Positions 1 through 64,000 of a DNA stretch of 64,000 nucleotides are shown here, in pieces (within the stretch, counting starts at the first letter, position 1; each line of letters begins with the position of its first letter). Location: contig NZ_CP121197.1 of NCBI RefSeq assembly GCF_029625215.1, positions 1,612,001 to 1,676,000 on the forward strand. Direction: 5' to 3'. The translations under genes and the position numbers were made by a program. The notes below the pieces were generated by a model. It had not been told where the DNA came from, ran no database searches, and saw only the letters and a program-made list of their open reading frames with translations. The stretch is from Aurantibacillus circumpalustris (GTDB lineage Bacteria > Bacteroidota > Bacteroidia > B-17B0 > Aurantibacillaceae).

Positions 1-1405
1 CAATCGCAATCAGCTGTTTTAAAACAATGTCGCTGGGATATTCTTTTTCCGCATAAGCAGTAACAATTTCAAAAACATCATTTAAAGAGTATTTGTGGTA
101 ATCACGAATGGTTCCAAAATATTTTCCGAGCCCTAATAAAAAATCAAAAATACTGTAGCGGTTTGCAACATACCTCAATGTGTGTGTGGCTTTTTTACTA
201 TTCCAATAAATTTCCAAAGCGTTTTCGAGTTTTACAATATCTGCTAATTGTTCCTTACTTAAATATTTGCTTTGAATAATTTGGTAAGGCGGTTCAGGAT
301 CGTAAACAAACTCATGTTGTTCTTTATTCCGCATCGTGGTACCTTTGAGAAATTTAAGAAATCCCAATTGCATTTCAGGCGCAAATAATTTAAAGGTTTC
401 TTCAATACTGTATTTAATATCCTCCCAATAATCCAAAGGCAAACCTACAATCAAATCAAGGTGCATCTCCACCTTATAATCCAGCTGTTTAATAATACTC
501 TTTGTTTTTTCAAAACTTTGTTTGCGACTAACTTCTAAATTAGCTTTTTGATTTACGGTTTGAATACCAATTTCGAAACGAAATAAATCTTTTGGAACAT
601 TGTCGTGAATAAATTGAATAATATCCGGATGAAGAATGTCTGCCGTTATTTCAAATTGAAAAACATTTTCTGGTCGATGGTGTTCTAAAATAAATTTAAA
701 TATATCAAGCGTAAAATCACGTTTAATATTAAAGGTTCGGTCTAAAAACTTAATCACCTTTCCATGTTGCATCATGTAAAGGAGCGTTGCCTTAATACTC
801 GCGTCTGGTAAATAACGTACTTTGTTATCGAGACTCGCTAAACAAAATTCGCATTTATACGGACAGCCTCTTGATGTTTCAATGTATAATACCTTATTTA
901 AAAGTTCTTCAGGTTTATCGAACCGATAAGGCATGCTCTCAGAATAATTTTTTAAATCAAACATGGGAGCCGTTGGATTTGCAATTATTTGTTCCTTATT
1001 TTTTCTTACCAGATTTGGAACTTGGTCGACATTAGGGAAGTTTTTTAGAAATTCAGCAAAACCCGTTTCGCCTTCTCCAACAATTATATAATCAATAAAA
1101 TCTTTTGCGATTACTTTTTCGTATTCATAACTCACTTCAGGTCCACCTAACAAAATTTTAATGTTTGGATTTATGGCTTTGATTTTTTTGCAGACTTCAA
1201 GAGTTTGGCTAATGTTCCAGATGTAACAGCTAAAAGCAACTACATTAAACACACTGCACTGTTCAGCTACATCATCTTTTGGTTCTTTAATAGTAAATTC
1301 TTTCCACTCAAGTCCGTCGTGATTTTGGTTTAATTCGTACAACAAACGAATGGCTAAATTCGTGTGAATGTATTTGGCATTTAAAGTGGTAAGTAATACG
1401 CGCAT
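1..1405 (-). CDS. B12-binding radical SAM protein, DUF4080-type (3' end outside window)
   Basis: The reading frame opens with ATG at 1405 and runs off the left edge, giving about 468 residues without a stop. Residues 1-135 look like a cobalamin-binding Rossmann domain (start MRVLLTTLNAKYIHTNLAIR, and an LLGGPEVSYE stretch). The radical SAM iron-sulfur motif CPYKCEFC lies at about residues 181-188, followed by the usual barrel strands (FEIGIQTVN, HLDLIVGLP). The C-terminal part resembles DUF4080 as seen in B12/radical-SAM proteins of Bacteroidota. Such proteins are cytoplasmic and often act as methyltransferases or in tRNA or lipid modification. The substrate is not known from sequence. Confidence 0.85.
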   Translation of the reverse strand, partial: MRVLLTTLNAKYIHTNLAIRLLYELNQNHDGLEWKEFTIKEPKDDVAEQCSVFNVVAFSCYIWNISQTLEVCKKIKAINPNIKILLGGPEVSYEYEKVIAKDFIDYIIVGEGETGFAEFLKNFPNVDQVPNLVRKNKEQIIANPTAPMFDLKNYSESMPYRFDKPEELLNKVLYIETSRGCPYKCEFCLASLDNKVRYLPDASIKATLLYMMQHGKVIKFLDRTFNIKRDFTLDIFKFILEHHRPENVFQFEITADILHPDIIQFIHDNVPKDLFRFEIGIQTVNQKANLEVSRKQSFEKTKSIIKQLDYKVEMHLDLIVGLPLDYWEDIKYSIEETFKLFAPEMQLGFLKFLKGTTMRNKEQHEFVYDPEPPYQIIQSKYLSKEQLADIVKLENALEIYWNSKKATHTLRYVANRYSIFDFLLGLGKYFGTIRDYHKYSLNDVFEIVTAYAEKEYPSDIVLKQLIAI

Positions 1406-1473
1406 GGGGCGTAAAGATACGTTTTTAGAATCGTTTTATTGAACAAAAATCGCAATCGGGAGCGATGCATCAG

Positions 1474-1704
1474 CTAAGGTGTAGGAGGCTTTTCTTTTAT
1501 CAACCCTTTTCCTTTTCTAAACACCCACCTGCCTAAAACGGTTAATAACAAAGGGAATATAATACTGCCTAATGTATACCCAATGCTTTCGGCTGTTGAA
1601 TCTAAAGAGGTAAAAACATCAAAGGCACGAACTAAGGCAACAATTGAAATAAGAATTAAAATGATGCCAATAATTAATAAGAGATATCCGCTTAATTTTT
1701 TCAT
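1474..1704 (-). CDS. Small two-helix membrane protein, unknown function
   Basis: This 76-aa protein begins MKKLSGYLLL. An upstream in-frame ATG at 1779 would overlap the preceding gene, so the start at 1704 is preferred; it lies one base past that gene's stop codon. Two hydrophobic segments (about residues 5-25 and 42-60) separated by a short polar loop suggest an inner-membrane protein with a Lys/Pro-rich cytoplasmic tail. I do not recognise a family. The tight spacing suggests cotranscription with the KTSC-like gene upstream. Confidence 0.55.
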   Translation of the reverse strand: MKKLSGYLLLIIGIILILISIVALVRAFDVFTSLDSTAESIGYTLGSIIFPLLLTVLGRWVFRKGKGLIKEKPPTP

Positions 1705-1705
1705 C

Positions 1706-1933
1706 TTACTTTTTTGATGAAAAATTTGCGCCAACTTTATCACTGATAAAAGAGCCAAGCCCTTGACCCTTGGCAGCATGAAGTTTCATTTGCTCTACCA
1801 ATTGTTTCCCCGGTCTTTTATAATCAAACGTATAAATACCCGATTCACCATCAAATTTAATTTTGATATAGGTTTTGCCAATTTCATAGGCAACAACTCC
1901 TGAAGTACCTGAAAGATTTTTGTAAGTTTTCAT
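1706..1933 (-). CDS. KTSC-domain-like small protein
   Basis: A 75-aa cytoplasmic protein with pattern SGVVAYEIG - IKIKF - IYTFDYKRPG - GLGSFISDKV. This resembles the KTSC domain, a short beta-alpha fold found alone or next to lysyl-tRNA synthetase-like proteins; the assignment is from pattern memory only. No signal peptide or membrane segment is visible. It is the first gene of a two-gene unit with the small membrane protein at 1474-1704. Confidence 0.55.
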   Translation of the reverse strand: MKTYKNLSGTSGVVAYEIGKTYIKIKFDGESGIYTFDYKRPGKQLVEQMKLHAAKGQGLGSFISDKVGANFSSKK

Positions 1934-1978
1934 TTAGTGCAAAGTAACCAAATACTAGTTGAAACCTGATTTTTATTT

Positions 1979-3259
1979 TTATTGTTTCGAAAGTTCTTGT
2001 AAAACCTTCAGTCTCGACAATGCATTTCTAAGATTAGTAATAATAGGCTCAACGTCTTCAAGTTTACAAGTCCCTACAGAAAGTCGATACCAGTTTGAAG
2101 TATCAGCAGACCCGAAGGCATAAAATGGCACAATGGCAAGTTTGGCTTCATCTAATAAATATTTGGTAACGTCTTTGGTTGTTTCAAGCGTTTTTCCGTC
2201 ATTGGTTTTTTGTCCATGCAAAGCAAATTGCACTGTCAAGTATATAGCGGCTTGCGGACTAATTGCATCCACCTGAAAGCCTTCTTTTTTTAATTGCATT
2301 AGGCCTTGGTAAAGCCCATCTAATCGCGCATTAATTTTTTTCTTTTGTGCATTAATAAATGTATCGTACTTATCCAATTCTGATATATATCTAGCACAGG
2401 CCAGCTGCTCGGCTTTTGGCGCCCAGGCTCCCACGTGTGTAAGAATGGATTTCATTTTATCAATAATAAATTTTGGACCCATACTCCATCCCACACGCAC
2501 TCCTGTAGCAGACAAAGATTTTGAAACGCCGTCCACAAAAACGGTATAGTTTTTCATTTCTGGTCTAAGTGAAACTGGGTCATAATGTTTGATGTTATCT
2601 TGTGTAAGGGCCCAATAAATTTGATCATACATCAGGTAAACCGGTTTTTGTGAAGCAGGCCTTTTTTTATTTTCTTCTAAAACAAGATCGCAAATTTCTT
2701 CAAGTCCCTTTTTTGTAAATACCGTCCCTGTTGGGTTTTGCGGAGAACACAATGCGATAAACGATATTTTTTCAATATGCGGTTTAATGTCGGCTGCTGT
2801 TGGCATAAAATTTTGCTCAGGACTTACTTCAATCACAATAGATTTTGCTCCATTTAAGTAGGTGTAATGATTGTTATTCCACGATGGAGTCGCAAATAAC
2901 ACTGTGTCTTCTGGATCCACTAGAGCCTTGAATATGCAATAAATAACTGGTCTTGCACCACCGGCAATTAAGATCTCATCTGTTTTGTAATCAAGCCCTG
3001 CGCGTTCTTTTAAAAGTTTGCTAACGGCTTGCCTTAACTCCAGCATGCCGTCTGCGGCCGGGTAGTTGGTTTGATCATTGGTGTATTCTTCAAGAATATA
3101 TTGTTTTAATTCTGAAGGAATCGGAAATTCTTTCGGATTAAAATCTCCAATAGTGAGATTAAAGATTTTCTCACCTTGTTTAATTTTTTCATTTACCTCA
3201 GCAGCGAGTTTAATAATTTCGGAGCCAATAATATTCTCAGCAATTTTAGAAACTTTCAT
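1979..3259 (-). CDS. Class I/II PLP-dependent aminotransferase
   Basis: A 426-aa fold-type I aminotransferase counted from ATG 3259 (MKVSKIAENI); an in-frame start 30 bases upstream adds only a non-conserved leader. Hallmarks: SPQNPTGTV (PLP-phosphate/Asn region, about 172-180), YDQIYW (Asp212, pairs with the pyridine nitrogen), VDGVSKSLSATG with the Schiff-base Lys at 247, and VRVGW with the substrate-carboxylate Arg near 255. It is probably an aspartate- or aromatic-type amino acid transaminase. Bacteroidota homologues are annotated only generally, so the substrate is open. It is divergent from the LacI-type regulator gene across a 245-bp spacer. Confidence 0.88.
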   Translation of the reverse strand: MKVSKIAENIIGSEIIKLAAEVNEKIKQGEKIFNLTIGDFNPKEFPIPSELKQYILEEYTNDQTNYPAADGMLELRQAVSKLLKERAGLDYKTDEILIAGGARPVIYCIFKALVDPEDTVLFATPSWNNNHYTYLNGAKSIVIEVSPEQNFMPTAADIKPHIEKISFIALCSPQNPTGTVFTKKGLEEICDLVLEENKKRPASQKPVYLMYDQIYWALTQDNIKHYDPVSLRPEMKNYTVFVDGVSKSLSATGVRVGWSMGPKFIIDKMKSILTHVGAWAPKAEQLACARYISELDKYDTFINAQKKKINARLDGLYQGLMQLKKEGFQVDAISPQAAIYLTVQFALHGQKTNDGKTLETTKDVTKYLLDEAKLAIVPFYAFGSADTSNWYRLSVGTCKLEDVEPIITNLRNALSRLKVLQELSKQ

Positions 3260-3362
3260 GTGATAAATGTAATGAAAGCTGTAAATCATATCGCCTAAAG
3301 CCCAAATTAATTTAAAAAAATCAAAATCAGTGTTTTATACACCATTTTAAGGGCTTTATTTA

Positions 3363-3380
3363 CCAAAATTGTGTTTTTGG
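3363..3380. promoter_or_regulatory. Inverted repeat in divergent aminotransferase/LacI spacer (possible operator)
   Basis: Perfect 6-bp arms CCAAAA and TTTTGG flank a 6-base spacer, between the divergent aminotransferase and LacI-family regulator genes. LacI-type proteins bind short palindromes, so an autoregulatory operator is possible. The centre is not the CG step typical of LacI operators, so this is weak. Confidence 0.2.
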
Positions 3381-3504
3381 CATGTTCTCAAAGAATAATA
3401 TCTAAATCCTTTTAATAAGATAAAGAAATCAATATCTTAGCTAAAATTTTGCGCCAGTTAGTACTGCAAAACCAAAGTAATTGCCCCAAAAAGTAAACAC
3501 ATTT

Positions 3505-4512
3505 ATGAGAAGACTTCAGTTAGAGGATTTGTCGAAAAAATTAGGTTATTCAAAGACCCTTATTTCAATGGTTTTAAATGGAAAAGGGAATCAATATGGA
3601 ATTAGTAAAAAAACGCAAGCAACGGTTTTGGACGCAATTGCGAAGTTAAACTATACTCCTAACAAGTTTGCTAAATCGTTGCGAACCGGTAAAAGTTATT
3701 TTATTGGGTTAATTGTTACAGATATCTCCAATCCATTTTATTCTACTATTGCAAAAAATATTGAAAGTGTTTTATTTGAAAGTGAATATAATTTAATGGT
3801 TTGTAGCACCGATGAAAGTGAGGAAAGGGAAAAGCTTTTAGTTGAGATGATGATAAATCAACAAGGCGTTGACGGATTAATTGTTGCATCTACATTTAAA
3901 AATTCTGCTTTTTACGACCAAGCGCGTTTCTCGAAAATGCCAATCGTTTTTATTGATAGGGTTGTTCCCCTTTTTAACGCCAATTATGTTGTTATTGATA
4001 ATTACGGCGGATCTGTAGAAATAATAAATCACCTGGTAAAAAAAGGGTGTAAAAAAATAGCATGTTTTGCCATTACGCCTTTGTATTTGAGTACCATTGA
4101 AGATCGGATTAACGGTTATAACGCTTCGCTTACAAAAAATAGTTTGAAAAAGGATGAGAAGTTAGTTAAGTCAATTACCTTCGATCACATTAATGACGAT
4201 GTTGAGCGAAGTTTAATGGAATTGTTGGAAACAGACCAAGATATTGATGCAATCTACGCTCTAAATAACCACATCGCCGTTTCTATATTAAAAGCGCTTA
4301 GGAAAAAGGAGTTTTCAAAATTTTCGAATGTTGAGATTGCCTGTTTCGATGATATCGAACTTTTTAATATAACAGACAAAAAAGTAGTTTCAGTTTCTCA
4401 GCCTATTGAAGATATTGGAAAAAACTCTTCTGCACTTCTTTTGGATATAATATCAGGTAAACAAACCAATAAATCGAATATTGTTTTGGCTACCCAGCTG
4501 ATTGTGCGTTAG
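3505..4512 (+). CDS. LacI/GalR family transcriptional regulator
   Basis: A 335-aa DNA-binding repressor. The N-terminal LacI helix-turn-helix is clear (LEDLSKKLGYSKTLISMVLN, then YTPNKFAKSLRTGKS as hinge region), followed by a periplasmic-binding-protein-like effector domain (FIGLIVTDISNPFY, VDGLIVAS, VFIDRV, IDAIYALNN, ACFDDIELF). The ATG at 3505 is preferred over an in-frame TTG at 3481 because homologues start a few residues before the HTH. Effector and targets are unknown; no sugar-catabolism operon is adjacent. Its last 23 bases overlap the 3' end of the convergent SprT-like gene. Confidence 0.9.
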   Translation: MRRLQLEDLSKKLGYSKTLISMVLNGKGNQYGISKKTQATVLDAIAKLNYTPNKFAKSLRTGKSYFIGLIVTDISNPFYSTIAKNIESVLFESEYNLMVCSTDESEEREKLLVEMMINQQGVDGLIVASTFKNSAFYDQARFSKMPIVFIDRVVPLFNANYVVIDNYGGSVEIINHLVKKGCKKIACFAITPLYLSTIEDRINGYNASLTKNSLKKDEKLVKSITFDHINDDVERSLMELLETDQDIDAIYALNNHIAVSILKALRKKEFSKFSNVEIACFDDIELFNITDKKVVSVSQPIEDIGKNSSALLLDIISGKQTNKSNIVLATQLIVR

Positions 4513-5149
4513 ACGCCTCAAAAAATTCGACTTCGGCTAAAGGATTAAAAAGATAAACGGCTCCAGTGCTTATTTCTTTGCACTTAAATCTTTTTCTAAT
4601 TTTTTCTCCTTTTTGAAATATTCTTGAGCCATTAAATAAAAACAAAGCATCTTTAGGAAGATATTCTAAAAACACAGTATCCGAACTTTCATCATGCAGT
4701 TTTAAAGTCCTTAATAAGTGAAGATCTGAACAACTTGATGCGGCTGGGTTTTGCATGTATTTTCTTAAGGCAGCAAAAACTTCCAAAGGAAAAATATCAA
4801 GCGTTAAAAAAGGTTGAATTAATGTTTGAAAATTTTGTTTCCACTCTTTCCCATGGGGATTGACAGAGTTTTTAAATTGGTTGTATGTTACTAAGTGAGC
4901 AATTTCATGTACAAGCGTAATTAAAAAAGCATACTTGTTTAAATTGTGATTGATGGTGATGGTGTGATTGAGGCCGCCGTGAGGTGACGTGTAATCACCA
5001 AGTCGTGTACTGCGCTCTTTTTTTATTTTAAGTTTAAAATCGTATTTAATGATCCATTCGGCAATTTGTTCCACACTCTGTTCTGGCAAATATTTTTTCA
5101 ATATTTCCGAGTTTTTTTGGTACTGAATCGAGCGTAAATCCACAATCAA
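4490..5149 (-). CDS. SprT-like zinc metallopeptidase
   Basis: A 219-aa cytoplasmic protein with the metalloprotease motif HEIAHL at residues 81-86 and a likely third zinc ligand in NPHGKEW (His99), the layout of SprT/Spartan domains. The C-terminal part (FKCKEISTGAVYLFNP) resembles the small SprT tail domain without an obvious four-Cys zinc ribbon. The apparent start is TTG at 5149, with GTG two codons later as an alternative; no ATG is available. The gene converges on and overlaps the LacI-type gene by 23 bases. Function in DNA-protein crosslink repair is inferred from eukaryotic relatives only. Confidence 0.82.
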   Translation of the reverse strand: MIVDLRSIQYQKNSEILKKYLPEQSVEQIAEWIIKYDFKLKIKKERSTRLGDYTSPHGGLNHTITINHNLNKYAFLITLVHEIAHLVTYNQFKNSVNPHGKEWKQNFQTLIQPFLTLDIFPLEVFAALRKYMQNPAASSCSDLHLLRTLKLHDESSDTVFLEYLPKDALFLFNGSRIFQKGEKIRKRFKCKEISTGAVYLFNPLAEVEFFEASNAQSAG

Positions 5150-5214
5150 ATTTAAGTATCTTTACCAAATATTTACCCAAGCAAAAGCTTAACTTTACCA
5201 ACATCATCGCGTTA

Positions 5215-5994
5215 ATGGATTCTAAAAAAACAATTGAACATATTGTAAACTGGCTTAAAAACTATTCTGAACAATCAAAAACAGAAGGGTTCGTTATCGG
5301 TATTTCTGGTGGAATAGACAGCGCGGTTACTTCCACTTTATGCGCCATGACAGGTAAAAAAGTCATTGCTTTAAATATGCCCATCAGACAATTTAAAACC
5401 GAATTCGAAAGAAGTAACGAACATATTGAATGGCTTACCAGTAATTTTAAAAATGTTGAGTCTGATAAGGTTGATCTTAGTAAGGTACTTGAAAGTTTTG
5501 AAGAGACTTTAAAACCAGATATTCAAGATTTTTTAGTGATGGCAAATACCAGAGCCCGTATACGCATGACCACCCTGTATGCTTTTGCTACGCGTTATCG
5601 TTTATTGGTGGCAGGAACAGGAAATAAAATTGAAGATTTCGGTATTGGATTTTTCACTAAGTATGGAGATGGCGGGGTTGATCTTAGTCCTATTGCAGAC
5701 CTTACAAAAAGTCAGGTTTACGCTCTTGCAAAAGAACTCAAGGTTGTTTCAAGTATACAAGATGCGCGACCTACAGATGGACTCTTTGCCGATGGAAGAA
5801 CCGATGAAGATCAAATTGGTGCTACTTATCCTGAATTAGAGTGGGCGATGGAGTATTGCGAGAATAATGAAAACTATGCTTTAGACGCAAGACAAAAACA
5901 TGTAATGGAAATATATACTTCTCGTAATCGAGCTAATAAACATAAAATAGAACCAATTCCGGTTTGCTTAATTCCTAAATCTCATCTATCATGA
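5215..5994 (+). CDS. nadE: NAD(+) synthase, ammonia-dependent
   Basis: The 259-aa enzyme amidates deamido-NAD to NAD at the last step of NAD synthesis. The ATP-pyrophosphatase P-loop SGGIDS is at residues 31-36, with typical NAD-synthase elements VAGTGNKIED, GDGGVDLSPIADLTK and PTDGLFADGRTDEDQIG. There is no N-terminal nitrilase (glutaminase) domain, so free ammonia is the expected nitrogen donor. It starts a plus-strand run, with the next gene overlapping its stop by 4 bases (ATGA). Confidence 0.95.
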   Translation: MDSKKTIEHIVNWLKNYSEQSKTEGFVIGISGGIDSAVTSTLCAMTGKKVIALNMPIRQFKTEFERSNEHIEWLTSNFKNVESDKVDLSKVLESFEETLKPDIQDFLVMANTRARIRMTTLYAFATRYRLLVAGTGNKIEDFGIGFFTKYGDGGVDLSPIADLTKSQVYALAKELKVVSSIQDARPTDGLFADGRTDEDQIGATYPELEWAMEYCENNENYALDARQKHVMEIYTSRNRANKHKIEPIPVCLIPKSHLS

Positions 5995-6449
5995 AAAAAA
6001 CTATTCTTGTTTTTGCAGCACTTCTTTTTTTAATTGGGTGCAAAAAGAAAAAAGATCCGGAACCGACGCCAGTTCCGGTCGTAAATCAAATTAGCGTAAA
6101 AATTAACGGAACTGATTTTAGTTGTAGCAGTTGCGGAAACAGTTATTCGAGCGGTGGTTTGGGTGGTATTAATTTTTTTGAAGGAACAAGCAATAGGGTT
6201 ATTTTTAGTTTTTCTGGTTTTTTGGCTCCAGGCACATACTCTCTTGTTCCCTTTGCTAACCCTTCGTTTACGTACGAAAAAGACGGAAGGTATTTTAGAG
6301 GCAGAGGCACTTTAAAACTCACAGAAACGGATACATCTGCGAATGGCGCTGTTAATAAATTTATCGGCACTTTTAGTTGCATGACCGATACCAGCAATGG
6401 AGCCTTTTATAATTTTACAGAGGGAGCTTTAAATATAAATTTTAAATAA
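5991..6449 (+). CDS. Small lipoprotein, unknown function
   Basis: A 152-aa exported protein with a type II signal peptide; lipobox LIGC puts the acylated Cys at residue 17. It is followed by a charged KKKK and a Pro-rich linker (EPTPVPVV), then a small beta-rich domain with a CSSC pair (about residues 41-44). The ATG overlaps the nadE stop by 4 bases, so the two are translationally coupled, but nothing suggests a functional link. No family recognised. Confidence 0.75.
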   Translation: MKKTILVFAALLFLIGCKKKKDPEPTPVPVVNQISVKINGTDFSCSSCGNSYSSGGLGGINFFEGTSNRVIFSFSGFLAPGTYSLVPFANPSFTYEKDGRYFRGRGTLKLTETDTSANGAVNKFIGTFSCMTDTSNGAFYNFTEGALNINFK

Positions 6450-6456
6450 GAAAAAG

Positions 6457-6762
6457 ATGTTCGGAAAAATTGGAGACATGATGGGCAAACTTCAAGAAAT
6501 GAAGCAAAGAGCTGAGGAGATCAAAAGTAAATTAGATGAGGTTGTCATTTCCACAGAAGGTGCTGGTGGCGATATTAAGATTGAAATTACTGGAAACAGA
6601 GAAATTAAAAACATTAAGATTTCAGACACCTTGCAACATGGTGATAAATTGGAACTTCAAAAACAACTATTAGTCACTATAAATAAGGCAATTACGGAAG
6701 CAAGTAAAGTGAATGAATCAGAAATGAAAAAGGCTGCAACAGGATTGTTGCCTGGTATGTAA
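6457..6762 (+). CDS. YbaB/EbfC family nucleoid-associated protein
   Basis: A 101-aa protein starting MFGKIGDMMGKLQEMKQRAEEIKSKL, with an N-terminal helix followed by the YbaB core (GDIKIEITGNREIKNIKIS) and a C-terminal helix ending KKAATGLLPGM. YbaB dimers bind DNA as tweezers-like nucleoid proteins. In many bacteria the gene follows dnaX, but here it sits between a lipoprotein and a carbonic anhydrase gene, with 8-base spacers suggesting an operon from nadE onward. Confidence 0.9.
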   Translation: MFGKIGDMMGKLQEMKQRAEEIKSKLDEVVISTEGAGGDIKIEITGNREIKNIKISDTLQHGDKLELQKQLLVTINKAITEASKVNESEMKKAATGLLPGM

Positions 6763-6770
6763 AAAATAAT

Positions 6771-7283
6771 ATGGGCTTAATTTTACCAGTAAAAGGAATC
6801 TCCCCAAAATTAGGGGAAAATTGTTTTGTGGCTCCGAATGCTACCATTGTTGGAGATGTTGTAATGGGCAACGATTGCAGCGTTTGGTTTAATGCCGTAG
6901 TGCGAGGTGATGTAAATAGTATTCGAATTGGAAATAAAGTAAACATTCAAGATGGTGCGGTGATTCATTGCACTTACCAAAAAACAAAAGTAGATCTTGG
7001 AAATAATGTTTCTATCGGACACAATGCCATTGTCCACGGTTGCAAAGTGCACGACAATGTGTTGATTGGCATGGGCGCCATCGTTATGGATAATTGCGAA
7101 ATAGGCAGCAATACTATAATTGCGGCAGGTGCTGTTGTAACCGAAGGCACAAAAGTTCCGAGTGGCTGTATTTTTGCTGGTGTACCTGCAAAAAAAGTAA
7201 AAGATATTTCAGAAGAATTAATTCACGGCGAAATAGATCGTATTGCGAATAATTATTTGATGTATAGCGGCTGGTTTAAATAA
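6771..7283 (+). CDS. Gamma-class carbonic anhydrase family protein
   Basis: A 170-aa left-handed beta-helix protein with hexapeptide repeats throughout (for example NATIVGDVVMG and SIGHNAIVHGCKV). The three His residues expected to bind metal in gamma carbonic anhydrases are present: His66, His84 and His89. The homotrimer would be cytoplasmic. The family also contains YrdA/PaaY-type proteins of uncertain activity, so CO2 hydration is likely but not certain. It is the last gene of the nadE run; a GC-rich hairpin follows it. Confidence 0.88.
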   Translation: MGLILPVKGISPKLGENCFVAPNATIVGDVVMGNDCSVWFNAVVRGDVNSIRIGNKVNIQDGAVIHCTYQKTKVDLGNNVSIGHNAIVHGCKVHDNVLIGMGAIVMDNCEIGSNTIIAAGAVVTEGTKVPSGCIFAGVPAKKVKDISEELIHGEIDRIANNYLMYSGWFK

Positions 7284-7287
7284 TTTA

Positions 7288-7342
7288 CTCTGTTCGGCAG
7301 AGCGTCCTGCGACGTCTTCTCCTCAAGGGGATGCCCCTTTGA
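7288..7342. repeat. GC-rich hairpin pair in spacer
   Basis: Two adjacent inverted repeats follow the carbonic anhydrase stop codon: CTCTG/CAGAG around TTCGG (7288-7302), and TCAAGGGG/CCCCTTTGA around ATG (about 7323-7342, one bulge). They are GC-rich for this genome and no U-tract follows, so a classical terminator is not supported. They mark the left border of the accessory scar. Confidence 0.4.
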
Positions 7343-7368
7343 AAGATTCAGACGGAGTTAGCGTGGAT

Positions 7369-7661
7369 CTAATCCTTCTCATAAAATGAGGGCGTCAGAA
7401 AAAACACCGTATCTATAAACTGCAAAGACCCTCATCTGTTAAAACATTTTCGTCGTGCAGATCCTCAAAAATTAATCCCAGACCAGGGTGGTAATAGTCA
7501 TTTTCCTTTTTGTTTATAAAACCATTTGTAGACAAAAACTCCTTCACATTATTAAGATTAGTTTGTTCGGTAGATTTCACAAATGCCTGTTTAACCGCGG
7601 CAAATAGTTTACCTTCCGCTTGGTGAAAACCCAATAATTCGTACCATAAATGCTGGACGAA
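7369..7661 (-). pseudogene. Frameshifted C-terminal fragment of a polyvalent protein kinase-like gene
   Basis: The minus strand between a TAG at 7662-7664 and about 7413 encodes a fragment with LWYELLGFHQAEGKL, VKQAFVKSTEQTNLNNVKEF and FEDLHDENVLTDEG. Right after DEG the frame is lost, and the neighbouring frame continues with SLQFIDTVFFLTPSFYEKD and a TAG at 7369-7371. Restoring one missing base rejoins the two parts. The joined pattern (LxxILEDLHDENVL followed by FIDTVF) matches what I recall of the putative polyvalent protein kinase domain carried on phages and conjugative elements. The N-terminal part is gone, so this is a decayed remnant. Confidence 0.7.
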
Positions 7662-7704
7662 CTAGTTGGGCGCAATGCTTAGTGGACTGAAGACAATTGT
7701 CAAT

Positions 7705-7734
7705 TTGAAATCTCTCATCTTTTTAGTATCTTCA
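7705..7734 (+). promoter_or_regulatory. Possible Bacteroidota promoter
   Basis: TTG at 7705-7707 and TATCTTCA at 7727-7734 are separated by 19 bases, close to the TTG-N19-TAnnTTTG consensus (one or two mismatches in the -7 box). The GTG start of the acetyltransferase-like gene is only 4 bases further on, so a transcript from here would be nearly leaderless. Confidence 0.35.
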
Positions 7735-7738
7735 TTTC

Positions 7739-8260
7739 GTGAAAAGTACAACATATCTTATAGACATTGAAATCGACAAATTAACAAATTCAATCGAAAA
7801 TGTTATTACTTCGGACAGTTTTCCTACGGACGTACTTCCATTAACAAAAAACGACCTCAAGACAATTACAAAAAAAAATGGTTGGAATTTTGACTGGAAA
7901 TCCGAATTCTTAAAACCAGACCGCGACGTTTATAAGTTGACAATTACTAATAACACAGAGGTTGTTTAGGGTCTAGTTAGTTTAGCAGTGACACCCGACA
8001 ATGTTTATATGCATTTAGTTGAAAATGCGCCATTCAACATGGGTAAAAATAAAGTTTATAGTGGCGTTGCCGGTAATTTAGTAGCATTCGCATGTAAACT
8101 ATCTTTTCAACATGGTACAGATGGATATGTATCATTTCGAGCAAAAACAATTCTCATTGACCACTATGTAAAAAAACTTGGTGCAATTCATTACGGTGGA
8201 CACCTTTTAGTTCTTGACACAAAAGCTGCATTAAACCTCTTAAATAAGTACAAGTTATGA
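7739..8260 (+). pseudogene. GNAT-like N-acetyltransferase gene with an in-frame TAG
   Basis: A single frame runs from GTG 7739 to TGA 8260 (about 173 codons) but contains TAG at 7967-7969. Before it lie YLIDIEIDKLTNSIEN and a KLTITNN strand. After it the frame continues directly with GLVSLAVTPDNVYMHLVENA, GVAGNLVAFACKLSF and FRAKTILIDHYVKKLGA. The second half has the acetyl-CoA-loop and final-helix pattern of GNAT enzymes. Related proteins, as I recall them, have Gln at the stop position, so a CAG to TAG change is the simplest explanation. Stop-codon readthrough or sequencing error cannot be excluded. The downstream small ORF overlaps its stop. Confidence 0.65.
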
Positions 8261-8427
8261 AAAAGAAAGAAATTTTAGATGACTTAGAAATATTCATTGA
8301 CCCAAAGCCTCTGACAAAAGACGAAGAACTAGGACTAAGTTTATTCATCAGACAACTTAAAGAAAGAAAAGCAAAGCGCCCAACACCAAGCAAGCAAAAT
8401 TTGCTGCGCAAGTCGGCTCAAATATAG
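8257..8427 (+). CDS. Small charged helical protein, partner of the acetyltransferase-like gene
   Basis: A 56-aa ORF (MKKKEILDDLEIFIDPKPLT then KDEELGLSLFIRQLKERKAK) whose ATG overlaps the TGA of the acetyltransferase-like frame, a classic translational coupling. It is highly charged, predicted helical, basic at its C-terminus, and has no signal peptide. The coupling to a GNAT-like protein resembles toxin-antitoxin or modification-pair layouts, but this is inference only. It is the last intact frame before the IS-disrupted ORF. Confidence 0.5.
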   Translation: MKKKEILDDLEIFIDPKPLTKDEELGLSLFIRQLKERKAKRPTPSKQNLLRKSAQI

Positions 8428-8698
8428 AGCTGGCCATTAGCCGTAAAGTTCACGTGCTTCGAAAACGTTATGAATTAAAAGACTATTGAAATAATCTTCC
8501 CAGAATTCGTAAAAAATGCCATCGTTAAGTTTTAAAACAAAATTAGGATCTGAAAACCCCGTCATCGTATTATTTGGACATCAAAGCGTGACACAAGGAG
8601 CTTTAATTATTAAGCAACCTGGCAATGCTAATGTAAGCTCCCCCAAAATTAGGACTATTTGTTAGTAGAAAAAAAACTAATAAATTAACCTAAGCAAA

Positions 8699-8965
8699 AT
8701 GAAGAAAAAACGATTCACCCCCGAACAAATTGCTGCTATCCTCAAAGAGTTTGATACCGGCAAACCATTAGAAGAAATTGTAAGAACACATGGCGTTAGC
8801 AAAGCTGCGTTTTATAAATGGCGACAGCGTTATGGAGGCATGAGCTCTGATGAGTTAAGAAAGATGAAATCCCTGGAAGAAGAAAACAGGCGCTTAAAGC
8901 ATATGTATGCTGAACTTGCGCTCGATTTAAAGTTGGCAAAGGAGATCATTGAAAAAAAGCTCTAA
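8699..8965 (+). CDS. IS3-family transposase OrfA (HTH protein)
   Basis: An 88-aa protein with the HTH_Tnp_1 fold: [18 protein letters not shown], then [17 protein letters not shown], then a leucine-zipper-like coiled coil ([20 protein letters not shown]) used for multimerisation. It binds the terminal repeats. Residue 25 is Glu here and Lys in the second copy, the only amino-acid difference seen between the copies. The last codons hold an A-AAA-AAG slippery heptamer for production of OrfAB. Confidence 0.93.
8953..8959 (+). other. Programmed -1 frameshift heptamer A-AAA-AAG
   Basis: In the orfA frame the codons are GAA-AAA-AAG-CTC-TAA, so the heptamer A-AAA-AAG lies two codons before the orfA stop. 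The orfB frame is -1 relative to orfA and is open from 8953 onward, after a TGA at 8950-8952. Slippage here would yield the fused OrfAB transposase usual in the IS3 family. Confidence 0.75.
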
Positions 8966-9048
8966 AGCCTTGCGTTAAAAAACAAATAGCAACTGAAATA
9001 TGCAGCAGTGGTAATTACCGCATCAGCAGGGCGTGCAGGATCCTTAAC

Positions 9049-9867
9049 TTGGGAAAATCAAGCATCTATTATAAAACCAAGAAAGACGATAAAAAAGTTA
9101 TGGATGAATTACGCTTAAAGGCCGATGAACATCCACGAGAGGGTTTTTGGAAGGCATACGGACGAATTAGATTAGAAGGAAATATTTGGAATCATAAACG
9201 TGTACATAGAATTTATAAAGCGATGAAATTAAACCTAAGAAGAAAAGGCAAGAGACGTTTGCCTGCTAGAACTAAAGAAACACTTGTAGTTCCTGCATAC
9301 ATCAATCACACCTGGTCTATTGATTTTATGCATGATGCCCTTATAAATGGAAGAAAGTTTAAAACCTTTAATGTGATAGATGATTACAATCGTGAAGTTT
9401 TACATATTGAAATTGATCATTCATTAAAAAGCAATGCTGTTGTTTGGGTATTAAACAGACTTATTAACCAAAGAACAAAGCCTTGCACAATAAGAATGGA
9501 TAATGGTCCGGAGTTTATTGCCGGATTAACTAAAGAGTGGAGTGAGATGCATCACATCGATTTTCATTATATACAACCAGGCAAACCAACTCAGAATGCA
9601 TATATTGAACGCTTTAACGGAACATACCGACGACATGTACTAGATGCATATTTGTTTGAAGATCTTAATGAAGTTAGAGAGGTGACAGATATTTTTATTC
9701 ATGACTACAACAACAAACGACCTCATGATAGCCTAGGAGGATTATCCCCAATTCTATTCAAACTAAAGAATGTTGATTTATTGAAAACTCGAAAAGAGTT
9801 TCCAACAAGTCAACATTCTCATACATATAATAATGAACTTTTAATTAAAAATTCTACTTTTGAGTAG
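9049..9867 (+). CDS. IS3-family transposase OrfB (DDE integrase domain)
   Basis: 272 aa counted from a TTG at 9049, but the frame is open from 8953 and the active product is probably the OrfAB fusion. DDE catalytic residues are Asp92 (WSIDF), Asp151 (IRMDNGPEF) and Glu187 (AYIERFNG), with the family's 35-residue spacing between the last two. HTH_21-like and rve domains are recognisable. The C-terminus ends 21 bases before the right inverted repeat ends. The second copy is identical at protein level. Confidence 0.93.
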
Positions 9868-9956
9868 TCCAATTTTGGGGAGCTTACACTAACCTGTATA
9901 ATATTTTTACTTTATATGGAAAAACTGTAGGCTTACATCTTCTCTCTTAATATTTC

Positions 9957-10733
9957 CTACTCTCCCTTAAATTCAGGTTTTCGTTTTTCTAAAAAAGCAC
10001 TTACGCCTTCTTTGTAATCGTAACTGTTAGCCGATTTTACCTGTAAATCTTTTTCGAGATTTAATTGCTGAGATAAAGTGTTGTTGTATGTTTCATTCAA
10101 CAAGCGTTTGGTTAAGCCAATTGCTTGCGTGGGCATTGAAGCAACATGTTGTGCATTTACTGTTGCTTGAGCAAGCAAAGCGTTATCATCAAAAATTTTA
10201 TACACCATGCCGTATTGCATTGCTTCTTCTGCTGTTGCTTTATCGCCAGTTATCATTAAAGCGCTCGCCATATTAAATCCGATAAGTCTTGGTAAAGTAT
10301 AGGTGCCACCACTGTCGGGTATTAATCCAATTTTACTAAAAGCCTGAATAAAACTTGCCGACTTTGCTGCAAATACAATGTCACAGGCTAAAGCAATATT
10401 TGCGCCAGCTCCAGCTGCCACACCATTTACAGCAGCAATGATTGGTTTTTCAATGTTACGAATTCTTAAAATGATAGGATTGTAATGTTCGTCAACGATT
10501 TTTTCAATGCCAGGTCCGTTAGGATCTGTTGCTTCTGCTAAATCTTGTCCCGCGCAAAAAGCTTTTCCTTCACCAGTAATTACAATGGCACGGATGTTTT
10601 TGTCTTTTTCTGCTTTATCAAGTTCAGAAATAAGTTGTAAAGCCATTTCACGGTTAAAGCTGTTAAACTTATCAGGACGATTTAATTTTAAAACAAGAAC
10701 ATTTGTTTTTATTTCAGATAAAATGAAAGACAT
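9957..10733 (-). CDS. Enoyl-CoA hydratase/isomerase family protein, PaaG-like
   Basis: A 258-aa crotonase-fold enzyme. The oxyanion-hole segments are GKAFCAGQDLAEA and GVAAGAGANIALACD; the region SKIGLIPDSGGTYTLPRLIG carries the Asp typical of isomerase-type members. Closest in my recollection is PaaG (ring-epoxide isomerase of phenylacetyl-CoA degradation), but no other paa genes are in view, so a general enoyl-CoA hydratase in fatty-acid oxidation is an alternative. It is cytoplasmic. Its stop lies 68 bases from the right end of IS copy 1. Confidence 0.85.
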   Translation of the reverse strand: MSFILSEIKTNVLVLKLNRPDKFNSFNREMALQLISELDKAEKDKNIRAIVITGEGKAFCAGQDLAEATDPNGPGIEKIVDEHYNPIILRIRNIEKPIIAAVNGVAAGAGANIALACDIVFAAKSASFIQAFSKIGLIPDSGGTYTLPRLIGFNMASALMITGDKATAEEAMQYGMVYKIFDDNALLAQATVNAQHVASMPTQAIGLTKRLLNETYNNTLSQQLNLEKDLQVKSANSYDYKEGVSAFLEKRKPEFKGE

Positions 10734-10799
10734 AAGAATTTACGATTTATAAATTTACAATTGACGATTGATGCAGTACTATATTTTGTTTAGAATTTA

Positions 10800-11252
10800 T
10801 TAAACTCCGAATTGCCTCAAGTGATGATCGAGGTGTTTTACCTGCAGGAGATCCCAATCACCAATAGTCATTTCTCCAAAAAAAGGATGCGCGTTTTTAG
10901 TTAATCCTGCAGGGCCTTTCTGTTGAAAGGCTTCAATAGTTTCTACGAGTTTGGTTCTTTCCTGTTCAAAAATGCGTTGATCCACTATTTTAGCCTCGCT
11001 AAAGGTTGGCAAGTTTCTTTTGAATTCGGGATCATTCACCAATTGTTTTTTTGCAGTTTTTCCAAATAAGAGTTTTACGATTGGATTTATTTTTGGCACT
11101 AACTCCCCAGTTGCAGTTTTAATAGGCATCTGACAATGCGCCAACATTTGGGCTACATTCATTTTACCCCACTGAGGTTGTGTTTGCGGAGTTAATTGGT
11201 GAATGCGATCAATATAATTTTGTGCAGTTTCTTTTTTAAAAATACTTTCCAT
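10800..11252 (-). CDS. DUF1569 family protein (DinB-like four-helix fold)
   Basis: A 150-aa cytoplasmic protein with the DUF1569 pattern: WGKMNVAQMLAHCQMPIKTA near residue 30, GKTAKKQLVNDPEFKRNLPT in the middle, HPFFGEMTIGDWDLLQVKHLDHHLRQF at the end. The conserved His residues resemble the metal site of DinB/YfiT proteins. Function is unknown. A single gene with AT-rich spacers on both sides. Confidence 0.82.
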   Translation of the reverse strand: MESIFKKETAQNYIDRIHQLTPQTQPQWGKMNVAQMLAHCQMPIKTATGELVPKINPIVKLLFGKTAKKQLVNDPEFKRNLPTFSEAKIVDQRIFEQERTKLVETIEAFQQKGPAGLTKNAHPFFGEMTIGDWDLLQVKHLDHHLRQFGV

Positions 11253-11386
11253 GATGTTGGCTTTACCTTAAGTATTAAATATAAATTTAATATTAAAGTA
11301 ATAAAAGTGCTTTTAGATAAAAGTTAGAATAAATTAGACAAAAAAACCAAAATATAACCTCTGTCAGGGGTGCAGCGGTTTAAACA

Positions 11387-12340
11387 CTAAAAATCGTTGC
11401 TGAGCTGATTGGTAGCTTTTTGCAAAATTTCAAAAGCATTTTCGGCCATTAAATTCTCGCGATCGAGTGTTGGATTAATTTCCACCATCTCAAAACAAAC
11501 AATCTTTTTACTTCTCATGATATAATAAATCAAATTTCCAGCTTCTTTTTCAGTGATACCATTTGGTACGGGAGTCCCAGTTCCACTAGAAATACGTGAA
11601 TCCATACTATCCACATCAAAACTTACATATATAATATCGCAATGATCCAGATGATTTAGTGATTCAATGGCAACGCGTTCTACCGCTTTTTTACGAATTT
11701 CTTGTAAGTTAAAAACACGTACTTTATTTTTTTTAATAAGGTAATCTTCTGGAGCTTCGAAGTCTCTTAGAGCAATAAATACAAGATCATTATAGGTGAT
11801 CTTCGGCATAATACCACCTAAATGTTTCAACTTTTCCCAGTATTCGATTGTTTCATCGTCTGGTTTATTTTGTTGTCTGTCTTTATTATCTTCACCGAGT
11901 ACACAGCAGAGTGGCATTCCGTGCATGTTACCACTTGGAGTCGTGTAAGGACTGTGCATATCAGCATGAGCATCAATCCATATTACACCAAGCTTCTTGT
12001 CAGGATAGGCCATTTTGATGCCGCTTATGGTACCTAAAGCCGAACTATGATCGCCGGCTAACACAATAGGAACCTCATCGGCCTTAAGTGTTTTTTGAAT
12101 TTCTTTAGCTATTCTTTCATTTAGAGTGAAAATTCCACGAATTCTTTTTGCGTAATCATGCACCACAGGCTCAAGTAGGAGCTTGTTTTCGGTTGGAATT
12201 TCAACGGACTTAAAACGTTTAAAAAATGGACTTCCAAAATCAAGTGCGGCAATTTTAATAGCATCAACACCCATGCTGGCACCTCTTGTTCCAGCCCCGA
12301 TTTCACTTTTAACTTCAATAATCTTAATAGGTTTTATCAT
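11387..12340 (-). CDS. rocF: Arginase
   Basis: A 317-aa ureohydrolase hydrolysing arginine to ornithine and urea. The manganese-binding motifs are all present: GDHSS (His98), DAHADMH (Asp123, His125, Asp127) and DVDSMD near residue 245. The NMHGMPL stretch and GTGTPVPNG also match arginases better than agmatinases. It is divergent from an arginine decarboxylase gene across 161 bp, so two arginine-consuming enzymes share one control region. Confidence 0.9.
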   Translation of the reverse strand: MIKPIKIIEVKSEIGAGTRGASMGVDAIKIAALDFGSPFFKRFKSVEIPTENKLLLEPVVHDYAKRIRGIFTLNERIAKEIQKTLKADEVPIVLAGDHSSALGTISGIKMAYPDKKLGVIWIDAHADMHSPYTTPSGNMHGMPLCCVLGEDNKDRQQNKPDDETIEYWEKLKHLGGIMPKITYNDLVFIALRDFEAPEDYLIKKNKVRVFNLQEIRKKAVERVAIESLNHLDHCDIIYVSFDVDSMDSRISSGTGTPVPNGITEKEAGNLIYYIMRSKKIVCFEMVEINPTLDRENLMAENAFEILQKATNQLSNDF

Positions 12341-12501
12341 ATAGTTCTATTTATTTCAAACTTAAGTGGATTAAAGGCCAAATTATTGGACCAATTGAAC
12401 CCTAATCTTTACAATTTCTTAATTATTAGCCTTATTTTTATGCAATCTAAATGAGTTACTTTGCTCTAAAAGTGTTAAACCAAATAACTTAGATTTAAAC
12501 A

Positions 12502-13899
12502 ATGGATAATTTGTATTCAACTTTAATCAACCAAACTTTCAATTTCCCGCAAGAAGGGTTTGAAGTAAAGGATGATGAACTCTATTTTAATGACATTCCT
12601 TTAATGGATATTATTAAACAGTACGGCACTCCGCTCCGAATTAGTTATTTGCCCAAAATAGGTTCACAAATACAAAAAGCCAAACGTTTATTCAACGTTG
12701 CCATGGCGAAAGTGGATTATAAAGGCAAATATGTTTATTGTTATTGCACTAAAAGCTCCCACTTTAGTTTTGTATTAGATGAAGTACTTAAAAATGATGT
12801 ACATATTGAGACTTCATCGGCGTTTGACTTACAAATTATCAAAGAACAATTTCAAAAAAAGGCATTAGACAAAGATACGTATATTATTTGTAACGGGTAT
12901 AAGAGGCAGACCTATAAACAGAACATTTGCGAGCTTATTAATGATGGCTTTAATGTTATACCAGTGTTAGATCACTTGGATGAAATTGATTATTATAAAA
13001 AGCATAGTAAGGCTGAGAAGGTTAATTTCGGCATAAGAATAAGCACAGAAGAAGAACCTTCTTTTACATTTTACACCTCGCGTTTAGGCATTCGCAACAG
13101 TGAGATCATGAATCTTTACAATGAAAAGATTAAACCTAATCCCAGATTTGATTTAAAACTATTGCACTTTTTTATTAATACAGGAATAAAAGACACAATT
13201 TATTATTGGACAGAATTAAACAAGTGTCTCAATATTTACAAAGAGCTACGTGAAGTCTGCCCGGGCTTAGATTCTCTGAATATTGGAGGAGGTATGCCAA
13301 TTAAGAATTCGCTTGGTTTTGAATACGATTACGAATACATGATTGAAGAAATTGTGGCACAAATAAAATCGTTTTGTGAGCAAAATGAAATCCCTGAACC
13401 CAATATATTTACGGAGTTTGGCTCTTTTACAGTAGGCGAGAGCGGCGCAACCCTTTATTCAATAGTAGATCAAAAAAAGCAAAATGACCGTGAGACCTGG
13501 TATTTTATTGATAGCAGTTTTATTACTACGCTACCAGATACGTGGGGAATTAATCAACGCTTTATTTTACTGGCGATTAATAATTGGGATAAACCTTATG
13601 GACCTGTGAATTTGGGCGGTATGACCTGTGACAGCATGGATTATTATAATACCGAAGCCCATACCAATCAGGTGTTTTTACCTATTATTGATAAAAATCA
13701 AAAACAACCACAGTACATTGGTTTTTTCCATACAGGCGCTTATCAAGAGGCTTTAAGCGGTTATGGTGGAACACAGCATTGTTTAATTCCCGCTCCAAAA
13801 CACGTTTTAATTGACCGAGATGAGGACGGAAAAATTTCAACACGATTGTTTGCAAAAGAACAAAGTTACAAGAGCATGCTTAAGATACTAGGCTATTAA
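12502..13899 (+). CDS. speA: Arginine decarboxylase, fold-type III PLP enzyme
   Basis: A 465-aa enzyme of the alanine-racemase/ornithine-decarboxylase fold. The Schiff-base Lys is probably Lys84 in YCYCTKSSHFSF. LNIGGGMPIK and FTEFGSFTVGESGA form the phosphate/substrate sites, and MTCDSMDYYN holds the second active-site Cys-Asp. It matches the shorter type common in Bacteroidota, annotated as arginine decarboxylase, about 190 residues shorter than E. coli SpeA. It would make agmatine for polyamines. Another basic amino acid as substrate is possible. Confidence 0.8.
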   Translation: MDNLYSTLINQTFNFPQEGFEVKDDELYFNDIPLMDIIKQYGTPLRISYLPKIGSQIQKAKRLFNVAMAKVDYKGKYVYCYCTKSSHFSFVLDEVLKNDVHIETSSAFDLQIIKEQFQKKALDKDTYIICNGYKRQTYKQNICELINDGFNVIPVLDHLDEIDYYKKHSKAEKVNFGIRISTEEEPSFTFYTSRLGIRNSEIMNLYNEKIKPNPRFDLKLLHFFINTGIKDTIYYWTELNKCLNIYKELREVCPGLDSLNIGGGMPIKNSLGFEYDYEYMIEEIVAQIKSFCEQNEIPEPNIFTEFGSFTVGESGATLYSIVDQKKQNDRETWYFIDSSFITTLPDTWGINQRFILLAINNWDKPYGPVNLGGMTCDSMDYYNTEAHTNQVFLPIIDKNQKQPQYIGFFHTGAYQEALSGYGGTQHCLIPAPKHVLIDRDEDGKISTRLFAKEQSYKSMLKILGY

Positions 13900-13985
13900 T
13901 GTAAGATGGAAATGGAAAATGGAAAAGGGAAGATGGAAAATGGGTTACCCTACATCTTCCATTTCACCTTTTACATCTTACATTT
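13899..13985. repeat. Quasi-palindromic word repeat, family A, locus 1
   Basis: The spacer right after the decarboxylase stop consists of a purine-rich arm made of variants of the words GTAAGATGGAAAATGG, a centre GGGTTACCC, and a pyrimidine-rich arm made of the complementary words (CATCTTCCATTT, TTTTACATCTTACATTTT). The arms are complementary only in a shuffled, imperfect way. Similar words occur at 32285-32355 and 39823-39847. Confidence 0.75.
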
Positions 13986-14089
13986 TGTGCGTGTTAGTTA
14001 TTTCTTTAAATCTTTCAGCATATATCCAATAAAGGTTTACGATTAGATTGCATTTTTTTTAACTTTACCAGCTTTATACCACTTATTTT

Positions 14090-15112
14090 ATGGCATTATT
14101 CGACTTTTTAACACAAGACATCGCAATTGACTTAGGAACTGCAAACACAATTATCATCAATAACGATAAGGTTGTTGTAGATGAGCCGAGTATAGTAGCG
14201 ATGGATAGAACCAGTGGTAGAATAATCGCAGTAGGGCGTCAGGCTCAAATGATGCATGGAAAAACCCATGAGAATATTAAAACTATTCGTCCTTTGAAGG
14301 ATGGAGTAATTGCAGATTTTCAGGCAGCTGAAGAAATGATTAAAGGAATGATCAAGATGATTAATCCCGGAAATCGTTTTTTTAAACCGTCTTTACGAAT
14401 GGTAATTTGTATTCCTAGTGGTATTACGGAGGTTGAGAAACGTGCGGTTAGAGATAGTGCAGAACATGCCGGAGCAAAAGAGGTGTATATGATTCACGAA
14501 CCTATGGCCGCGGCAATTGGTATGGGTATTGATGTGGAAGAACCCATGGGAAATATGATTATTGATATTGGTGGTGGTACTTCAGAAATTGCCGTTATTG
14601 CCTTAGGAGGGATTGTTTGTGATAAATCTACAAGAATTGCGGGTGATGATTTTAACGCCAACATTGAAGAGTATATGCGCCGTCAACATAACATCTTAAT
14701 TGGTGAACGTAGCGCCGAGCGTGTGAAAATCGAAGTTGGAGCGGCTATGACGGAAATTGAAAATCCGCCAGCAGATTACGCAGTGCAGGGGCGCGATTTA
14801 ATGAGTGGTATTCCAAAAGAAGTATACATTAGTTACGTAGAAATTGCGCATTGTTTGGATAAATCCATTTCAAAAATAGAAGAGGCAATTTTAAATGCCT
14901 TAGAGATGACACCCCCTGAATTAGCTGCAGATATTTACCGTAAAGGAATTTACATGGCGGGTGGTGGTTCACTGTTAAGAGGTTTAGATAAGCGTATTTC
15001 ACTTAAAACGAAATTACCGGTACATGTGTGCGAAGATCCTTTACGTGCAGTAGCAAGAGGTACAGGAATCGCACTTAAAAATGTTCATAAATTTCCTTTC
15101 CTTATTAAGTAA
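14090..15112 (+). CDS. mreB: Rod shape-determining protein MreB
   Basis: A 340-aa actin-like ATPase forming filaments under the inner membrane that guide the elongasome. Actin-fold motifs: DIAIDLGTANT (phosphate 1), NMIIDIGGGTSEIAVIALGG (phosphate 2) and GIYMAGGGSLLRGLDKRIS (adenosine). Length is normal. It begins the mreB-mreC-mreD-mrdA-rodA block; the next gene follows after 91 bases that contain a 16-bp palindrome. Confidence 0.97.
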   Translation: MALFDFLTQDIAIDLGTANTIIINNDKVVVDEPSIVAMDRTSGRIIAVGRQAQMMHGKTHENIKTIRPLKDGVIADFQAAEEMIKGMIKMINPGNRFFKPSLRMVICIPSGITEVEKRAVRDSAEHAGAKEVYMIHEPMAAAIGMGIDVEEPMGNMIIDIGGGTSEIAVIALGGIVCDKSTRIAGDDFNANIEEYMRRQHNILIGERSAERVKIEVGAAMTEIENPPADYAVQGRDLMSGIPKEVYISYVEIAHCLDKSISKIEEAILNALEMTPPELAADIYRKGIYMAGGGSLLRGLDKRISLKTKLPVHVCEDPLRAVARGTGIALKNVHKFPFLIK

Positions 15113-15130
15113 ACCAAACCGTTAGAGTGT

Positions 15131-15146
15131 AGCTTTAGCTAAAGCT
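15131..15146. repeat. Perfect 16-bp palindrome between mreB and mreC
   Basis: AGCTTTAGCTAAAGCT is identical to its reverse complement. It lies in the only substantial spacer of the mre operon. It could be a protein-binding site or a processing hairpin; no U-tract follows. Confidence 0.5.
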
Positions 15147-15203
15147 TTCGTTTGTATTTAAACCAGCAGGCGTGCGGCGAGCCTCATAAATTTTAAAACA
15201 CGC

Positions 15204-16043
15204 ATGAAAAACTTATTTGCCTTTATTTTAAAGCATAATTTCATTTTTGTTTTTCTTTTCCTTCAGGTTATTTGCGGGTGGTTATTAGTTCAAAGCAGTG
15301 GATTTCAGGGCGCTCACGTATTAAATTCCTCAAACAAAGTTGTTGCTAATATTTATGAAACAACGGCAAATACAAAAGAGTATTTTTCGTTAAAGCAGGA
15401 AAATGAAAAATTGGCACGTGAAAATTCAGTTCTTCGAAATTTTTTAAAAGCAAATTATGCAGTTTTACCAATGAAAGAGTTTGTAAATAATGACACTCTC
15501 TACAAACAACAATATTCCTACATAAACGCTAAGGTTGTTAACTCTTCAGTAAACAAGCGCCGTAATTATTTAACCTTAAATGTTGGCTCAGAACAAGGTA
15601 TAACGCAAGATATGGCCGTGATGGCTTCTGATGGAATTGTAGGCATTGTTACCAACGCTTCACAAAATTTCTCAAGCGCTATGAGTCTTCTACATAAAGA
15701 TATGCGGGTGAATTGTCAGTTAAAGAAAGATGGTAGCTATGGCCCGCTCATATGGGATGGTTTGGATTATAGATATTGTTTGTTAACCGATATTCCAACA
15801 CACTCTAAAATAACAAAAGGTGATACAGTTATAACAAGTGAACTTTCTGGTATTTTTCCTGAGGGCATTATGGTAGGAACGATTGAAAGTTACGAGCGCC
15901 GTCGCAACGAATCTTATTATACTGCAAAAGTAAAATTAAGCGCCGACCTTAAAAAAGTGAATCATGTATACGTGATTAAAAATAAATTTAAAAACGAACG
16001 CGATTCCATTGAAAAAATAGCACAGAAACAAATTGACGACTGA
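15204..16043 (+). CDS. mreC: Rod shape-determining protein MreC
   Basis: A 279-aa bitopic protein: short cytoplasmic N-terminus, one membrane segment (about residues 10-30), a coiled coil (TKEYFSLKQENEKLARENSV), then the periplasmic beta domain (LNVGSEQGITQDMAVMASDG, GIVGIV, LKKDGSYGPLIWDG). MreC links MreB filaments to PBP2/RodA. mreD starts inside its 3' end with an 11-base overlap. Confidence 0.93.
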   Translation: MKNLFAFILKHNFIFVFLFLQVICGWLLVQSSGFQGAHVLNSSNKVVANIYETTANTKEYFSLKQENEKLARENSVLRNFLKANYAVLPMKEFVNNDTLYKQQYSYINAKVVNSSVNKRRNYLTLNVGSEQGITQDMAVMASDGIVGIVTNASQNFSSAMSLLHKDMRVNCQLKKDGSYGPLIWDGLDYRYCLLTDIPTHSKITKGDTVITSELSGIFPEGIMVGTIESYERRRNESYYTAKVKLSADLKKVNHVYVIKNKFKNERDSIEKIAQKQIDD

Positions 16044-16551
16044 GATAGTAAAAAATATTTTAAGGTTTTTTCTGCTTGTAATATTGCAAGTACTCGTAAT
16101 TCAGAATATAAACTTAACGGGTTATGTTATTCTGTTGCCATATATTTTAGCAGTTTTAATTTTACCATTTGAGACAAATAAACTCATTGTGCTTTTTGTC
16201 TCATTTTTTTTAGGAGTATGCGTAGATTATTTTTATGACTCTTCTGGTCTGCACGCTGCGGCCTGCACAATAATGGGGTTTTCACGGTTTTATGTTTTAA
16301 AGTACATTGCTCCACGCGATGGATACGATATGGGTGTTAGACCTACAATAGAAGATATGGGACTCGAATGGTTTTTAAGATATGCCGGAACACTTGTTTT
16401 TATTCATCATTTCTTTCTTTTTTATTTAGAAATTTTTCGATTTTCTGAATTTTTCTCGACTTTTTTTAGAGTTGTACTGAGCAGTATTGGAACTTTAATT
16501 TTAATTTACCTGATACAGTTTTTGTTCTTCAGTAATAAACGGCGTGCATGA
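16033..16551 (+). CDS. mreD: Rod shape-determining protein MreD
   Basis: A 172-aa polytopic inner-membrane protein with about five hydrophobic segments; the LGVCVDYFYDSSGLHAAAC region is typical of MreD. The only suitable start is TTG at 16033, overlapping mreC by 11 bases; no ATG lies near the N-terminus. mrdA starts 4 bases before its end. Position between mreC and mrdA makes the call firm despite low sequence conservation of the family. Confidence 0.88.
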   Translation: MTTEIVKNILRFFLLVILQVLVIQNINLTGYVILLPYILAVLILPFETNKLIVLFVSFFLGVCVDYFYDSSGLHAAACTIMGFSRFYVLKYIAPRDGYDMGVRPTIEDMGLEWFLRYAGTLVFIHHFFLFYLEIFRFSEFFSTFFRVVLSSIGTLILIYLIQFLFFSNKRRA

Positions 16552-18410
16552 GTTCTAATGTTCAACTAGGCGAAAGAAAGATAATCATAGGAGGTTTTTT
16601 TACTCTTATTGTTATTATTTACATCTGCCGTTTATTTTATATTCAAATAATTGATGATCAGTATAAATTCGCTGCAGAAAACAATGCCTTAAGAAATCTT
16701 ACAGAGTATCCAGTTCGTGGCTACATATTTGACAGAAAAGGAAAACTTTTGGTTTATAATTCACCTTCTTATGATCTAATGGTAATACCTCGCGAAACGA
16801 AAGGTTGCGACACTATAGCTGTTTGTGAAGTGTTAGGTATTACAAAAAGGGAGTATTTAAAAAGGATGAAAAAGGCAAGTCAAGCGCCTAATTCTCCTCG
16901 TAAACAAAGCGTGTTTGAAAAACAAATGTCACCCGAAACTTATGCCACTTTGCAGGAAAAGTTATATCGGTTTAAAGGTTTTTTTGTACAGAAAAGAACT
17001 GTCAGGAAATATCCTAGGCCTATTGCCGCACATCTTTTAGGATATGTGGGTGAAATAAGCAAAGCTGGTGCTGAGAAAAATGAATATTATAAAGAGGGTG
17101 ATTATATTGGTATTACCGGTATTGAAAAAAGTTATGAGGAGCCACTACGAGGTAGAAAAGGTGTTAGAAAAGTTGTAACAGACGTTCATAATAAAATAAT
17201 TGGACGTTATGCGGATGGTAAATATGACACATCTGCTATTTCCGGAAAACCCCTGTACTGTTCAATTGATATGGACTTACAGGAATATGGTGAAAAATTG
17301 ATGCATGGAAAAAAGGGAGCCATTGTTGCCATTGAACCTTCAACTGGTGAAATTTTATGTTTGGTTTCCGCTCCATCTTATGATCCAAATCTTTTGGTTG
17401 GAGGTCGCGATCGTTCAAGAAATTTCACAAAGCTGTATTACGATAGCTTGAATATGCCTTTATTTAACAGAGCCTTAACAGCCATGTACCCGCCAGGTTC
17501 AATTTTTAAATTAATAGACGCTTTAATTGCTCAAAACGACAAACTTATTACACGTTCAACACGCTTTCCTTGTACCGGTGGTTATCCGCCAATGGGCAAT
17601 AAACCTAAATGTCATAGTCACGCAGGGGTAGATCTTGTTGGCTCTGTAGCACAATCCTGCAACTCTTATTATAGTTATGTTTTTAGAGAAATTGTTGATC
17701 AACGGGCGTATCCTACGTTTATTGAAGGTTATACCCATTGGAGAAACATGGTAATTACTTTTGGTCCGGGCACCAGATTAGGAACCGATTTGCCATTTGA
17801 TAAACCCGGCAATGTGCCTTCGGTTAATTATTACAACAAAGTATTTGGTAAAAATGGCTGGAGAAGTAATACCATAGTTTCTTTAGGCATTGGTCAGGCT
17901 GAACTCACACTAGTACCTTTACAAATGGCTAATGTGGTTGCTACTATTGCCAACAGGGGTTTTTATTACACACCTCATTGTGTTAAAGGTATTGGTAATG
18001 AAAAATTAATTAACGATAGATTTAAATTAAAACACTTTGTTGGAGTGCAAGACAGTATTGCTTATTTAAATGTTATTGATGGAATGCAAATGTGTTTGGA
18101 TGGCGGCACTGGATATCATTCACGTGTAAAAGATTTGATAATTTGTGGAAAAACCGGAACAGCTCAAAATCCTCATGGAAAAGATCACGCTGTATTTTTG
18201 GCTTTTTCCCCTCGCGAAAAACCTGAAATAGCAATTGCTTGTATTGTTGAGAATGCTGGATTTGGTGGAACCTGGAGCGCTCCCATCGTTACTTTAATGA
18301 TTGAAAAATATTTAAAAGGAAAAACTTCAAGGCCAGAAATTGAAAAAAGAATGATGGAGGCTAATTTAATTGATACCAAAATCACCACAAAAGAAAAAAA
18401 CTTTAATTAG
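16548..18410 (+). CDS. mrdA: Penicillin-binding protein 2 (elongation-specific transpeptidase)
   Basis: A 620-aa class B PBP. An N-terminal membrane anchor (about 12-32) is followed by the dimerisation/pedestal domain (EYPVRGYIFDRKGKLL, GITGIEKSYEEPLRG) and the transpeptidase domain: SIFK (Ser318, Lys321), an SCN triad member in QSCNSYYSY, and KTGTAQ near residue 527. It crosslinks side-wall peptidoglycan with RodA and is a beta-lactam target. It overlaps mreD by 4 bases and precedes rodA by 2. Confidence 0.95.
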   Translation: MSSNVQLGERKIIIGGFFTLIVIIYICRLFYIQIIDDQYKFAAENNALRNLTEYPVRGYIFDRKGKLLVYNSPSYDLMVIPRETKGCDTIAVCEVLGITKREYLKRMKKASQAPNSPRKQSVFEKQMSPETYATLQEKLYRFKGFFVQKRTVRKYPRPIAAHLLGYVGEISKAGAEKNEYYKEGDYIGITGIEKSYEEPLRGRKGVRKVVTDVHNKIIGRYADGKYDTSAISGKPLYCSIDMDLQEYGEKLMHGKKGAIVAIEPSTGEILCLVSAPSYDPNLLVGGRDRSRNFTKLYYDSLNMPLFNRALTAMYPPGSIFKLIDALIAQNDKLITRSTRFPCTGGYPPMGNKPKCHSHAGVDLVGSVAQSCNSYYSYVFREIVDQRAYPTFIEGYTHWRNMVITFGPGTRLGTDLPFDKPGNVPSVNYYNKVFGKNGWRSNTIVSLGIGQAELTLVPLQMANVVATIANRGFYYTPHCVKGIGNEKLINDRFKLKHFVGVQDSIAYLNVIDGMQMCLDGGTGYHSRVKDLIICGKTGTAQNPHGKDHAVFLAFSPREKPEIAIACIVENAGFGGTWSAPIVTLMIEKYLKGKTSRPEIEKRMMEANLIDTKITTKEKNFN

Positions 18411-18412
18411 AA

Positions 18413-19720
18413 ATGGCGAGGAATGAAAATAATATATTTTACGGTGTTGATCGACTAACGGTTGTCACCTATGTGTTATTAGTAATGATGGGCTGGTTAA
18501 ATATTTACGCTGCGGTATTTGATGAAGATCATCAAAGTATTTTTGATACCGGAGAAAAATACGGTAAACAACTAATTTGGATTGCTGGTGCAGCTGTAAT
18601 TGCCTTTAGTATTTTATTAATAGACGCAAATTTTTACACAGCCTTTGCTTATTTTTTCTACGGGTTTTTAATTCTTGCAAACATTCTTGTGGTATTTTTT
18701 GGACGGGAAATAAAGGGAAGTCGCTCTTGGTTTGGTATTGGCGGCTTTGGAGTTCAACCCGCCGAGTTTATGAAATTCGCGGCTAATCTGGCTCTTGCTA
18801 AATTTTTAAGTAATCAAAACATCGTTGTTAATATGCAATTTAGGCTGCGGTTAAAAGATCTAATTAAAAACTACAAAAACACATTCATAGCTTTACTTAT
18901 AATTATAGCACCACTTATTATTATTAAAAAACTGCAGGATGAAACTGGTCTTGCAATTGTTTTTATTGCTTTTGTAATTGTGCTTTATAGAGAAGGATTA
19001 AGCGTTGGATTTTTAATTTTTGGTTTACTTGCAACCATACTATTTGTTGTGGCCCTTGTTGTAACGCAGCTAACGGGCCTTCTTATTACACTAGCAGTTA
19101 TTACCTATTCTACTTTACTTTTTATAAAACGCACAAAAAGAAACATAATATTTGTTTCATTGATTTATCTTTTAGCCGCCGGTGTTGTGCTTGGTACCAA
19201 TTATGTCTATAACCATCTTGAGCCGCATCAAAAGGTAAGGATTGATGTATTGTTAGGTCGGGGGAATGTCGATCTGAAAAAAGAAGGATATAATGTGAAT
19301 CAGGCAAAAATTGCGATTGGTAGTGGAGGCTTAATGGGCAAAGGTTATTTGAAGGGAACGCAAACCAAATATGACTTTGTTCCTGAGCAGGACACCGACT
19401 TTATTTTTTGCACCGTAGGTGAAGAGTGGGGTTTTGTTGGAAGCGTTATAGTTATTTTTCTGGAGCTTTTTCTTATCCTACGAATCATTTTTCTTGCTGA
19501 ACGGCAACGCTCAGACTATAGTAGAATATACGGCTATGGAGTTTCGGCGGTGCTGTTCTTTCACTTGGCAATCAATATTGGAATGACAATAGGACTAATG
19601 CCGGTGATTGGAATCCCACTTCCGTTTTTCAGTTACGGAGGGTCTTCCTTATGGTCATTTACAATACTCCTGTTTATTTTTATTAAACTTGATTCTAATC
19701 GTCTGCTAATATTAAGATAA
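18413..19720 (+). CDS. rodA: Peptidoglycan glycosyltransferase RodA (SEDS family)
   Basis: A 435-aa polytopic SEDS protein, the glycan polymerase partner of PBP2. Characteristic segments are KGSRSWFGIGGFGVQPAEFM, FVPEQDTDFIFCTVGEEWGF and GIPLPFFSYGGSS; the Asp in the second is part of the catalytic loop. It starts 2 bases after mrdA and ends the operon; the gene beyond is convergent and its stop lies only 4 bases away. Confidence 0.95.
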   Translation: MARNENNIFYGVDRLTVVTYVLLVMMGWLNIYAAVFDEDHQSIFDTGEKYGKQLIWIAGAAVIAFSILLIDANFYTAFAYFFYGFLILANILVVFFGREIKGSRSWFGIGGFGVQPAEFMKFAANLALAKFLSNQNIVVNMQFRLRLKDLIKNYKNTFIALLIIIAPLIIIKKLQDETGLAIVFIAFVIVLYREGLSVGFLIFGLLATILFVVALVVTQLTGLLITLAVITYSTLLFIKRTKRNIIFVSLIYLLAAGVVLGTNYVYNHLEPHQKVRIDVLLGRGNVDLKKEGYNVNQAKIAIGSGGLMGKGYLKGTQTKYDFVPEQDTDFIFCTVGEEWGFVGSVIVIFLELFLILRIIFLAERQRSDYSRIYGYGVSAVLFFHLAINIGMTIGLMPVIGIPLPFFSYGGSSLWSFTILLFIFIKLDSNRLLILR

Positions 19721-19724
19721 TTTA

Positions 19725-20429
19725 TTACTCATCTTCTTCAATTTTCTTTCCCTTCTTAAACCTTTCTAAACTAAAATCAAATCCTATTAAAAGAACAGTT
19801 GGTAAAGACTTAGTTGAAAGAAAGCGAACGTCCTTACCTACTAGCTTTTCTGGAATTATGTAATCATAGTTAACCAATGACGAAACAGTTTGAACAAGTT
19901 TGATATTAAACTTGTTTTCCCGCTTTTTTAATTTAAATAGGAATGATACACCGAGCGTAAAACCCACTTGAAGATTTTTGGACGAATAGGTTTTAGATAA
20001 TTCGTCATATCCATACGAATAATAGCCACCTGCAAAGGCTGAATTGGAAACAAAAATATCTGAGTAATAAACATTATTAAAAAATAAACCCGCTCTTAAT
20101 AAACTCTTTTTACTTAATCGTAAAAGCATATCAAGGCATAAGCCAATGGAATGCTGACTTAAGCGCACAATGACATAATCGGATGTCCTTATACCAAACT
20201 GATTGAATTGAACGAACAAGCCGGGACAAAACACCAGTGTTTGGTTTTTATTGGCAATAGTATAGTTTAATCCAATTAAAGCAGAGTTGTTAACTCTACG
20301 ATTAATTGTTTTATCAGTAAAAAAATAGCTTGGACCTCCGCTAAGTGTTAGATTAACAACGTTCTTTTTTTGTCCAAAGGAATTCAGGGTAGTAAAAAAG
20401 AAAAACAAGTATACAATTAATCGTTTCAT
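19725..20429 (-). CDS. Predicted outer-membrane beta-barrel protein, unknown
   Basis: A 234-aa exported protein from ATG 20429 (MKRLIVYLFFFFTTLNSFGQ), a Sec signal peptide that ends in the FGQ cleavage pattern common in this phylum. An in-frame ATG 30 bases upstream would add a non-conserved leader. The mature part is alternating hydrophobic/polar strands (VNLTLSGGPSYFF, NLQVGFTLGVSFLFKL, PTVLLIGFDFSLERF), typical of PorT-like or OmpW-like small barrels. No further family assignment. Convergent with rodA. Confidence 0.65.
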   Translation of the reverse strand: MKRLIVYLFFFFTTLNSFGQKKNVVNLTLSGGPSYFFTDKTINRRVNNSALIGLNYTIANKNQTLVFCPGLFVQFNQFGIRTSDYVIVRLSQHSIGLCLDMLLRLSKKSLLRAGLFFNNVYYSDIFVSNSAFAGGYYSYGYDELSKTYSSKNLQVGFTLGVSFLFKLKKRENKFNIKLVQTVSSLVNYDYIIPEKLVGKDVRFLSTKSLPTVLLIGFDFSLERFKKGKKIEEDE

Positions 20430-20475
20430 ACTACAGCATTTAACGAATGAAAAAAGCATTTAGTACAAATAAAAT

Positions 20476-21165
20476 TTATTTTACTAGAATAAAATCCTTT
20501 ATTAGTCTTCCTAATAAATCGGTATCAACAGATTCAATTTGATGTTTGCTTTGCGGAAGCATATACATAGCCGCATTTGGGAGCTGTGTAAAAACATTTC
20601 TGGTTTCATCAAGCGTCACCATTTGATCTCTATCAGCAAGGCCTAATAAAATGGATGTTTCAAGAGCCTTTAAATTATCATCATTTAAAAAAGCCTTTTC
20701 ACCAATCTCTTTCATCATTCCAGCAGTTTTTAAAGCGAGTGTTTTCCAGTGTTCGCCATGTTTTTCTTCAAGAAGTTTTGCAAACGCAGGTACTTTTGCA
20801 AGAATAGTATCTGGATTTAACATCTTTGTTTCTTTTTCGACGGTTTCATTACTCCAATTAAACTTTGTACCAAGCGTTATAATTTTTCCAATAAAATCTT
20901 TTTGTTTGCTTGCAAGATACATAGCCACATAACCTCCCATGCTGTATCCAAAAATATCGGGTCTTTTTAACGCATTTTGAATAATAAAATCATTTAACTC
21001 ATCACTAAATTGTTCGATTCCAAAATTCGAATTAAACGCCGTTTTAGAATGTCCCGAAAATGAAAAGGTGTACACATTAAAATCGTAGTTTTTTAAAGAT
21101 ATAGCAAGAGACTTAAGATCTTCAGCCACCCCTAGGGCACCATGAAGAATAATAATGTTTTCCAT
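20476..21165 (-). CDS. Alpha/beta hydrolase
   Basis: A 229-aa cytoplasmic alpha/beta hydrolase from ATG 21165 (a TTG two codons upstream is less likely). An oxyanion strand HGALG sits at the N-terminus, the nucleophile elbow is GYSMGG (Ser75), the acid is probably in LGLADRDQMV and the base His in QSKHQIES. The substrate is unknown. It is minus-strand and probably cotranscribed with the downstream barrel gene (46-base gap). Confidence 0.82.
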   Translation of the reverse strand: MENIIILHGALGVAEDLKSLAISLKNYDFNVYTFSFSGHSKTAFNSNFGIEQFSDELNDFIIQNALKRPDIFGYSMGGYVAMYLASKQKDFIGKIITLGTKFNWSNETVEKETKMLNPDTILAKVPAFAKLLEEKHGEHWKTLALKTAGMMKEIGEKAFLNDDNLKALETSILLGLADRDQMVTLDETRNVFTQLPNAAMYMLPQSKHQIESVDTDLLGRLIKDFILVK

Positions 21166-21269
21166 AAGCAATGTTAATGATTTTTAATTACTCAGAATCG
21201 CTCGTAAATTTTGATTATTTCACGCGGTAGATTGGCTCTTTTTGCTACTTTTACCTTTTAATTTTCTTT

Positions 21270-23513
21270 GTGCAAAAATCTAAAAAGTATATCAAATGGT
21301 TATGGCTCCTTTTTATGGGACCAATTGTTCTAATTATTCTTTTAATCACCTTAGTTGGATTGGGGGTATTTGGCACATTGCCTAATGTGGATGAATTATT
21401 AAACCCTAAAAATAATCTTGCTACCATTGTGTATAGCGGCGACATGAAAATACTTGGTAAGTATTACAGAGAAAACCGTGTAAATGTAAATTTTCAGCAA
21501 TTAGATAAGGATCTTGTTTCTGCGCTAATTGCAACAGAGGACGCGCGTTTTTATGAACATAGCGGTGTAGATGCTAAAGCACTGGCAAGAACCATCATGT
21601 TAGGAGGTGGAAGAGGTGGTGGTAGTACACTTACACAGCAACTTGCAAAAATGATGTTTCCTCGAAAAAAATTAAGTAAACCTGAGCTGCTTATTCGTAA
21701 GGTAAAGGAGTGGATCATTGCTACGCGGCTAGAAAAATTGTATACCAAAGAAGAGATCTTGTCCCTATATCTGAACAAGTTTGATTTTTTAAATCTTGCT
21801 GTAGGGATAAAATCTGCAGCACAAATTTATTTTAATCAAACTCAAGATAGCTTGAGAATTGAACAAGCCGCCATGTTAATTGGAATGGCAAAAAACCCTT
21901 CGGTATTTAATCCAATTAGGCGCCCTGATACTACACTGCTCAGACGTAATGTGGTAATGAGCCAAATGGTGAAATATGGTTTTTTAACCCAACAAAAATA
22001 TGACAGCTTAAGAACGCTACCATTGGGCTTATCCTTCCGTCCTGAAAACCATAACGACGGACTCGCTACTTATTTTAGAGAATATGTGCGCGATAATTAT
22101 TTAGATAACTGGTGTAAAAAGCACATTAATCCAGAAACCGGGAAACCTTATAATATTTATGAAGACGGGCTTAAAATTTACACTACAGTAGACTCACGTA
22201 TGCAACAATATGCAGAAGAGGCTGTTTATGAGCACATGCAAGATCTTCAAAAGCTATTTAGTAAGGAATGTCTGAATAAAAGAAATGCGCCATTTGCTTG
22301 GAACGTTTCACAAAAAGAGATTGACGACATTATGGATGCTTCCATTAAGCGAAGTGATCGTTACCGTGAATTGAAAGGTGATGGTTTATCGCATGATGAG
22401 ATTATAAAAACGTTTCACAAGCCTTCGCCAATGCGTGTGTATAGCTTGCGAGGAGATATTGACACCATACTTACGCCATACGATAGTATTAGATATTATA
22501 AGAGCTTTCTACAAACCGGTTTTATGGCAATGGAGCCACAGACTGGATATGTTAAGGCATGGGTAGGTGGAATCAATCACAAACACTTTCAATACGATCA
22601 CGTAAAGGTGAGTAAACGTCAGGTTGGATCAACCTTTAAGCCTTTTGTGTATGCTTTAGCAATTCAGGAAGGTAAGTCGCCGTGTTACCAAGTGCCAAAT
22701 GTTAAGACTTGTATTACGACAGAAACTGGAGTGGACTGGTGTCCAAATAATTCTGACGGCCCGAATGATAAAAATGCTGGTAAAATGATTACCCTTAAAA
22801 AGGCATTGGCAAATTCTATTAATTATATCACTGTTTGGGTAATGAAACAATATGGTCCGCATGCCGTTGTTAGCCTTGTAAGAAGATTGGGCATTACTGC
22901 TGATATTCCGGAAGTACCTTCTATTTGCCTTGGAACGGCCGATATTAGTGTGTTTGAAATGGTAGCAGCTAATTCAACATTTGCAAATAAAGGAACGTAT
23001 ATTGAACCAACTTTTATAGCGCGCATTGAAGACAAAAACGGCAAGGTTCTAGAAGAATTTATTCCTAAGAGTGATGAGGTTTTTAGCGAAGAAAAAGCTT
23101 ACGCTATGATACAATTAATGCGCGGCGTTGTGGATGGAGGAACAGGAACCAGACTAAGATCACGGTATAAACTTTATAATCAAATTGCTGGTAAAACGGG
23201 TACCACGCAGAGAAACGCTGACGGCTGGTTTATGGGCATAACGCCTGAGTTAGTTGCCGGCGCATGGGTTGGCGGGGAAGACAGAAGTATTCACTTTAAT
23301 TCTATGGTAGAAGGACAGGGAGCTACAATGGCTTTACCAATTTGGGCCAAATTTTTTAATAAGGTTTATGCAGATAAAAATCTAAATGTTTTTCAAGGTG
23401 ATTTTCCGCGCCCTAAAAACATGGATCCAAATCTAGATATGGACTGTAGTAAATTTGACGGTGATGTACAGCCTGATAACACAGAAAATGACAATCCTTT
23501 TGATAATTTGTAA
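21270..23513 (+). CDS. Penicillin-binding protein 1A (class A, bifunctional)
   Basis: A 747-aa inner-membrane enzyme with one N-terminal membrane segment (about 12-35). The GT51 glycosyltransferase domain carries TEDARFYEHSGVD (Glu90) and GGGSTLTQQLAKMMFPRKK. The transpeptidase domain has STFK near residue 450, SIN and KTGTTQRNADGWFMG. It starts with GTG at 21270; no better ATG is present. The C-terminus is acidic and short. Location after the mre/rodA block suits a role in wall growth, but it has its own upstream region. Confidence 0.93.
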   Translation: MQKSKKYIKWLWLLFMGPIVLIILLITLVGLGVFGTLPNVDELLNPKNNLATIVYSGDMKILGKYYRENRVNVNFQQLDKDLVSALIATEDARFYEHSGVDAKALARTIMLGGGRGGGSTLTQQLAKMMFPRKKLSKPELLIRKVKEWIIATRLEKLYTKEEILSLYLNKFDFLNLAVGIKSAAQIYFNQTQDSLRIEQAAMLIGMAKNPSVFNPIRRPDTTLLRRNVVMSQMVKYGFLTQQKYDSLRTLPLGLSFRPENHNDGLATYFREYVRDNYLDNWCKKHINPETGKPYNIYEDGLKIYTTVDSRMQQYAEEAVYEHMQDLQKLFSKECLNKRNAPFAWNVSQKEIDDIMDASIKRSDRYRELKGDGLSHDEIIKTFHKPSPMRVYSLRGDIDTILTPYDSIRYYKSFLQTGFMAMEPQTGYVKAWVGGINHKHFQYDHVKVSKRQVGSTFKPFVYALAIQEGKSPCYQVPNVKTCITTETGVDWCPNNSDGPNDKNAGKMITLKKALANSINYITVWVMKQYGPHAVVSLVRRLGITADIPEVPSICLGTADISVFEMVAANSTFANKGTYIEPTFIARIEDKNGKVLEEFIPKSDEVFSEEKAYAMIQLMRGVVDGGTGTRLRSRYKLYNQIAGKTGTTQRNADGWFMGITPELVAGAWVGGEDRSIHFNSMVEGQGATMALPIWAKFFNKVYADKNLNVFQGDFPRPKNMDPNLDMDCSKFDGDVQPDNTENDNPFDNL

Positions 23514-23543
23514 ACGCTTTTAGCGTTGACACTTAATTTAAAT

Positions 23544-25163
23544 ATGAAAGTTGATTTTAATAGATACAACTATTTTTTTTTATTACTCCTTCTTTTTGTA
23601 ATAGCTGAAATCTTTGTCAATCCCATAGGAAATTTCCCATTAAACGATGATTGGAGCTATGGAAAGGCACTTCATTATTCTATTACAAAATCATACACTA
23701 TAGGTAATTTCGGCGCCATGAGCTTGTTTACACATGTTATGTGGGGCGCTTTATTTGTTAAACTATTTGGATTTTCTTTTACTGTTTTAAGATTTTCAAC
23801 ATTGATTTCTGTTGTGATCGGTGTTTTTTTTCTGGACCGTCTTATTTTTCAGGTTACTAAAAACAAAATAGCAGCTTTTGTTGCATGTCTGGTTTTACTT
23901 TTCAACCCCATGTACTTCAACCTGGCAAATACGTACATGACAGATGTAAATTTTAACACGCTTTTAATTCTTGCAACGTATTACGCATTTCGTTTTTTTG
24001 AAACAAAAAGAATTATTTATGTATTGGTGTTTTTCATCTTTTCTGTGTTACTAGTATTATTGAGGCAATTTGGTATTATAATTCCGGTATGTTTTTTAGT
24101 CGCCAATTTTTTTATTCAGAAAAGGAAAATATTGTGGATTACTCTTGCGTTATCAGTTTCTATTCTTGTTTATTATAGTTTACATGTTTATGAATCCTAT
24201 TTGAAGGACATTTTACCCCAAGGATCTGCATACAAATTTTCAGGAGGCGTTCATGTTACCGATAAACAATTCTGGCATTTATTTGGTTATTATTTGAACC
24301 AAAGGTATAAGATTTTAATGGTTCATGTTTTTGTTTACATTTCACCGGTGGCGGCTTATTTTCTCATTTCAATCTTAAAATCCTTTAAGGTATATTTTTC
24401 AATAGTGATATCCCTTATTTGTACTTTTTTTGTTTATTGGTTTTTTGGAGATACCCGGTTTCCCTTTGGTAATATTTTTGAAAATTGTTGGCTTGGACCT
24501 GAAACCTTTCACGAATCATTAAGTCCTGACGCACAGCATTTAAATTTTGGATGGTTTGGAAATGGTTTAACAGTGGTTAAATTCTTTTTTTCATCAATCA
24601 CAGTTATTACGGTGGTTCTTTATTTTATCTCACTTTTTAAATCAGGTAAAGTAAAAGAGATTAAAGACTTCAATCCTGAAATAGTATTTTTAATTTGCTT
24701 TTTATTTGCGTATGCGTTTATGATTTTTATTACAGAAAGTTATTTCGATCGTTATTTTATCCCTCTCATTACAGTGAGTATTATCTTATTATCCTATTTA
24801 AATAAAAACTATCAAGGCAATTACCAACCAATTATTGTTCTTGTGCTTTTCTTTTTTTACGTTGCGGTTTTTGGCACAAGAGACTATTTAACACTGAACA
24901 GAACGCGCTGGGAAGCTTATACATTTTTACAGGAAACTAAAAATGCAAGTGCAGAAAATGTAAACGCGGGGTTTGAGGTGAATTGCTGGAACGATTTAAA
25001 AGAAACCTGGTGGTCTGATTATGTTGACTTAGAAAGATTTCAGTATCTAATTCAATTCCATAACGAACCGAATTTTGAATTATTAAAGGAATATGAATTT
25101 CAACGTTATCTTCCCTATAAAAAGGACAAACTTAGTATCTTTATTAGAAAGGCTAATCAATAA
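23544..25163 (+). CDS. Large polytopic membrane protein, GT39/GT-C-like glycosyltransferase
   Basis: A 539-aa membrane protein from ATG 23544 (a TTG 18 bases upstream is also in frame). It has about ten or more hydrophobic helices and a soluble C-terminal tail. The first periplasmic loop holds NFPLNDDWSYGKALHY, resembling the acidic loop motif of GT-C/PMT-type polyprenyl-phosphate-sugar transferases. It starts 30 bases after the class A PBP gene and ends 4 bases before the next membrane gene. Substrate unknown; surface glycan or protein glycosylation is inferred. Confidence 0.7.
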   Translation: MKVDFNRYNYFFLLLLLFVIAEIFVNPIGNFPLNDDWSYGKALHYSITKSYTIGNFGAMSLFTHVMWGALFVKLFGFSFTVLRFSTLISVVIGVFFLDRLIFQVTKNKIAAFVACLVLLFNPMYFNLANTYMTDVNFNTLLILATYYAFRFFETKRIIYVLVFFIFSVLLVLLRQFGIIIPVCFLVANFFIQKRKILWITLALSVSILVYYSLHVYESYLKDILPQGSAYKFSGGVHVTDKQFWHLFGYYLNQRYKILMVHVFVYISPVAAYFLISILKSFKVYFSIVISLICTFFVYWFFGDTRFPFGNIFENCWLGPETFHESLSPDAQHLNFGWFGNGLTVVKFFFSSITVITVVLYFISLFKSGKVKEIKDFNPEIVFLICFLFAYAFMIFITESYFDRYFIPLITVSIILLSYLNKNYQGNYQPIIVLVLFFFYVAVFGTRDYLTLNRTRWEAYTFLQETKNASAENVNAGFEVNCWNDLKETWWSDYVDLERFQYLIQFHNEPNFELLKEYEFQRYLPYKKDKLSIFIRKANQ

Positions 25164-25167
25164 CTAG

Positions 25168-26769
25168 GTGAAATTAGTTCGAAACTTAAAATATAAACAA
25201 CTGCTACTAACGTCTCTGTCATTAATTGTGATGGTGACTTTGCTTTTGGCTATGTTTTCAAACCTGACTACATCAATTAGAAACAATGCCATCGTTTTGT
25301 TCTTTTCCTCGGACGCGCTCTATTTACCATCTATTTTTAAAGATCTTTTTATAGATGGCAACGATATGAGTGGCTGGCACTTTAACCCTGCTCCTAATTT
25401 TTTTCCCGACATGATTTTTTATTTTTTATTAATGTTCCTTGTGAAAAATTTTATTTACGCTTCTTTTCTTTTTGCACTTATACAGTACATTTTTTTAGCT
25501 TTTCTGTTTGTTAGATTATTTAAACTCGTTTCCCAATCAAATTCGTCGTACTATACACTTGTTATATATTCACTCCTATCATTTTTTATTCTCGAGTTCT
25601 TTTTTTTTAGTCAAGATTTCTGGTATGTATTTTATCTCATTGTTAATTCATATCACACAGGAGCATTTATTATTACTTTACTATGTTTGGTTTTAAGTTT
25701 TAAATACATACGCGATCATAAAATTATTTGGCCCATTCTTATTACAGTTATAGGATTTTTAATGATTCAGTCCGACAGGTTGTTTATTCTACTTTATTGC
25801 GTGCCTATTTGCCTAACGAGTCTATGTTTGTACAAAAAAATTGGCCTCAAACAAACCATTCTTTTAAACGGAATTAATATCTTAATGGTAGGTGTAGGAC
25901 TCGTTATCTTTAGTAAAATCAATACATACGCCTACGTTGAGAGTAATAAATTTCTTAAACCTTTTGACTTTGATGTTATTAAAAGTCAGTTTGGTATTTT
26001 TTTTGGAGATTTATTTAGCAGCATGACTGAGTTTAGCATTAGAACTGTCACACTGTATATGTTTTTCATTTCATTAGGGATGATGACATACGTTTTTTTT
26101 ATGTCTTTGAAGAACACGAAAGATACACTAGCGCCTTTCTACGCGCTGTTCAGCTTGATATTTAGTATTTGCGTTATTTGTGGACCAATGGCTTCGGGAA
26201 AATTTCTGGGTTGGGATTGTCTGCGTTATAATATTTACCCATTTTACTTGGCCGTGTTAAATGTAGCGGTGTTTTTTTGGTACACTATCAAAACCCAAGT
26301 TTTCTTAGTTACTGGAAAATACCTTATTGTGGGATTCAGCATTCTATTGATGAGTATTGGAATTGCAAAATTCAGATACCAAGGTTTAATTGATTATTTT
26401 AATTATTATCCTGAGATAGTTCAGAATTTAGATGCTGTCGCAGAAAAGGAAGACTTAAAATATGGAGTTACAAATTACTGGGAGGCGAAAGTATTTACCA
26501 TGTTTTCAAAAAAAGGTTTAAAAGTGTATTCTGTGTTTGATGATTTGGCCATTCATCAACACGTAGCAAATGATAACTGGTATTTTGGTAATATTTTTAA
26601 TTTTGTAATATTATCTAATTTTGCTGATACAAATTTGTATAGAAAAAAAATAAATGAGATCAAGTATGTAAGTAATTTGCCTAATTTTAGAATGATTAAA
26701 TGTAGCCCTTTCACCTACTTTAGATTTGTTGGTGGAAGTGTTGTAAATGTAGAAACTAACGATAAATAA
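25168..26769 (+). CDS. Large polytopic membrane protein, unknown (possibly GT-C fold)
   Basis: A 533-aa protein with about ten predicted membrane helices and a GTG start at 25168. The first loop has [18 protein letters not shown] and [13 protein letters not shown], an arrangement also seen in GT-C-like proteins, but I cannot assign a catalytic motif with confidence. Its stop is 2 bases before scoA, so the CoA-transferase subunit appears to be in one transcript with it. Phe/Tyr/Ile-rich and AT-rich like the other large membrane genes here. Confidence 0.55.
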
Positions 26770-26771
26770 AT

Positions 26772-27485
26772 ATGATAAATAGGGTAGTAAAAAATGCTGA
26801 AGAGGCATTAAAGGATATTAAAGATGGAATGACATTAATGGTAGGAGGCTTTGGTTTATGTGGGATACCTGAGAATTGCATTGCAGAATTAGTTCGTAAA
26901 GGAACAAAAAATCTAACATGTATAAGTAATAATGCAGGTGTAGATGATTTTGGTTTAGGACTGTTGTTGCAGACCAAACAAATCAAAAAAATGATCGCAA
27001 GTTATGTTGGCGAAAATGACGAGTTCGAACGTCAAATGTTGAGCGGAGAATTGGAAGTGGAACTTGTGCCTCAGGGAACGCTAGCTACACGCTGTATGGC
27101 AGCGGGTTATGGTATGCCAGTAATATACACGCCTGCAGGTGTTGGCACCGAAGTAGCAATTGGAAAAGAAGTTCGAAAATTCAACTACAATGGTGAAGAA
27201 AAAGAATATTTAATGGAAAAAGCTTTTGAATCCGATTTTGCTTTGGTGAAGGCATGGAAGGGCGATACCGCGGGAAATCTTATTTTTAGAAGTACTGCAC
27301 GTAATTTTAATCCCATGATGGCCATGGCTGGTAAAGTTACTATTGCTGAGGTAGAAGAACTTGTGCCAGCTGGCGAACTTGATCCTAACTTTGTACACAC
27401 ACCAGGAATATACGTTCACAGAATTTTTAAAGGTGAAAAATATGAAAAACGTATTGAGCAAAGAACAGTGCAAAAAAGAGCATAA
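26772..27485 (+). CDS. scoA: 3-oxoacid CoA-transferase, subunit A
   Basis: A 237-aa alpha subunit of succinyl-CoA:3-ketoacid CoA-transferase. Motifs: [49 protein letters not shown] and YTPAGVGTE. With subunit B it moves CoA between succinyl-CoA and acetoacetate in the cytoplasm. It is usually followed directly by scoB; here scoB lies 4.1 kb downstream on the same strand, after three membrane/surface genes. The gene itself appears intact. Confidence 0.93.
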
Positions 27486-27561
27486 AAAAGTTCTACTTAT
27501 AATTCCTGAAGTTTGACGCAAATGAATTCAGCTTTAAAATTTTAAAATTATTTAAGCCTAA

Positions 27562-29163
27562 ATGGTAAAGTTTTTCGACTCCGTCTTTAAAAAAAATATT
27601 GCACTTCTGCTTTTTGTAATTATTCTGTTTTTTCTGAATTTTTATTCAAAGACCATCTTTTATCGCCCGGGATCTATTCATCAGTGGCGACAAACAGATT
27701 GCCTTTCTATCACGAAAAATTATTATGAAGAAGGGATGCATTTTTTGGAACCAAAAATTCACTACCAAGGGTCTTTTGATGGTAAGGCTGTTAGCGAGTT
27801 TCCGATCTTAAACTATACCGTTGCCTTTTTATGGAAAATTTTCGGCGAGCATGAATTTATATACAGACTTTTAGAGTACCTGATATTTATTACCGCCATG
27901 TTTGTGCTGTTTAATACCATGCTCCGATATTACCGATCAACGCTTTTTGCGTTTTTCAGTGTAAGCATATTTCTCACGTCACCTTTGTTAGCTTATTACA
28001 GTTTAAATTTTATTGCCGATGTTCCGGCTTTATCTATTGGAATCATTGCTTTTTGTCTCTTCTTGCGGTTTTATACTTCAAAACAAATTAAATTTTTTTA
28101 TTTCGCTTTGCTATTAGCAACCTTGGCGGTACTTATAAAAGCCAGCGCACTAATTGCATTATGTGTGCTTCTGTTTTTTGCACTGCTCGATATTTTGGGA
28201 TTAACAAAATTTTTTAAAACCGAAAAGCTATTTGAAAATAAAAAAATGCCTTTAACAGCAATAGTTGTGGCTATAGTCGCAATTTTTTCCTGGTACCGAT
28301 TCGCATTAGCTTATAACAATAATAACAGCAACAATATTTTTTTGCTAACCTTACTTCCTGCTTGGGAAATGGGTGAAGATCAATTAATATATAATCTGAA
28401 ATTTCTTTTTAATAATCTTTTCCCAATTTTTTTGAACCGCCCAATGTTTTTCCTTTTTATGGCACTTGTGATTTTTGTAACTGCCAAGTATAAAGAACTA
28501 TCAAGTTTTCTGAGGTATTGTTTTGTTTTTTCCGCATTATTTTTCGCGGTTTATATTCTGTTGTTCTTTCAGGTGTTTAGTGTACATGATTATTATCTAA
28601 GTAACTTGATGATTTTTCCGGTAATTACTTTTTTGTGCACGGCACATATTGTTTCAGAAACTAATTTCTTTAACACAAATAAATCATTTGTAAGATTGTT
28701 TGTTATTTGCGTTATTCTTTTTAATTCCATGCATTCGGCTGCTGTATACCGCCTCAGAACGGTTGAGGACGATAAACTCGTATATTGGTTTCCATTTATC
28801 ACAGAAGACGAAAGTAAACTAGCAAAATACCTTGCCTGGGATTATGGGAATTCTATAAAACGTATTGAAGAAATTACCCCAGATTTAAGAAGTCACGGGA
28901 TTAAACGCGAAGATTTTGTTTTGGCAATACCCGATCAAAGTTTTGATATTTCTTTATATTTTATGGATCAAAAGGGCTTTCCAATTTCCCGAGATCACTT
29001 TATAAATGACACAACTGTGGCAGACCAGTTTTTGAAAAAACACGTAAAGTATTTAGTGATGTGTGATACAACGCTAAAGCAACAAATAGCCTTTAAAAGA
29101 ATAGCAAACCATTTCGAAACACTCTTCACTAAAAATAGTGTTGAGGTGTTTAAATTAAAGTGA
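27562..29163 (+). CDS. Glycosyltransferase family 39-like membrane protein
   Basis: A 533-aa polytopic protein. The first extracytoplasmic loop contains YRPGSIHQWRQTDCLSIT, a loop pattern I associate with GT39-type proteins of Bacteroidota, and a GEHEFIYRLLEYL segment follows. About eleven hydrophobic helices and a C-terminal soluble part of about 130 residues. It would use a polyprenyl-phosphate sugar to glycosylate lipid A, glycan or protein; the acceptor is unknown. It opens the cassette between scoA and scoB, after a 76-base gap. Confidence 0.7.
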   Translation: MVKFFDSVFKKNIALLLFVIILFFLNFYSKTIFYRPGSIHQWRQTDCLSITKNYYEEGMHFLEPKIHYQGSFDGKAVSEFPILNYTVAFLWKIFGEHEFIYRLLEYLIFITAMFVLFNTMLRYYRSTLFAFFSVSIFLTSPLLAYYSLNFIADVPALSIGIIAFCLFLRFYTSKQIKFFYFALLLATLAVLIKASALIALCVLLFFALLDILGLTKFFKTEKLFENKKMPLTAIVVAIVAIFSWYRFALAYNNNNSNNIFLLTLLPAWEMGEDQLIYNLKFLFNNLFPIFLNRPMFFLFMALVIFVTAKYKELSSFLRYCFVFSALFFAVYILLFFQVFSVHDYYLSNLMIFPVITFLCTAHIVSETNFFNTNKSFVRLFVICVILFNSMHSAAVYRLRTVEDDKLVYWFPFITEDESKLAKYLAWDYGNSIKRIEEITPDLRSHGIKREDFVLAIPDQSFDISLYFMDQKGFPISRDHFINDTTVADQFLKKHVKYLVMCDTTLKQQIAFKRIANHFETLFTKNSVEVFKLK

Positions 29164-29170
29164 CTTTAAG

Positions 29171-30577
29171 ATGTTATTTAATTCGTTCCATTTTTTATTT
29201 TTCTTGCCTGTAGTAGTTTTACTCTACTATCTTTTGGCGAATAAATACAGGTGGATGTTGATTTTTGTGGCAAGCTGTTATTTCTATATGGCTTTTGTGC
29301 CTAAATACATTCTCATTCTCTTTTTAATTATTATTATCGACTACACCTCAGCTATAGCTATTGAAAGAGCAAAGAAAAAAACAAAAAAGCTTTGGTTGGT
29401 CGCGAGTTTATTGTCAAATATTTTTTTGTTGTGTTTTTTTAAGTATTTTAATTTTCTAAACGAAAATCTTGAAACTGTATTTACTTTATTCGGTAAAGAA
29501 TTTCACCCTCTGAATCTCAATATTATTTTGCCAATTGGTTTGTCGTTTCACACTTTTCAATCAATGAGTTACACTATTGAAGTATATAGGGGAAATCAAA
29601 AAGCAGAAAAACACCTCGGATATTTCGCAAACTATGTTTTGTTTTTCCCGCAAATGGTTGCCGGGCCTATTGAGCGCTACGATCATTTGGGAAATGCTTT
29701 GAAAGAGGAACATAAGCCGGTCTATCAAAATTTTTCGGATGGTTTTAAACTTGTTTTATTTGGTTTGTTTGTAAAGATGGTGATCGCTGATAACATAGCC
29801 CCATTAGTAAATCAGGTTTATCTCGACCCCTTAAAATATAGTTCCTATGAAGTGTTAAGCGCTATCTTTTTATTTTCTTTTCAAATTTATGCCGATTTTT
29901 TTGGTTACTCAACAATTGCCGTTGGCTGCGCAAAGCTTTTAGGAATTGGTATCATGGATAATTTTAAAACGCCTTATCTTTCAAGAAGTGTGTCTGAATT
30001 TTGGTCGCGTTGGCATATTTCACTTAGTACCTGGTTTAGAGATTATCTTTACATTCCTTTAGGTGGCAATAGAGTTAAATTACCAAGGTGGACAATCAAC
30101 ATCCTTATTGTTTTTATGGTAAGTGGTCTTTGGCATGGTGCTAGCTGGACTTTTGTTGTTTGGGGTGCATTACACGGCATTATGCTTTTGCTTGAACGCT
30201 ATTTTTCTATGTTGTTTAATTTTAAAATTAAAAAAGAATGGAGCGTGTTTAATGTTTTACTTACTATAAAAACATTTATCATCACTTCCTTTATTTGGAT
30301 TTTTTTTAGAGCCGAAAATTTTTCGAAAGCCAAGAATGTTTTAAAAGCCTTACTCCGAAACACAAGTTTAGATAGTTCACATTTAAGTTTGTTATTGCCA
30401 CTTGCTTTTGTAGGACTCTTATTAATTGCAGATTTGTTTACCTATAGTTCCAGATTTGATAAACGCTTAAATAATTTTATAACACCTTACAGATGGACAG
30501 TTTATACAATTTTGCTATTCTGTCTATTTGCACTCTCAGGTACACAAAAATTTGCGTTTATTTATTTTCAATTTTAA
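29171..30577 (+). CDS. MBOAT family membrane-bound O-acyltransferase (AlgI-like)
   Basis: A 468-aa polytopic protein with the MBOAT pattern: PIGLSFHTFQSMSYTIEVYR, FFPQMVAGPIERYDHLG, SVSEFWSRWHISLSTWFRDY and SGLWHGASWTFVVWGALHG, where the His of WHGASW is the conserved catalytic His. Such proteins move acetyl or acyl groups across the membrane to alginate, cell-wall or capsule sugars, with an SGNH-type partner. The next gene starts on the base after its stop codon and is the likely partner. Confidence 0.9.
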   Translation: MLFNSFHFLFFLPVVVLLYYLLANKYRWMLIFVASCYFYMAFVPKYILILFLIIIIDYTSAIAIERAKKKTKKLWLVASLLSNIFLLCFFKYFNFLNENLETVFTLFGKEFHPLNLNIILPIGLSFHTFQSMSYTIEVYRGNQKAEKHLGYFANYVLFFPQMVAGPIERYDHLGNALKEEHKPVYQNFSDGFKLVLFGLFVKMVIADNIAPLVNQVYLDPLKYSSYEVLSAIFLFSFQIYADFFGYSTIAVGCAKLLGIGIMDNFKTPYLSRSVSEFWSRWHISLSTWFRDYLYIPLGGNRVKLPRWTINILIVFMVSGLWHGASWTFVVWGALHGIMLLLERYFSMLFNFKIKKEWSVFNVLLTIKTFIITSFIWIFFRAENFSKAKNVLKALLRNTSLDSSHLSLLLPLAFVGLLLIADLFTYSSRFDKRLNNFITPYRWTVYTILLFCLFALSGTQKFAFIYFQF

Positions 30578-31621
30578 ATGATAAAAAAAATTGCCATAAA
30601 ATTTTTAATGCTCTTGTTAATTTTAACAGGCTTGAATTTTATTTACAATTTAACTTTATATGAAAAGGATTTAAATGAAAAAAGTAAGGAAGTTCTTGAG
30701 ATAAGGGATTCGCAGGAAAACACAGATGTATATTATTTTGGAGAGTCCTCCAATGTCACATTCAAAAATGACGACTCGCTACAAAATAGTATTTCGGAGA
30801 TGACTAATTTCTTTTTCCCAAATATTAATATAACTACAATTACAAAGTACGCAACCCATGCTGGGATTTATAAGCATTGGTTAAGAAAAATAAATGTAAA
30901 CGATCGAAAACCTTCTGCTTTAATTGTTACTTTAAACATGCGGTCTTTTGATGGAGCGTGGATTCATTCAAAACTCGAAACGCAACTACAAGAGTCTCTT
31001 GTTCTAACACAGCCTTATCCGAATTTAGTCAATCGATTTTTACTTGCCTTACAAGCATTTGATAATAAAACAGAACAGCAACGCGAACAACAAATGCTCA
31101 AAGAATGGAAAACAGTTCCTTTAATTTTTCCAAACGACTTTAAATACAAAACGGTTTCAGAATGGGATTATGGAATGTCTCAGGGTACATACCTTAATCC
31201 AGATGGTTCTTGGGATGATGAGAAAATTATTTTAGCCTGTCATTACATAAAAGGCTATGCATTTAATCTCAATGAAAATAACCCGCGAATTAAAGATTTT
31301 GACGAAATTGCTGATTGGTGTCATTCAAATAAAATTAATTTATACCTAAATTTGATGGCGGAAAATGTGCAATATGCAGATAGTTTGGTTGGAAAGGAAT
31401 TAGTATTTTTAATGAGACAAAATCGTGATTATCTGGTAAAACGATACACTAAAAATAATTGTGTTGTGGTTGATAATCTCGAACTTGTGCAAGGAAAAGA
31501 ATTTATTGATCAAAAGTGGACAACTGAACATTACGGATACAAAGGTAGAATGGCTATTGCTAAAAATCTTGCGAACCATTTAAAAGATCAATTTAAAAAC
31601 GAATATAAAACAGCTTATTAA
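30578..31621 (+). CDS. SGNH-like partner of the MBOAT acyltransferase
   Basis: A 347-aa protein with one N-terminal membrane anchor (about residues 7-24) and an extracytoplasmic domain. YYFGESSN (Gly55-Glu56-Ser57) occupies the place of the SGNH GDS motif, LIVTLNMRSFDG could supply the Asn, and TTEHYGYKGR (His318) resembles the C-terminal His block. The Asp of GDS and of the final DxxH are both Glu here. Together with immediate juxtaposition to the MBOAT gene this suggests an AlgJ/DltD/PatB-type acyl-transfer partner; the assignment is inference from motifs and position. Confidence 0.6.
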   Translation: MIKKIAIKFLMLLLILTGLNFIYNLTLYEKDLNEKSKEVLEIRDSQENTDVYYFGESSNVTFKNDDSLQNSISEMTNFFFPNINITTITKYATHAGIYKHWLRKINVNDRKPSALIVTLNMRSFDGAWIHSKLETQLQESLVLTQPYPNLVNRFLLALQAFDNKTEQQREQQMLKEWKTVPLIFPNDFKYKTVSEWDYGMSQGTYLNPDGSWDDEKIILACHYIKGYAFNLNENNPRIKDFDEIADWCHSNKINLYLNLMAENVQYADSLVGKELVFLMRQNRDYLVKRYTKNNCVVVDNLELVQGKEFIDQKWTTEHYGYKGRMAIAKNLANHLKDQFKNEYKTAY

Positions 31622-31623
31622 TT

Positions 31624-32280
31624 ATGTTAGATAAAAACGGAATTGCAAAACGTATTGCACAGGAAGTAAAAGACGGGACTTTTGTTAATTTAGGAATTGG
31701 TATTCCAACACTGGTTGCAAACTACATACCAGAAGGATTTAACGTAGTGTTACAATCAGAAAACGGTATTCTTGGCATGGGTCCTTTTCCTTTTGAAGGA
31801 GATGAAGATGCTGATTTAATTAATGCTGGTAAACAAACTATTACTCTTTTAAAGGGTTCAAGTATTTTTGATAGCGCAATGAGTTTTGGAATGATTCGTG
31901 GGCAAAAAGTTGACCTTACTATTCTTGGCGCTATGGAAGTAAGTGAAAACGGTGATATTGCCAATTGGAAAATTCCCGGTAAAATGGTAAAAGGAATGGG
32001 CGGCGCAATGGATCTCGTGGCAAGTGCCAAAAATATTATTGTAGCCATGCAACAAGTAAATAAAGCTGGGCAATCAAAACTTCTTCCAAAATGCGAATTA
32101 CCTTTAACCGGTGTTGCTTGCGTGAAGAGAGTGGTGACTGAACTTGGCGTTTACGAAATTGTACCGCAAGGTGGATTTAAGCTTTTAGAGCGCGCTCCTG
32201 GAGTGAGTGTTGAGCAAATTAGAAATGCAACAGCAGGTAAACTAATTATCGAAGGCGATATTAAGGAAATGGTTATCTAA
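31624..32280 (+). CDS. scoB: 3-oxoacid CoA-transferase, subunit B
   Basis: A 218-aa beta subunit. LGIGIPTLVANYIPEG is followed by QSENGILGMGPFP with catalytic Glu46, which forms the CoA thioester; GAMEVSENGDIANWKIPGK and PLTGVACVKRVVTELGVYEI are typical. Length is normal. It starts 2 bases after the SGNH-like gene, so its expression appears tied to the surface-modification cassette. A family A word repeat follows its stop. Confidence 0.93.
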   Translation: MLDKNGIAKRIAQEVKDGTFVNLGIGIPTLVANYIPEGFNVVLQSENGILGMGPFPFEGDEDADLINAGKQTITLLKGSSIFDSAMSFGMIRGQKVDLTILGAMEVSENGDIANWKIPGKMVKGMGGAMDLVASAKNIIVAMQQVNKAGQSKLLPKCELPLTGVACVKRVVTELGVYEIVPQGGFKLLERAPGVSVEQIRNATAGKLIIEGDIKEMVI

Positions 32281-32284
32281 CGAT

Positions 32285-32355
32285 ATGTAAAATGGAAGAT
32301 GGCAGATGTAAGATGGGTGATCCCAGTTACATTTTCCCTTTTCCATCTTCCCTTT
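32285..32355. repeat. Quasi-palindromic word repeat, family A, locus 2
   Basis: The spacer between the convergent scoB and the 739-aa membrane gene has a purine arm of words ATGTAAAATGGAAGATGG and AGATGTAAGATGGG, a centre around GGGTGATCCC, and a pyrimidine arm (TTACATTTTCCC, TTTTCCATCTTCCCTTT). Same words and same architecture as 13899-13985. Its place between convergent stop codons would suit a bidirectional terminator. Confidence 0.75.
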
Positions 32356-34573
32356 AGTTGGGGTAATTATTAATCACTGTATCCCTTTTAGTAGAAATGT
32401 GTTTTACAGTTGTGTTCTCTGGCCTCAGCATAAAATCAGAAACATGATAAGGTTCATCTACCGAACCATTTAAAATAAATTCATATTTATTATTTTTTTC
32501 AAGATATATTTTCTGTTCAAACACAGCAAATCCTTCGTAAAAGCCGCTTAACTGACGAACCGGAATGTAGTACTCCCATTCAGCATTAATAGTGTTTGAT
32601 CTGTTTATGATTAAATTAGTCGCAAGGCCTCTATAAGTATTTTTTGTATAATAATAATGGAAACTCAGAATGTAAGTGCCCGACGCGATTCTATTTGAGT
32701 CGAGTATAAATATAGTTTCATAATCGATGATCCTCGCCGGTAAAAATGGTTTTCTGTCTTCAAAAGGAACATAAACAACGTTAGCACTATCTCTTAGTTG
32801 AGTTTTTTCGGTGAGTGCAAAAATGGTATTATCAATTTTCGGAAGCAATAATTCTTTTCGTGAAATGTAGCCAAAACCAAGACTATCATTCTCAGCAAAA
32901 AAACTCACATGTTTTAGCAATCGACTTTCGTCTGGTAGCAAGGCATCCTTAGTTCTTAAAATGAAAAAATCGTTTTCACTTAACAGTGGTAGAATATCTT
33001 TTTCTTTTTTGTAAGAATTTAGCAACTGAATCATACCTTTTGTTTCAGTCAAGGAGGTGCGGGACATCAGCACACTCATAATCGGTGTCCCCGAGTGATA
33101 GGAATAAATCATCGAAGGAATCATCGAATTATTGGAACCAACGCGCTCATACATTTCACTTCCACCGTGAAATAGGGGTAATGGCAGAATAACCTGTGGA
33201 TGCGATTTGCCAATGTTCAACAGAACATTCTTCTCTTCATTATTTAAAAAATCTTTGTGAAAAATGTTGCGGTAGCTCCAATACACTACCTCATTTAGTT
33301 TAAAAAAGGAATGCGCCTCTAGTAAATTAAAACTAAAAAACAGTATACCAATCGCTAAACTTATTTTAGTGAAGGTTTCAGGTTTAAACACATTTTTAAA
33401 ACTGTGATAGCATACTGTGATTAAAAATAATGGAAGCGTAAAATAAAAAATCCAGGAAAAACGGCATACAGCGCGAAACTGATTAAGTGAAGCGCTTTCT
33501 AAATGGAAGAAATTTAAAACCTTGATATGCCAGCCAAAAGAAATGAAAAGAAATAATACCGATGCCAGTAGAATAACTAAGATCTCTTTCTGAATTTTTA
33601 TTTTTCTAAAAATAAATGGTAAACTCACAACAAACACAAACAGTAAAACAACGGTAAAAAAACCTAAATAGGTATGGCCTTCATAATGATTTGGTTTATT
33701 TGAAAAGAAATTATCTAAGAAGGATTGAAAAGGACCGAATACTGGACCAAAAACACTAGCTATATTTTCTACCATGACCTCCGCTCCAAAGGGCTCCGTG
33801 GTGCGGTTTGTATGTTTATCGGTAAGTGACATGAATATTTTAAACAACATCAATGGCAAAATCCCTTGTATAAATGCAGCCAAATTATTTTTTAGAAAAG
33901 TCTTTCTGTCAAAATTCAGTAGTTCAATTAGAAACAATGACACGAACGAAAAAACAGATAAACAAAAAGCAAGGTAGGGGTGAAGTAAAAACAAGCCTGT
34001 ATTAAATACAAAGAGCTTGAGAAGATTTTTTGCAGTCTTGTTATTTAAGTATTGAAGCGTAAATAAAATAGACAAAGGAATAATACAGCCGTATGCTAGC
34101 GCAAAATGACCACTGTTTATTTTAAAAAACTGAGGAGAAAGTAAGGCTATTGCTATGGCTGCGAAAAAAGAAAAAAGTTTGCTAATGTTTAAACGGATTA
34201 AAATTTTGTTTAGAATGAGCGGTGTTATAATAAACGAAAGAAAAATTAGTGCATGCATAATACCGATCAGGTAATTATGGGTAAATGGAAGTAAACGCAG
34301 AATAAAAGTTAGAATAGGCTGACAATCTGTATAAATAATATGTTCCCCATAAGGATAATTCATGCCGGTGAATTGAAGTAGCTCCGGATCGTTTTTAACA
34401 TGATAAACGTAGGTGTAATAATTTTTTAAAGAATCTGAAGTTATACTCGATAAAATGGAATTAATATTAAAAAAAATGTGATGAAAATAAATAAAGTAAA
34501 TAAGGAAGCTAACGAGGAATAGAATCAGATTAATTCTGTTACTTTTTTCAAAAAATTCTATTACTTTTTTCAT
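32354..34573 (-). CDS. Large polytopic membrane protein, possible GT-C glycosyltransferase
   Basis: A 739-aa protein with about a dozen hydrophobic helices in residues 1-430 and a beta-rich soluble C-terminal domain of about 300 residues. The first loop contains GMNYPYGEHIIYTDCQP, a conserved-looking loop with acidic residues, placed as in GT-C enzymes. I recognise the general architecture but not a named family. It is divergent from the 471-aa membrane gene at 34799 and convergent with scoB. Confidence 0.55.
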   Translation of the reverse strand: MKKVIEFFEKSNRINLILFLVSFLIYFIYFHHIFFNINSILSSITSDSLKNYYTYVYHVKNDPELLQFTGMNYPYGEHIIYTDCQPILTFILRLLPFTHNYLIGIMHALIFLSFIITPLILNKILIRLNISKLFSFFAAIAIALLSPQFFKINSGHFALAYGCIIPLSILFTLQYLNNKTAKNLLKLFVFNTGLFLLHPYLAFCLSVFSFVSLFLIELLNFDRKTFLKNNLAAFIQGILPLMLFKIFMSLTDKHTNRTTEPFGAEVMVENIASVFGPVFGPFQSFLDNFFSNKPNHYEGHTYLGFFTVVLLFVFVVSLPFIFRKIKIQKEILVILLASVLFLFISFGWHIKVLNFFHLESASLNQFRAVCRFSWIFYFTLPLFLITVCYHSFKNVFKPETFTKISLAIGILFFSFNLLEAHSFFKLNEVVYWSYRNIFHKDFLNNEEKNVLLNIGKSHPQVILPLPLFHGGSEMYERVGSNNSMIPSMIYSYHSGTPIMSVLMSRTSLTETKGMIQLLNSYKKEKDILPLLSENDFFILRTKDALLPDESRLLKHVSFFAENDSLGFGYISRKELLLPKIDNTIFALTEKTQLRDSANVVYVPFEDRKPFLPARIIDYETIFILDSNRIASGTYILSFHYYYTKNTYRGLATNLIINRSNTINAEWEYYIPVRQLSGFYEGFAVFEQKIYLEKNNKYEFILNGSVDEPYHVSDFMLRPENTTVKHISTKRDTVINNYPN

Positions 34574-34643
34574 TACGGTTTCTTTGTGGCGCAGCTTTCT
34601 TTTAAAATTTTTATACCAAAACGAATGATAAATTCACCAAGTC

Positions 34644-34678
34644 GTCACGTCGAGTGCTAAGTGTATCGAGACGTTGAC
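34644..34678. repeat. Imperfect hairpin of the TCTCGATAC / TCGAGACG type
   Basis: The 225-bp spacer between two divergent membrane-protein genes contains arms GTC-ACGTC (34644-34651) and GACGT-GAC (34670-34678, one bulge). Words of this kind (CGTCTCGATAC, ACTCGACGTGACG on the minus strand) recur in many Flavobacteria-type genomes, from memory. The rest of the spacer is AT-rich with no other clear signal. Confidence 0.35.
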
Positions 34679-34798
34679 AATTTGGAATCACATTCTGTAC
34701 GATTTCATTCTGGCACTTTTCGTTAAAAACAAACAATTCACGAATCTAAATTTAATATTTATATTTATATCCTACAGCATTAAGATAGCCAATTGTAA

Positions 34799-36214
34799 AT
34801 GAAGTTCGATAAACTCACAAATCTTTTTAGCACCGAAAATTTTAAAAAACCAACGGTCGTTTTTTTTATATTTTCTTTCTGTTTTACATTCTGGTTTTTA
34901 GATTTTTGGAAACCATACAATACCGCAAAAAATCAGAATAATTTCAATTGGGACATCATGAACTATTACAGTTATTTGCCCGCGAAATTCTGTAACCATA
35001 ATTCTTTCGATTTTTTTCTTGGTGCTGATTCATTGTATCTACCAATAGGACCATTAGGCACCTTTGTTCCCAAAGCTACTTATGGCATGTCGGCCATGTA
35101 TTCGCCTTTTTTTGCGCTTGGGTACAAGGTTGCCATCAACCAAAAAAGTAACATGAATGGCTTTTCTGAGCCTTTTGCAACCTGTGTGCGTTGGGGTTCT
35201 ATCTTTTATGTTTTTCTGGGACTGTTTTTCTTGCGCAAATTATTATTAATCTGGTTTAACGAAGTCGTCACGGCAATTACACTCTTTGCGTTGCTATTTG
35301 GCACCATACTCTTTGATTATACCTTTAGTCAAAGTGAAATGACACACGGCTATCTTTTTAGTTTGTTTTCCATTTTTCTTTACCTCACACACAAGTGGCA
35401 TTTGGAGCAGAAGTTCAAGTACACCTTTTTTCTCGGTTTTGTGTTTGTGATGGTAAGTTTAATACGCCCAACTGAGATTTTTATCTTCCTCTTTTTTCTT
35501 TTGTGGAATATTAAAAAGCCTGCAGACTTTAAAACAAAATTCTTTTTCTTTCTTAAGAACTACAAACACTTTTTGCTCATTCTTTTAATGGGTATTATTA
35601 TGTGGATACCACAGTTTTATTTTTGGAAACAACGCACAGGCATGTGGGTTTATTACCCTTACTTTGATGAAGGTTTTTTCTGGAGCGATCCGCAAATATT
35701 GAATATTTTATTCAGTTATCGCAAAGGCTGGATCACCTATACACCAATGATCGTAATGGCCTTTGTTGGTTTTTTCTTTGTAAAAAAAGAATTTCCTGTT
35801 TCAAAATGGACATTTATTTTTATAACTTCTTTAATGATTTATGTGTTGAGTTGCTGGTGGGACTGGGCTTTTGGCGGATGTTACGGAGCAAGGGAATTTT
35901 GTCAGCAAATCGCTTTTCTTGCCATCCCCATTGCTTTTTTTATTGACTTTATTTTTTACTCAGCAAAGAAATTCAAATTACAAGGTCTCTTAGGTCTCGT
36001 GAGTTTGGTTTTTATTTTCTCTTGTGTGTTTTTGAATATTGGGCAAACTTATCAATACAATCACCAGCGCATTCATCCTTCAGGCATGACCAAAAAGGTG
36101 TATTGGGATATTTTTAGGCAGTATCAGTTTAAAGACGATTACACCTATTGGGGCGATATCAAAGAGCCGAAGTATGACGACTACTTAAAAGGCGAGGGTA
36201 GGGATAATAAGTAG
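34799..36214 (+). CDS. Large polytopic membrane protein, possible GT-C glycosyltransferase
   Basis: A 471-aa protein with about ten membrane helices. The first loop contains NFNWDIMNYYSYLPAKFCN, an acidic loop like those of GT39-type proteins, and the last helices are followed by a short polar tail rich in Tyr and Asp. It stands alone between the divergent 739-aa membrane gene and IS copy 2. Substrate unknown. Confidence 0.6.
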   Translation: MKFDKLTNLFSTENFKKPTVVFFIFSFCFTFWFLDFWKPYNTAKNQNNFNWDIMNYYSYLPAKFCNHNSFDFFLGADSLYLPIGPLGTFVPKATYGMSAMYSPFFALGYKVAINQKSNMNGFSEPFATCVRWGSIFYVFLGLFFLRKLLLIWFNEVVTAITLFALLFGTILFDYTFSQSEMTHGYLFSLFSIFLYLTHKWHLEQKFKYTFFLGFVFVMVSLIRPTEIFIFLFFLLWNIKKPADFKTKFFFFLKNYKHFLLILLMGIIMWIPQFYFWKQRTGMWVYYPYFDEGFFWSDPQILNILFSYRKGWITYTPMIVMAFVGFFFVKKEFPVSKWTFIFITSLMIYVLSCWWDWAFGGCYGAREFCQQIAFLAIPIAFFIDFIFYSAKKFKLQGLLGLVSLVFIFSCVFLNIGQTYQYNHQRIHPSGMTKKVYWDIFRQYQFKDDYTYWGDIKEPKYDDYLKGEGRDNK

Positions 36215-36245
36215 AGGTTCCTCAAAACTTTTGAATGAGGACCTC
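36214..36245 (+). terminator. Hairpin after the 471-aa membrane gene
   Basis: GAGGTTCCTCA (36214-36224) pairs with TGAGGACCTC (36236-36245) with one bulged base, starting at the last base of the gene's stop codon. No U-tract follows, so it is a weak terminator or an mRNA 3'-end stabiliser. The remaining sequence to the IS at 36491 is AT-rich with no convincing gene. Confidence 0.4.
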
Positions 36246-36511
36246 GTTGAATATGCATAATATTATTTTTTACCTGTGATTGAGAGCTTTTAAGCAACTA
36301 TTTGCTTTTAGTTTTTATCCAGCCGGAGGATATTTTCATTTTCAGCCCTCTTTTTTAAGATGCTTGTCCGTGAAAAACGAATCAAATGTTTTCTCAAGTC
36401 AAATTTTTCACATGTCTGTGAAAATAATGTCGACCTGTCGAAAAATCTTAAAAAGTGTAATAATCTCAATACAATTTTTTTCATTCTTGTTGTAAGCTCC
36501 CCAAAATTGGA

Positions 36512-37330
36512 CTACTCAAAAGTAGAATTTTTAATTAAAAGTTCATTATTATATGTATGAGAATGTTGACTTGTTGGAAACTCTTTTCGAGTTTTCAATA
36601 AATCAACATTCTTTAGTTTGAATAGAATTGGGGATAATCCTCCTAGGCTATCATGAGGTCGTTTGTTGTTGTAGTCATGAATAAAAATATCTGTCACCTC
36701 TCTAACTTCATTAAGATCTTCAAACAAATATGCATCTAGTACATGTCGTCGGTATGTTCCGTTAAAGCGTTCAATATATGCATTCTGAGTTGGTTTGCCT
36801 GGTTGTATATAATGAAAATCGATGTGATGCATCTCACTCCACTCTTTAGTTAATCCGGCAATAAACTCCGGACCATTATCCATTCTTATTGTGCAAGGCT
36901 TTGTTCTTTGGTTAATAAGTCTGTTTAATACCCAAACAACAGCATTGCTTTTTAATGAATGATCAATTTCAATATGTAAAACTTCACGATTGTAATCATC
37001 TATCACATTAAAGGTTTTAAACTTTCTTCCATTTATAAGGGCATCATGCATAAAATCAATAGACCAGGTGTGATTGATGTATGCAGGAACTACAAGTGTT
37101 TCTTTAGTTCTAGCAGGCAAACGTCTCTTGCCTTTTCTTCTTAGGTTTAATTTCATCGCTTTATAAATTCTATGTACACGTTTATGATTCCAAATATTTC
37201 CTTCTAATCTAATTCGTCCGTATGCCTTCCAAAAACCCTCTCGTGGATGTTCATCGGCCTTTAAGCGTAATTCATCCATAACTTTTTTATCGTCTTTCTT
37301 GGTTTTATAATAGATGCTTGATTTTCCCAA
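36512..37330 (-). CDS. IS3-family transposase OrfB, copy 2
   Basis: 272 residues, identical to OrfB of copy 1, with the DDE triad Asp92, Asp151 and Glu187. The TTG start is nominal; the frame is open upstream to 37426, where the A-AAA-AAG heptamer (37420-37426) lets ribosomes slip from orfA into this frame. No stop or frameshift is seen, so the element should be functional. Confidence 0.93.
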
Positions 37331-37413
37331 GTTAAGGATCCTGCACGCCCTGCTGATGCGGTAATTACCACTGCTGCATATTTCAGTTGCTATTTGTTTT
37401 TTAACGCAAGGCT

Positions 37414-37680
37414 TTAGAGCTTTTTTTCAATGATCTCCTTTGCCAACTTTAAATCGAGCGCAAGTTCAGCATACATATGCTTTAAGCGCCTGTTTTCTTC
37501 TTCCAGGGATTTCATCTTTCTTAACTCATCAGAGCTCATGCCTCCATAACGCTGTCGCCATTTATAAAACGCAGCTTTGCTAACGCCATGTGTTCTTACA
37601 ATTTCTTTTAATGGTTTGCCGGTATCAAACTCTTTGAGGATAGCAGCAATTTGTTCGGGGGTGAATCGTTTTTTCTTCAT
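37414..37680 (-). CDS. IS3-family transposase OrfA, copy 2
   Basis: An 88-aa HTH protein equal to that of copy 1 except Lys at residue 25 (GKPLKEIV). Helix-turn-helix [14 protein letters not shown] and the C-terminal coiled coil are intact. The change comes from a single G/A difference. Confidence 0.93.
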
Positions 37681-37824
37681 TTTGCTTAGGTTAATTTATT
37701 AGTTTTTTTTCTACTAACAAATAGTCCTAATTTTGGGGGAGCTTACATTGTTTATCCCAGCTGGTTGAAACTAGCGTATTGCAGCATGGCCTGGTACCTG
37801 TTGTCTGCAATACGGATCAGTATT

Positions 37825-38409
37825 TTATTGAGACTTAATAATTTTTTTTGTCGCTAATAACTGGTTGTTGTCCGAATACATTTTTAGAAAGTATGTCCCT
37901 ATAGATAGGTCTGATAAGTTAATTTCATTTATGTCTGTTTGCTTTTGAAGAACTATTTTTCCGTTTGTGTCGATAATTACGCAACTTTTTAGTCCGTGAT
38001 ATTCGATATTCAAAATACTTGTTGTCGGATTAGGGTAAACAATAAAATCTGGCGTTGAGAGAGAGTTTTCGATTAAACCAACTCCTTTCGATTTCACGAT
38101 TTTTGTTATCTTTTGAGAGGAACCAATTTTAAGGCTCACGAAATAAACCCCGTTGGGCAACGGGTCTGTAACATAAACTATAGAATAAGACCCCGCTGTC
38201 AAAAGAGATTTTGTAAAAAAAGTTTTTGTCACTTGTCCAAGTACACTAGAAATGTCCAATGAAACTGAGTCCGTTTGAGAGAGAGTATAATAAATTGTAG
38301 TCACAGAGTCACAAGGATTAGGATTTACGAATAGAGTGTCACCATTGGCTCCTTTAACCGAAGTCAACAAGAAATTTATTAGTAAAAAGGTTAAAATTAA
38401 TTTTTTCAT
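37825..38409 (-). CDS. Secreted protein made of two tandem T9SS type A sorting domains
   Basis: 194 aa from ATG 38409 (an in-frame ATG 33 bases upstream is less likely). A signal peptide (MKKLILTFLLINFLLTSVKG) is followed at once by a first Por-secretion-tail-like domain (about 28-106: NPNPCDSVTTIYYTLSQ, LPNGVYFVSLKIG, KITKIVKSK) and a second, more canonical one (122-194: YPNPTTSILNIEYHG, SIGTYFLKMY, KKIIKSQ at the C-terminus). There is essentially no cargo domain. It would be exported by Sec then T9SS. Either a very small surface protein or what is left after loss of the passenger. Confidence 0.75.
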   Translation of the reverse strand: MKKLILTFLLINFLLTSVKGANGDTLFVNPNPCDSVTTIYYTLSQTDSVSLDISSVLGQVTKTFFTKSLLTAGSYSIVYVTDPLPNGVYFVSLKIGSSQKITKIVKSKGVGLIENSLSTPDFIVYPNPTTSILNIEYHGLKSCVIIDTNGKIVLQKQTDINEINLSDLSIGTYFLKMYSDNNQLLATKKIIKSQ

Positions 38410-38740
38410 AAATAGGTTTTTAATTGTCGTGTAGCAAAGCATGCACCTAACTCGTCAATACACAACATAAATTCAACAACTAACGATTAAAATCATTTGT
38501 AAGTATTTGTCATCGACTTCGCTGATTTCATGGGTTAAATTCAATACAAGATACTTATTTTACGATAAATAAAAAATACTGTTGCTGTTCTTATCAAAGA
38601 AGTGATTTTAAAGAAATCGGTGACGGATACGGAATAATTAGCAGCTGTATGACGCCGCAATTGGCATTAGATTAACTTTTTTCTAAGGAATGAATCAATC
38701 TTTGGCTTTTGGTTACGTCTAGGATAGTGCGGTTGCGAAT

Positions 38741-38824
38741 GGCGATTTGGTGTGAACCCGAATTTTTCGTTAGGTGGGTTCTGGGTTTAGGTATTTAGCG
38801 AAAAATTCAGGTTGGCAAATCGCC
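38741..38824. repeat. Nested long-range hairpin
   Basis: Outer arms GGCGATTTG (38741-38749) and CAAATCGCC (38816-38824) are a perfect 9-bp match. Inside them AACC/GGTT (38755-38758, 38810-38813) and GAATTTTTCG/CGAAAAATTC (38760-38769, 38799-38808, perfect 10 bp) continue the stem. About 23 base pairs enclose a G/T-rich loop of 29 bases. It does not overlap any gene and lies 3' of purQ. Confidence 0.7.
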
Positions 38825-38837
38825 TTGATTTCTTTTG

Positions 38838-38867
38838 TTACTTTTCTTCATCAAGGAAGAAAAGTAA
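38838..38867. repeat. Perfect 11-bp hairpin TTACTTTTCTT/AAGAAAAGTAA
   Basis: Arms 38838-38848 and 38857-38867 are perfect complements around an 8-base loop (CATCAAGG). It follows the nested hairpin by 13 bases. The words TTGTTACTTTTCTTC...AAGAAAAGTAA recur in spacers of other Bacteroidota as I recall, so this may be a dispersed repeat. Confidence 0.6.
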
Positions 38868-39010
38868 GTTCTAAAAATGGTAAGAGTCTTTTTGGATGTT
38901 CAAATAAATAGTATTCAACGAATTTACTGTAGTCTCCATGCAAATATCTGCGAAAGCAGCAGCGCATCGCCGAAAACATTGTTCCAAAAATAAAAAACAA
39001 ATTTTCTAAA

Positions 39011-39694
39011 TTAATTCGCAATAATACTTTCAAAAAGTAAAGCGCCATCAATGTTTGCTAACTCTTTGTCAGAAGCACGTTCAGGATGTGGCATCATGCC
39101 AAACACATTTTTGCCTTCGTTACAAACGCCGGCAATATGTTCAGTTGCACCATTCGGATTGGCAGCATCAGAAAGAGCACCTTTCTCATCACAGTAGCGA
39201 AAAAGAATTTGATTGTTTGAGTTTAATTTTTTCAAAGTCTCAGCATCCGCAAAATATTTTCCTTCACCATGAGCAATCGGAATTTTAAGTGCTTTGCCTT
39301 GTGGAACTTTTGACGTTATTTTTGAGTTTGTATTCTCAGATTTAATATAAACGTTTTTACAAATAAATTTACGGCTGTCGTTGTGCAACAAAGCACCTGG
39401 TAATAAACCAGCCTCACATAAAATTTGAAAACCGTTACACACGCCTAAAACAAATCCACCTTTGTTAGCATGTTCAATCACACTTTGCATAATGGGTGAA
39501 AATTTCGCGATAGCACCGCTTCTTAAATAATCACCATATGAAAAACCACCTGGCAAAACAATGTGCGTGCAACCTTCAAGATCTGTATTCTTATGCCAAA
39601 GCTTAACGGTTTCTTGCTTCATAATATCCCTTAAAACATAAACCATGTCTTCGTCACAATTAGACCCCGGGAATACAACTACACCAAATTTCAT
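39011..39694 (-). CDS. purQ: Phosphoribosylformylglycinamidine synthase subunit PurQ
   Basis: A 227-aa class I glutamine amidotransferase supplying ammonia to PurL in purine synthesis. Nucleophile Cys86 is in [13 protein letters not shown], and the His/Glu pair in [11 protein letters not shown]; the N-terminus [10 protein letters not shown] is typical. It implies a separate PurL and PurS rather than the long fused PurL. No other pur gene is nearby. Confidence 0.93.
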
Positions 39695-39822
39695 ATTTCG
39701 ATTTGCTTAAAATTAGAATGCAAAAATATTAATTCAATTAGAATTAATCTATTTGTTTTTTTGAGAATTTGTTAAGAAAGTAATAATGTGACTAATTTGA
39801 ACGCTCAGGTATTTCCATCAGC

Positions 39823-39847
39823 CGTCTTCCCTCTTACATTTTACATT
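39823..39847. repeat. Half of a family A word repeat
   Basis: The spacer between purQ and the 1279-aa gene contains only a pyrimidine-rich arm (CGTCTTCCC, CTCTTACATTTTACATTAAG) that matches the right arms of the repeats at 13899 and 32285. The purine-rich arm is absent, so it is a decayed or partial copy. Confidence 0.5.
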
Positions 39848-39872
39848 AAGCCTAGGAATAGCCGTTTCAAAC

Positions 39873-42800
39873 CTACCTGAATAAACTTAAATGTCCGTTA
39901 GTGTTATAAACGCGTCCGTCTAGATCTTTATAACGGATTTTATATACATAAGTGCCTTCTTTGGCTTCTATACCTTGAATTGTACCATCCCATCCTTTGG
40001 CTACATCTTTTGTACGGTAAACCTGATGACCCCAACGATCAAATATTTCCATTTCAAATGTTTTTGAATCGAGTCCGTAAGAAGTGAAAACAGGCATAAA
40101 TAGATCATTTAAGCCATCGTAATTTGGCGTAAATGAATTAGGAATTTGTATTTGAAAATCGTTTTTAACTTCAACCTGTTTAGAGATCTCATTTTTACAG
40201 TCAAATACATTGGTTGCGGTTAAAGTTATTTTAAAATTACCAGGTTGTGTAAATTTAATTTTGTGATTAATTGAATTACTAGGCAATTGACCTTGAACAG
40301 CCCATGTGTATTTGTTTTCATTAAGATACGAGGTAAGATTGGTAAGTGTTACTTCAGGCTCGGCAAGTGTTATTTCGTTTGGTGTTACCGCGAAATCAGC
40401 CTTTGGCGCTTCGTGCACAACAATTGGTGTGTTTAATGTAAACTGCGTTATGCAACCTGCAGCTGCATCATCCTGATAAGTGAATACAATGGTGTAAGTG
40501 CCTGGATGCTCGAACACATGGCTTGCTTGAGTGCCAAGGTATTCTGTGCCGTCGGTAATATTCCAAATTCCACCACTGTTAACACTCGGGGTATTAAAAT
40601 CGGTAATAAAAGGTGCGCAACCTTCAACTGGGCCATTCACCTGAGCTTTAATTGGTGTAGGACTTTTTACCCAAAAACGCGTAGAATTTTTATCAGGGCA
40701 TAATAATTCATTTATAGCAGAGTGTGTTTCATAAGTAAGCTCAATAGGTGCTCCGGGCAAAGCTTGAGCGGGATCAAACATATTAGGTTCGATAAAGCCA
40801 GCGCTGGAAGTGCTCCAACGACCACCAGGATTAACAACAAAACTATTCAAATTAAATGGAGCTCGGTTTGTGCAATAAATGGAGTCAGGTAGTTTTTCAA
40901 AAGTCGCAGACACAAATTTTTCAACCGATATTTTAATTTGTGCATTTGCTTTACATGGCCCAACCGAGATAGAGTAGCTTAAAAAGTTGTCTCCAATTGA
41001 TGCTATTGCAGGATTAAACTTACCTCCAGCATCAATTGTTCCTGGCACGCCACCATCAAAAATACCCCCAACTGGACTCACCGTTAATTGCACAGGTGCG
41101 GAAATATTGCAATAAGGACCTGCTTTATTTATAACAGGAGAAGCTAGAGAAAAAACCTTAACAGCTAGTTGAGAATGATCAGGGCATAACCCACTAGGAG
41201 AGGAAGCGGTATTATAAGTAATTGAAAAGTTTCCAGCACCAACAATACCTGGATTAAAATTGGCACCAACAACCCCAGCACCTGTCCAAACCCCCGAACC
41301 GTTTTGAGTCAGAGGCGCTAAACTAACAGGAAGACTTGTGTTACATAGCTCAGGAATCTGACCAATAATTGTGGCAGAAACAAAAGATTCTATTTGAATA
41401 GTTCTGGTATGCATGGCGTTGCAAGTATTTGTACCAATCACGTATTGAACAATGCTATTACCGATAGGGCTTAATGCTGGGGAATATACTCCAGCAGAAT
41501 TTAAGAAAGAACTTGTAACCCAATGTCCGTTAGAAGGACTTACAGTCAATTGTAGCGGCGCATTTATTGAACAAAAAGGGCCTACCTGAGTGATGGTAGG
41601 TATTTGCGGATTTAATACAGAAATACTTAGAGTTTTAGAATCGTAGCAGACTACCGGAGTTGGTGTAGAATGCGTGGTATAAGAAAGTGTGTAAACAGAA
41701 GTTGGTAAACCAATAGGATTAAAAAAGTTGTTATTTAGGCTTATCGAAGGTGGTGGATTTGAACCAGCTACTCCCCATGAGCCATTAGTGTTCTGTACAA
41801 TACCCATTAAATTAACCGGATTGCTGTTATGACAAAGATCAGGAATTGTACCAATGAAAGTTGCAGGATTAAAGTGTCCAACAAAAAATGTTTTTGAAGA
41901 AACCGCAACGCAAGTTCCTTGCCCTGCTGAATAAGAAACAGAATTAACGCCATTAATATTAGTGGAAGGTGTTTGAATTCCATTGGCAGAAACTCCGGTT
42001 CCAGACCAAACACCACCATTGGGATTAGCGGTAAGCGTAAAAGGACCTTGGTTATCGCAACGGGGCAGAATGTTACCAATAATCGGAATAGGCGGGTTAA
42101 ATACTGGAATAACTAAAATAGTTGAATGAGGACAGGCAGCAGTATCGGGAACCGATCGCGTTGTATACTGAACGCTATAATTACCAGAAGCAAGACCCGC
42201 AGCATTAAAATAATTATTAACAACACTGATAGAGGGTGTATTGAAAGAGGCCGTACTCCATCTACCAGTTAAGGTGTCCTGTACAATATTCATTAAGTTA
42301 AAAACCGGATCTTGAACACAGCGTAGACTAATGCTACTACTTAAAGCTGCTGTATGAAACTTAGAAACAACGAGAGAAGCTGTGTTATTAACAACACAAG
42401 TTCCAGCACTTACAGAATATAAAACGGAATTTGTGCCAATGCTTGCTGCTAAAGGCGTAAAAATACCGTTTGGCGCAACAGCCGGATTTGCAGACCATGT
42501 ACCTCCTCCTGGTGTAGCAATCAGTTGTACAGGTTGAGAAATATCACATAATTTCTGCTGAGGCATTGTCAATGTTGGCGTTAAAGGGTTATTAATTGTA
42601 ATTCCAAGTGTTTGGGTAACAGCACATGCTGTATTGAGCGTAGGACTCAACATAACGCTATAAACGACAATTGCAGAAGACACATTTACAGGTAACAATG
42701 GCGGTTGAATGGTTGTGTTTTGTAGTTGCGGATTAAAAATAAGACCTGGTGTAGCGGAACTCCACAAATAAGTATATAAAGTAGGGTTGGTAGTGGTAGT

Positions 42801-43712
42801 CGCACTTGCTACCAAACTAGCTCCTTGGCAAATTGTATAATTGTTGGCGGTTGGCGTAAAAGTCGGATATGGAACCACAAGAGCTGAAACTGTTCTGGTA
42901 ATAGGGCAAATACTGTTTGTTACCAACACGGTATAAATGCCACTGGCATTGCTACCCGAACCTAAAATGGTTGGATTTGCAAGTGTGCTGCTATAACTGT
43001 TGGGTCCAGTCCAGGTGTAACTTAAAGCGGTAGAATAGGAGGTAGAGAAAGAGAAATTTAACGCTGCTCCAACACAAACTGGAGTATTTACAAGGGCGGT
43101 ACCAGTTGGCACGGTAGAACTTGGAGGATTCCCAACGTATATGGTATAATCCTCTGTTTCTCCAAAGGTTGCGCCGCCACATGGAGTAATACCGCTACCA
43201 GCAGTGGCGAATGAGCATCTAACACGCATGGTATACAGACCCGTGGGCTGACCGGTAGGAATCACGAAGGTGATTGTTGTGGGTGTGGTTGCAGCTGGAA
43301 CTCCAGCTGTTCCCCCCATGTATTCAGCGGGCACATCAAAAACGTTGTTTTGATTCCAATCAACCCAAATAGCAAAGCCTTGTGAAAAAGTGTTTCCTGA
43401 CGAAATTGTACACACAATGGTTTGTCCGGGACTAACCGATAAATAATGTGAGCAATATCTGGTACAGTTGTTTGCTGCGCCATTACAACCAGAATTTAAA
43501 TTAGAAATATTTGTATTACCGCCTGTGGTACTGAAGTTGTTTATAAAGTCATTTATAAAATTACCCGGGGCATTTGAAGGCCCAGGTTGATTACATATAC
43601 CCGTGGCATAAGTTCCACAGCAATAGGGTGCCGTGGTCACTGTTTGTGCCTTATTAATCTGCGTAACTAGCAGAAGAAAAAAGTATACTATAATTTGAAT
43701 TGCTTTTTTCAT
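39873..43712 (-). CDS. Giant T9SS type B secreted surface protein with GEVED and repeated domains
   Basis: A 1279-aa secreted protein. Signal peptide (MKKAIQIIVYFFLLLVTQINKAQ); a GEVED domain at about 116-190 (WVDWNQNNVFD ... GETEDYTIYV); an Ig/PKD-like unit at about 205-285; then four A-B supra-repeats at about 385-1017, where A units have GGxWSxxGV...GxNSVxY and end in a Cys and B units have GxWS...Y-T-T and a Cys-Pro/Asp end. A PKD-like domain (about 1100-1190) and the type B gliding-motility C-terminal tail (SFTPNYDGLNDLF, FDRWGHQVY, GTYVYKIRYKDLDGR) follow. Likely an adhesin or surface-attached protein. It starts 5 bases after the 149-aa gene upstream. Confidence 0.85.
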   Translation of the reverse strand: MKKAIQIIVYFFLLLVTQINKAQTVTTAPYCCGTYATGICNQPGPSNAPGNFINDFINNFSTTGGNTNISNLNSGCNGAANNCTRYCSHYLSVSPGQTIVCTISSGNTFSQGFAIWVDWNQNNVFDVPAEYMGGTAGVPAATTPTTITFVIPTGQPTGLYTMRVRCSFATAGSGITPCGGATFGETEDYTIYVGNPPSSTVPTGTALVNTPVCVGAALNFSFSTSYSTALSYTWTGPNSYSSTLANPTILGSGSNASGIYTVLVTNSICPITRTVSALVVPYPTFTPTANNYTICQGASLVASATTTTNPTLYTYLWSSATPGLIFNPQLQNTTIQPPLLPVNVSSAIVVYSVMLSPTLNTACAVTQTLGITINNPLTPTLTMPQQKLCDISQPVQLIATPGGGTWSANPAVAPNGIFTPLAASIGTNSVLYSVSAGTCVVNNTASLVVSKFHTAALSSSISLRCVQDPVFNLMNIVQDTLTGRWSTASFNTPSISVVNNYFNAAGLASGNYSVQYTTRSVPDTAACPHSTILVIPVFNPPIPIIGNILPRCDNQGPFTLTANPNGGVWSGTGVSANGIQTPSTNINGVNSVSYSAGQGTCVAVSSKTFFVGHFNPATFIGTIPDLCHNSNPVNLMGIVQNTNGSWGVAGSNPPPSISLNNNFFNPIGLPTSVYTLSYTTHSTPTPVVCYDSKTLSISVLNPQIPTITQVGPFCSINAPLQLTVSPSNGHWVTSSFLNSAGVYSPALSPIGNSIVQYVIGTNTCNAMHTRTIQIESFVSATIIGQIPELCNTSLPVSLAPLTQNGSGVWTGAGVVGANFNPGIVGAGNFSITYNTASSPSGLCPDHSQLAVKVFSLASPVINKAGPYCNISAPVQLTVSPVGGIFDGGVPGTIDAGGKFNPAIASIGDNFLSYSISVGPCKANAQIKISVEKFVSATFEKLPDSIYCTNRAPFNLNSFVVNPGGRWSTSSAGFIEPNMFDPAQALPGAPIELTYETHSAINELLCPDKNSTRFWVKSPTPIKAQVNGPVEGCAPFITDFNTPSVNSGGIWNITDGTEYLGTQASHVFEHPGTYTIVFTYQDDAAAGCITQFTLNTPIVVHEAPKADFAVTPNEITLAEPEVTLTNLTSYLNENKYTWAVQGQLPSNSINHKIKFTQPGNFKITLTATNVFDCKNEISKQVEVKNDFQIQIPNSFTPNYDGLNDLFMPVFTSYGLDSKTFEMEIFDRWGHQVYRTKDVAKGWDGTIQGIEAKEGTYVYKIRYKDLDGRVYNTNGHLSLFR

Positions 43713-43717
43713 GAATT

Positions 43718-44167
43718 TTATTCAGACTTAGAAATATATTCTGGTTTGTAAACAAGTTTGGTGTATGGTAAAAGCACAATGGCGTCTTTAAAACTGGGTA
43801 AAACAAGCACAAACTCTTCGTTTTGTTTTCTAGAAGATTCAAAACGACTAATGTCAATGATTTCCTCGTTTAACTCAACTGATCCCGCGCTCAGAGATAA
43901 GTGATTTCTTTTAATGTAAAATGATTCGCAGAAGTACCAAAGTTCTTTATAGTATTGAATTGTATTAGATTTTTTCCATGTTTCTAATGCGTCGAATCCA
44001 CCATGTCTGGCTGCCAAATAAGGTAAATACATTTTTTCCTTTGCTGGATTTGGCTTTAATAATTCGGGGTCAAGAGAATTTGTTTGGGAATACGAGAACG
44101 ATGAAAGTAATACAAACAAAACAATCGTTAGCCAGTTAAGAGGTGTTTTTATTTCTACGAATCTCAT
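43718..44167 (-). CDS. Exported protein of unknown function, cotranscribed with the giant T9SS protein
   Basis: A 149-aa protein with a signal peptide (hydrophobic stretch about 12-27, cleavage near SYS-QT). The mature part has YLAARHGGFDALETWKKS and WYFCESFYIKRNHL and no lipobox. I do not recognise a family. TATCTTTG sits about 5 bases upstream of its ATG with TTC 20 bases further up, a possible near-leaderless promoter. It precedes the 1279-aa surface-protein gene by 5 bases, so an accessory role is possible but unproven. Confidence 0.6.
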   Translation of the reverse strand: MRFVEIKTPLNWLTIVLFVLLSSFSYSQTNSLDPELLKPNPAKEKMYLPYLAARHGGFDALETWKKSNTIQYYKELWYFCESFYIKRNHLSLSAGSVELNEEIIDISRFESSRKQNEEFVLVLPSFKDAIVLLPYTKLVYKPEYISKSE

Positions 44168-44273
44168 ATAAACAAAGATAAGATTAAATATTACAAGGAC
44201 GAATCTGTTAAATTATTCAAGAACGCCATTCACTCAAGCAAATGGAATATTAGGACAAAATAAGGGCAAAAAC

Positions 44274-44795
44274 CTATGCAATTACAGGCGGTGGTTCCAT
44301 AATCGTACCACATTTTTTGCAGGTTCTTAGATCTTTACTTTCGTAAAACCGTTTAAACTCTCCCTGAAATTGTGTGGTTATATCTGTAAGCGTAAAATAA
44401 GCTTCATGAAGTTTATGATTGCAGTTTTCACAAAACCACATCAACCCATCTTTTTCGCCATTCTTTTTTTTATGTTCAACTACTAAACCAATGGAATTTG
44501 CAGTACGCTTTGGGTTGTGCGGTACTTTCGCAGGTAACAAAAATATTTCTCCTGCTTTAATTGGAACATCAACAGCTTTTCCATCTTCTTGTATTTGAAC
44601 GGTGATGTCTCCTTCTAATTGATAAAAGAATTCTTCTCCTTCATTGTAATGGTAATCCTTCCGCGAATTTGGGCCGCCAACAACCATCACAATAAAATCA
44701 GTGTCCTTGTAAACAACTTTGTTGTTTACGGGTGGTTTAAGTAAATGACGATTGTCATCGATCCATTTTTTGAAATTAAAGGGGCGTGTTACCAT
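44274..44795 (-). CDS. 3-hydroxyanthranilate 3,4-dioxygenase
   Basis: A 173-aa cupin dioxygenase from ATG 44795 (an upstream ATG at 44822 adds nine unlikely residues). Iron ligands are expected in HYNEGEEFFYQLEGD and PAKVPHNPKR. The C-terminal rubredoxin-like site CENC...CKKC is present, as in bacterial enzymes. It cleaves 3-hydroxyanthranilate in the kynurenine route to quinolinate and NAD. No other kynurenine-pathway gene is in the window. Confidence 0.9.
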   Translation of the reverse strand: MVTRPFNFKKWIDDNRHLLKPPVNNKVVYKDTDFIVMVVGGPNSRKDYHYNEGEEFFYQLEGDITVQIQEDGKAVDVPIKAGEIFLLPAKVPHNPKRTANSIGLVVEHKKKNGEKDGLMWFCENCNHKLHEAYFTLTDITTQFQGEFKRFYESKDLRTCKKCGTIMEPPPVIA

Positions 44796-44864
44796 ACTAT
44801 CAAATTTAGAATTAAAAATCAAAAATTCAAAATGAAATAAAGAGGATAAAATTGTATTAGATAA

Positions 44865-44940
44865 AAACCAAGAAGCGAGACATAAGACTCAAGATTCTTG
44901 TGTCTTGCTTCTTGAATTCCTTGAGTCTTGGTTCTTGATT
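44865..44940. repeat. Quasi-palindromic word repeat, family B
   Basis: The spacer 3' of asd contains a purine arm (ACCAAGAAGCGAGACATAAG, ACTCAAGA) and a pyrimidine arm (TTCTTGTGTCTTGCTTCTTG, CCTTGAGTCTTGGTTCTTGA) made of the same words in permuted order. Same architecture as family A but different words. Confidence 0.7.
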
Positions 44941-45933
44941 CTACACCAGATTGTTTTGCAAGAGATACTCTGCTATCTGCACTGCATTGGTAGCAGCACC
45001 TTTTCGTAAATTATCGGCTACCACCCATAAATTTAAGGTTTTATCCTGCGATTCGTCTCTTCTAATCCTTCCTACAAACACACCGTCTTTATTGTGCGCA
45101 TTCATTGGCATAGGGTAAATTTGATTTTTAATATCGTCTTCTAAAATCACCCCGTCGGTACTTTTAATTAAATCAAAAACAGCTTCAATTTTAAATTCAT
45201 TTTCAAACTCAATATTTACACTTTCGCTATGTCCTCCATGCACTGGTACGCGCACAGTTGTGGCAGTTACACGAATAGTGTCATCCCCCATAATTTTTTT
45301 AGTTTCGTTTACCATTTTCATTTCTTCTTTGGTGTAGCCATTGTCTAAAAAAACATCAATCTGTGGAATCACATTTAAATCAATTTTGTACTTATATGCC
45401 ATTTCATTACTCGTGCCATCCTTACGTTCGTTCATTAACTGATTCACTGCTTTAATGCCGCTGCCAGTCACGCTTTGGTATGTTGAAACAACCACACGTT
45501 TGATTTTATATTTTTTATGAAGCGGATTTAAAACCACCACCATTTGAATCGTTGAGCAATTTGGGTTAGCAATGATTTTATCTGTTTTGCTAAGAACATG
45601 TGCATTTACTTCAGGAACAACTAACTTTTTAGTAGCATCCATACGCCATGCCGAAGAATTGTCAATAACAGTAATCCCTGCCTCTGCAAATTTTGGAGCC
45701 CATTCTTTGGAAGTGTCGCCACCTGCTGAAAACAGTGCTATTTGAGGCTTAGCTGCAATTGCTTGCTCCATCGAATGAACAGTATATTTCTTTCCCTTAA
45801 ACTCCAATTGTTTTCCTACCGAGCGCTCTGAAGCAACCGGTATTAATTCTGTAACTGGGAAATTTCTTTCTGCTAAAACTTCCAACATCTTTGTGCCAAC
45901 CAGTCCGGTTGCACCAACAACTGCAATTTTCAT
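44941..45933 (-). CDS. asd: Aspartate-semialdehyde dehydrogenase
   Basis: A 330-aa NADPH-dependent enzyme of the aspartate pathway leading to lysine/DAP, threonine and methionine. GATGLVGTKM is the Rossmann loop, the catalytic Cys126 is in NPNCSTIQ, and VPVHGGHSESVNIE carries the catalytic His. Length is normal. A family B word repeat lies directly after its stop codon. Confidence 0.95.
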   Translation of the reverse strand: MKIAVVGATGLVGTKMLEVLAERNFPVTELIPVASERSVGKQLEFKGKKYTVHSMEQAIAAKPQIALFSAGGDTSKEWAPKFAEAGITVIDNSSAWRMDATKKLVVPEVNAHVLSKTDKIIANPNCSTIQMVVVLNPLHKKYKIKRVVVSTYQSVTGSGIKAVNQLMNERKDGTSNEMAYKYKIDLNVIPQIDVFLDNGYTKEEMKMVNETKKIMGDDTIRVTATTVRVPVHGGHSESVNIEFENEFKIEAVFDLIKSTDGVILEDDIKNQIYPMPMNAHNKDGVFVGRIRRDESQDKTLNLWVVADNLRKGAATNAVQIAEYLLQNNLV

Positions 45934-45977
45934 TTAGATTAAAATTAAGACTTCAAAAATAATAAAGGAAATTGAAT

Positions 45978-46862
45978 TTATTCGCCTTCCTGAGTTTGTT
46001 CTTCTGATTGTTCCTCTGTGCCTTCTTTATTCACAACCAAATAAACACCATCAGGTTTTATTAAAACTTTTCTATGTCTATACAAAACGCCAATTGATTT
46101 TTTAAATGTGGCTTTGCTCATCGCGAACTTTTCTGAAATCTCCTCTGGATTACTCTTATCGTGTAGATTCAAGAATCCATCGTTGTTTTCGAGGTATTCT
46201 AAAATAATTTCTGTGGCAGAAAGCACATTTTTAAAGCCACCCTTTTGAAGACTAATATCCACCAATTTATCTTCACGAATTAATTTTACGTAAGCGATTT
46301 GTTCATCTCCCACAAAGAGATCCTGGTAAACATCGTTATGATAAATTAGTCCTTTGTGCATACCATTAATAATACAACTGTATCCAAGCGGTGATTCTTC
46401 AGTAATCATAATTTCAACTTCCTGTCCCCCCTCTAATTTCATTTCTTCGTTGGAGAGAAATTTTTCGAGTTTGCTTGAGCCAACAATTCTTTTGCTCACA
46501 TCGTCCAAGAACACTCGTACCACATAATAGCGCCCTTCTTCCATGTTAAATTTCTGCTCGCTAAAAGGTACAAATAGTTCTTTTTCCAAGCCCCAGTCAA
46601 GAAAAGCACCAATGTCACTCGCCGCATTTACTCTTAGACAAGCAAAATCGTTTAGTTTAACAATTGGTTTTCTTAGTGTAGCAATTAAGCGGTCTTCAGA
46701 ATCTTTGTATATAAAAACCTCAATTTTTTCTTTAACACTTGGTTTTTCTTTTATATATGAATTTGGCAGTAATACTTCGCCACCTTCTGTGTCTCCTAAA
46801 TAAAAACCTACAGCTGTTTCCCTTAGCACAGTTAAGGTGTTTATTTTTCCAATCTCTATCAT
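45978..46862 (-). CDS. CvfB-like S1 RNA-binding protein
   Basis: A 294-aa cytoplasmic protein with three S1-like OB domains (GKINTLTVLRETAVGFYLGD; DIGAFLDWGLEKELFVPFSEQ; YSCIINGMHKGLIYHNDVYQ) and a C-terminal winged helix (NPEEISEKFAMSKATFKKSIGVLYRHRKVLIKP), the architecture of CvfB/YitL. The C-terminus ends in a Glu/Gln-rich tail. It probably binds RNA; targets are unknown. TACCTTCG about 30 bases upstream may be its -7 box. Confidence 0.85.
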   Translation of the reverse strand: MIEIGKINTLTVLRETAVGFYLGDTEGGEVLLPNSYIKEKPSVKEKIEVFIYKDSEDRLIATLRKPIVKLNDFACLRVNAASDIGAFLDWGLEKELFVPFSEQKFNMEEGRYYVVRVFLDDVSKRIVGSSKLEKFLSNEEMKLEGGQEVEIMITEESPLGYSCIINGMHKGLIYHNDVYQDLFVGDEQIAYVKLIREDKLVDISLQKGGFKNVLSATEIILEYLENNDGFLNLHDKSNPEEISEKFAMSKATFKKSIGVLYRHRKVLIKPDGVYLVVNKEGTEEQSEEQTQEGE

Positions 46863-46994
46863 AATTTTTTTCTTTGTGCGAAGGTACTATTAATTCCGCC
46901 TGTAAATAAACTCTGAGTAATTACAGGTTTTGTGAAACTTTAAAATTACATTTGTGCGCGCGAATTTGAGCACTTTAATTTCGAAAACACACCC

Positions 46995-47885
46995 GTGAAA
47001 TCTAAAACCTTGTCTTGGTTAATACTTATTGTTCTTGCAATTGTGTGGGGCAGTTCTTTTATTTTAATGAAACGAGGTATGGATGCATATGACAGCGATG
47101 AGGTGGCCGCTTTGAGAATTTCAATTGCCTTTTTATTTCTCTCCCCCCTTCTTTTAAAACACCGCCCTATTAATCTAAAAAAGTATTTCAAAGGTCTGTT
47201 TATAATGGGTGTTTTTGGAAATCTTATCCCTGCATTTTTATTTACTAAGGCCGAAACGCAAATTAGCAGCAGTCTTGCGGGAATGCTGAACGCACTTACA
47301 CCTTTGTTTGCAGTTTTAGTTGGTTTTGTGTGGCTGAAAGTAAAACCAACCGGAATTAAAATATCAGGAATAATTGTTGGGTTTATTGCCGCAAGTTGTT
47401 TAATGCTATTCGATAAGACTGACGATATGTTTCAAAATGTAATTTACAGCCTATTGATTTTTATTGCCACTCTGTGTTATGCCATTAGCATTAACGGTAT
47501 TAAAAAATTCCTAAGCGACCTTAATTCTGTAGCCGCAACGGTTTGGGCATTTTCGATTACCGGACCAATCGCTTTGGTTTATTTATTTGGATTTACGGAC
47601 TTTACCGAACATGTTGTAAGTAGCCCTTTAGCCTTAAGTTCATTAGGATATGTATCTATTTTAGCCATTGTGGGGACGGCTTTGTCGGTAATTTTGTTCA
47701 ATGTTCTGATAAAAGAGGCTGGAGTCGTTTTTGCGAGCAGTTGCACCTATTTAATACCCGTTGTGGCAGTCTTGTGGGGTCTTTTTGATGGGGAAACCAT
47801 TAACTTTGCCCAAATTTTAAGCATTATTGCCATTATTTTGAGTGTTTATTTAATTAATCGCGACCAAAAATTTGCACTTAAATAA
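46995..47885 (+). CDS. DMT-superfamily (EamA) transporter
   Basis: A 296-aa inner-membrane protein with ten hydrophobic helices in two EamA halves (AIVWGSSFILMKRGMDAYDS at the N-terminus; YLIPVVAVLWGLFDGE in the second half). Such proteins export amino acids or other metabolites; substrate unknown. The start is GTG at 46995. TACATTTG at 46947-46954 is a possible -7 box. Confidence 0.88.
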   Translation: MKSKTLSWLILIVLAIVWGSSFILMKRGMDAYDSDEVAALRISIAFLFLSPLLLKHRPINLKKYFKGLFIMGVFGNLIPAFLFTKAETQISSSLAGMLNALTPLFAVLVGFVWLKVKPTGIKISGIIVGFIAASCLMLFDKTDDMFQNVIYSLLIFIATLCYAISINGIKKFLSDLNSVAATVWAFSITGPIALVYLFGFTDFTEHVVSSPLALSSLGYVSILAIVGTALSVILFNVLIKEAGVVFASSCTYLIPVVAVLWGLFDGETINFAQILSIIAIILSVYLINRDQKFALK

Positions 47886-47901
47886 GAATTAAGTATATTT
47901 G
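47872..47901 (+). promoter_or_regulatory. Bacteroidota promoter of rplU-rpmA
   Basis: TTG at 47872-47874 and TATATTTG at 47894-47901 are separated by exactly 19 bases, a perfect match to TTG-N19-TAnnTTTG. A small leader hairpin TCCCTT-TTT-AAGGGA (47904-47918) follows. The -33 element is inside the last codons of the transporter gene. Confidence 0.8.
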
Positions 47902-47945
47902 CGTCCCTTTTTAAGGGAATTTATTAACAATTAAAACCAAATTAA

Positions 47946-48467
47946 ATGTACGCAATTGTAGAAATAGCCGGGCAACAATTTAAAGTGGAACGTGGAAACA
48001 AAGTATACGTTCACCGCCTAGAGGCTAACGAGGGCGAGAAAATTGAATTTGACAAAGTTTTCCTTTTGGATAACGGTGGAAAAATTTCAGTTGGAAACCC
48101 TACGGTAGAAGGCGCTAAAGTAGCAGCCACAGTAATTAGTCACGTTAAAGGTGACAAAGTGATCATTTTCAAAAAGAAACGTCGTAAAGGCTATCAAAAA
48201 TGGAACAATCACCGTCAAAGCTTAACTCAAATCTTAATTCAAGGTGTGTTAGCAAAAGGCGACAAATTAGAAGCAGAATTAACAGCTGAGCGCGTTGTAC
48301 GTGTTCAAGGTTTAAGAAGAAAACCAGTTGAAACTGCAGAAACTGTTGCTACAGAAGTAAAAGCTCCAGCTAAAAAAGCAGCTCCAAAAAAGGCAGCAGC
48401 AAAAAAAGCGGCAGCTCCGAAAAAAGCAGCAGCTAAAAAAACAACAACTAAGAAAAAAGAAGACTAA
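47946..48467 (+). CDS. rplU: 50S ribosomal protein L21 with Lys/Ala-rich tail
   Basis: A 173-aa protein. Residues 1 to about 105 are standard L21 ([38 protein letters not shown]). From about residue 125 there is an extension with many KKAA, APKK and KKTTTKK repeats and a final KED, resembling histone H1-like tails. It binds 23S rRNA; the tail could contact rRNA or polysome neighbours. It is followed by rpmA, the usual order. Confidence 0.96.
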
Positions 48468-48473
48468 TAACCG

Positions 48474-48536
48474 AATGAAAAATTAAAAATTGAGAATGAA
48501 AAATTCTTAATTCTTAATTCTTAATTCTTAATTTAA
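48474..48536. repeat. Quasi-palindromic word repeat, family C (AATTAAGAATT type)
   Basis: The rplU-rpmA spacer consists of a purine arm (AATTAAAAATTGAGAATG) and four tandem TTAATTC-type words as the pyrimidine arm. The arms pair imperfectly. It lies inside an operon, so it probably does not stop transcription completely. Confidence 0.65.
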
Positions 48537-48543
48537 ATAAGAA

Positions 48544-48804
48544 ATGGCACACAAAAAAGGCGCGGGTTCATCAGATAATGGTAGAGATTCGCATAGTAAA
48601 CGTTTAGGCGTGAAAATTTTCGGTGGTCAAACTTGCATCGCAGGTAATATCATTGTTCGTCAACGTGGCACAAAACACAATCCTTCGGAAGGTGTTGGTA
48701 TGGGAAAAGATCATACTCTTTATGCTTTGGTTGATGGTAAAGTAGTATTCAAAAAGAAAAGAGACGATCGTTCGTATGTATCGGTTGTTCCTGTAGAAGG
48801 ATAA
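48544..48804 (+). CDS. rpmA: 50S ribosomal protein L27
   Basis: An 86-aa protein with the L27 signature [19 protein letters not shown] and [20 protein letters not shown]. The N-terminus MAHKKGAG starts directly without the cleavable leader found in Firmicutes. Its tail contacts the peptidyl-transferase centre. A strong terminator follows. Confidence 0.97.
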
Positions 48805-48824
48805 TCTCGTTTTCTATGGACTAT

Positions 48825-48860
48825 AAAGCCCTCCGTGAAAACGGTAGGGCTTTTTCTGTT
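48825..48860 (+). terminator. Rho-independent terminator after rpmA
   Basis: AAAGCCCT-CCGT pairs with ACGGTAGGGCTTT around a GAAA loop, with one bulge, and runs into TTTTTCTG. Stable stem and U-tract, 21 bases after the rpmA stop. Confidence 0.88.
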
Positions 48861-48965
48861 TTTATTGGACTTTAAAACTAATCGTAATAATTCGCAGTGA
48901 ATGCTTCTGTGTTAAAGAACAAGCATTAAATTTGTTTAATCGAAAAAATAATTGAGTGATTTAAT

Positions 48966-50240
48966 ATGTTACAACTTACCTATATCCGCGACAATAAAGA
49001 AGATGTTTTAAAACGTTTAGCTATTAAGAATTTTAAAGATGCTGAAGCTATAATTAATTCAGTTATTGATTTAGATAATAGCAGAAAGGCGGCGCAGAAA
49101 GAAGCGGACGACACCAAAGCAGAGGCAAACTCCTTAGCCAGACAAATTGGTGATTTAATGAAATCTGGTAAAAAGGAAGAAGCAGAAGTACTGAAGGCTA
49201 AAACAGCTGAATTAAAAAATACCGAAAAAAGTTTAGACGAAAAGCAAAAAAGCATTGAAACGGAAGTTCATAAATTGCTGGTAACGGTTCCGAACTTGCC
49301 GAATTTATCTGTTCCGGTTGGAAAAACTCCGGAAGATAATGAAGTTGTTTCTGAAGATGGTGTAAAACCAACCTTGCATGCAGGTGCAAAACCACATTGG
49401 GAACTAACAACCAAATATGATATAATTGATTTTGAATTAGGGGTTAAGTTAACTGGTGCTGGATTTCCTGTATATAAAGGAAAAGGCGCACGTTTACAAA
49501 GAGCTTTAATTAATTTCTTTTTAGATAGAGCCACCACAAAAGGATACAATGAAGTGCAGCCGCCAATTTTGGTGAATGCCGACAGTGGTTATGGTACTGG
49601 TCAGTTACCTGATAAAGAAGGTCAAATGTACCATGCAACAGAAGACAATTTATATTTAATACCGACGGCCGAGGTGCCTATTACCAATATGTACCGCGAT
49701 GTAATCTTAAAAGAGAGCGATTTCCCAATTAAAAATTGTGGTTACACCCCTTGTTTCAGAAGAGAAGCGGGTAGTTATGGAAAAGATGTTCGTGGTTTAA
49801 ACCGTTTGCACCAATTTGATAAAGTAGAAATAGTACAAATTGCCCATCCACAAGAGAGTTATAAAATTTTAGAAGACATGAAAGATTATGTGGCGGGTCT
49901 TTTAAAAGAATTGGGATTACCTTACCGTGTTTTAAAATTGTGCGGTGGTGATATGAGTTTTGGAAGTGCGTTAACCTACGATCTTGAAGTTTGGAGTGCT
50001 GCCCAACAACGCTGGTTAGAGGTAAGCAGCGTGAGTAATTTTGAAACTTTTCAAACGAATCGTTTAAAGTGCCGATATAAGGATGAAAAAGGTAAAACAC
50101 AATTGGCACATAGTTTAAATGGCAGCGCATTGGCTTTGCCACGCATAGTAGCGGCGCTATTGGAAAATAACCAAACTGAAAATGGAATTACTATTCCTAA
50201 AGTACTGGTTCCTTATTGCGGTTTTGATAACATTAACTAA
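48966..50240 (+). CDS. serS: Seryl-tRNA synthetase
   Basis: A 424-aa class II synthetase. The N-terminal long coiled-coil arm (about 30-105, Lys/Ala/Glu-rich) binds tRNA-Ser. Motif 2 is CFRREAGSYGKDVRGLNRLH, and motif 3 lies in NGSALALPRIVAALLEN. TEVPITNMYRD-type binding region is seen as PTAEVPITNMYRD. TAAATTTG at 48927-48934 may be the -7 box. The downstream lipoprotein ATG overlaps its stop by one base. Confidence 0.96.
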   Translation: MLQLTYIRDNKEDVLKRLAIKNFKDAEAIINSVIDLDNSRKAAQKEADDTKAEANSLARQIGDLMKSGKKEEAEVLKAKTAELKNTEKSLDEKQKSIETEVHKLLVTVPNLPNLSVPVGKTPEDNEVVSEDGVKPTLHAGAKPHWELTTKYDIIDFELGVKLTGAGFPVYKGKGARLQRALINFFLDRATTKGYNEVQPPILVNADSGYGTGQLPDKEGQMYHATEDNLYLIPTAEVPITNMYRDVILKESDFPIKNCGYTPCFRREAGSYGKDVRGLNRLHQFDKVEIVQIAHPQESYKILEDMKDYVAGLLKELGLPYRVLKLCGGDMSFGSALTYDLEVWSAAQQRWLEVSSVSNFETFQTNRLKCRYKDEKGKTQLAHSLNGSALALPRIVAALLENNQTENGITIPKVLVPYCGFDNIN

Positions 50241-50824
50241 TGAAATTTTTTTGTTATACAGTCTGTTTTATAATAGCAACGTTTTTTTTTGGAGCGTGTG
50301 GTAAATCAGATCTATATGAGGAAAAAGAAAAAAAGCTTGATAGTTTAAGTGGTGCTGTAAATTCTATCGTAAAAGAATTGCAAAAGACAGATACACTTGT
50401 TCTACAAAAATCTATTACACGTTACACTTGGTACAAGCAATTTGTTGAACAGAATGTCAATGATACGGTAAGAAAGGAAGAAGCTGATAATTTACAACAT
50501 TTTTATTCTAGCGGTAAAAATCTAGAGAGTTTTTCGACAAATAGAAAGATGGTTCTAAAAAGAGCAGTTCTAATAAGCTCACAGTTAGCGAAATTGAGTC
50601 AAGATGTAAAAAGTAAATCCATTACTCAACAACAGCTTCAGACTTATTCTGAGTATGAAATTAATGAGGCCAGCAAATTGATTGAGTCGGCATATACGCA
50701 ACAAAAACTTTTTCATTCAGGATTAGAAGAATTTAAAAGTGCTTTAAAAGGTGTGGAGATGCTTATTAGAAGCAGGAATAAAGGAGAGTTGCCAACAATT
50801 ATTAAAGACACCGTTTCATTCTAA
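50240..50824 (+). CDS. Lipoprotein with coiled-coil, unknown function
   Basis: A 194-aa exported protein; lipobox FGAC (Cys20) after a hydrophobic leader with two other Cys. The mature part is helical and charged (YEEKEKKLDSLSGAVNSIVK, VKSKSITQQQLQTYSEYEIN), suggesting a coiled coil. It overlaps serS by one base at its start and ybeY by one base at its end. I know no function for it. Confidence 0.75.
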   Translation: MKFFCYTVCFIIATFFFGACGKSDLYEEKEKKLDSLSGAVNSIVKELQKTDTLVLQKSITRYTWYKQFVEQNVNDTVRKEEADNLQHFYSSGKNLESFSTNRKMVLKRAVLISSQLAKLSQDVKSKSITQQQLQTYSEYEINEASKLIESAYTQQKLFHSGLEEFKSALKGVEMLIRSRNKGELPTIIKDTVSF

Positions 50825-51237
50825 TGGCTGTTACATTTCAAATTCAGGAGATTAAGTTTAAGCTAGAGAAAGCTGCAACGATTAAATTGTGGATCAAAAA
50901 AATCATAGAACTTGAAAAGAAAAAGCAAGGCCAAATTAATTTTGTATTTACAAACGACGAAGAGATTTTAAAAACAAATATTCAATACTTGAATCATAAC
51001 ACCTATACCGATATTATTACGTTTGATTATTGCGAAGGAAAAATAATTAATGGCGATATTATCATTAGTATTGATCGTGTAAAAGAAAACTCAGACAAAC
51101 TTGGAGTGGATTTTACAGAAGAATTACATCGTGTAATTATTCATGGAACTCTCCATCTTTGTGGTTATAAAGACAAATCAAAAGAAGACGCAACGTTAAT
51201 GCGGAAGAAAGAAAATTGGGCACTTAAAAAAGTATAG
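50824..51237 (+). CDS. ybeY: Endoribonuclease YbeY (rRNA maturation factor)
   Basis: A 137-aa metal-dependent RNase involved in 16S rRNA 3'-end maturation. The motif HGTLHLCGYKDKSKED gives zinc ligands His107 and His111; the third position, His in most YbeY, is Asp117 here. I recall the same GYKD form in other Bacteroidota, so this is a lineage variant rather than damage. The start overlaps the lipoprotein stop by one base. Confidence 0.9.
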   Translation: MAVTFQIQEIKFKLEKAATIKLWIKKIIELEKKKQGQINFVFTNDEEILKTNIQYLNHNTYTDIITFDYCEGKIINGDIIISIDRVKENSDKLGVDFTEELHRVIIHGTLHLCGYKDKSKEDATLMRKKENWALKKV

Positions 51238-51360
51238 AATTCTGCCGATGAGTCACTAATTGCAAATTGGCGCGAATTGTGTTAAGCATGATTGATAAGA
51301 TCTTTTTCATGTTTAGCTGAAAAAATTAGTGTAAATTGCTGTAATTCGTTGCTAAGTTTT

Positions 51361-52137
51361 CTACTGCCCAATTGAAGAAGATGCGTCTCTATTAACATTC
51401 CTGAGACTGAAGGTGATAGGATAACTTACTTTATACCGGACGTACTTTTCGTTTATAATAGCTGGCTGCCATCGTGTTAATTTTAGTATACGTAATGCTT
51501 CTTCGGCGCAACCAGCTCCCAGGCCCTGTTTTATTGTAAGGTCGGTTACGTATCCGTTAGCCTCCACAATAAATTCAATAACAACAGTACCTTCAACTGA
51601 TTTTTCAATGGCAAGTTTAGGGTACTCCATTTCTGAAAGAATGTAGTCATTCATACCTTCCTCACCATTTTTATAATATTCAGGAGCTCGGTCTGCTTTT
51701 GCATAGACAATAAAACTGCTATCTATTTGAATTCCTTTCTTAAGATTAAGACGCAAACGCTGTTTTAAAAATTTATTATAGCGCGAAGTAGAAATCGGAA
51801 ATGAAAACGAGTAGGGGTATGTTTCGTATGCTTCGTTTTGTGTTTTTGTAAAACGAATAAAACGAAGAATACGCTTGGTCTCGTTTCTGAGCGCATTATT
51901 AACACCTGTTTTAAACTTGATGTTTGTGGCATGTCCTGAAGAATCGAGATCAAAAAGCGCATTTACATGCACGTCAAAATTTGACGTGAGAATCGTTTTT
52001 GGCAATGTAAGTTGTGTTTCAATAACCTGTTCAATCTGACCCTTCCCGCCTGAAGCTTGCGCTTCAAATTGTTCTGAAAAAAGTTGGGCGTTAATTGTTG
52101 AAACAAAGAAAAAACTATACAAAATGTACTTAAGCAT
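51361..52137 (-). CDS. Exported protein with two TonB C-terminal-like domains
   Basis: A 258-aa protein with a cleavable-looking signal peptide (MLKYILYSFFFVSTINAQ) instead of the TonB membrane anchor and Pro-rich spacer. Residues about 35-118 (NALFDLDSSGHATNIKFKTG, LRFIRFTKT, YSFSFPIS) and about 165-250 (EGTVVIEFIVEANGYVTDLT, LRILKLTRWQPA, YKVSYPITFSL) each follow the TonB-C pattern. The second is canonical, the first diverged. Without an anchor it cannot transduce energy in the usual way. Confidence 0.72.
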   Translation of the reverse strand: MLKYILYSFFFVSTINAQLFSEQFEAQASGGKGQIEQVIETQLTLPKTILTSNFDVHVNALFDLDSSGHATNIKFKTGVNNALRNETKRILRFIRFTKTQNEAYETYPYSFSFPISTSRYNKFLKQRLRLNLKKGIQIDSSFIVYAKADRAPEYYKNGEEGMNDYILSEMEYPKLAIEKSVEGTVVIEFIVEANGYVTDLTIKQGLGAGCAEEALRILKLTRWQPAIINEKYVRYKVSYPITFSLRNVNRDASSSIGQ

Positions 52138-52209
52138 AACATAAAGATAAAATAAATTGGCAAAAAAAGAAATGATTTTGCCTGAAATTGTATAACTGGT
52201 ATTAATGTA

Positions 52210-54672
52210 TTAAAATGATAAATTAATACCAAGGGTAAAGCCTTGTTTCAGCTTTGTATCAGGTGCGTAACCCAACACATAATCTAAACGAATAATTCGG
52301 AATATTTTTTCTAAGCCAAAATTTATTTCGTAATAATATTTTAATTTGTTGCTGGTTAAAAAATGGCCGCCAATTACTTCTTGTATTTTTAAACGTTTAA
52401 TTAAAGGGATCTGGCTAATTATAAAGCCTTGAAAATGATGCTCCGCATGAATTTCACTAAACCATCTATCAGCACTAAAAGTATAATAAGGGAGTAATCG
52501 AAAACTACTTAAGTAGTCGTTGGTATTAAAGATTGTTTGGTTTCCAAGAAAATATTTGAAATCCATAAAAAATAATTTTTTTGTGTCAATAAATCCGCCG
52601 CCTCTTATGCGATAAGCCAGATTACCGAATAAACCCAATCTAATTCTATCGGAAAGACTGGCGCTTAATAAATCGTAGTCGGCACTCGTGTTTAAAATGG
52701 GAAACGCTCTTTTATAAGTCACACTTAATCTTGGATATTTACTACCCGCAAGTACTTTTTGATCTGGAAGCGAATAATACCGTTGTTTAAATCTGAAAGT
52801 AAAAGTGAACTCAGTTGTAAAGGCTCTGTTAGTGCTAAACATAGAGTCGTGGGTAAACGCATTTCTTGGATCGTTGCTTGTAAATAGTTTAGATCGATCA
52901 TCAATAATTAAAATATCACTTGTATTTCTTAGTGGATCACGTTGCATGTAGCGCACAATACCCGTAAAGAATACACCGTTTGAAAGCTCCGTAAAATAAT
53001 TTCCTTCCACTCCTGTTTCTTTAAAAACTTTCATGTAATTCTCATTTAACAAAAGTGAATACATTGAGTTGATAAGCGGTGAAATAGGATCGAGTTGATT
53101 GTATTGTTCCGCAATAGATTTAATCTTAAAGCCAAAATTTGAAAAGGATTTGGGTTTGTAATAATAATTAAAGCCTACTTCTCCTCCCCACAATTTGTTG
53201 CTGAAGCCATACCGCGCTCTCCCACTCACAGTAAAACGCCTGAAATCTTCAAAAGTCTTGTTAATACTAAATTTATAACTCAAATTTAATCCTTCAACGG
53301 TATTGTATTGAATGCCATTCGCGATGAGTCCTGGAAGTAAGACATTAAAATTCTTCTTTGTTTTATTATACTCATACCCAAAAAAAATATCTCTAAGCTT
53401 AAGTTTATTTCTTTGTTTATCAACAGAGTCTTTATACCTATCTGTATCCCTTATCTTAGAAATACTGTCCTTTTTTCTATAATCATTTATTTCTTCCTGA
53501 GTTAAAGGTGTGGTCCGTATGTTTTCCCAGTAGATAGAATCTTTTTTATTAGCATCATCTTCTACCTTTAGAATTTCGTTATTAAAAAAGTTTTTTGGAT
53601 AAACGGGATTCAAATCATACGCGCTCAAATTGGCATTAAAATAACCGTTGCCTTCAAAACCAAAAGCATGCAAATCGAAGGTTAAATTTAAACTCAGTGG
53701 CATCCAAAGACTATCGCCAACAATAGAAGCGTGTAATTGCTTGATGTTAAGGGTATCGATAAAATTAATTTTTGCTTCTTTACTAAGCATTAAGTCAATA
53801 CTTGTAATTCTCCAGGTACTGTCTTGTATATATATTACCCCAGAAAAACAAGGATCTGTTTTATGTTTTGGAACTACTTTTATTTTGTTTATTGTTTTGC
53901 CTTCTCCTTGAACTGTGCCCATTAAGTAGTATCTATAAAACAGAAAAGCGTTTTCATTTAATGGCGAAATAAATGGACGATCGCTTACATTTCCAAGCAA
54001 AATAAGATTGTTATAAAAATTCAATTTCATATCGCTTAGCTTATTAAAACTAAACGATTTATTGTCACCGCTCACTTTACTGCTGAGCATAATTTCTTTT
54101 TCTTTTTCAGGTTTTTGAAAATGATATTTACTTACACTTTCCGACAGGTATATAACACCCTTTATCTCATTCGTATCTGAAAGCTCACCGCCGGCTAGTT
54201 TTATAAGTCCTCTAATATTTTTAGGAATGCCATTTATTTTTTGAAGTCCTTTAATGTAAGCGTTACAAGTATACGCATCGAGTTGATTGAGATAATGTTT
54301 TCTGTTTTTAATTGCCTGCCGCATAATAGGGTAGGCTGGGTCTTCGCCCGCTTTAATTTCGACTTCTTTTAAGGAAATGGCATCGGGATTAAGAAAAATA
54401 TTTAGCGTTTTGTTTTCGTTTAAAATAACTTTTTCTGTTTTTCTGGCGTAACCAATGTATTGAAAAACTATTTCGTAATTACCGGCCGGAAGTTTTAGGT
54501 TGTAGAGACCATTTACATTACTAATTGTGTTGTAATTCGATCCTTTCACTATAACCGTAGCAAAAGGAAGCGCTTCGGTCTTATCTGATATTTTTCCCGA
54601 TAAAATGTAAATTTGCGAAACAAATGGCAGATTAAGAAATATAAAAAAAAGTACCGTAAATGTTTTGCTCAT
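52210..54672 (-). CDS. DUF5686 / carboxypeptidase-regulatory-like outer-membrane protein
   Basis: An 820-aa outer-membrane protein. Signal peptide (about 1-19), a CarboxypepD_reg-like domain at about 23-105 (SGKISDKTEALPFATVIVKG, VFQYIGYARKTE), then the DUF5686 domain with AYPIMRQAIKNRKHYLNQLD and many beta-strands to a C-terminal LKQGFTLGINLSF, the aromatic end of a barrel. Related to SusC-like proteins in the N-terminal domain but without a TonB-dependent plug. Function unknown. Confidence 0.85.
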   Translation of the reverse strand: MSKTFTVLFFIFLNLPFVSQIYILSGKISDKTEALPFATVIVKGSNYNTISNVNGLYNLKLPAGNYEIVFQYIGYARKTEKVILNENKTLNIFLNPDAISLKEVEIKAGEDPAYPIMRQAIKNRKHYLNQLDAYTCNAYIKGLQKINGIPKNIRGLIKLAGGELSDTNEIKGVIYLSESVSKYHFQKPEKEKEIMLSSKVSGDNKSFSFNKLSDMKLNFYNNLILLGNVSDRPFISPLNENAFLFYRYYLMGTVQGEGKTINKIKVVPKHKTDPCFSGVIYIQDSTWRITSIDLMLSKEAKINFIDTLNIKQLHASIVGDSLWMPLSLNLTFDLHAFGFEGNGYFNANLSAYDLNPVYPKNFFNNEILKVEDDANKKDSIYWENIRTTPLTQEEINDYRKKDSISKIRDTDRYKDSVDKQRNKLKLRDIFFGYEYNKTKKNFNVLLPGLIANGIQYNTVEGLNLSYKFSINKTFEDFRRFTVSGRARYGFSNKLWGGEVGFNYYYKPKSFSNFGFKIKSIAEQYNQLDPISPLINSMYSLLLNENYMKVFKETGVEGNYFTELSNGVFFTGIVRYMQRDPLRNTSDILIIDDRSKLFTSNDPRNAFTHDSMFSTNRAFTTEFTFTFRFKQRYYSLPDQKVLAGSKYPRLSVTYKRAFPILNTSADYDLLSASLSDRIRLGLFGNLAYRIRGGGFIDTKKLFFMDFKYFLGNQTIFNTNDYLSSFRLLPYYTFSADRWFSEIHAEHHFQGFIISQIPLIKRLKIQEVIGGHFLTSNKLKYYYEINFGLEKIFRIIRLDYVLGYAPDTKLKQGFTLGINLSF

Positions 54673-54727
54673 GAATTAACTTTAGTTTAACTGTTATTAG
54701 ACGAACACCTCATACAAAAGTTACTGT

Positions 54728-55420
54728 TTATTTTTTATCAAAGCCCATAAAAGCATAGGATATAATGTTGGCTCCCATTTTTAAAGCTTTAGTGCGTCCT
54801 TCTTCACTGTCGTTGTGAATTTCTGTGCTTTCCCAACCATCGCCTAAGTCACATTCGAAATCATAAAAACAGACTAAACGACCTTTATAAATTAGCCCAA
54901 ATCCTTTCGGCGCAGAATTATCGTGCTCGTGAATTTTTGGTAAGCCCGAATTAAAGTCAAATTTTTGATGATAAATTGGGTGGGTGAAAGGTAATTCAAC
55001 AAGATCTAGTTCGGGAAATATTTTTTTTAATTGGGGACGAATAAATTTGTCCATTCCATAATTATCGCTCACATGTAAAAAACCGCCAGCGATTAAATAA
55101 TTGCGAAGATTTTCAGCTTCCTGATTCGAAAAAATAACATTACCGTGACCTGTCATGTGTATGAATGGATAGTTAAACAGCTCAACACTTCCGGCATCTA
55201 CAATCGCTTGTTCAGGATTGATATTGGTTTTTATTTGAGCATTACAAAATTTGACAAGATTAGGTAGAGAGGTTTCTAAGTTAGCGTACCAGTCGCCACC
55301 ACCATTGTATTTTAGTAAAGCGATTTGATAAGAGTAAGGAGCGCCAACAAACGAAAAGTTAAGGACGCTAAAAGAAAAAATTAGGGCAAAAAATAAAAAA
55401 AGTTTTTTAAAGCGTCTCAT
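54728..55420 (-). CDS. DUF4159 domain protein
   Basis: A 230-aa exported protein with a hydrophobic leader (about 6-27). The DUF4159 core is recognisable: IALLKYNGGGDWYANLETSL, FIHMTGHGNVIFSNQEAENL, GGFLHVSDNYGMDKFIRPQL and PFTHPIYHQ. The fold is glutamine-amidotransferase-like, as in prokaryotic membrane proteins linked to MoxR/VWA clusters. No enzyme activity is known to me. The DUF5686 gene follows on the same strand after 55 bases. Confidence 0.82.
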   Translation of the reverse strand: MRRFKKLFLFFALIFSFSVLNFSFVGAPYSYQIALLKYNGGGDWYANLETSLPNLVKFCNAQIKTNINPEQAIVDAGSVELFNYPFIHMTGHGNVIFSNQEAENLRNYLIAGGFLHVSDNYGMDKFIRPQLKKIFPELDLVELPFTHPIYHQKFDFNSGLPKIHEHDNSAPKGFGLIYKGRLVCFYDFECDLGDGWESTEIHNDSEEGRTKALKMGANIISYAFMGFDKK

Positions 55421-55468
55421 CTGTCTATTTAAAAAAATTGAAGTTAATTAAAATTACAAATTCAGTTG

Positions 55469-56326
55469 TTATGCATTCTTGTAAAACTCTGTTAATTCTA
55501 TAGCTTGTTTTGCTTCACTAACATCGTGCACACGTAAAAGTTGAGCGCCGTTCAAAAGCGCAATGGTGTTAAGTACAGTGGTGCCATTAAGAGCCGTGAC
55601 GGGATTTGTTCCAATTACCTTATTTATCATCGCTTTTCTTGAAATTCCGGCTAAGATAGGGAAGCCTAAATTACTAAATTGATCAATGCCTTTTAAAAGT
55701 GTATAGTTGTTTTCAAGTGTTTTACCAAAACCAAAGCCGGGATCTAAAATTATTTTTTTGAAATTAAGTTTTGCGAGCAATTCAATCTTTAATTCAAAGT
55801 TACTTTTGATTTCTTGTAGAACATTTTGATAATGCGGATTAATTTGCATGGTTTGTGGAGTGCCTTGAATGTGCATGAGAACGTATGGTAAGTCGAGTTC
55901 AGCAACCGTAGCAAACATGTTTTTATCAAGATTTCCACCGCCAATATCGTTTATTATATCTGCTCCGTATTCTGCACTTTGCTTTGCAATCGAAGCTCTG
56001 TAAGTATCTACGCTAATTAAAGTGTTTGGAAAGGTCTTTCTGATTTCATTCAGATTTTCTTTTAAACGCTCCCATTCTTCTGTGTCGCTTAGTTCTATGG
56101 CGTTTGGACGGGTAGAAGCTGCACCAATGTCTATTATATGAGCTCCTTGTTTAATTTTTTCTTCTACATCATTCAGAACATCTTTAACAGTACTGTATTT
56201 GCCACCATCGTAGAAGCTATCGGGTGTTATATTAACAATGCCCATTATAAGTGGCGCATTAAATGTTATAATTTTCCCTTTGCAGGAATATTCAATTGGT
56301 TTAATTTCACTAATTTTAGTGCTCAT
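55469..56326 (-). CDS. folP: Dihydropteroate synthase
   Basis: A 285-aa TIM-barrel enzyme joining pABA to dihydropterin pyrophosphate in folate synthesis. Motifs MGIVNITPDSFYDGGKY, GAASTRPNA, DPGFGFGKT and ISRKAMI (pterin-phosphate loops) are intact; sulfonamides target it. ATG 56326 is chosen because it leaves a normal N-terminal leader before the first strand; ATG 56353 would overlap the divergent gene. A TATCTTTG box for it (CAAAGATA at 56377-56384) lies inside that neighbour. Confidence 0.93.
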   Translation of the reverse strand: MSTKISEIKPIEYSCKGKIITFNAPLIMGIVNITPDSFYDGGKYSTVKDVLNDVEEKIKQGAHIIDIGAASTRPNAIELSDTEEWERLKENLNEIRKTFPNTLISVDTYRASIAKQSAEYGADIINDIGGGNLDKNMFATVAELDLPYVLMHIQGTPQTMQINPHYQNVLQEIKSNFELKIELLAKLNFKKIILDPGFGFGKTLENNYTLLKGIDQFSNLGFPILAGISRKAMINKVIGTNPVTALNGTTVLNTIALLNGAQLLRVHDVSEAKQAIELTEFYKNA

Positions 56327-56332
56327 AAATTT

Positions 56333-56875
56333 ATGCAAAACACATCGCAACAATACGACGCAGCAATATCGCTATGCAAAGATATCTTTTTAAAGAAAAT
56401 GAAGGACTATGGTACGGCATGGAGAAATTTGCGACCAAAATCGCTTACCGACCAAATTTTTATCAAAGCCCAACGCATTAAAAGTATTGAAGAAAAAGGT
56501 ACTCAAAAAGTGGAAGATGATATTAAAGGGGAGTATATTGGTATTATTAACTACTGTGCGATCGCCCTTATACAATTAGAACTGGTGGGTGATACGCGAG
56601 TTGATCTTCCCTATGCTGAGGTGGAAACTTTGTATCTCAAATACCTATCGCAAACTAAAAAGTTAATGGAAGATAAAAACCATGATTATGGTGAAGCATG
56701 GCGCGATATGCGCATCAGTTCTTTAACGGATTTAATTTTAATGAAAATTTTCAGAGTTAAACAGATTGAAGATAATGATGGAAAAACCATTATTAGTGAG
56801 GGAGTAGATGCAAATTACATGGATATGATTAATTATTCAGTTTTTGCTCTCATTAAATTAACGCAAAAGAGTTAA
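56333..56875 (+). CDS. DUF1599 protein (two-repeat nucleotide-modification-like)
   Basis: A 180-aa cytoplasmic protein from ATG 56333. It has two similar halves: KMKDYGTAWRNLRPKSLTDQ with IIGIINYC, and DKNHDYGEAWRDMRISSLTD with YMDMINYSVFAL. This duplicated pattern defines DUF1599, a small alpha-helical family in Bacteroidota. Longer in-frame starts upstream would read through the folP coding region in antisense and are rejected. Its start is 6 bases from the folP start. Confidence 0.82.
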   Translation: MQNTSQQYDAAISLCKDIFLKKMKDYGTAWRNLRPKSLTDQIFIKAQRIKSIEEKGTQKVEDDIKGEYIGIINYCAIALIQLELVGDTRVDLPYAEVETLYLKYLSQTKKLMEDKNHDYGEAWRDMRISSLTDLILMKIFRVKQIEDNDGKTIISEGVDANYMDMINYSVFALIKLTQKS

Positions 56876-56951
56876 AAATAGTAAAGAGGCTTTAATAAAC
56901 TTATATATCACAATATCTTTAAGAAATTCTATAAACGCTTTATAACTGCGC

Positions 56952-58295
56952 ATGAAAAAATTCCTATCCTCAAAATTATTTCAGCTTATCTGGTCCGGAT
57001 GTTTGGCATTATTAATTTATTTTATTTGTCCGCCTTGTTTTGAAAAGCCAACGCTTTTAAAAATACTTGTCACCTTGTTGGTGATTTTAAACGTCTTTCC
57101 TTTTTTAATGAATGGTAAAGGAATGATTAAAACGTCTTTCTTCTGGTTTACACAAGCGGTAAGAGTTTTTGTTGGAGGTTTATTTATTTTTTCTGGAGCA
57201 ATTAAAGCAAATGATCCAGTTGGATTTAGTTATAAGCTGAAAGAGTATTTCGAAGTATTTCAGAACGACACTGGCATGGCTTTCTTTGAATCCTTTGCGC
57301 ACATAGCTTTGCCATTGGCTATAATTATTTGCGCTAGTGAAATTATTTTAGGTGTTATGTTATTACTTGGCGCAAAAACCAATCTTACTCTTAGCCTATT
57401 ATTTGCACAAATTGCTTTTTTCACTTTCCTTACTTTTTATTCAGCGTGCTACAATAAGGTAACACATTGTGGTTGTTTTGGTGATTTTTGGAAATTGAAA
57501 CCATGGGAAAGTTTTTGGAAAGATGTTATTTTAATGATTTCTATTACTGTTTTATATGTAGGTAAAAAGAATATCAATGAGGTGTTTGCACCCATGCTTT
57601 CAAGTGCTTTTCTAACAGTAGGAATTTTATTTTCGATAGGATTTCCTGTGTATGCTTATCGTAACTTGCCACCAAAGGATTTCAGACCTTACGCTGTTGG
57701 AATGAATATTAAAGACAATATGAAGTTTCCTGAAACGTACTTGCCAGCAGTTATTGAAACAGGATTTATTTATGAAAATATAAAAACAGGTGTAAAAGAA
57801 CATTTTAATCTTCAAACCTACCCATGGCAGGATACCCTTAATTGGAGATGGTTCGCAACCGATAATGTTGTGGTAAAAGATGCAATAGATGAACCAAAAA
57901 TTACTGACTTTACTGTAAATAATTTAGATGGTGTTGCTATTACAGATTCTCTTTTAAATGAAAAAAATTATAGTTTCTGGTTGGTGATGAATGAACTAGC
58001 GTACACAAGTGACGATGAAACACTTATTTCTCAAATAAATGATTTTTACAAACTCGCAACGGATGCGAAATACAATTTCATAGCACTTTCTGCAAGTGGC
58101 GCAAAGGAAATCGATAATTTTAAACACAAATACAACGCACTTTTTGATTTTGCGTCTGTCGATAATACTGTTTTAAAAACAATGATCAGAAGTAACCCAG
58201 GTCTTATGTTAATTAAGGACGGAACGGTTATTGCAAAATGGCATTATAATAATTTCCCTGGCTTTAGCGACGTGAGGTCAAAGTACATGAAGTAA
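56952..58295 (+). CDS. BT_3928-type protein: DoxX/MauE-like membrane domain plus thioredoxin-like domain
   Basis: A 447-aa protein. The membrane half (about 1-230) has seven or eight helices with a DoxX/MauE-like segment (IFSGAIKANDPVGFSYKLKE) and the Cys-rich YNKVTHCGCFGDFWK. The C-terminal half is periplasmic and thioredoxin-like (PGLMLIKDGTVIAKWHYNNF) but lacks a CxxC pair. In Bacteroidota this gene commonly follows folP and DUF1599, as here. A role in redox or membrane maintenance is inferred. Confidence 0.82.
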   Translation: MKKFLSSKLFQLIWSGCLALLIYFICPPCFEKPTLLKILVTLLVILNVFPFLMNGKGMIKTSFFWFTQAVRVFVGGLFIFSGAIKANDPVGFSYKLKEYFEVFQNDTGMAFFESFAHIALPLAIIICASEIILGVMLLLGAKTNLTLSLLFAQIAFFTFLTFYSACYNKVTHCGCFGDFWKLKPWESFWKDVILMISITVLYVGKKNINEVFAPMLSSAFLTVGILFSIGFPVYAYRNLPPKDFRPYAVGMNIKDNMKFPETYLPAVIETGFIYENIKTGVKEHFNLQTYPWQDTLNWRWFATDNVVVKDAIDEPKITDFTVNNLDGVAITDSLLNEKNYSFWLVMNELAYTSDDETLISQINDFYKLATDAKYNFIALSASGAKEIDNFKHKYNALFDFASVDNTVLKTMIRSNPGLMLIKDGTVIAKWHYNNFPGFSDVRSKYMK

Positions 58296-58456
58296 TCGAA
58301 GAACTTTTTTTGACGGTTCATCTGCAAGCGTTTTTCGCAGAGTGTATTTTTAAAAGTCGGTTGATTTTATGGTCGTGTAAAGCGCGTTCATCTAAATTAT
58401 TCAGCATTTTTTACTTGTTTTAGAGCATAAAGAAATTAATCATGTAACTTCATAAC

Positions 58457-59371
58457 ATGAAAAGTGGCGTATGTTTAATAATCCTCCTTTTTATTTTTAA
58501 TGTTGCCGGAGCTCAACTCAGATCAGGCGATTATGTAAAAATTGCAGAAGCAAATTACGAGCAAAAAAAATATTCGGAAGCATTAGAGTATTATAACAAG
58601 GCAATAGAATCTGGTGTTAATGACGCCAATGTTTTTTACAAGAGAGGACTCGTAAAATTTTATTTAAAAAAGGATGCTGAGGCAATTAAGGATTACGATA
58701 GTGCCATCTCTTTGCAACCTAAAGATTACGAGTTTTATTATAGTAAAGCTCTCTCAGAGTTTTATTTGAAAGAATATGGTAACGCCTTATTCGATTTTGA
58801 TAAATCAATAAAGTTGGGTAATAATCAATCCAATGCCTTTGTACACAGAGGGGCCACTTTTTTTTATATGGGCAAGGATAAGGAATGTGCTGAAGATCAA
58901 ACAAAAGCATTGGCGCGGGATAATAAAAATGTTTTGGCGTATTATTACAGAGGTTTATCAAAATATCAGCTCATGGAAAATAAAGTAGTGATTGCCGACA
59001 TGACCAGCGCAATCGCACTAAAAGAAAGTGCTGAGTATTATTATTACAGAGCTTTGGCTAAATATCAGTTGAAAGATTATAAAGGAGGTATTTTAGATGC
59101 TGGTTCAGCCATTCAATTAAGCCCAGATTACGCGAGTGCTTACCTTGAAAGAGCGATGTGCTTTATAGCTGATGGAAACGATTTAAGTGCTATTAAAGAT
59201 TTCACGAAATCACTCGAACTTAAACCTGAACTTGGTAAAGCTTATCATTATAGAGGTATAGCAAAAAAATATCAATCTGATATAGCCGGTGCTTGCGAAG
59301 ATTTAAAAAAGGCTAAGGAATTAGGTTTTCCTAAATCAGTCGAAGAGTTACAGAAAATAAAATGTGATTAA
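58457..59371 (+). CDS. Exported tetratricopeptide-repeat protein
   Basis: A 304-aa protein with a signal peptide (about 1-19, cleavage near AGAQ-LR) and about eight TPR units; clear examples are YEQKKYSEALEYYNKAIESG, LKKDAEAIKDYDSAISLQP and LSAIKDFTKSLELKPELGKA. It would be a periplasmic scaffold. The YYYRALAKYQL unit is duplicated in diverged form. Convergent with the desaturase gene; a bidirectional terminator lies between. Confidence 0.85.
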   Translation: MKSGVCLIILLFIFNVAGAQLRSGDYVKIAEANYEQKKYSEALEYYNKAIESGVNDANVFYKRGLVKFYLKKDAEAIKDYDSAISLQPKDYEFYYSKALSEFYLKEYGNALFDFDKSIKLGNNQSNAFVHRGATFFYMGKDKECAEDQTKALARDNKNVLAYYYRGLSKYQLMENKVVIADMTSAIALKESAEYYYYRALAKYQLKDYKGGILDAGSAIQLSPDYASAYLERAMCFIADGNDLSAIKDFTKSLELKPELGKAYHYRGIAKKYQSDIAGACEDLKKAKELGFPKSVEELQKIKCD

Positions 59372-59377
59372 TATAAA

Positions 59378-59405
59378 AAAAGCCTCTTCACATGAAGAGG
59401 CTTTT
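59378..59405. terminator. Bidirectional Rho-independent terminator
   Basis: AAAAGCCTCTTC and GAAGAGGCTTTT form a perfect 12-bp stem around an ACAT tetraloop, with A-rich and T-rich flanks on both sides. It lies exactly between the convergent TPR gene (ends 59371) and desaturase gene (ends 59413). Confidence 0.93.
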
Positions 59406-59412
59406 ACTTTAA

Positions 59413-60510
59413 TTAAGCTCTGCCAAATTTCCAAAGCATTTGTTCATGCGACCATAAGGCGCCTGCAAAGGTTTTTCTTGACAAGTAGGGTACATTAAAT
59501 TCTTTAGCGGTATTTTCTACAATCTTAGAAATTTTAGGATAGTGCATATGACAAATTGTTGGGAACAAATGATGTTCAACTTGATGATTTAAACCACCTA
59601 CCAACCAAGTAAAAATAGGGTCACCGGTTGCAAAATTCATTGTTGTTCTCATTTGGTGTTCTGCCCAGTGATTTTCAAGGCTACCAGCATCATCTGGTAA
59701 AGGAAATTCAGTTTCTGAAACAACATGCGCTGGTTGAAAAATCATTGCCAAAATTAAGCTTGCAACGTAATTCATAACAACAAAACCCAACAACCACTGT
59801 AAAAAGCTCATTTCTTTCACTAAAAAAAATGGCACCAACATGTAACCGTAATAAATAGTTTTTGACATGATGAGTAAACCTAGTTCCAAACCATAAGTCG
59901 TATTGGCTCCTTTTAAAAGTCCTTTCTTATTGTAACGCGCAAGTTGTTTAAAATCCTTGGTAGTGCTCCACATCAAAGTCATCATGCCATAAAAAAACCA
60001 AGCATATAAAAATTGTAATTTGTGAATCCATTTTTTATCAGAATGTGGTTCAAAACGCATAAATCCTGGAGGGGCAATGTCTTCGTCGTGCTCGTGAACA
60101 TTCGTGTAAGTATGGTGAATTACGTTATGCTGAATTCTCCAGTTTAAAGAATATCCTCCTAAAAGACTAATCGAAATATATCCTAATATTTTATTAAATT
60201 TTACATTCTTGCTATAACTACCGTGATTAGCATCGTGCATCACACAAAGTCCGATGCCCGCCATGGCAAAACCCATTAAAACCGCTAACAATAACCAGAT
60301 AAGTTGACTATCAAACACATTAAATACGATTAAAAAATAAGGAATAAGATAAGCAGCGAACATAAATACCGTTTTTAGGTACATGCCAATATTTCCACTC
60401 TTACTTACTTGATTTTCTTTGAAATAGCTGTCAACTCTTTTCTTTAGTTCTGTGTAAAATTGACGATTTGTGTTGTTGAATCTTAAAATACTCTGCGTTT
60501 GATTACTCAT
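59413..60510 (-). CDS. Membrane fatty-acid (acyl-CoA/acyl-lipid) desaturase
   Basis: A 365-aa di-iron membrane desaturase with the three His boxes HDANH, HNVIHH and HQVEHH. The Gln of the third box is typical of front-end (delta-5/6-like) desaturases, although no cytochrome b5 domain is fused. Four to six membrane helices lie between the boxes. It introduces a double bond in acyl chains to adjust membrane fluidity; regiospecificity cannot be told. It has its own promoter. Confidence 0.9.
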   Translation of the reverse strand: MSNQTQSILRFNNTNRQFYTELKKRVDSYFKENQVSKSGNIGMYLKTVFMFAAYLIPYFLIVFNVFDSQLIWLLLAVLMGFAMAGIGLCVMHDANHGSYSKNVKFNKILGYISISLLGGYSLNWRIQHNVIHHTYTNVHEHDEDIAPPGFMRFEPHSDKKWIHKLQFLYAWFFYGMMTLMWSTTKDFKQLARYNKKGLLKGANTTYGLELGLLIMSKTIYYGYMLVPFFLVKEMSFLQWLLGFVVMNYVASLILAMIFQPAHVVSETEFPLPDDAGSLENHWAEHQMRTTMNFATGDPIFTWLVGGLNHQVEHHLFPTICHMHYPKISKIVENTAKEFNVPYLSRKTFAGALWSHEQMLWKFGRA

Positions 60511-60547
60511 TAGTGGTAGTAGTTTTTACGGCTTTTTTTGCCGAACG

Positions 60548-60577
60548 TAAAGATAGTAAAATTGCCTTTATTGGCAA
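60548..60577 (-). promoter_or_regulatory. Promoter of the desaturase gene, with leader hairpin
   Basis: On the minus strand TTG (60577-60575) and TATCTTTA (60555-60548) are 19 bases apart, one mismatch from the TAnnTTTG -7 box. A hairpin CGGC-T7-GCCG (60529-60543) lies between this and the start codon, and could influence the 5' leader. Confidence 0.65.
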
Positions 60578-60578
60578 G

Positions 60579-60935
60579 TTAATTACCGCCAATTTTAACA
60601 ATAAAGTGCTTAATATCAGCAGTATCCCTATATTTTCGTGAGATAAAGGTCAATGTTGTTTGGCCAATGGCTAAAGCGCTCAAATTGAAATAGATACCTT
60701 TGTCGTTTCCGTGCCAAACCTCATTAATTTGCGAAATAACAGTTGGATCGTAATCTTGTTTTAATTGCCAAATATAGCCAGTAGTATGGTTTTCGGGTAA
60801 TACAATTTTAAAATTTGAATTAGGGGGTACTTCATTAATTTCTGGAGACTCTTTTTTTGCTTCTGGAAAACTCGTACAGCTTAAAAAAAACGTAATTATT
60901 GCTAAAAATGAGGCAAAATAGGTCAGTTTTTTCAT
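60579..60935 (-). CDS. Chagasin-like (I42 family) protease inhibitor lipoprotein
   Basis: A 118-aa exported protein with a lipobox (FLSC, Cys20). The domain has LPENHTTGYIWQ, matching the NPTTGYxW loop of I42 inhibitors of papain-like cysteine proteases, and GIYFNLSALAIGQTTLTFIS with the GxxF and G-Q-T-L-T-F pattern. It would face the periplasm or cell surface and inhibit cysteine proteases, endogenous or foreign. It follows the VWA gene by 10 bases. Confidence 0.7.
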   Translation of the reverse strand: MKKLTYFASFLAIITFFLSCTSFPEAKKESPEINEVPPNSNFKIVLPENHTTGYIWQLKQDYDPTVISQINEVWHGNDKGIYFNLSALAIGQTTLTFISRKYRDTADIKHFIVKIGGN

Positions 60936-60945
60936 TATTTTGAGG

Positions 60946-63012
60946 TTAAATGGACAAAAAACGCTTTCTAAAGAACCATTCTACTGAAAAAAGGCCCAAA
61001 ATAATCCAAAAAAGCCATTTTAGGTCTATTAAGGAAGATGTTGAAATTTGAGTATAGGTTATTGGTTTAATGGTTTCACTCGTCAACAAATCGTTCTCCA
61101 GTTTTTGCAAATCTCTTGGGTAATAAAATTTTCCTGCTGTTCTATTTGATACCTGAAAAAGTAATTGGTGGTTAGCAACGGTATTAATTTTTTCTGAAAT
61201 AACTTCTTTAACAGCAAACACACCTTGCTTTACAAAAAGTTCGTTATTGTTTTTTACACTTGCATCATAACGGTATTCGCCTGGAGGTAAAATACCTATA
61301 TTCAATTTATAAGCATTTGTTGTTTTACTAAATGTGTAGTTAAATTTTTTGTTTTCGGAATTTGTGATTACCAGAGTAATGTCAGGCTCAGTGATAGATT
61401 CATAGCTTTTGTTGTATACTTCAGCACCAATTTCAATTTCCGTATTTTCATTAATAATTTTTGGCGCACTCACTCTAAAAAAACTTTTGTCGCTTTTAAC
61501 CGATAGGTATTGAATCGTTTTACTGATGAGTTCATTAAATAAATTGTGATTGTTATGTTCTGCAAAATCCCTAAACTTCCATTTCCACAACCCATCGCCT
61601 ATAAAAACAGCACTTTTCAATCCATTTAATTCTGTGAAAAACAATATGGGGTTTTCGGTATCAACGCTTCCTATTCTTTGATTTATAAGACTCTGTGAGC
61701 CATTTCCCAAACTATAATTACCAAAAAAGGTTTTAGTAGCAGGCAGATCATTCATAAATTTTTTCGTTTCAGTACTCACGGTAAATAGTCCGAATGTATT
61801 ATTAAGAACCGGTTCTGAATCATTATACCTGTTTATTGAACCCGTGATTTTAATTCCCGGTAAATTTTCAGGTGATGCTGGATTAATGATCCAAAAGGGA
61901 ATAAGATCGTTTTTACATTGATTCAACAATTGATTCTGTGAAGGCGAGTAACCTTGAAAAATCACCAAGCTGTATGGTTTGAGTGTTTTGCTGAAATTTT
62001 GTGTTAGGGCATATTCAATTTCATAATTCGTATTGTTCAGCATAACATCTTTTAGCGCAGCAATGTCAGGATGCGGATTTTCAGCGAGTAAAAGAATTTT
62101 TTCCTTATTATCAATCACTTCCATTACAAAACTTTGAGAATTATTCGCGATATTTTTTTCTCCCTCCAGTACTGATATTTTTGCTGAGTACTTTGTTACG
62201 CCAACTCCAGAGGCTGTTAAAGTATAGTTGCAAGAACTTAAAAAATTATCTGAAGTTATTTTAACCGAGTGTTTCCCTTTTTCTATGGAGCCTTGCATTA
62301 AGGTAACACTCACTTCTCTACCAATAAATTTCTTAGCATTTAAAACCACTTCTACAGGAAAATTATTTCCAGTGTAAGCAACCTGGTTGTGATTTATCTT
62401 TTGAATCAATACATCTCGAATTTCATTCGTGTCGCCAGTGGCAATTGTATAAATGGGATAACCTAATTTTTCTGCAGAATATAAGGGGTTGGCACCTTTG
62501 TTATAAATCCCATCACTTATTAAAATAAGAGCGCCAATATTTTGATTAGAATAATTGTTATCTACTTCTGAAATAAGATTTTCAATATCGGTTTCTTTTT
62601 CAGAATAGTTAGGTTTTTTAGTGGTAGTTTCAGCTTTGTTGCCAAATAGAAGTGTTTTTATTTCGTATTTCTCGCCAAGATTTGCTTTCAGTTTTTCTAG
62701 ATTTGCTTGAAAAGAACTTTTTATAAAGCTGCTATCTGTGGATGAAATAATTGATGTAGAATTATCTATTGCCAGCAATACAATTGGGTTTTCGGTTTCG
62801 TTTTGTAAACGTTTAAAAAAAATAGATAATAGAAAAAGACAAATAAAAAATACTCCGGCAAATCGAAGTATTCCCATACCAATTAAAACATTTTTCGATA
62901 CTTCAGTGTTTTTCTTATTTTTATAATATAGCCATAGTGCAAGACTGGCGCTTAAAACCAGACTAAGGAATGTAAAGTACCAAGGGCTATCAATTATAAT
63001 TTTTGAGAACAA
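60946..63012 (-). CDS. VWA-domain membrane protein
   Basis: A 688-aa protein with two N-terminal membrane helices (about 13-28 and 42-62), a von Willebrand A domain with MIDAS motif DNSTS and LISDG, a long beta-rich extracytoplasmic region (KYSAKISVLEGEKNIANNSQ), and one C-terminal helix (LKWLFWIILGLFSVEWFF). It resembles BatA-type or uncharacterised Bacteroidota VWA proteins. Metal-dependent protein interactions are likely; function unknown. Downstream of fabG by 36 bases. Confidence 0.8.
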   Translation of the reverse strand: MFSKIIIDSPWYFTFLSLVLSASLALWLYYKNKKNTEVSKNVLIGMGILRFAGVFFICLFLLSIFFKRLQNETENPIVLLAIDNSTSIISSTDSSFIKSSFQANLEKLKANLGEKYEIKTLLFGNKAETTTKKPNYSEKETDIENLISEVDNNYSNQNIGALILISDGIYNKGANPLYSAEKLGYPIYTIATGDTNEIRDVLIQKINHNQVAYTGNNFPVEVVLNAKKFIGREVSVTLMQGSIEKGKHSVKITSDNFLSSCNYTLTASGVGVTKYSAKISVLEGEKNIANNSQSFVMEVIDNKEKILLLAENPHPDIAALKDVMLNNTNYEIEYALTQNFSKTLKPYSLVIFQGYSPSQNQLLNQCKNDLIPFWIINPASPENLPGIKITGSINRYNDSEPVLNNTFGLFTVSTETKKFMNDLPATKTFFGNYSLGNGSQSLINQRIGSVDTENPILFFTELNGLKSAVFIGDGLWKWKFRDFAEHNNHNLFNELISKTIQYLSVKSDKSFFRVSAPKIINENTEIEIGAEVYNKSYESITEPDITLVITNSENKKFNYTFSKTTNAYKLNIGILPPGEYRYDASVKNNNELFVKQGVFAVKEVISEKINTVANHQLLFQVSNRTAGKFYYPRDLQKLENDLLTSETIKPITYTQISTSSLIDLKWLFWIILGLFSVEWFFRKRFLSI

Positions 63013-63048
63013 GGTCTAGAATTTTATGATCCAATTAGGACATTCGCA

Positions 63049-63795
63049 TTAAGTCAACATTCCACCGCACACGCTAATACACTGTCCGGTAATGTATCCA
63101 CTTAAATCGCTCGCTAAAAACAAAGCGAGGTTTGCAACATCTTCTGCGGAGCCGCCACGTTTAAGAGGAATACCATCGCGCCATTGCTGAACAACTTTTT
63201 CATCAAGTGCAGCCGTCATTTCAGTTTCAATAAATCCGGGAGCAATAGTATTGCTGCGAATGTTACGAGAACCTAATTCAAGAGCAATGGATTTGGTAAA
63301 ACCAATGATACCTGCTTTCGATGCAGAGTAATTACTTTGACCTGCATTGCCTTTTACCCCAACTACAGAACTCATATTGATGATAGAACCTTTTTTTGCT
63401 TTGAGCATTGGACGTTGAACCGCCTTTACAAGATTAAAAACTGATTTTAAATTTGCATTCATTACATCGTCCCAATGTTGTTCGCTCATGCGCATTAAAA
63501 GAGTGTCACGGGTAATACCTGCATTATTAACTAGCACATCAATAGTTCCAAAATCATTTACAACACTTGTTGCAAGTTCTTCAGCCGCTTTAAAATCACC
63601 GGCATCACTTTTGTATCCCTTTGCCTTTATTCCAAAACTTTGTAGTTCTGTTTCAAGAGCCCGTGCTTTTTCATCTGAGCTTAGATAGGTGAAAGCCACA
63701 TTGGCACCGTTTTTCGCAAAGGTTAAAGCAATGCCTTTACCAATTCCGCGCGTTGCTCCTGTAATAAGAGCTACTTTATCTTGTAGAAGTTGCAT
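63049..63795 (-). CDS. fabG: 3-oxoacyl-ACP reductase FabG
   Basis: A 248-aa short-chain dehydrogenase of fatty-acid elongation, NADPH-dependent. GATRGIGKGIALTFAKNGAN is the cofactor loop, NNAG the structural motif, Ser in NMSSVVGVKG and YSASKAG the catalytic Ser-Tyr-Lys set, and ITGQCISVCGGM the typical C-terminus. First gene of a minus-strand run with the VWA, inhibitor and desaturase genes. Confidence 0.93.
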   Translation of the reverse strand: MQLLQDKVALITGATRGIGKGIALTFAKNGANVAFTYLSSDEKARALETELQSFGIKAKGYKSDAGDFKAAEELATSVVNDFGTIDVLVNNAGITRDTLLMRMSEQHWDDVMNANLKSVFNLVKAVQRPMLKAKKGSIINMSSVVGVKGNAGQSNYSASKAGIIGFTKSIALELGSRNIRSNTIAPGFIETEMTAALDEKVVQQWRDGIPLKRGGSAEDVANLALFLASDLSGYITGQCISVCGGMLT

Positions 63796-63814
63796 AAGTT
63801 AATGTGTTAAAATT

Positions 63815-63845
63815 CAAAGATAGCTTTAATTTTTTATTGACTCAA
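63815..63845 (-). promoter_or_regulatory. Bacteroidota promoter of fabG
   Basis: On the minus strand TTG (63845-63843) and TATCTTTG (63822-63815) are 20 bases apart, a full match to TTG-N19/20-TAnnTTTG. The fabG ATG is 19 bases further downstream. Confidence 0.8.
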
Positions 63846-64000
63846 AATCAAATACAGAGGTTTAATAAAAAATCAAAACAAGGACTAAAATCGAAAATAT
63901 TTTTAATGTAAATCTATTTGTACAAAAGAAGGACGTTAAAAATATAATTCTTTCTTTGGTATTTTTGTTAAATAGAATCTTTGTAAACCCTTTCAGGAAA
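63846..64000. other. Right-edge intergenic DNA, no gene seen
   Basis: AT-rich sequence without a convincing ORF on either strand. TATTTTTG near 63960 fits a -7 box, and a plus-strand gene may start just beyond the window. Confidence 0.4.

What the first reader, a model, noticed from the sequence alone, without database searches (positions are those of the whole stretch)
38741..38867. Nested 23-bp hairpin followed by a perfect 11-bp hairpin downstream of purQ
Two perfect arm pairs (9 and 10 bp) nested in one another enclose a G/T-rich loop, and 13 bases on there is another perfect 11-bp stem. The whole 127-bp block is outside any gene in a 600-bp spacer. Such multi-stem blocks can be small RNAs, miniature transposable elements or repeat-type recombination sites. 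Base composition of the first hairpin (CG-containing arms) stands out from the AT-rich spacer.
Basis: seen in the sequence. Interest (0 to 1): 0.58.

Follow-up and report, generated by a model that had tools for sequence, protein, structure and literature searches.

The report
Structured mobile repeat downstream of purQ
The paired hairpins are one copy of a family of short, gene-less, interspersed repeats in a group of Bacteroidota, whose folded shape, including a hairpin loop that pairs with its own upstream flank, has been kept by evolution while the letters changed.

Summary
The hairpins are real and far from chance. They belong to a ~160-bp module (window 38711-38870), one copy of an interspersed non-coding repeat. 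The same genome holds a second full copy between dusB and miaA, itself split by a DDE transposon, and a third, diverged hairpin end. By DNA search 37 of 100 related genomes match, many only in the second hairpin; by covariance model 25 of 40 genus genomes match.

Copies elsewhere show what the window holds: one end ("end A") of a two-ended element, typically ~420 bp, with outward-facing terminal hairpins and a second, multibranched end ("end B"). Both ends show many compensatory base changes. The second hairpin's loop is complementary to its 5' flank, and the two covary (CTTGAT/ATCAAG, CTTGAC/GTCAAG, CTTGTC/GAC(T)AAG, CTTGCC/GGC(T)AAG, CTTGTT/AACAAG), also within the window's own genome. The closest relative lacks the insert beside purQ. 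Copies sit mostly between convergent genes.

Best reading: a non-autonomous mobile repeat of REP/MITE type whose folded single strand is the recognised form. Its transposase was not found; 25 Y1-transposase loci carry no copy. No Rfam match; not a terminator. An RNA function is not excluded. New variant of a known kind.

The parts
38711..38870 (+). End-A module (R-module), the conserved unit of the repeat
   Evidence: alignment of 23 copies; covariance model R1 scores the window copy 176 bits over model positions 1-160
38741..38749 (+). outer stem, 5' arm GGCGATTTG
   Evidence: pairs counted
38816..38824 (+). outer stem, 3' arm CAAATCGCC
38755..38772 (+). inner stem, 5' arm; the most strongly covarying helix
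   Evidence: helix 3: 6 of 9 pairs with changes on both sides
38796..38813 (+). inner stem, 3' arm
38824..38829 (+). CTTGAT flank, complementary to the loop of hairpin 2 (its first C is also the last base of the outer stem)
   Evidence: sequence; covariation test
38838..38849 (+). hairpin 2, 5' arm TTACTTTTCTTC
   Evidence: same motif in other genomes
38850..38855 (+). hairpin 2 loop ATCAAG, partner of the CTTGAT flank
38856..38867 (+). hairpin 2, 3' arm GAAGAAAAGTAA

Best explanation
The block is a solo copy of one end ('end A') of a non-autonomous, non-coding mobile repeat. Complete copies elsewhere in the genus and family are about 420 bp (313-591 in 15 aligned) and consist of end B (a ~200-nt multibranched domain with an outward terminal hairpin), a variable middle and end A (nested hairpin plus the outward terminal hairpin GTTACTTTT..AAAAGTAAC). 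Shown: repeat family, two-ended architecture, compensatory conservation of the stems in both ends, covarying loop-flank pairing at end A, absence of the insert at the orthologous purQ site of the closest relative, depletion from divergent (promoter) spacers. Inferred: the ends are recognised as folded single strands by an enzyme supplied in trans and not identified here, in the manner of REP/IS200-type ends, and copies persist where they do not disturb promoters. Inferred and least certain: whether the folded strand is DNA during transposition or an RNA transcript.
For: Other copies: own genome G000:C1:1265490-1267114 (-), 92-95% identical in two pieces, split by an insertion whose protein matches DDE_Tnp_1; a third diverged end A at G000:C1:3107877 with CTTGAC/GTCAAG. 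37 of 100 relatives match by DNA, many only in hairpin 2; 25 of 40 genus genomes by covariance model. Of 23 pattern hits in named genomes, 21 lie in MAGs titled Bacteroidota, Bacteroidia, Bacteroidetes, Sphingobacteriaceae or just 'bacterium'; 2 are chance hits in another context. Structure: end A 23 pairs, 96.8% of cells paired, 25 cells changed on both sides against a shuffled mean of 5.0, 0/500; end B 46 pairs, 65 cells changed on both sides against 14.2, 0/500. Loop-flank pairing: 63 of 71 Watson-Crick and 68 of 71 Watson-Crick or G-U wobble? see the full report for the count; shuffled means 31.3 (max 44) and 42.5 (max 55). Two-ended element: 15 complete copies aligned; 6 of 32 loci L037-L068 have end B close by on the same strand. 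Mobility: in G030, the genome with the highest PurQ identity (94%), purQ and the neighbouring 473-aa protein (79% identical to window 34799-36214) are 34 bp apart; in the window 2,796 bp lie between them. Three of four G009 copies carry inverted repeats GACTTTTTGAG..ACTA at both ends, flanked by TATTTA or TAATTA on both sides. Siting: 15 convergent, 2 divergent, 13 co-oriented of 30 usable copies (p 0.002).
Against: No transposase was tied to the element: none of 25 Y1 loci in 11 genomes carries a copy, and two long end-A to end-A intervals hold ordinary genes. The window copy has no end B and no clean terminal repeats, so it may be a dead remnant. Copy number in the own genome is only two full modules plus one diverged end. 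The empty site differs by more than this repeat (an IS3-type element and another gene also lie in the 2.8 kb). Shuffles do not correct for relatedness. Loop and flank pair over the whole 6-nt loop, which is sterically tight for a simple pseudoknot and may instead mean pairing between two molecules or an alternative fold. No expression data.
Confidence: 0.7

Rival explanations
1. A structured non-coding RNA (or a piece of one) that is transcribed from the + strand and works as RNA; it is multi-copy because it spread by recombination or as passenger of mobile elements.
For: Compensatory changes in both ends and in the loop-flank pairing, the usual signature of structured RNA. In end A non-Watson-Crick cells in the modelled stems are mostly G-U on the + strand (16 G-U against 3 A-C cells, from the pair table, the two pairs outside the main stems left out), which favours a + strand fold.
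Against: No Rfam match at gathering threshold, and only sub-threshold chance-level matches at relaxed threshold, for the window; complete elements give only an unrelated tRNA. No consistent orientation to neighbouring genes (6 against 7). No promoter-like match on either strand, by a sigma-70 consensus that does not fit Bacteroidota. 9 of the 16 G-U cells sit in one column, and end B has no clear bias (28 G-U, 15 of them in one column, against 15 A-C). Patchy presence in the genus.
Confidence: 0.2
2. An ordinary MITE of a DDE transposase: the recognised ends are plain double-stranded inverted repeats (GACTTTTTGAG..ACTA with TATTTA-like duplications), and the hairpin modules are passengers inside it.
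For: G009 copies and the second own copy show such ends and flanking TATTTA/TAATTA. The end pattern occurs in 6 of 9 genomes tested, against few control matches, also around other interiors.
Against: Most copies lack these ends by the pattern scan. In complete 420-bp elements the strongly conserved unit ends at or within about 10 bases of the GTTACTTTT hairpins. Plain inverted repeats do not explain the internal compensatory changes or the loop-flank covariation.
Confidence: 0.2
3. A transcription terminator or mRNA 3'-end stabiliser of purQ.
For: It lies downstream of purQ, and copies favour convergent spacers.
Against: No T-run follows either hairpin on either strand; the only terminator-like site in 38450-39050 lies elsewhere (38658-38641). 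The closest relative's purQ lacks it.
Confidence: 0.03

Closest known systems
REP / BIME / REPIN repeats (GTAG- and CGTC-tagged palindromes), PMC3733652 (part 1 of 8 of the text and passages read)
   Same: Short interspersed extragenic palindromes, mosaic and clustered, in convergent or downstream spacers; the CGTC class also has no known dedicated transposase.
   Different: Those are 20-40 bp with the tag at one end of the palindrome. Here the unit is ~160 bp (420 bp when complete), with a multi-domain fold and a covarying loop-flank helix; a conserved CGTC (38716-38719) lies 21 nt from the outer stem, not at its foot.
IS200/IS605 and TnpA-REP (Y1) hairpin ends, PMC6006769 (passages read)
   Same: Terminal or subterminal hairpins recognised as single strands; base pairing between a hairpin-adjacent sequence and another short sequence is part of recognition. 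The paper reports atypical structures flanking subclass 2.6 genes, mostly in Bacteroidetes.
   Different: There the guide is a tetranucleotide at the hairpin foot that pairs with the cleavage site; here the partner is the hairpin's own loop. No Y1 gene is flanked by these modules in 25 loci tested.
MITEs, e.g. MITECca01 of Cardinium (PMC9769881, passages read)
   Same: Small, gene-less, multi-copy, mostly intergenic.
   Different: No parental IS with the same ends found; interior strongly structured and compensatorily conserved.
IS110 bridge RNA (PMC11208160, search listing and start of abstract only)
   Same: Non-coding structured part of a mobile element in which a loop pairs with a defined sequence.
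   Different: No IS110 recombinase was looked for; the partner here is in cis, inside the element.

Membership tests
REP (GTAG/CGTC) | 20-40 bp palindrome with an unpaired GTAG or CGTC tag at its foot | tested here: not met
   unit ~160 bp; the conserved CGTC is 21 nt from the stem
REP (GTAG/CGTC) | REPs flank a Y1/RAYT transposase gene (GTAG class) | tested here: not met
   25 Y1 loci of 11 genomes, about 1.5 kb each side where the contig allows: no end A or end B by profile with E below 0.2; two ~20-nt hairpin-2-like hits at E 0.03 and 0.08 only; loci
MITE | short, non-coding, multi-copy | tested here: met
MITE | terminal inverted repeats and target duplication | tested here: inconclusive
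   seen in G009 copies and own copy 2, not at the window copy
MITE | parental autonomous IS with the same ends | tested here: inconclusive
   one end-pattern locus read for ORFs (L104) has no transposase beside the repeat that I could recognise; no exhaustive search
IS200/IS605-type single-strand ends | end hairpins plus a Y1 transposase that cuts them | tested here: inconclusive
   end hairpins present; no Y1 gene associated; cleavage not testable
Rfam families | score above the gathering threshold of a described family | tested here: not met
   0 matches in the window; only sub-threshold matches at relaxed setting; 6 loci with complete elements or end A plus B: only a tRNA
Intrinsic terminator | G+C-rich stem followed by a T-run | tested here: not met
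Integron attC site | R/L boxes, integrase, cassette array | not tested
   no integrase search was made

The most novel reading that the evidence does not exclude
A new class of structured mobile element in Bacteroidota in which a hairpin loop and its 5' flank form a co-evolving recognition pair (CTT-NNN with N'N'N'-(T)-AAG): a cis guide that sets which enzyme, or which partner end or site, can be joined, acting as folded ssDNA or as a guide-like RNA.
Probability: 0.15. Interest if true: 0.8.

Novelty: new variant of a known kind. Interest (0 to 1): 0.52.

Why it matters
It turns a pair of unexplained hairpins into a defined repeat family with a testable fold, complete copies to work on and a covarying loop-flank helix that any model must explain. 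None of the papers listed by the searches made here was seen to describe it. If the pairing guides movement it would be a new recognition principle for hairpin-ended repeats; if it is RNA it would be a multi-copy structured RNA that Rfam lacks.

Tried and rejected
RAYT/Y1 link: all 11 genomes tested have Y1 genes (10 over the Pfam cut-off), but none of 25 loci carries an end A or B. Autonomous element between two end-A copies: two such intervals (G355, G005) hold ORFs that look like ordinary genes (read by eye, not searched). Empty site through miaA: the G030 miaA neighbourhood has a different neighbour gene, so uninformative. Empty site for the G030 copy in the own genome: no syntenic match over its flanks. 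Viral contigs, plasmids and phages: no match. Rfam: none. Terminator and promoter scan: nothing at the block. Literature by sequence string and by topic: no paper in the listings was seen to describe this repeat; only the listings and the passages named in this report were looked at, and the library is open-access only. A first parse of the loop-flank test mis-read the bulged loops and was replaced; there 8 of 79 hairpins were dropped for lack of CTT+NNN in the flank (two of them carry TTTGAT, which still pairs with a G-T wobble; two have the flank replaced by an 18-bp palindrome). A simple H-type pseudoknot was considered; the loop linkers of 0-1 nt make it tight, so no geometry is claimed.

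Full report
Observation. The second stem is 12 bp, not 11. The block sits in a 568-bp spacer between an ORF with a type-IX sorting domain (37825-38442) and purQ.

It is a repeat. A search of the own genome with window 38700-38900 gives three places: the window itself, and two pieces of a second copy 1.44 kb apart at 1265490-1267114 on the minus strand, 95% and 92% identical. That copy lies between a gene I read as dusB and one I read as miaA (names recalled from the sequences, not searched) and is split by an insertion whose 426-aa protein matches Pfam DDE_Tnp_1. A third, diverged end lies at 3107877. In 100 relatives, 37 match by DNA; in many of them only the second hairpin matches. With a covariance model of 23 aligned copies, 25 of 40 genus genomes match; many hits under about 50 bits are shorter modules that share chiefly hairpin 2. 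A 20-base core pattern in the named genome collection gave 23 loci: 21 come from MAGs titled Bacteroidota, Bacteroidia, Bacteroidetes, Sphingobacteriaceae or just 'bacterium', mostly contigs seen among the relatives; 2 (L094, L097) are chance matches in another context. Viral contigs, phages and plasmids gave none.

Fold. In the 23 copies the nested hairpin keeps 23 pairs with 96.8% of cells paired; 8 pairs have changes on both sides, and 25 cells do, against a shuffled mean of 5.0 (0 of 500); sliding the partner strand destroys the signal. The inner stem is the clearest: GAATTTTT, GAAATTTT, GATTTTTT, GCATTTTT each meet their own complement. The shuffles do not correct for relatedness.

Loop-flank pairing. 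The six bases just 5' of the T-rich linker (CTTGAT) are complementary to the six-base loop of hairpin 2 (ATCAAG). I selected hairpins by stem alone in all loci held (213 distinct), kept loops of the form NNN(N)AAG (79), and took CTT+NNN from the flank (71). The three free positions are Watson-Crick in 63 of 71 and standard pairs, G-U included, in 68 of 71; shuffling flanks 5000 times gives means of 31.3 (max 44) and 42.5 (max 55). Watson-Crick types found: GAT/ATC, GAC/GTC, GTC/GAC, GCC/GGC, GTT/AAC, several with one extra T in the loop at the same place. The CTT/AAG pairs are constant by selection, and related sequences are not corrected for. Counter-cases: 3 of 71 do not pair over the three positions by this parse (two of them read TTGACC/GGTCAA in a shifted register), and 8 of 79 were dropped. 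In the own genome the window copy reads CTTGAT/ATCAAG and the third copy CTTGAC/GTCAAG. A stem-only pattern found the hairpin in 12 of 296 genomes drawn from the phylum and 32 of 87 of the order, with almost no matches to the reversed control; in the phylum set several lineages show the same flank-loop match and others, such as G289 and G203, do not.

Complete element. In several genomes these hairpins come in outward-facing pairs a few hundred bases apart. Fifteen such units align end to end, 313-591 bp, typically 420. One end (end B) is a ~200-nt multibranched domain with 46 pairs, 21 of them with changes on both sides, 65 such cells against a shuffled mean of 14.2 (17 sequences); the other is end A. 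In the window's own subtype, 6 of 32 loci (L037-L068) have end B close to end A on the same strand; the window has none. The window copy is therefore a solo end.

Movement. G030 has the highest PurQ identity (94%) of the genomes with a match. There purQ is followed after 34 bp by a convergent 473-aa protein; its 79% identical homologue in the window (34799-36214) is 2,796 bp away, with an IS3-type transposase gene pair, a sorting-domain protein and this module in between. The site is empty in the relative, but the module need not have come alone. In G009, three of four copies carry inverted repeats at both ends by the pattern scan, with TATTTA or TAATTA flanks read by eye, and the second own copy has similar ends. 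Of 35 copies checked, 30 had usable neighbours: 15 between convergent genes, 2 divergent, 13 co-oriented (7 against, 6 with the module); 3 fell inside an ORF of a crude caller and 2 lacked a gene on one side. Convergent against divergent gives p 0.002.

Enzyme. None found. Y1 transposase genes occur in all 11 genomes tested, but their 25 loci hold no copy. PMC6006769 (passages read) reports that subclass 2.6 Y1 genes of Bacteroidetes are flanked by atypical structures; whether these are related to the present repeat could not be tested beyond those loci.

DNA or RNA. In end A the departures from Watson-Crick in the modelled stems favour G-U on the + strand (16 cells against 3 A-C, 9 of the 16 in one column); end B shows no clear bias. 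Orientation to neighbouring genes is even. I lean to a hairpin-ended mobile DNA repeat but cannot exclude an RNA. Rfam has no match, and it is not a terminator. In the For line, the loop-flank count is the one given here: 63 of 71 Watson-Crick, 68 of 71 when G-U pairs are included.

Noticed in passing
L049:2128, L050:2110, L054:2208, L062:2164, L066 (about 470), L104:1291: An 18-bp palindrome (TCCCGATAGCTATCGGGA and close variants such as TCCCGAAAGCTTTCGGGA) sits inside or beside stems of several copies, replacing a few bases; the ends of the DDE transposon that splits the second own copy carry the start of the same palindrome.
   Followed up: partly
window 36215-39010: Insertion hot spot between purQ and a 471-aa protein: IS3-type transposase genes (36512-37680), a sorting-domain protein (37825-38442) and the repeat; 34 bp in the closest relative.
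   Followed up: partly
L069:2000-4200 (G025:C185) and L070:1950-2640 (G033:C33): Clusters of hairpin-2 modules with different upstream domains, 200-800 bp apart, on one strand.
   Followed up: no
window 38884-38911: GAGTCTTTTTGGATGTTCAAATAAATAG resembles a degenerate form of the GACTTTTTGAG..ACTA end repeat seen in sister copies; too weak to claim.
   Followed up: partly
L058, L059, L060, L063, L064, L044: A subfamily in which the GAACCCG part of the nested stem is replaced by a ~30-nt sequence of the form CTTGCAAAGCAAGTAGCCAGC..GTGTAAAGC.
   Followed up: no
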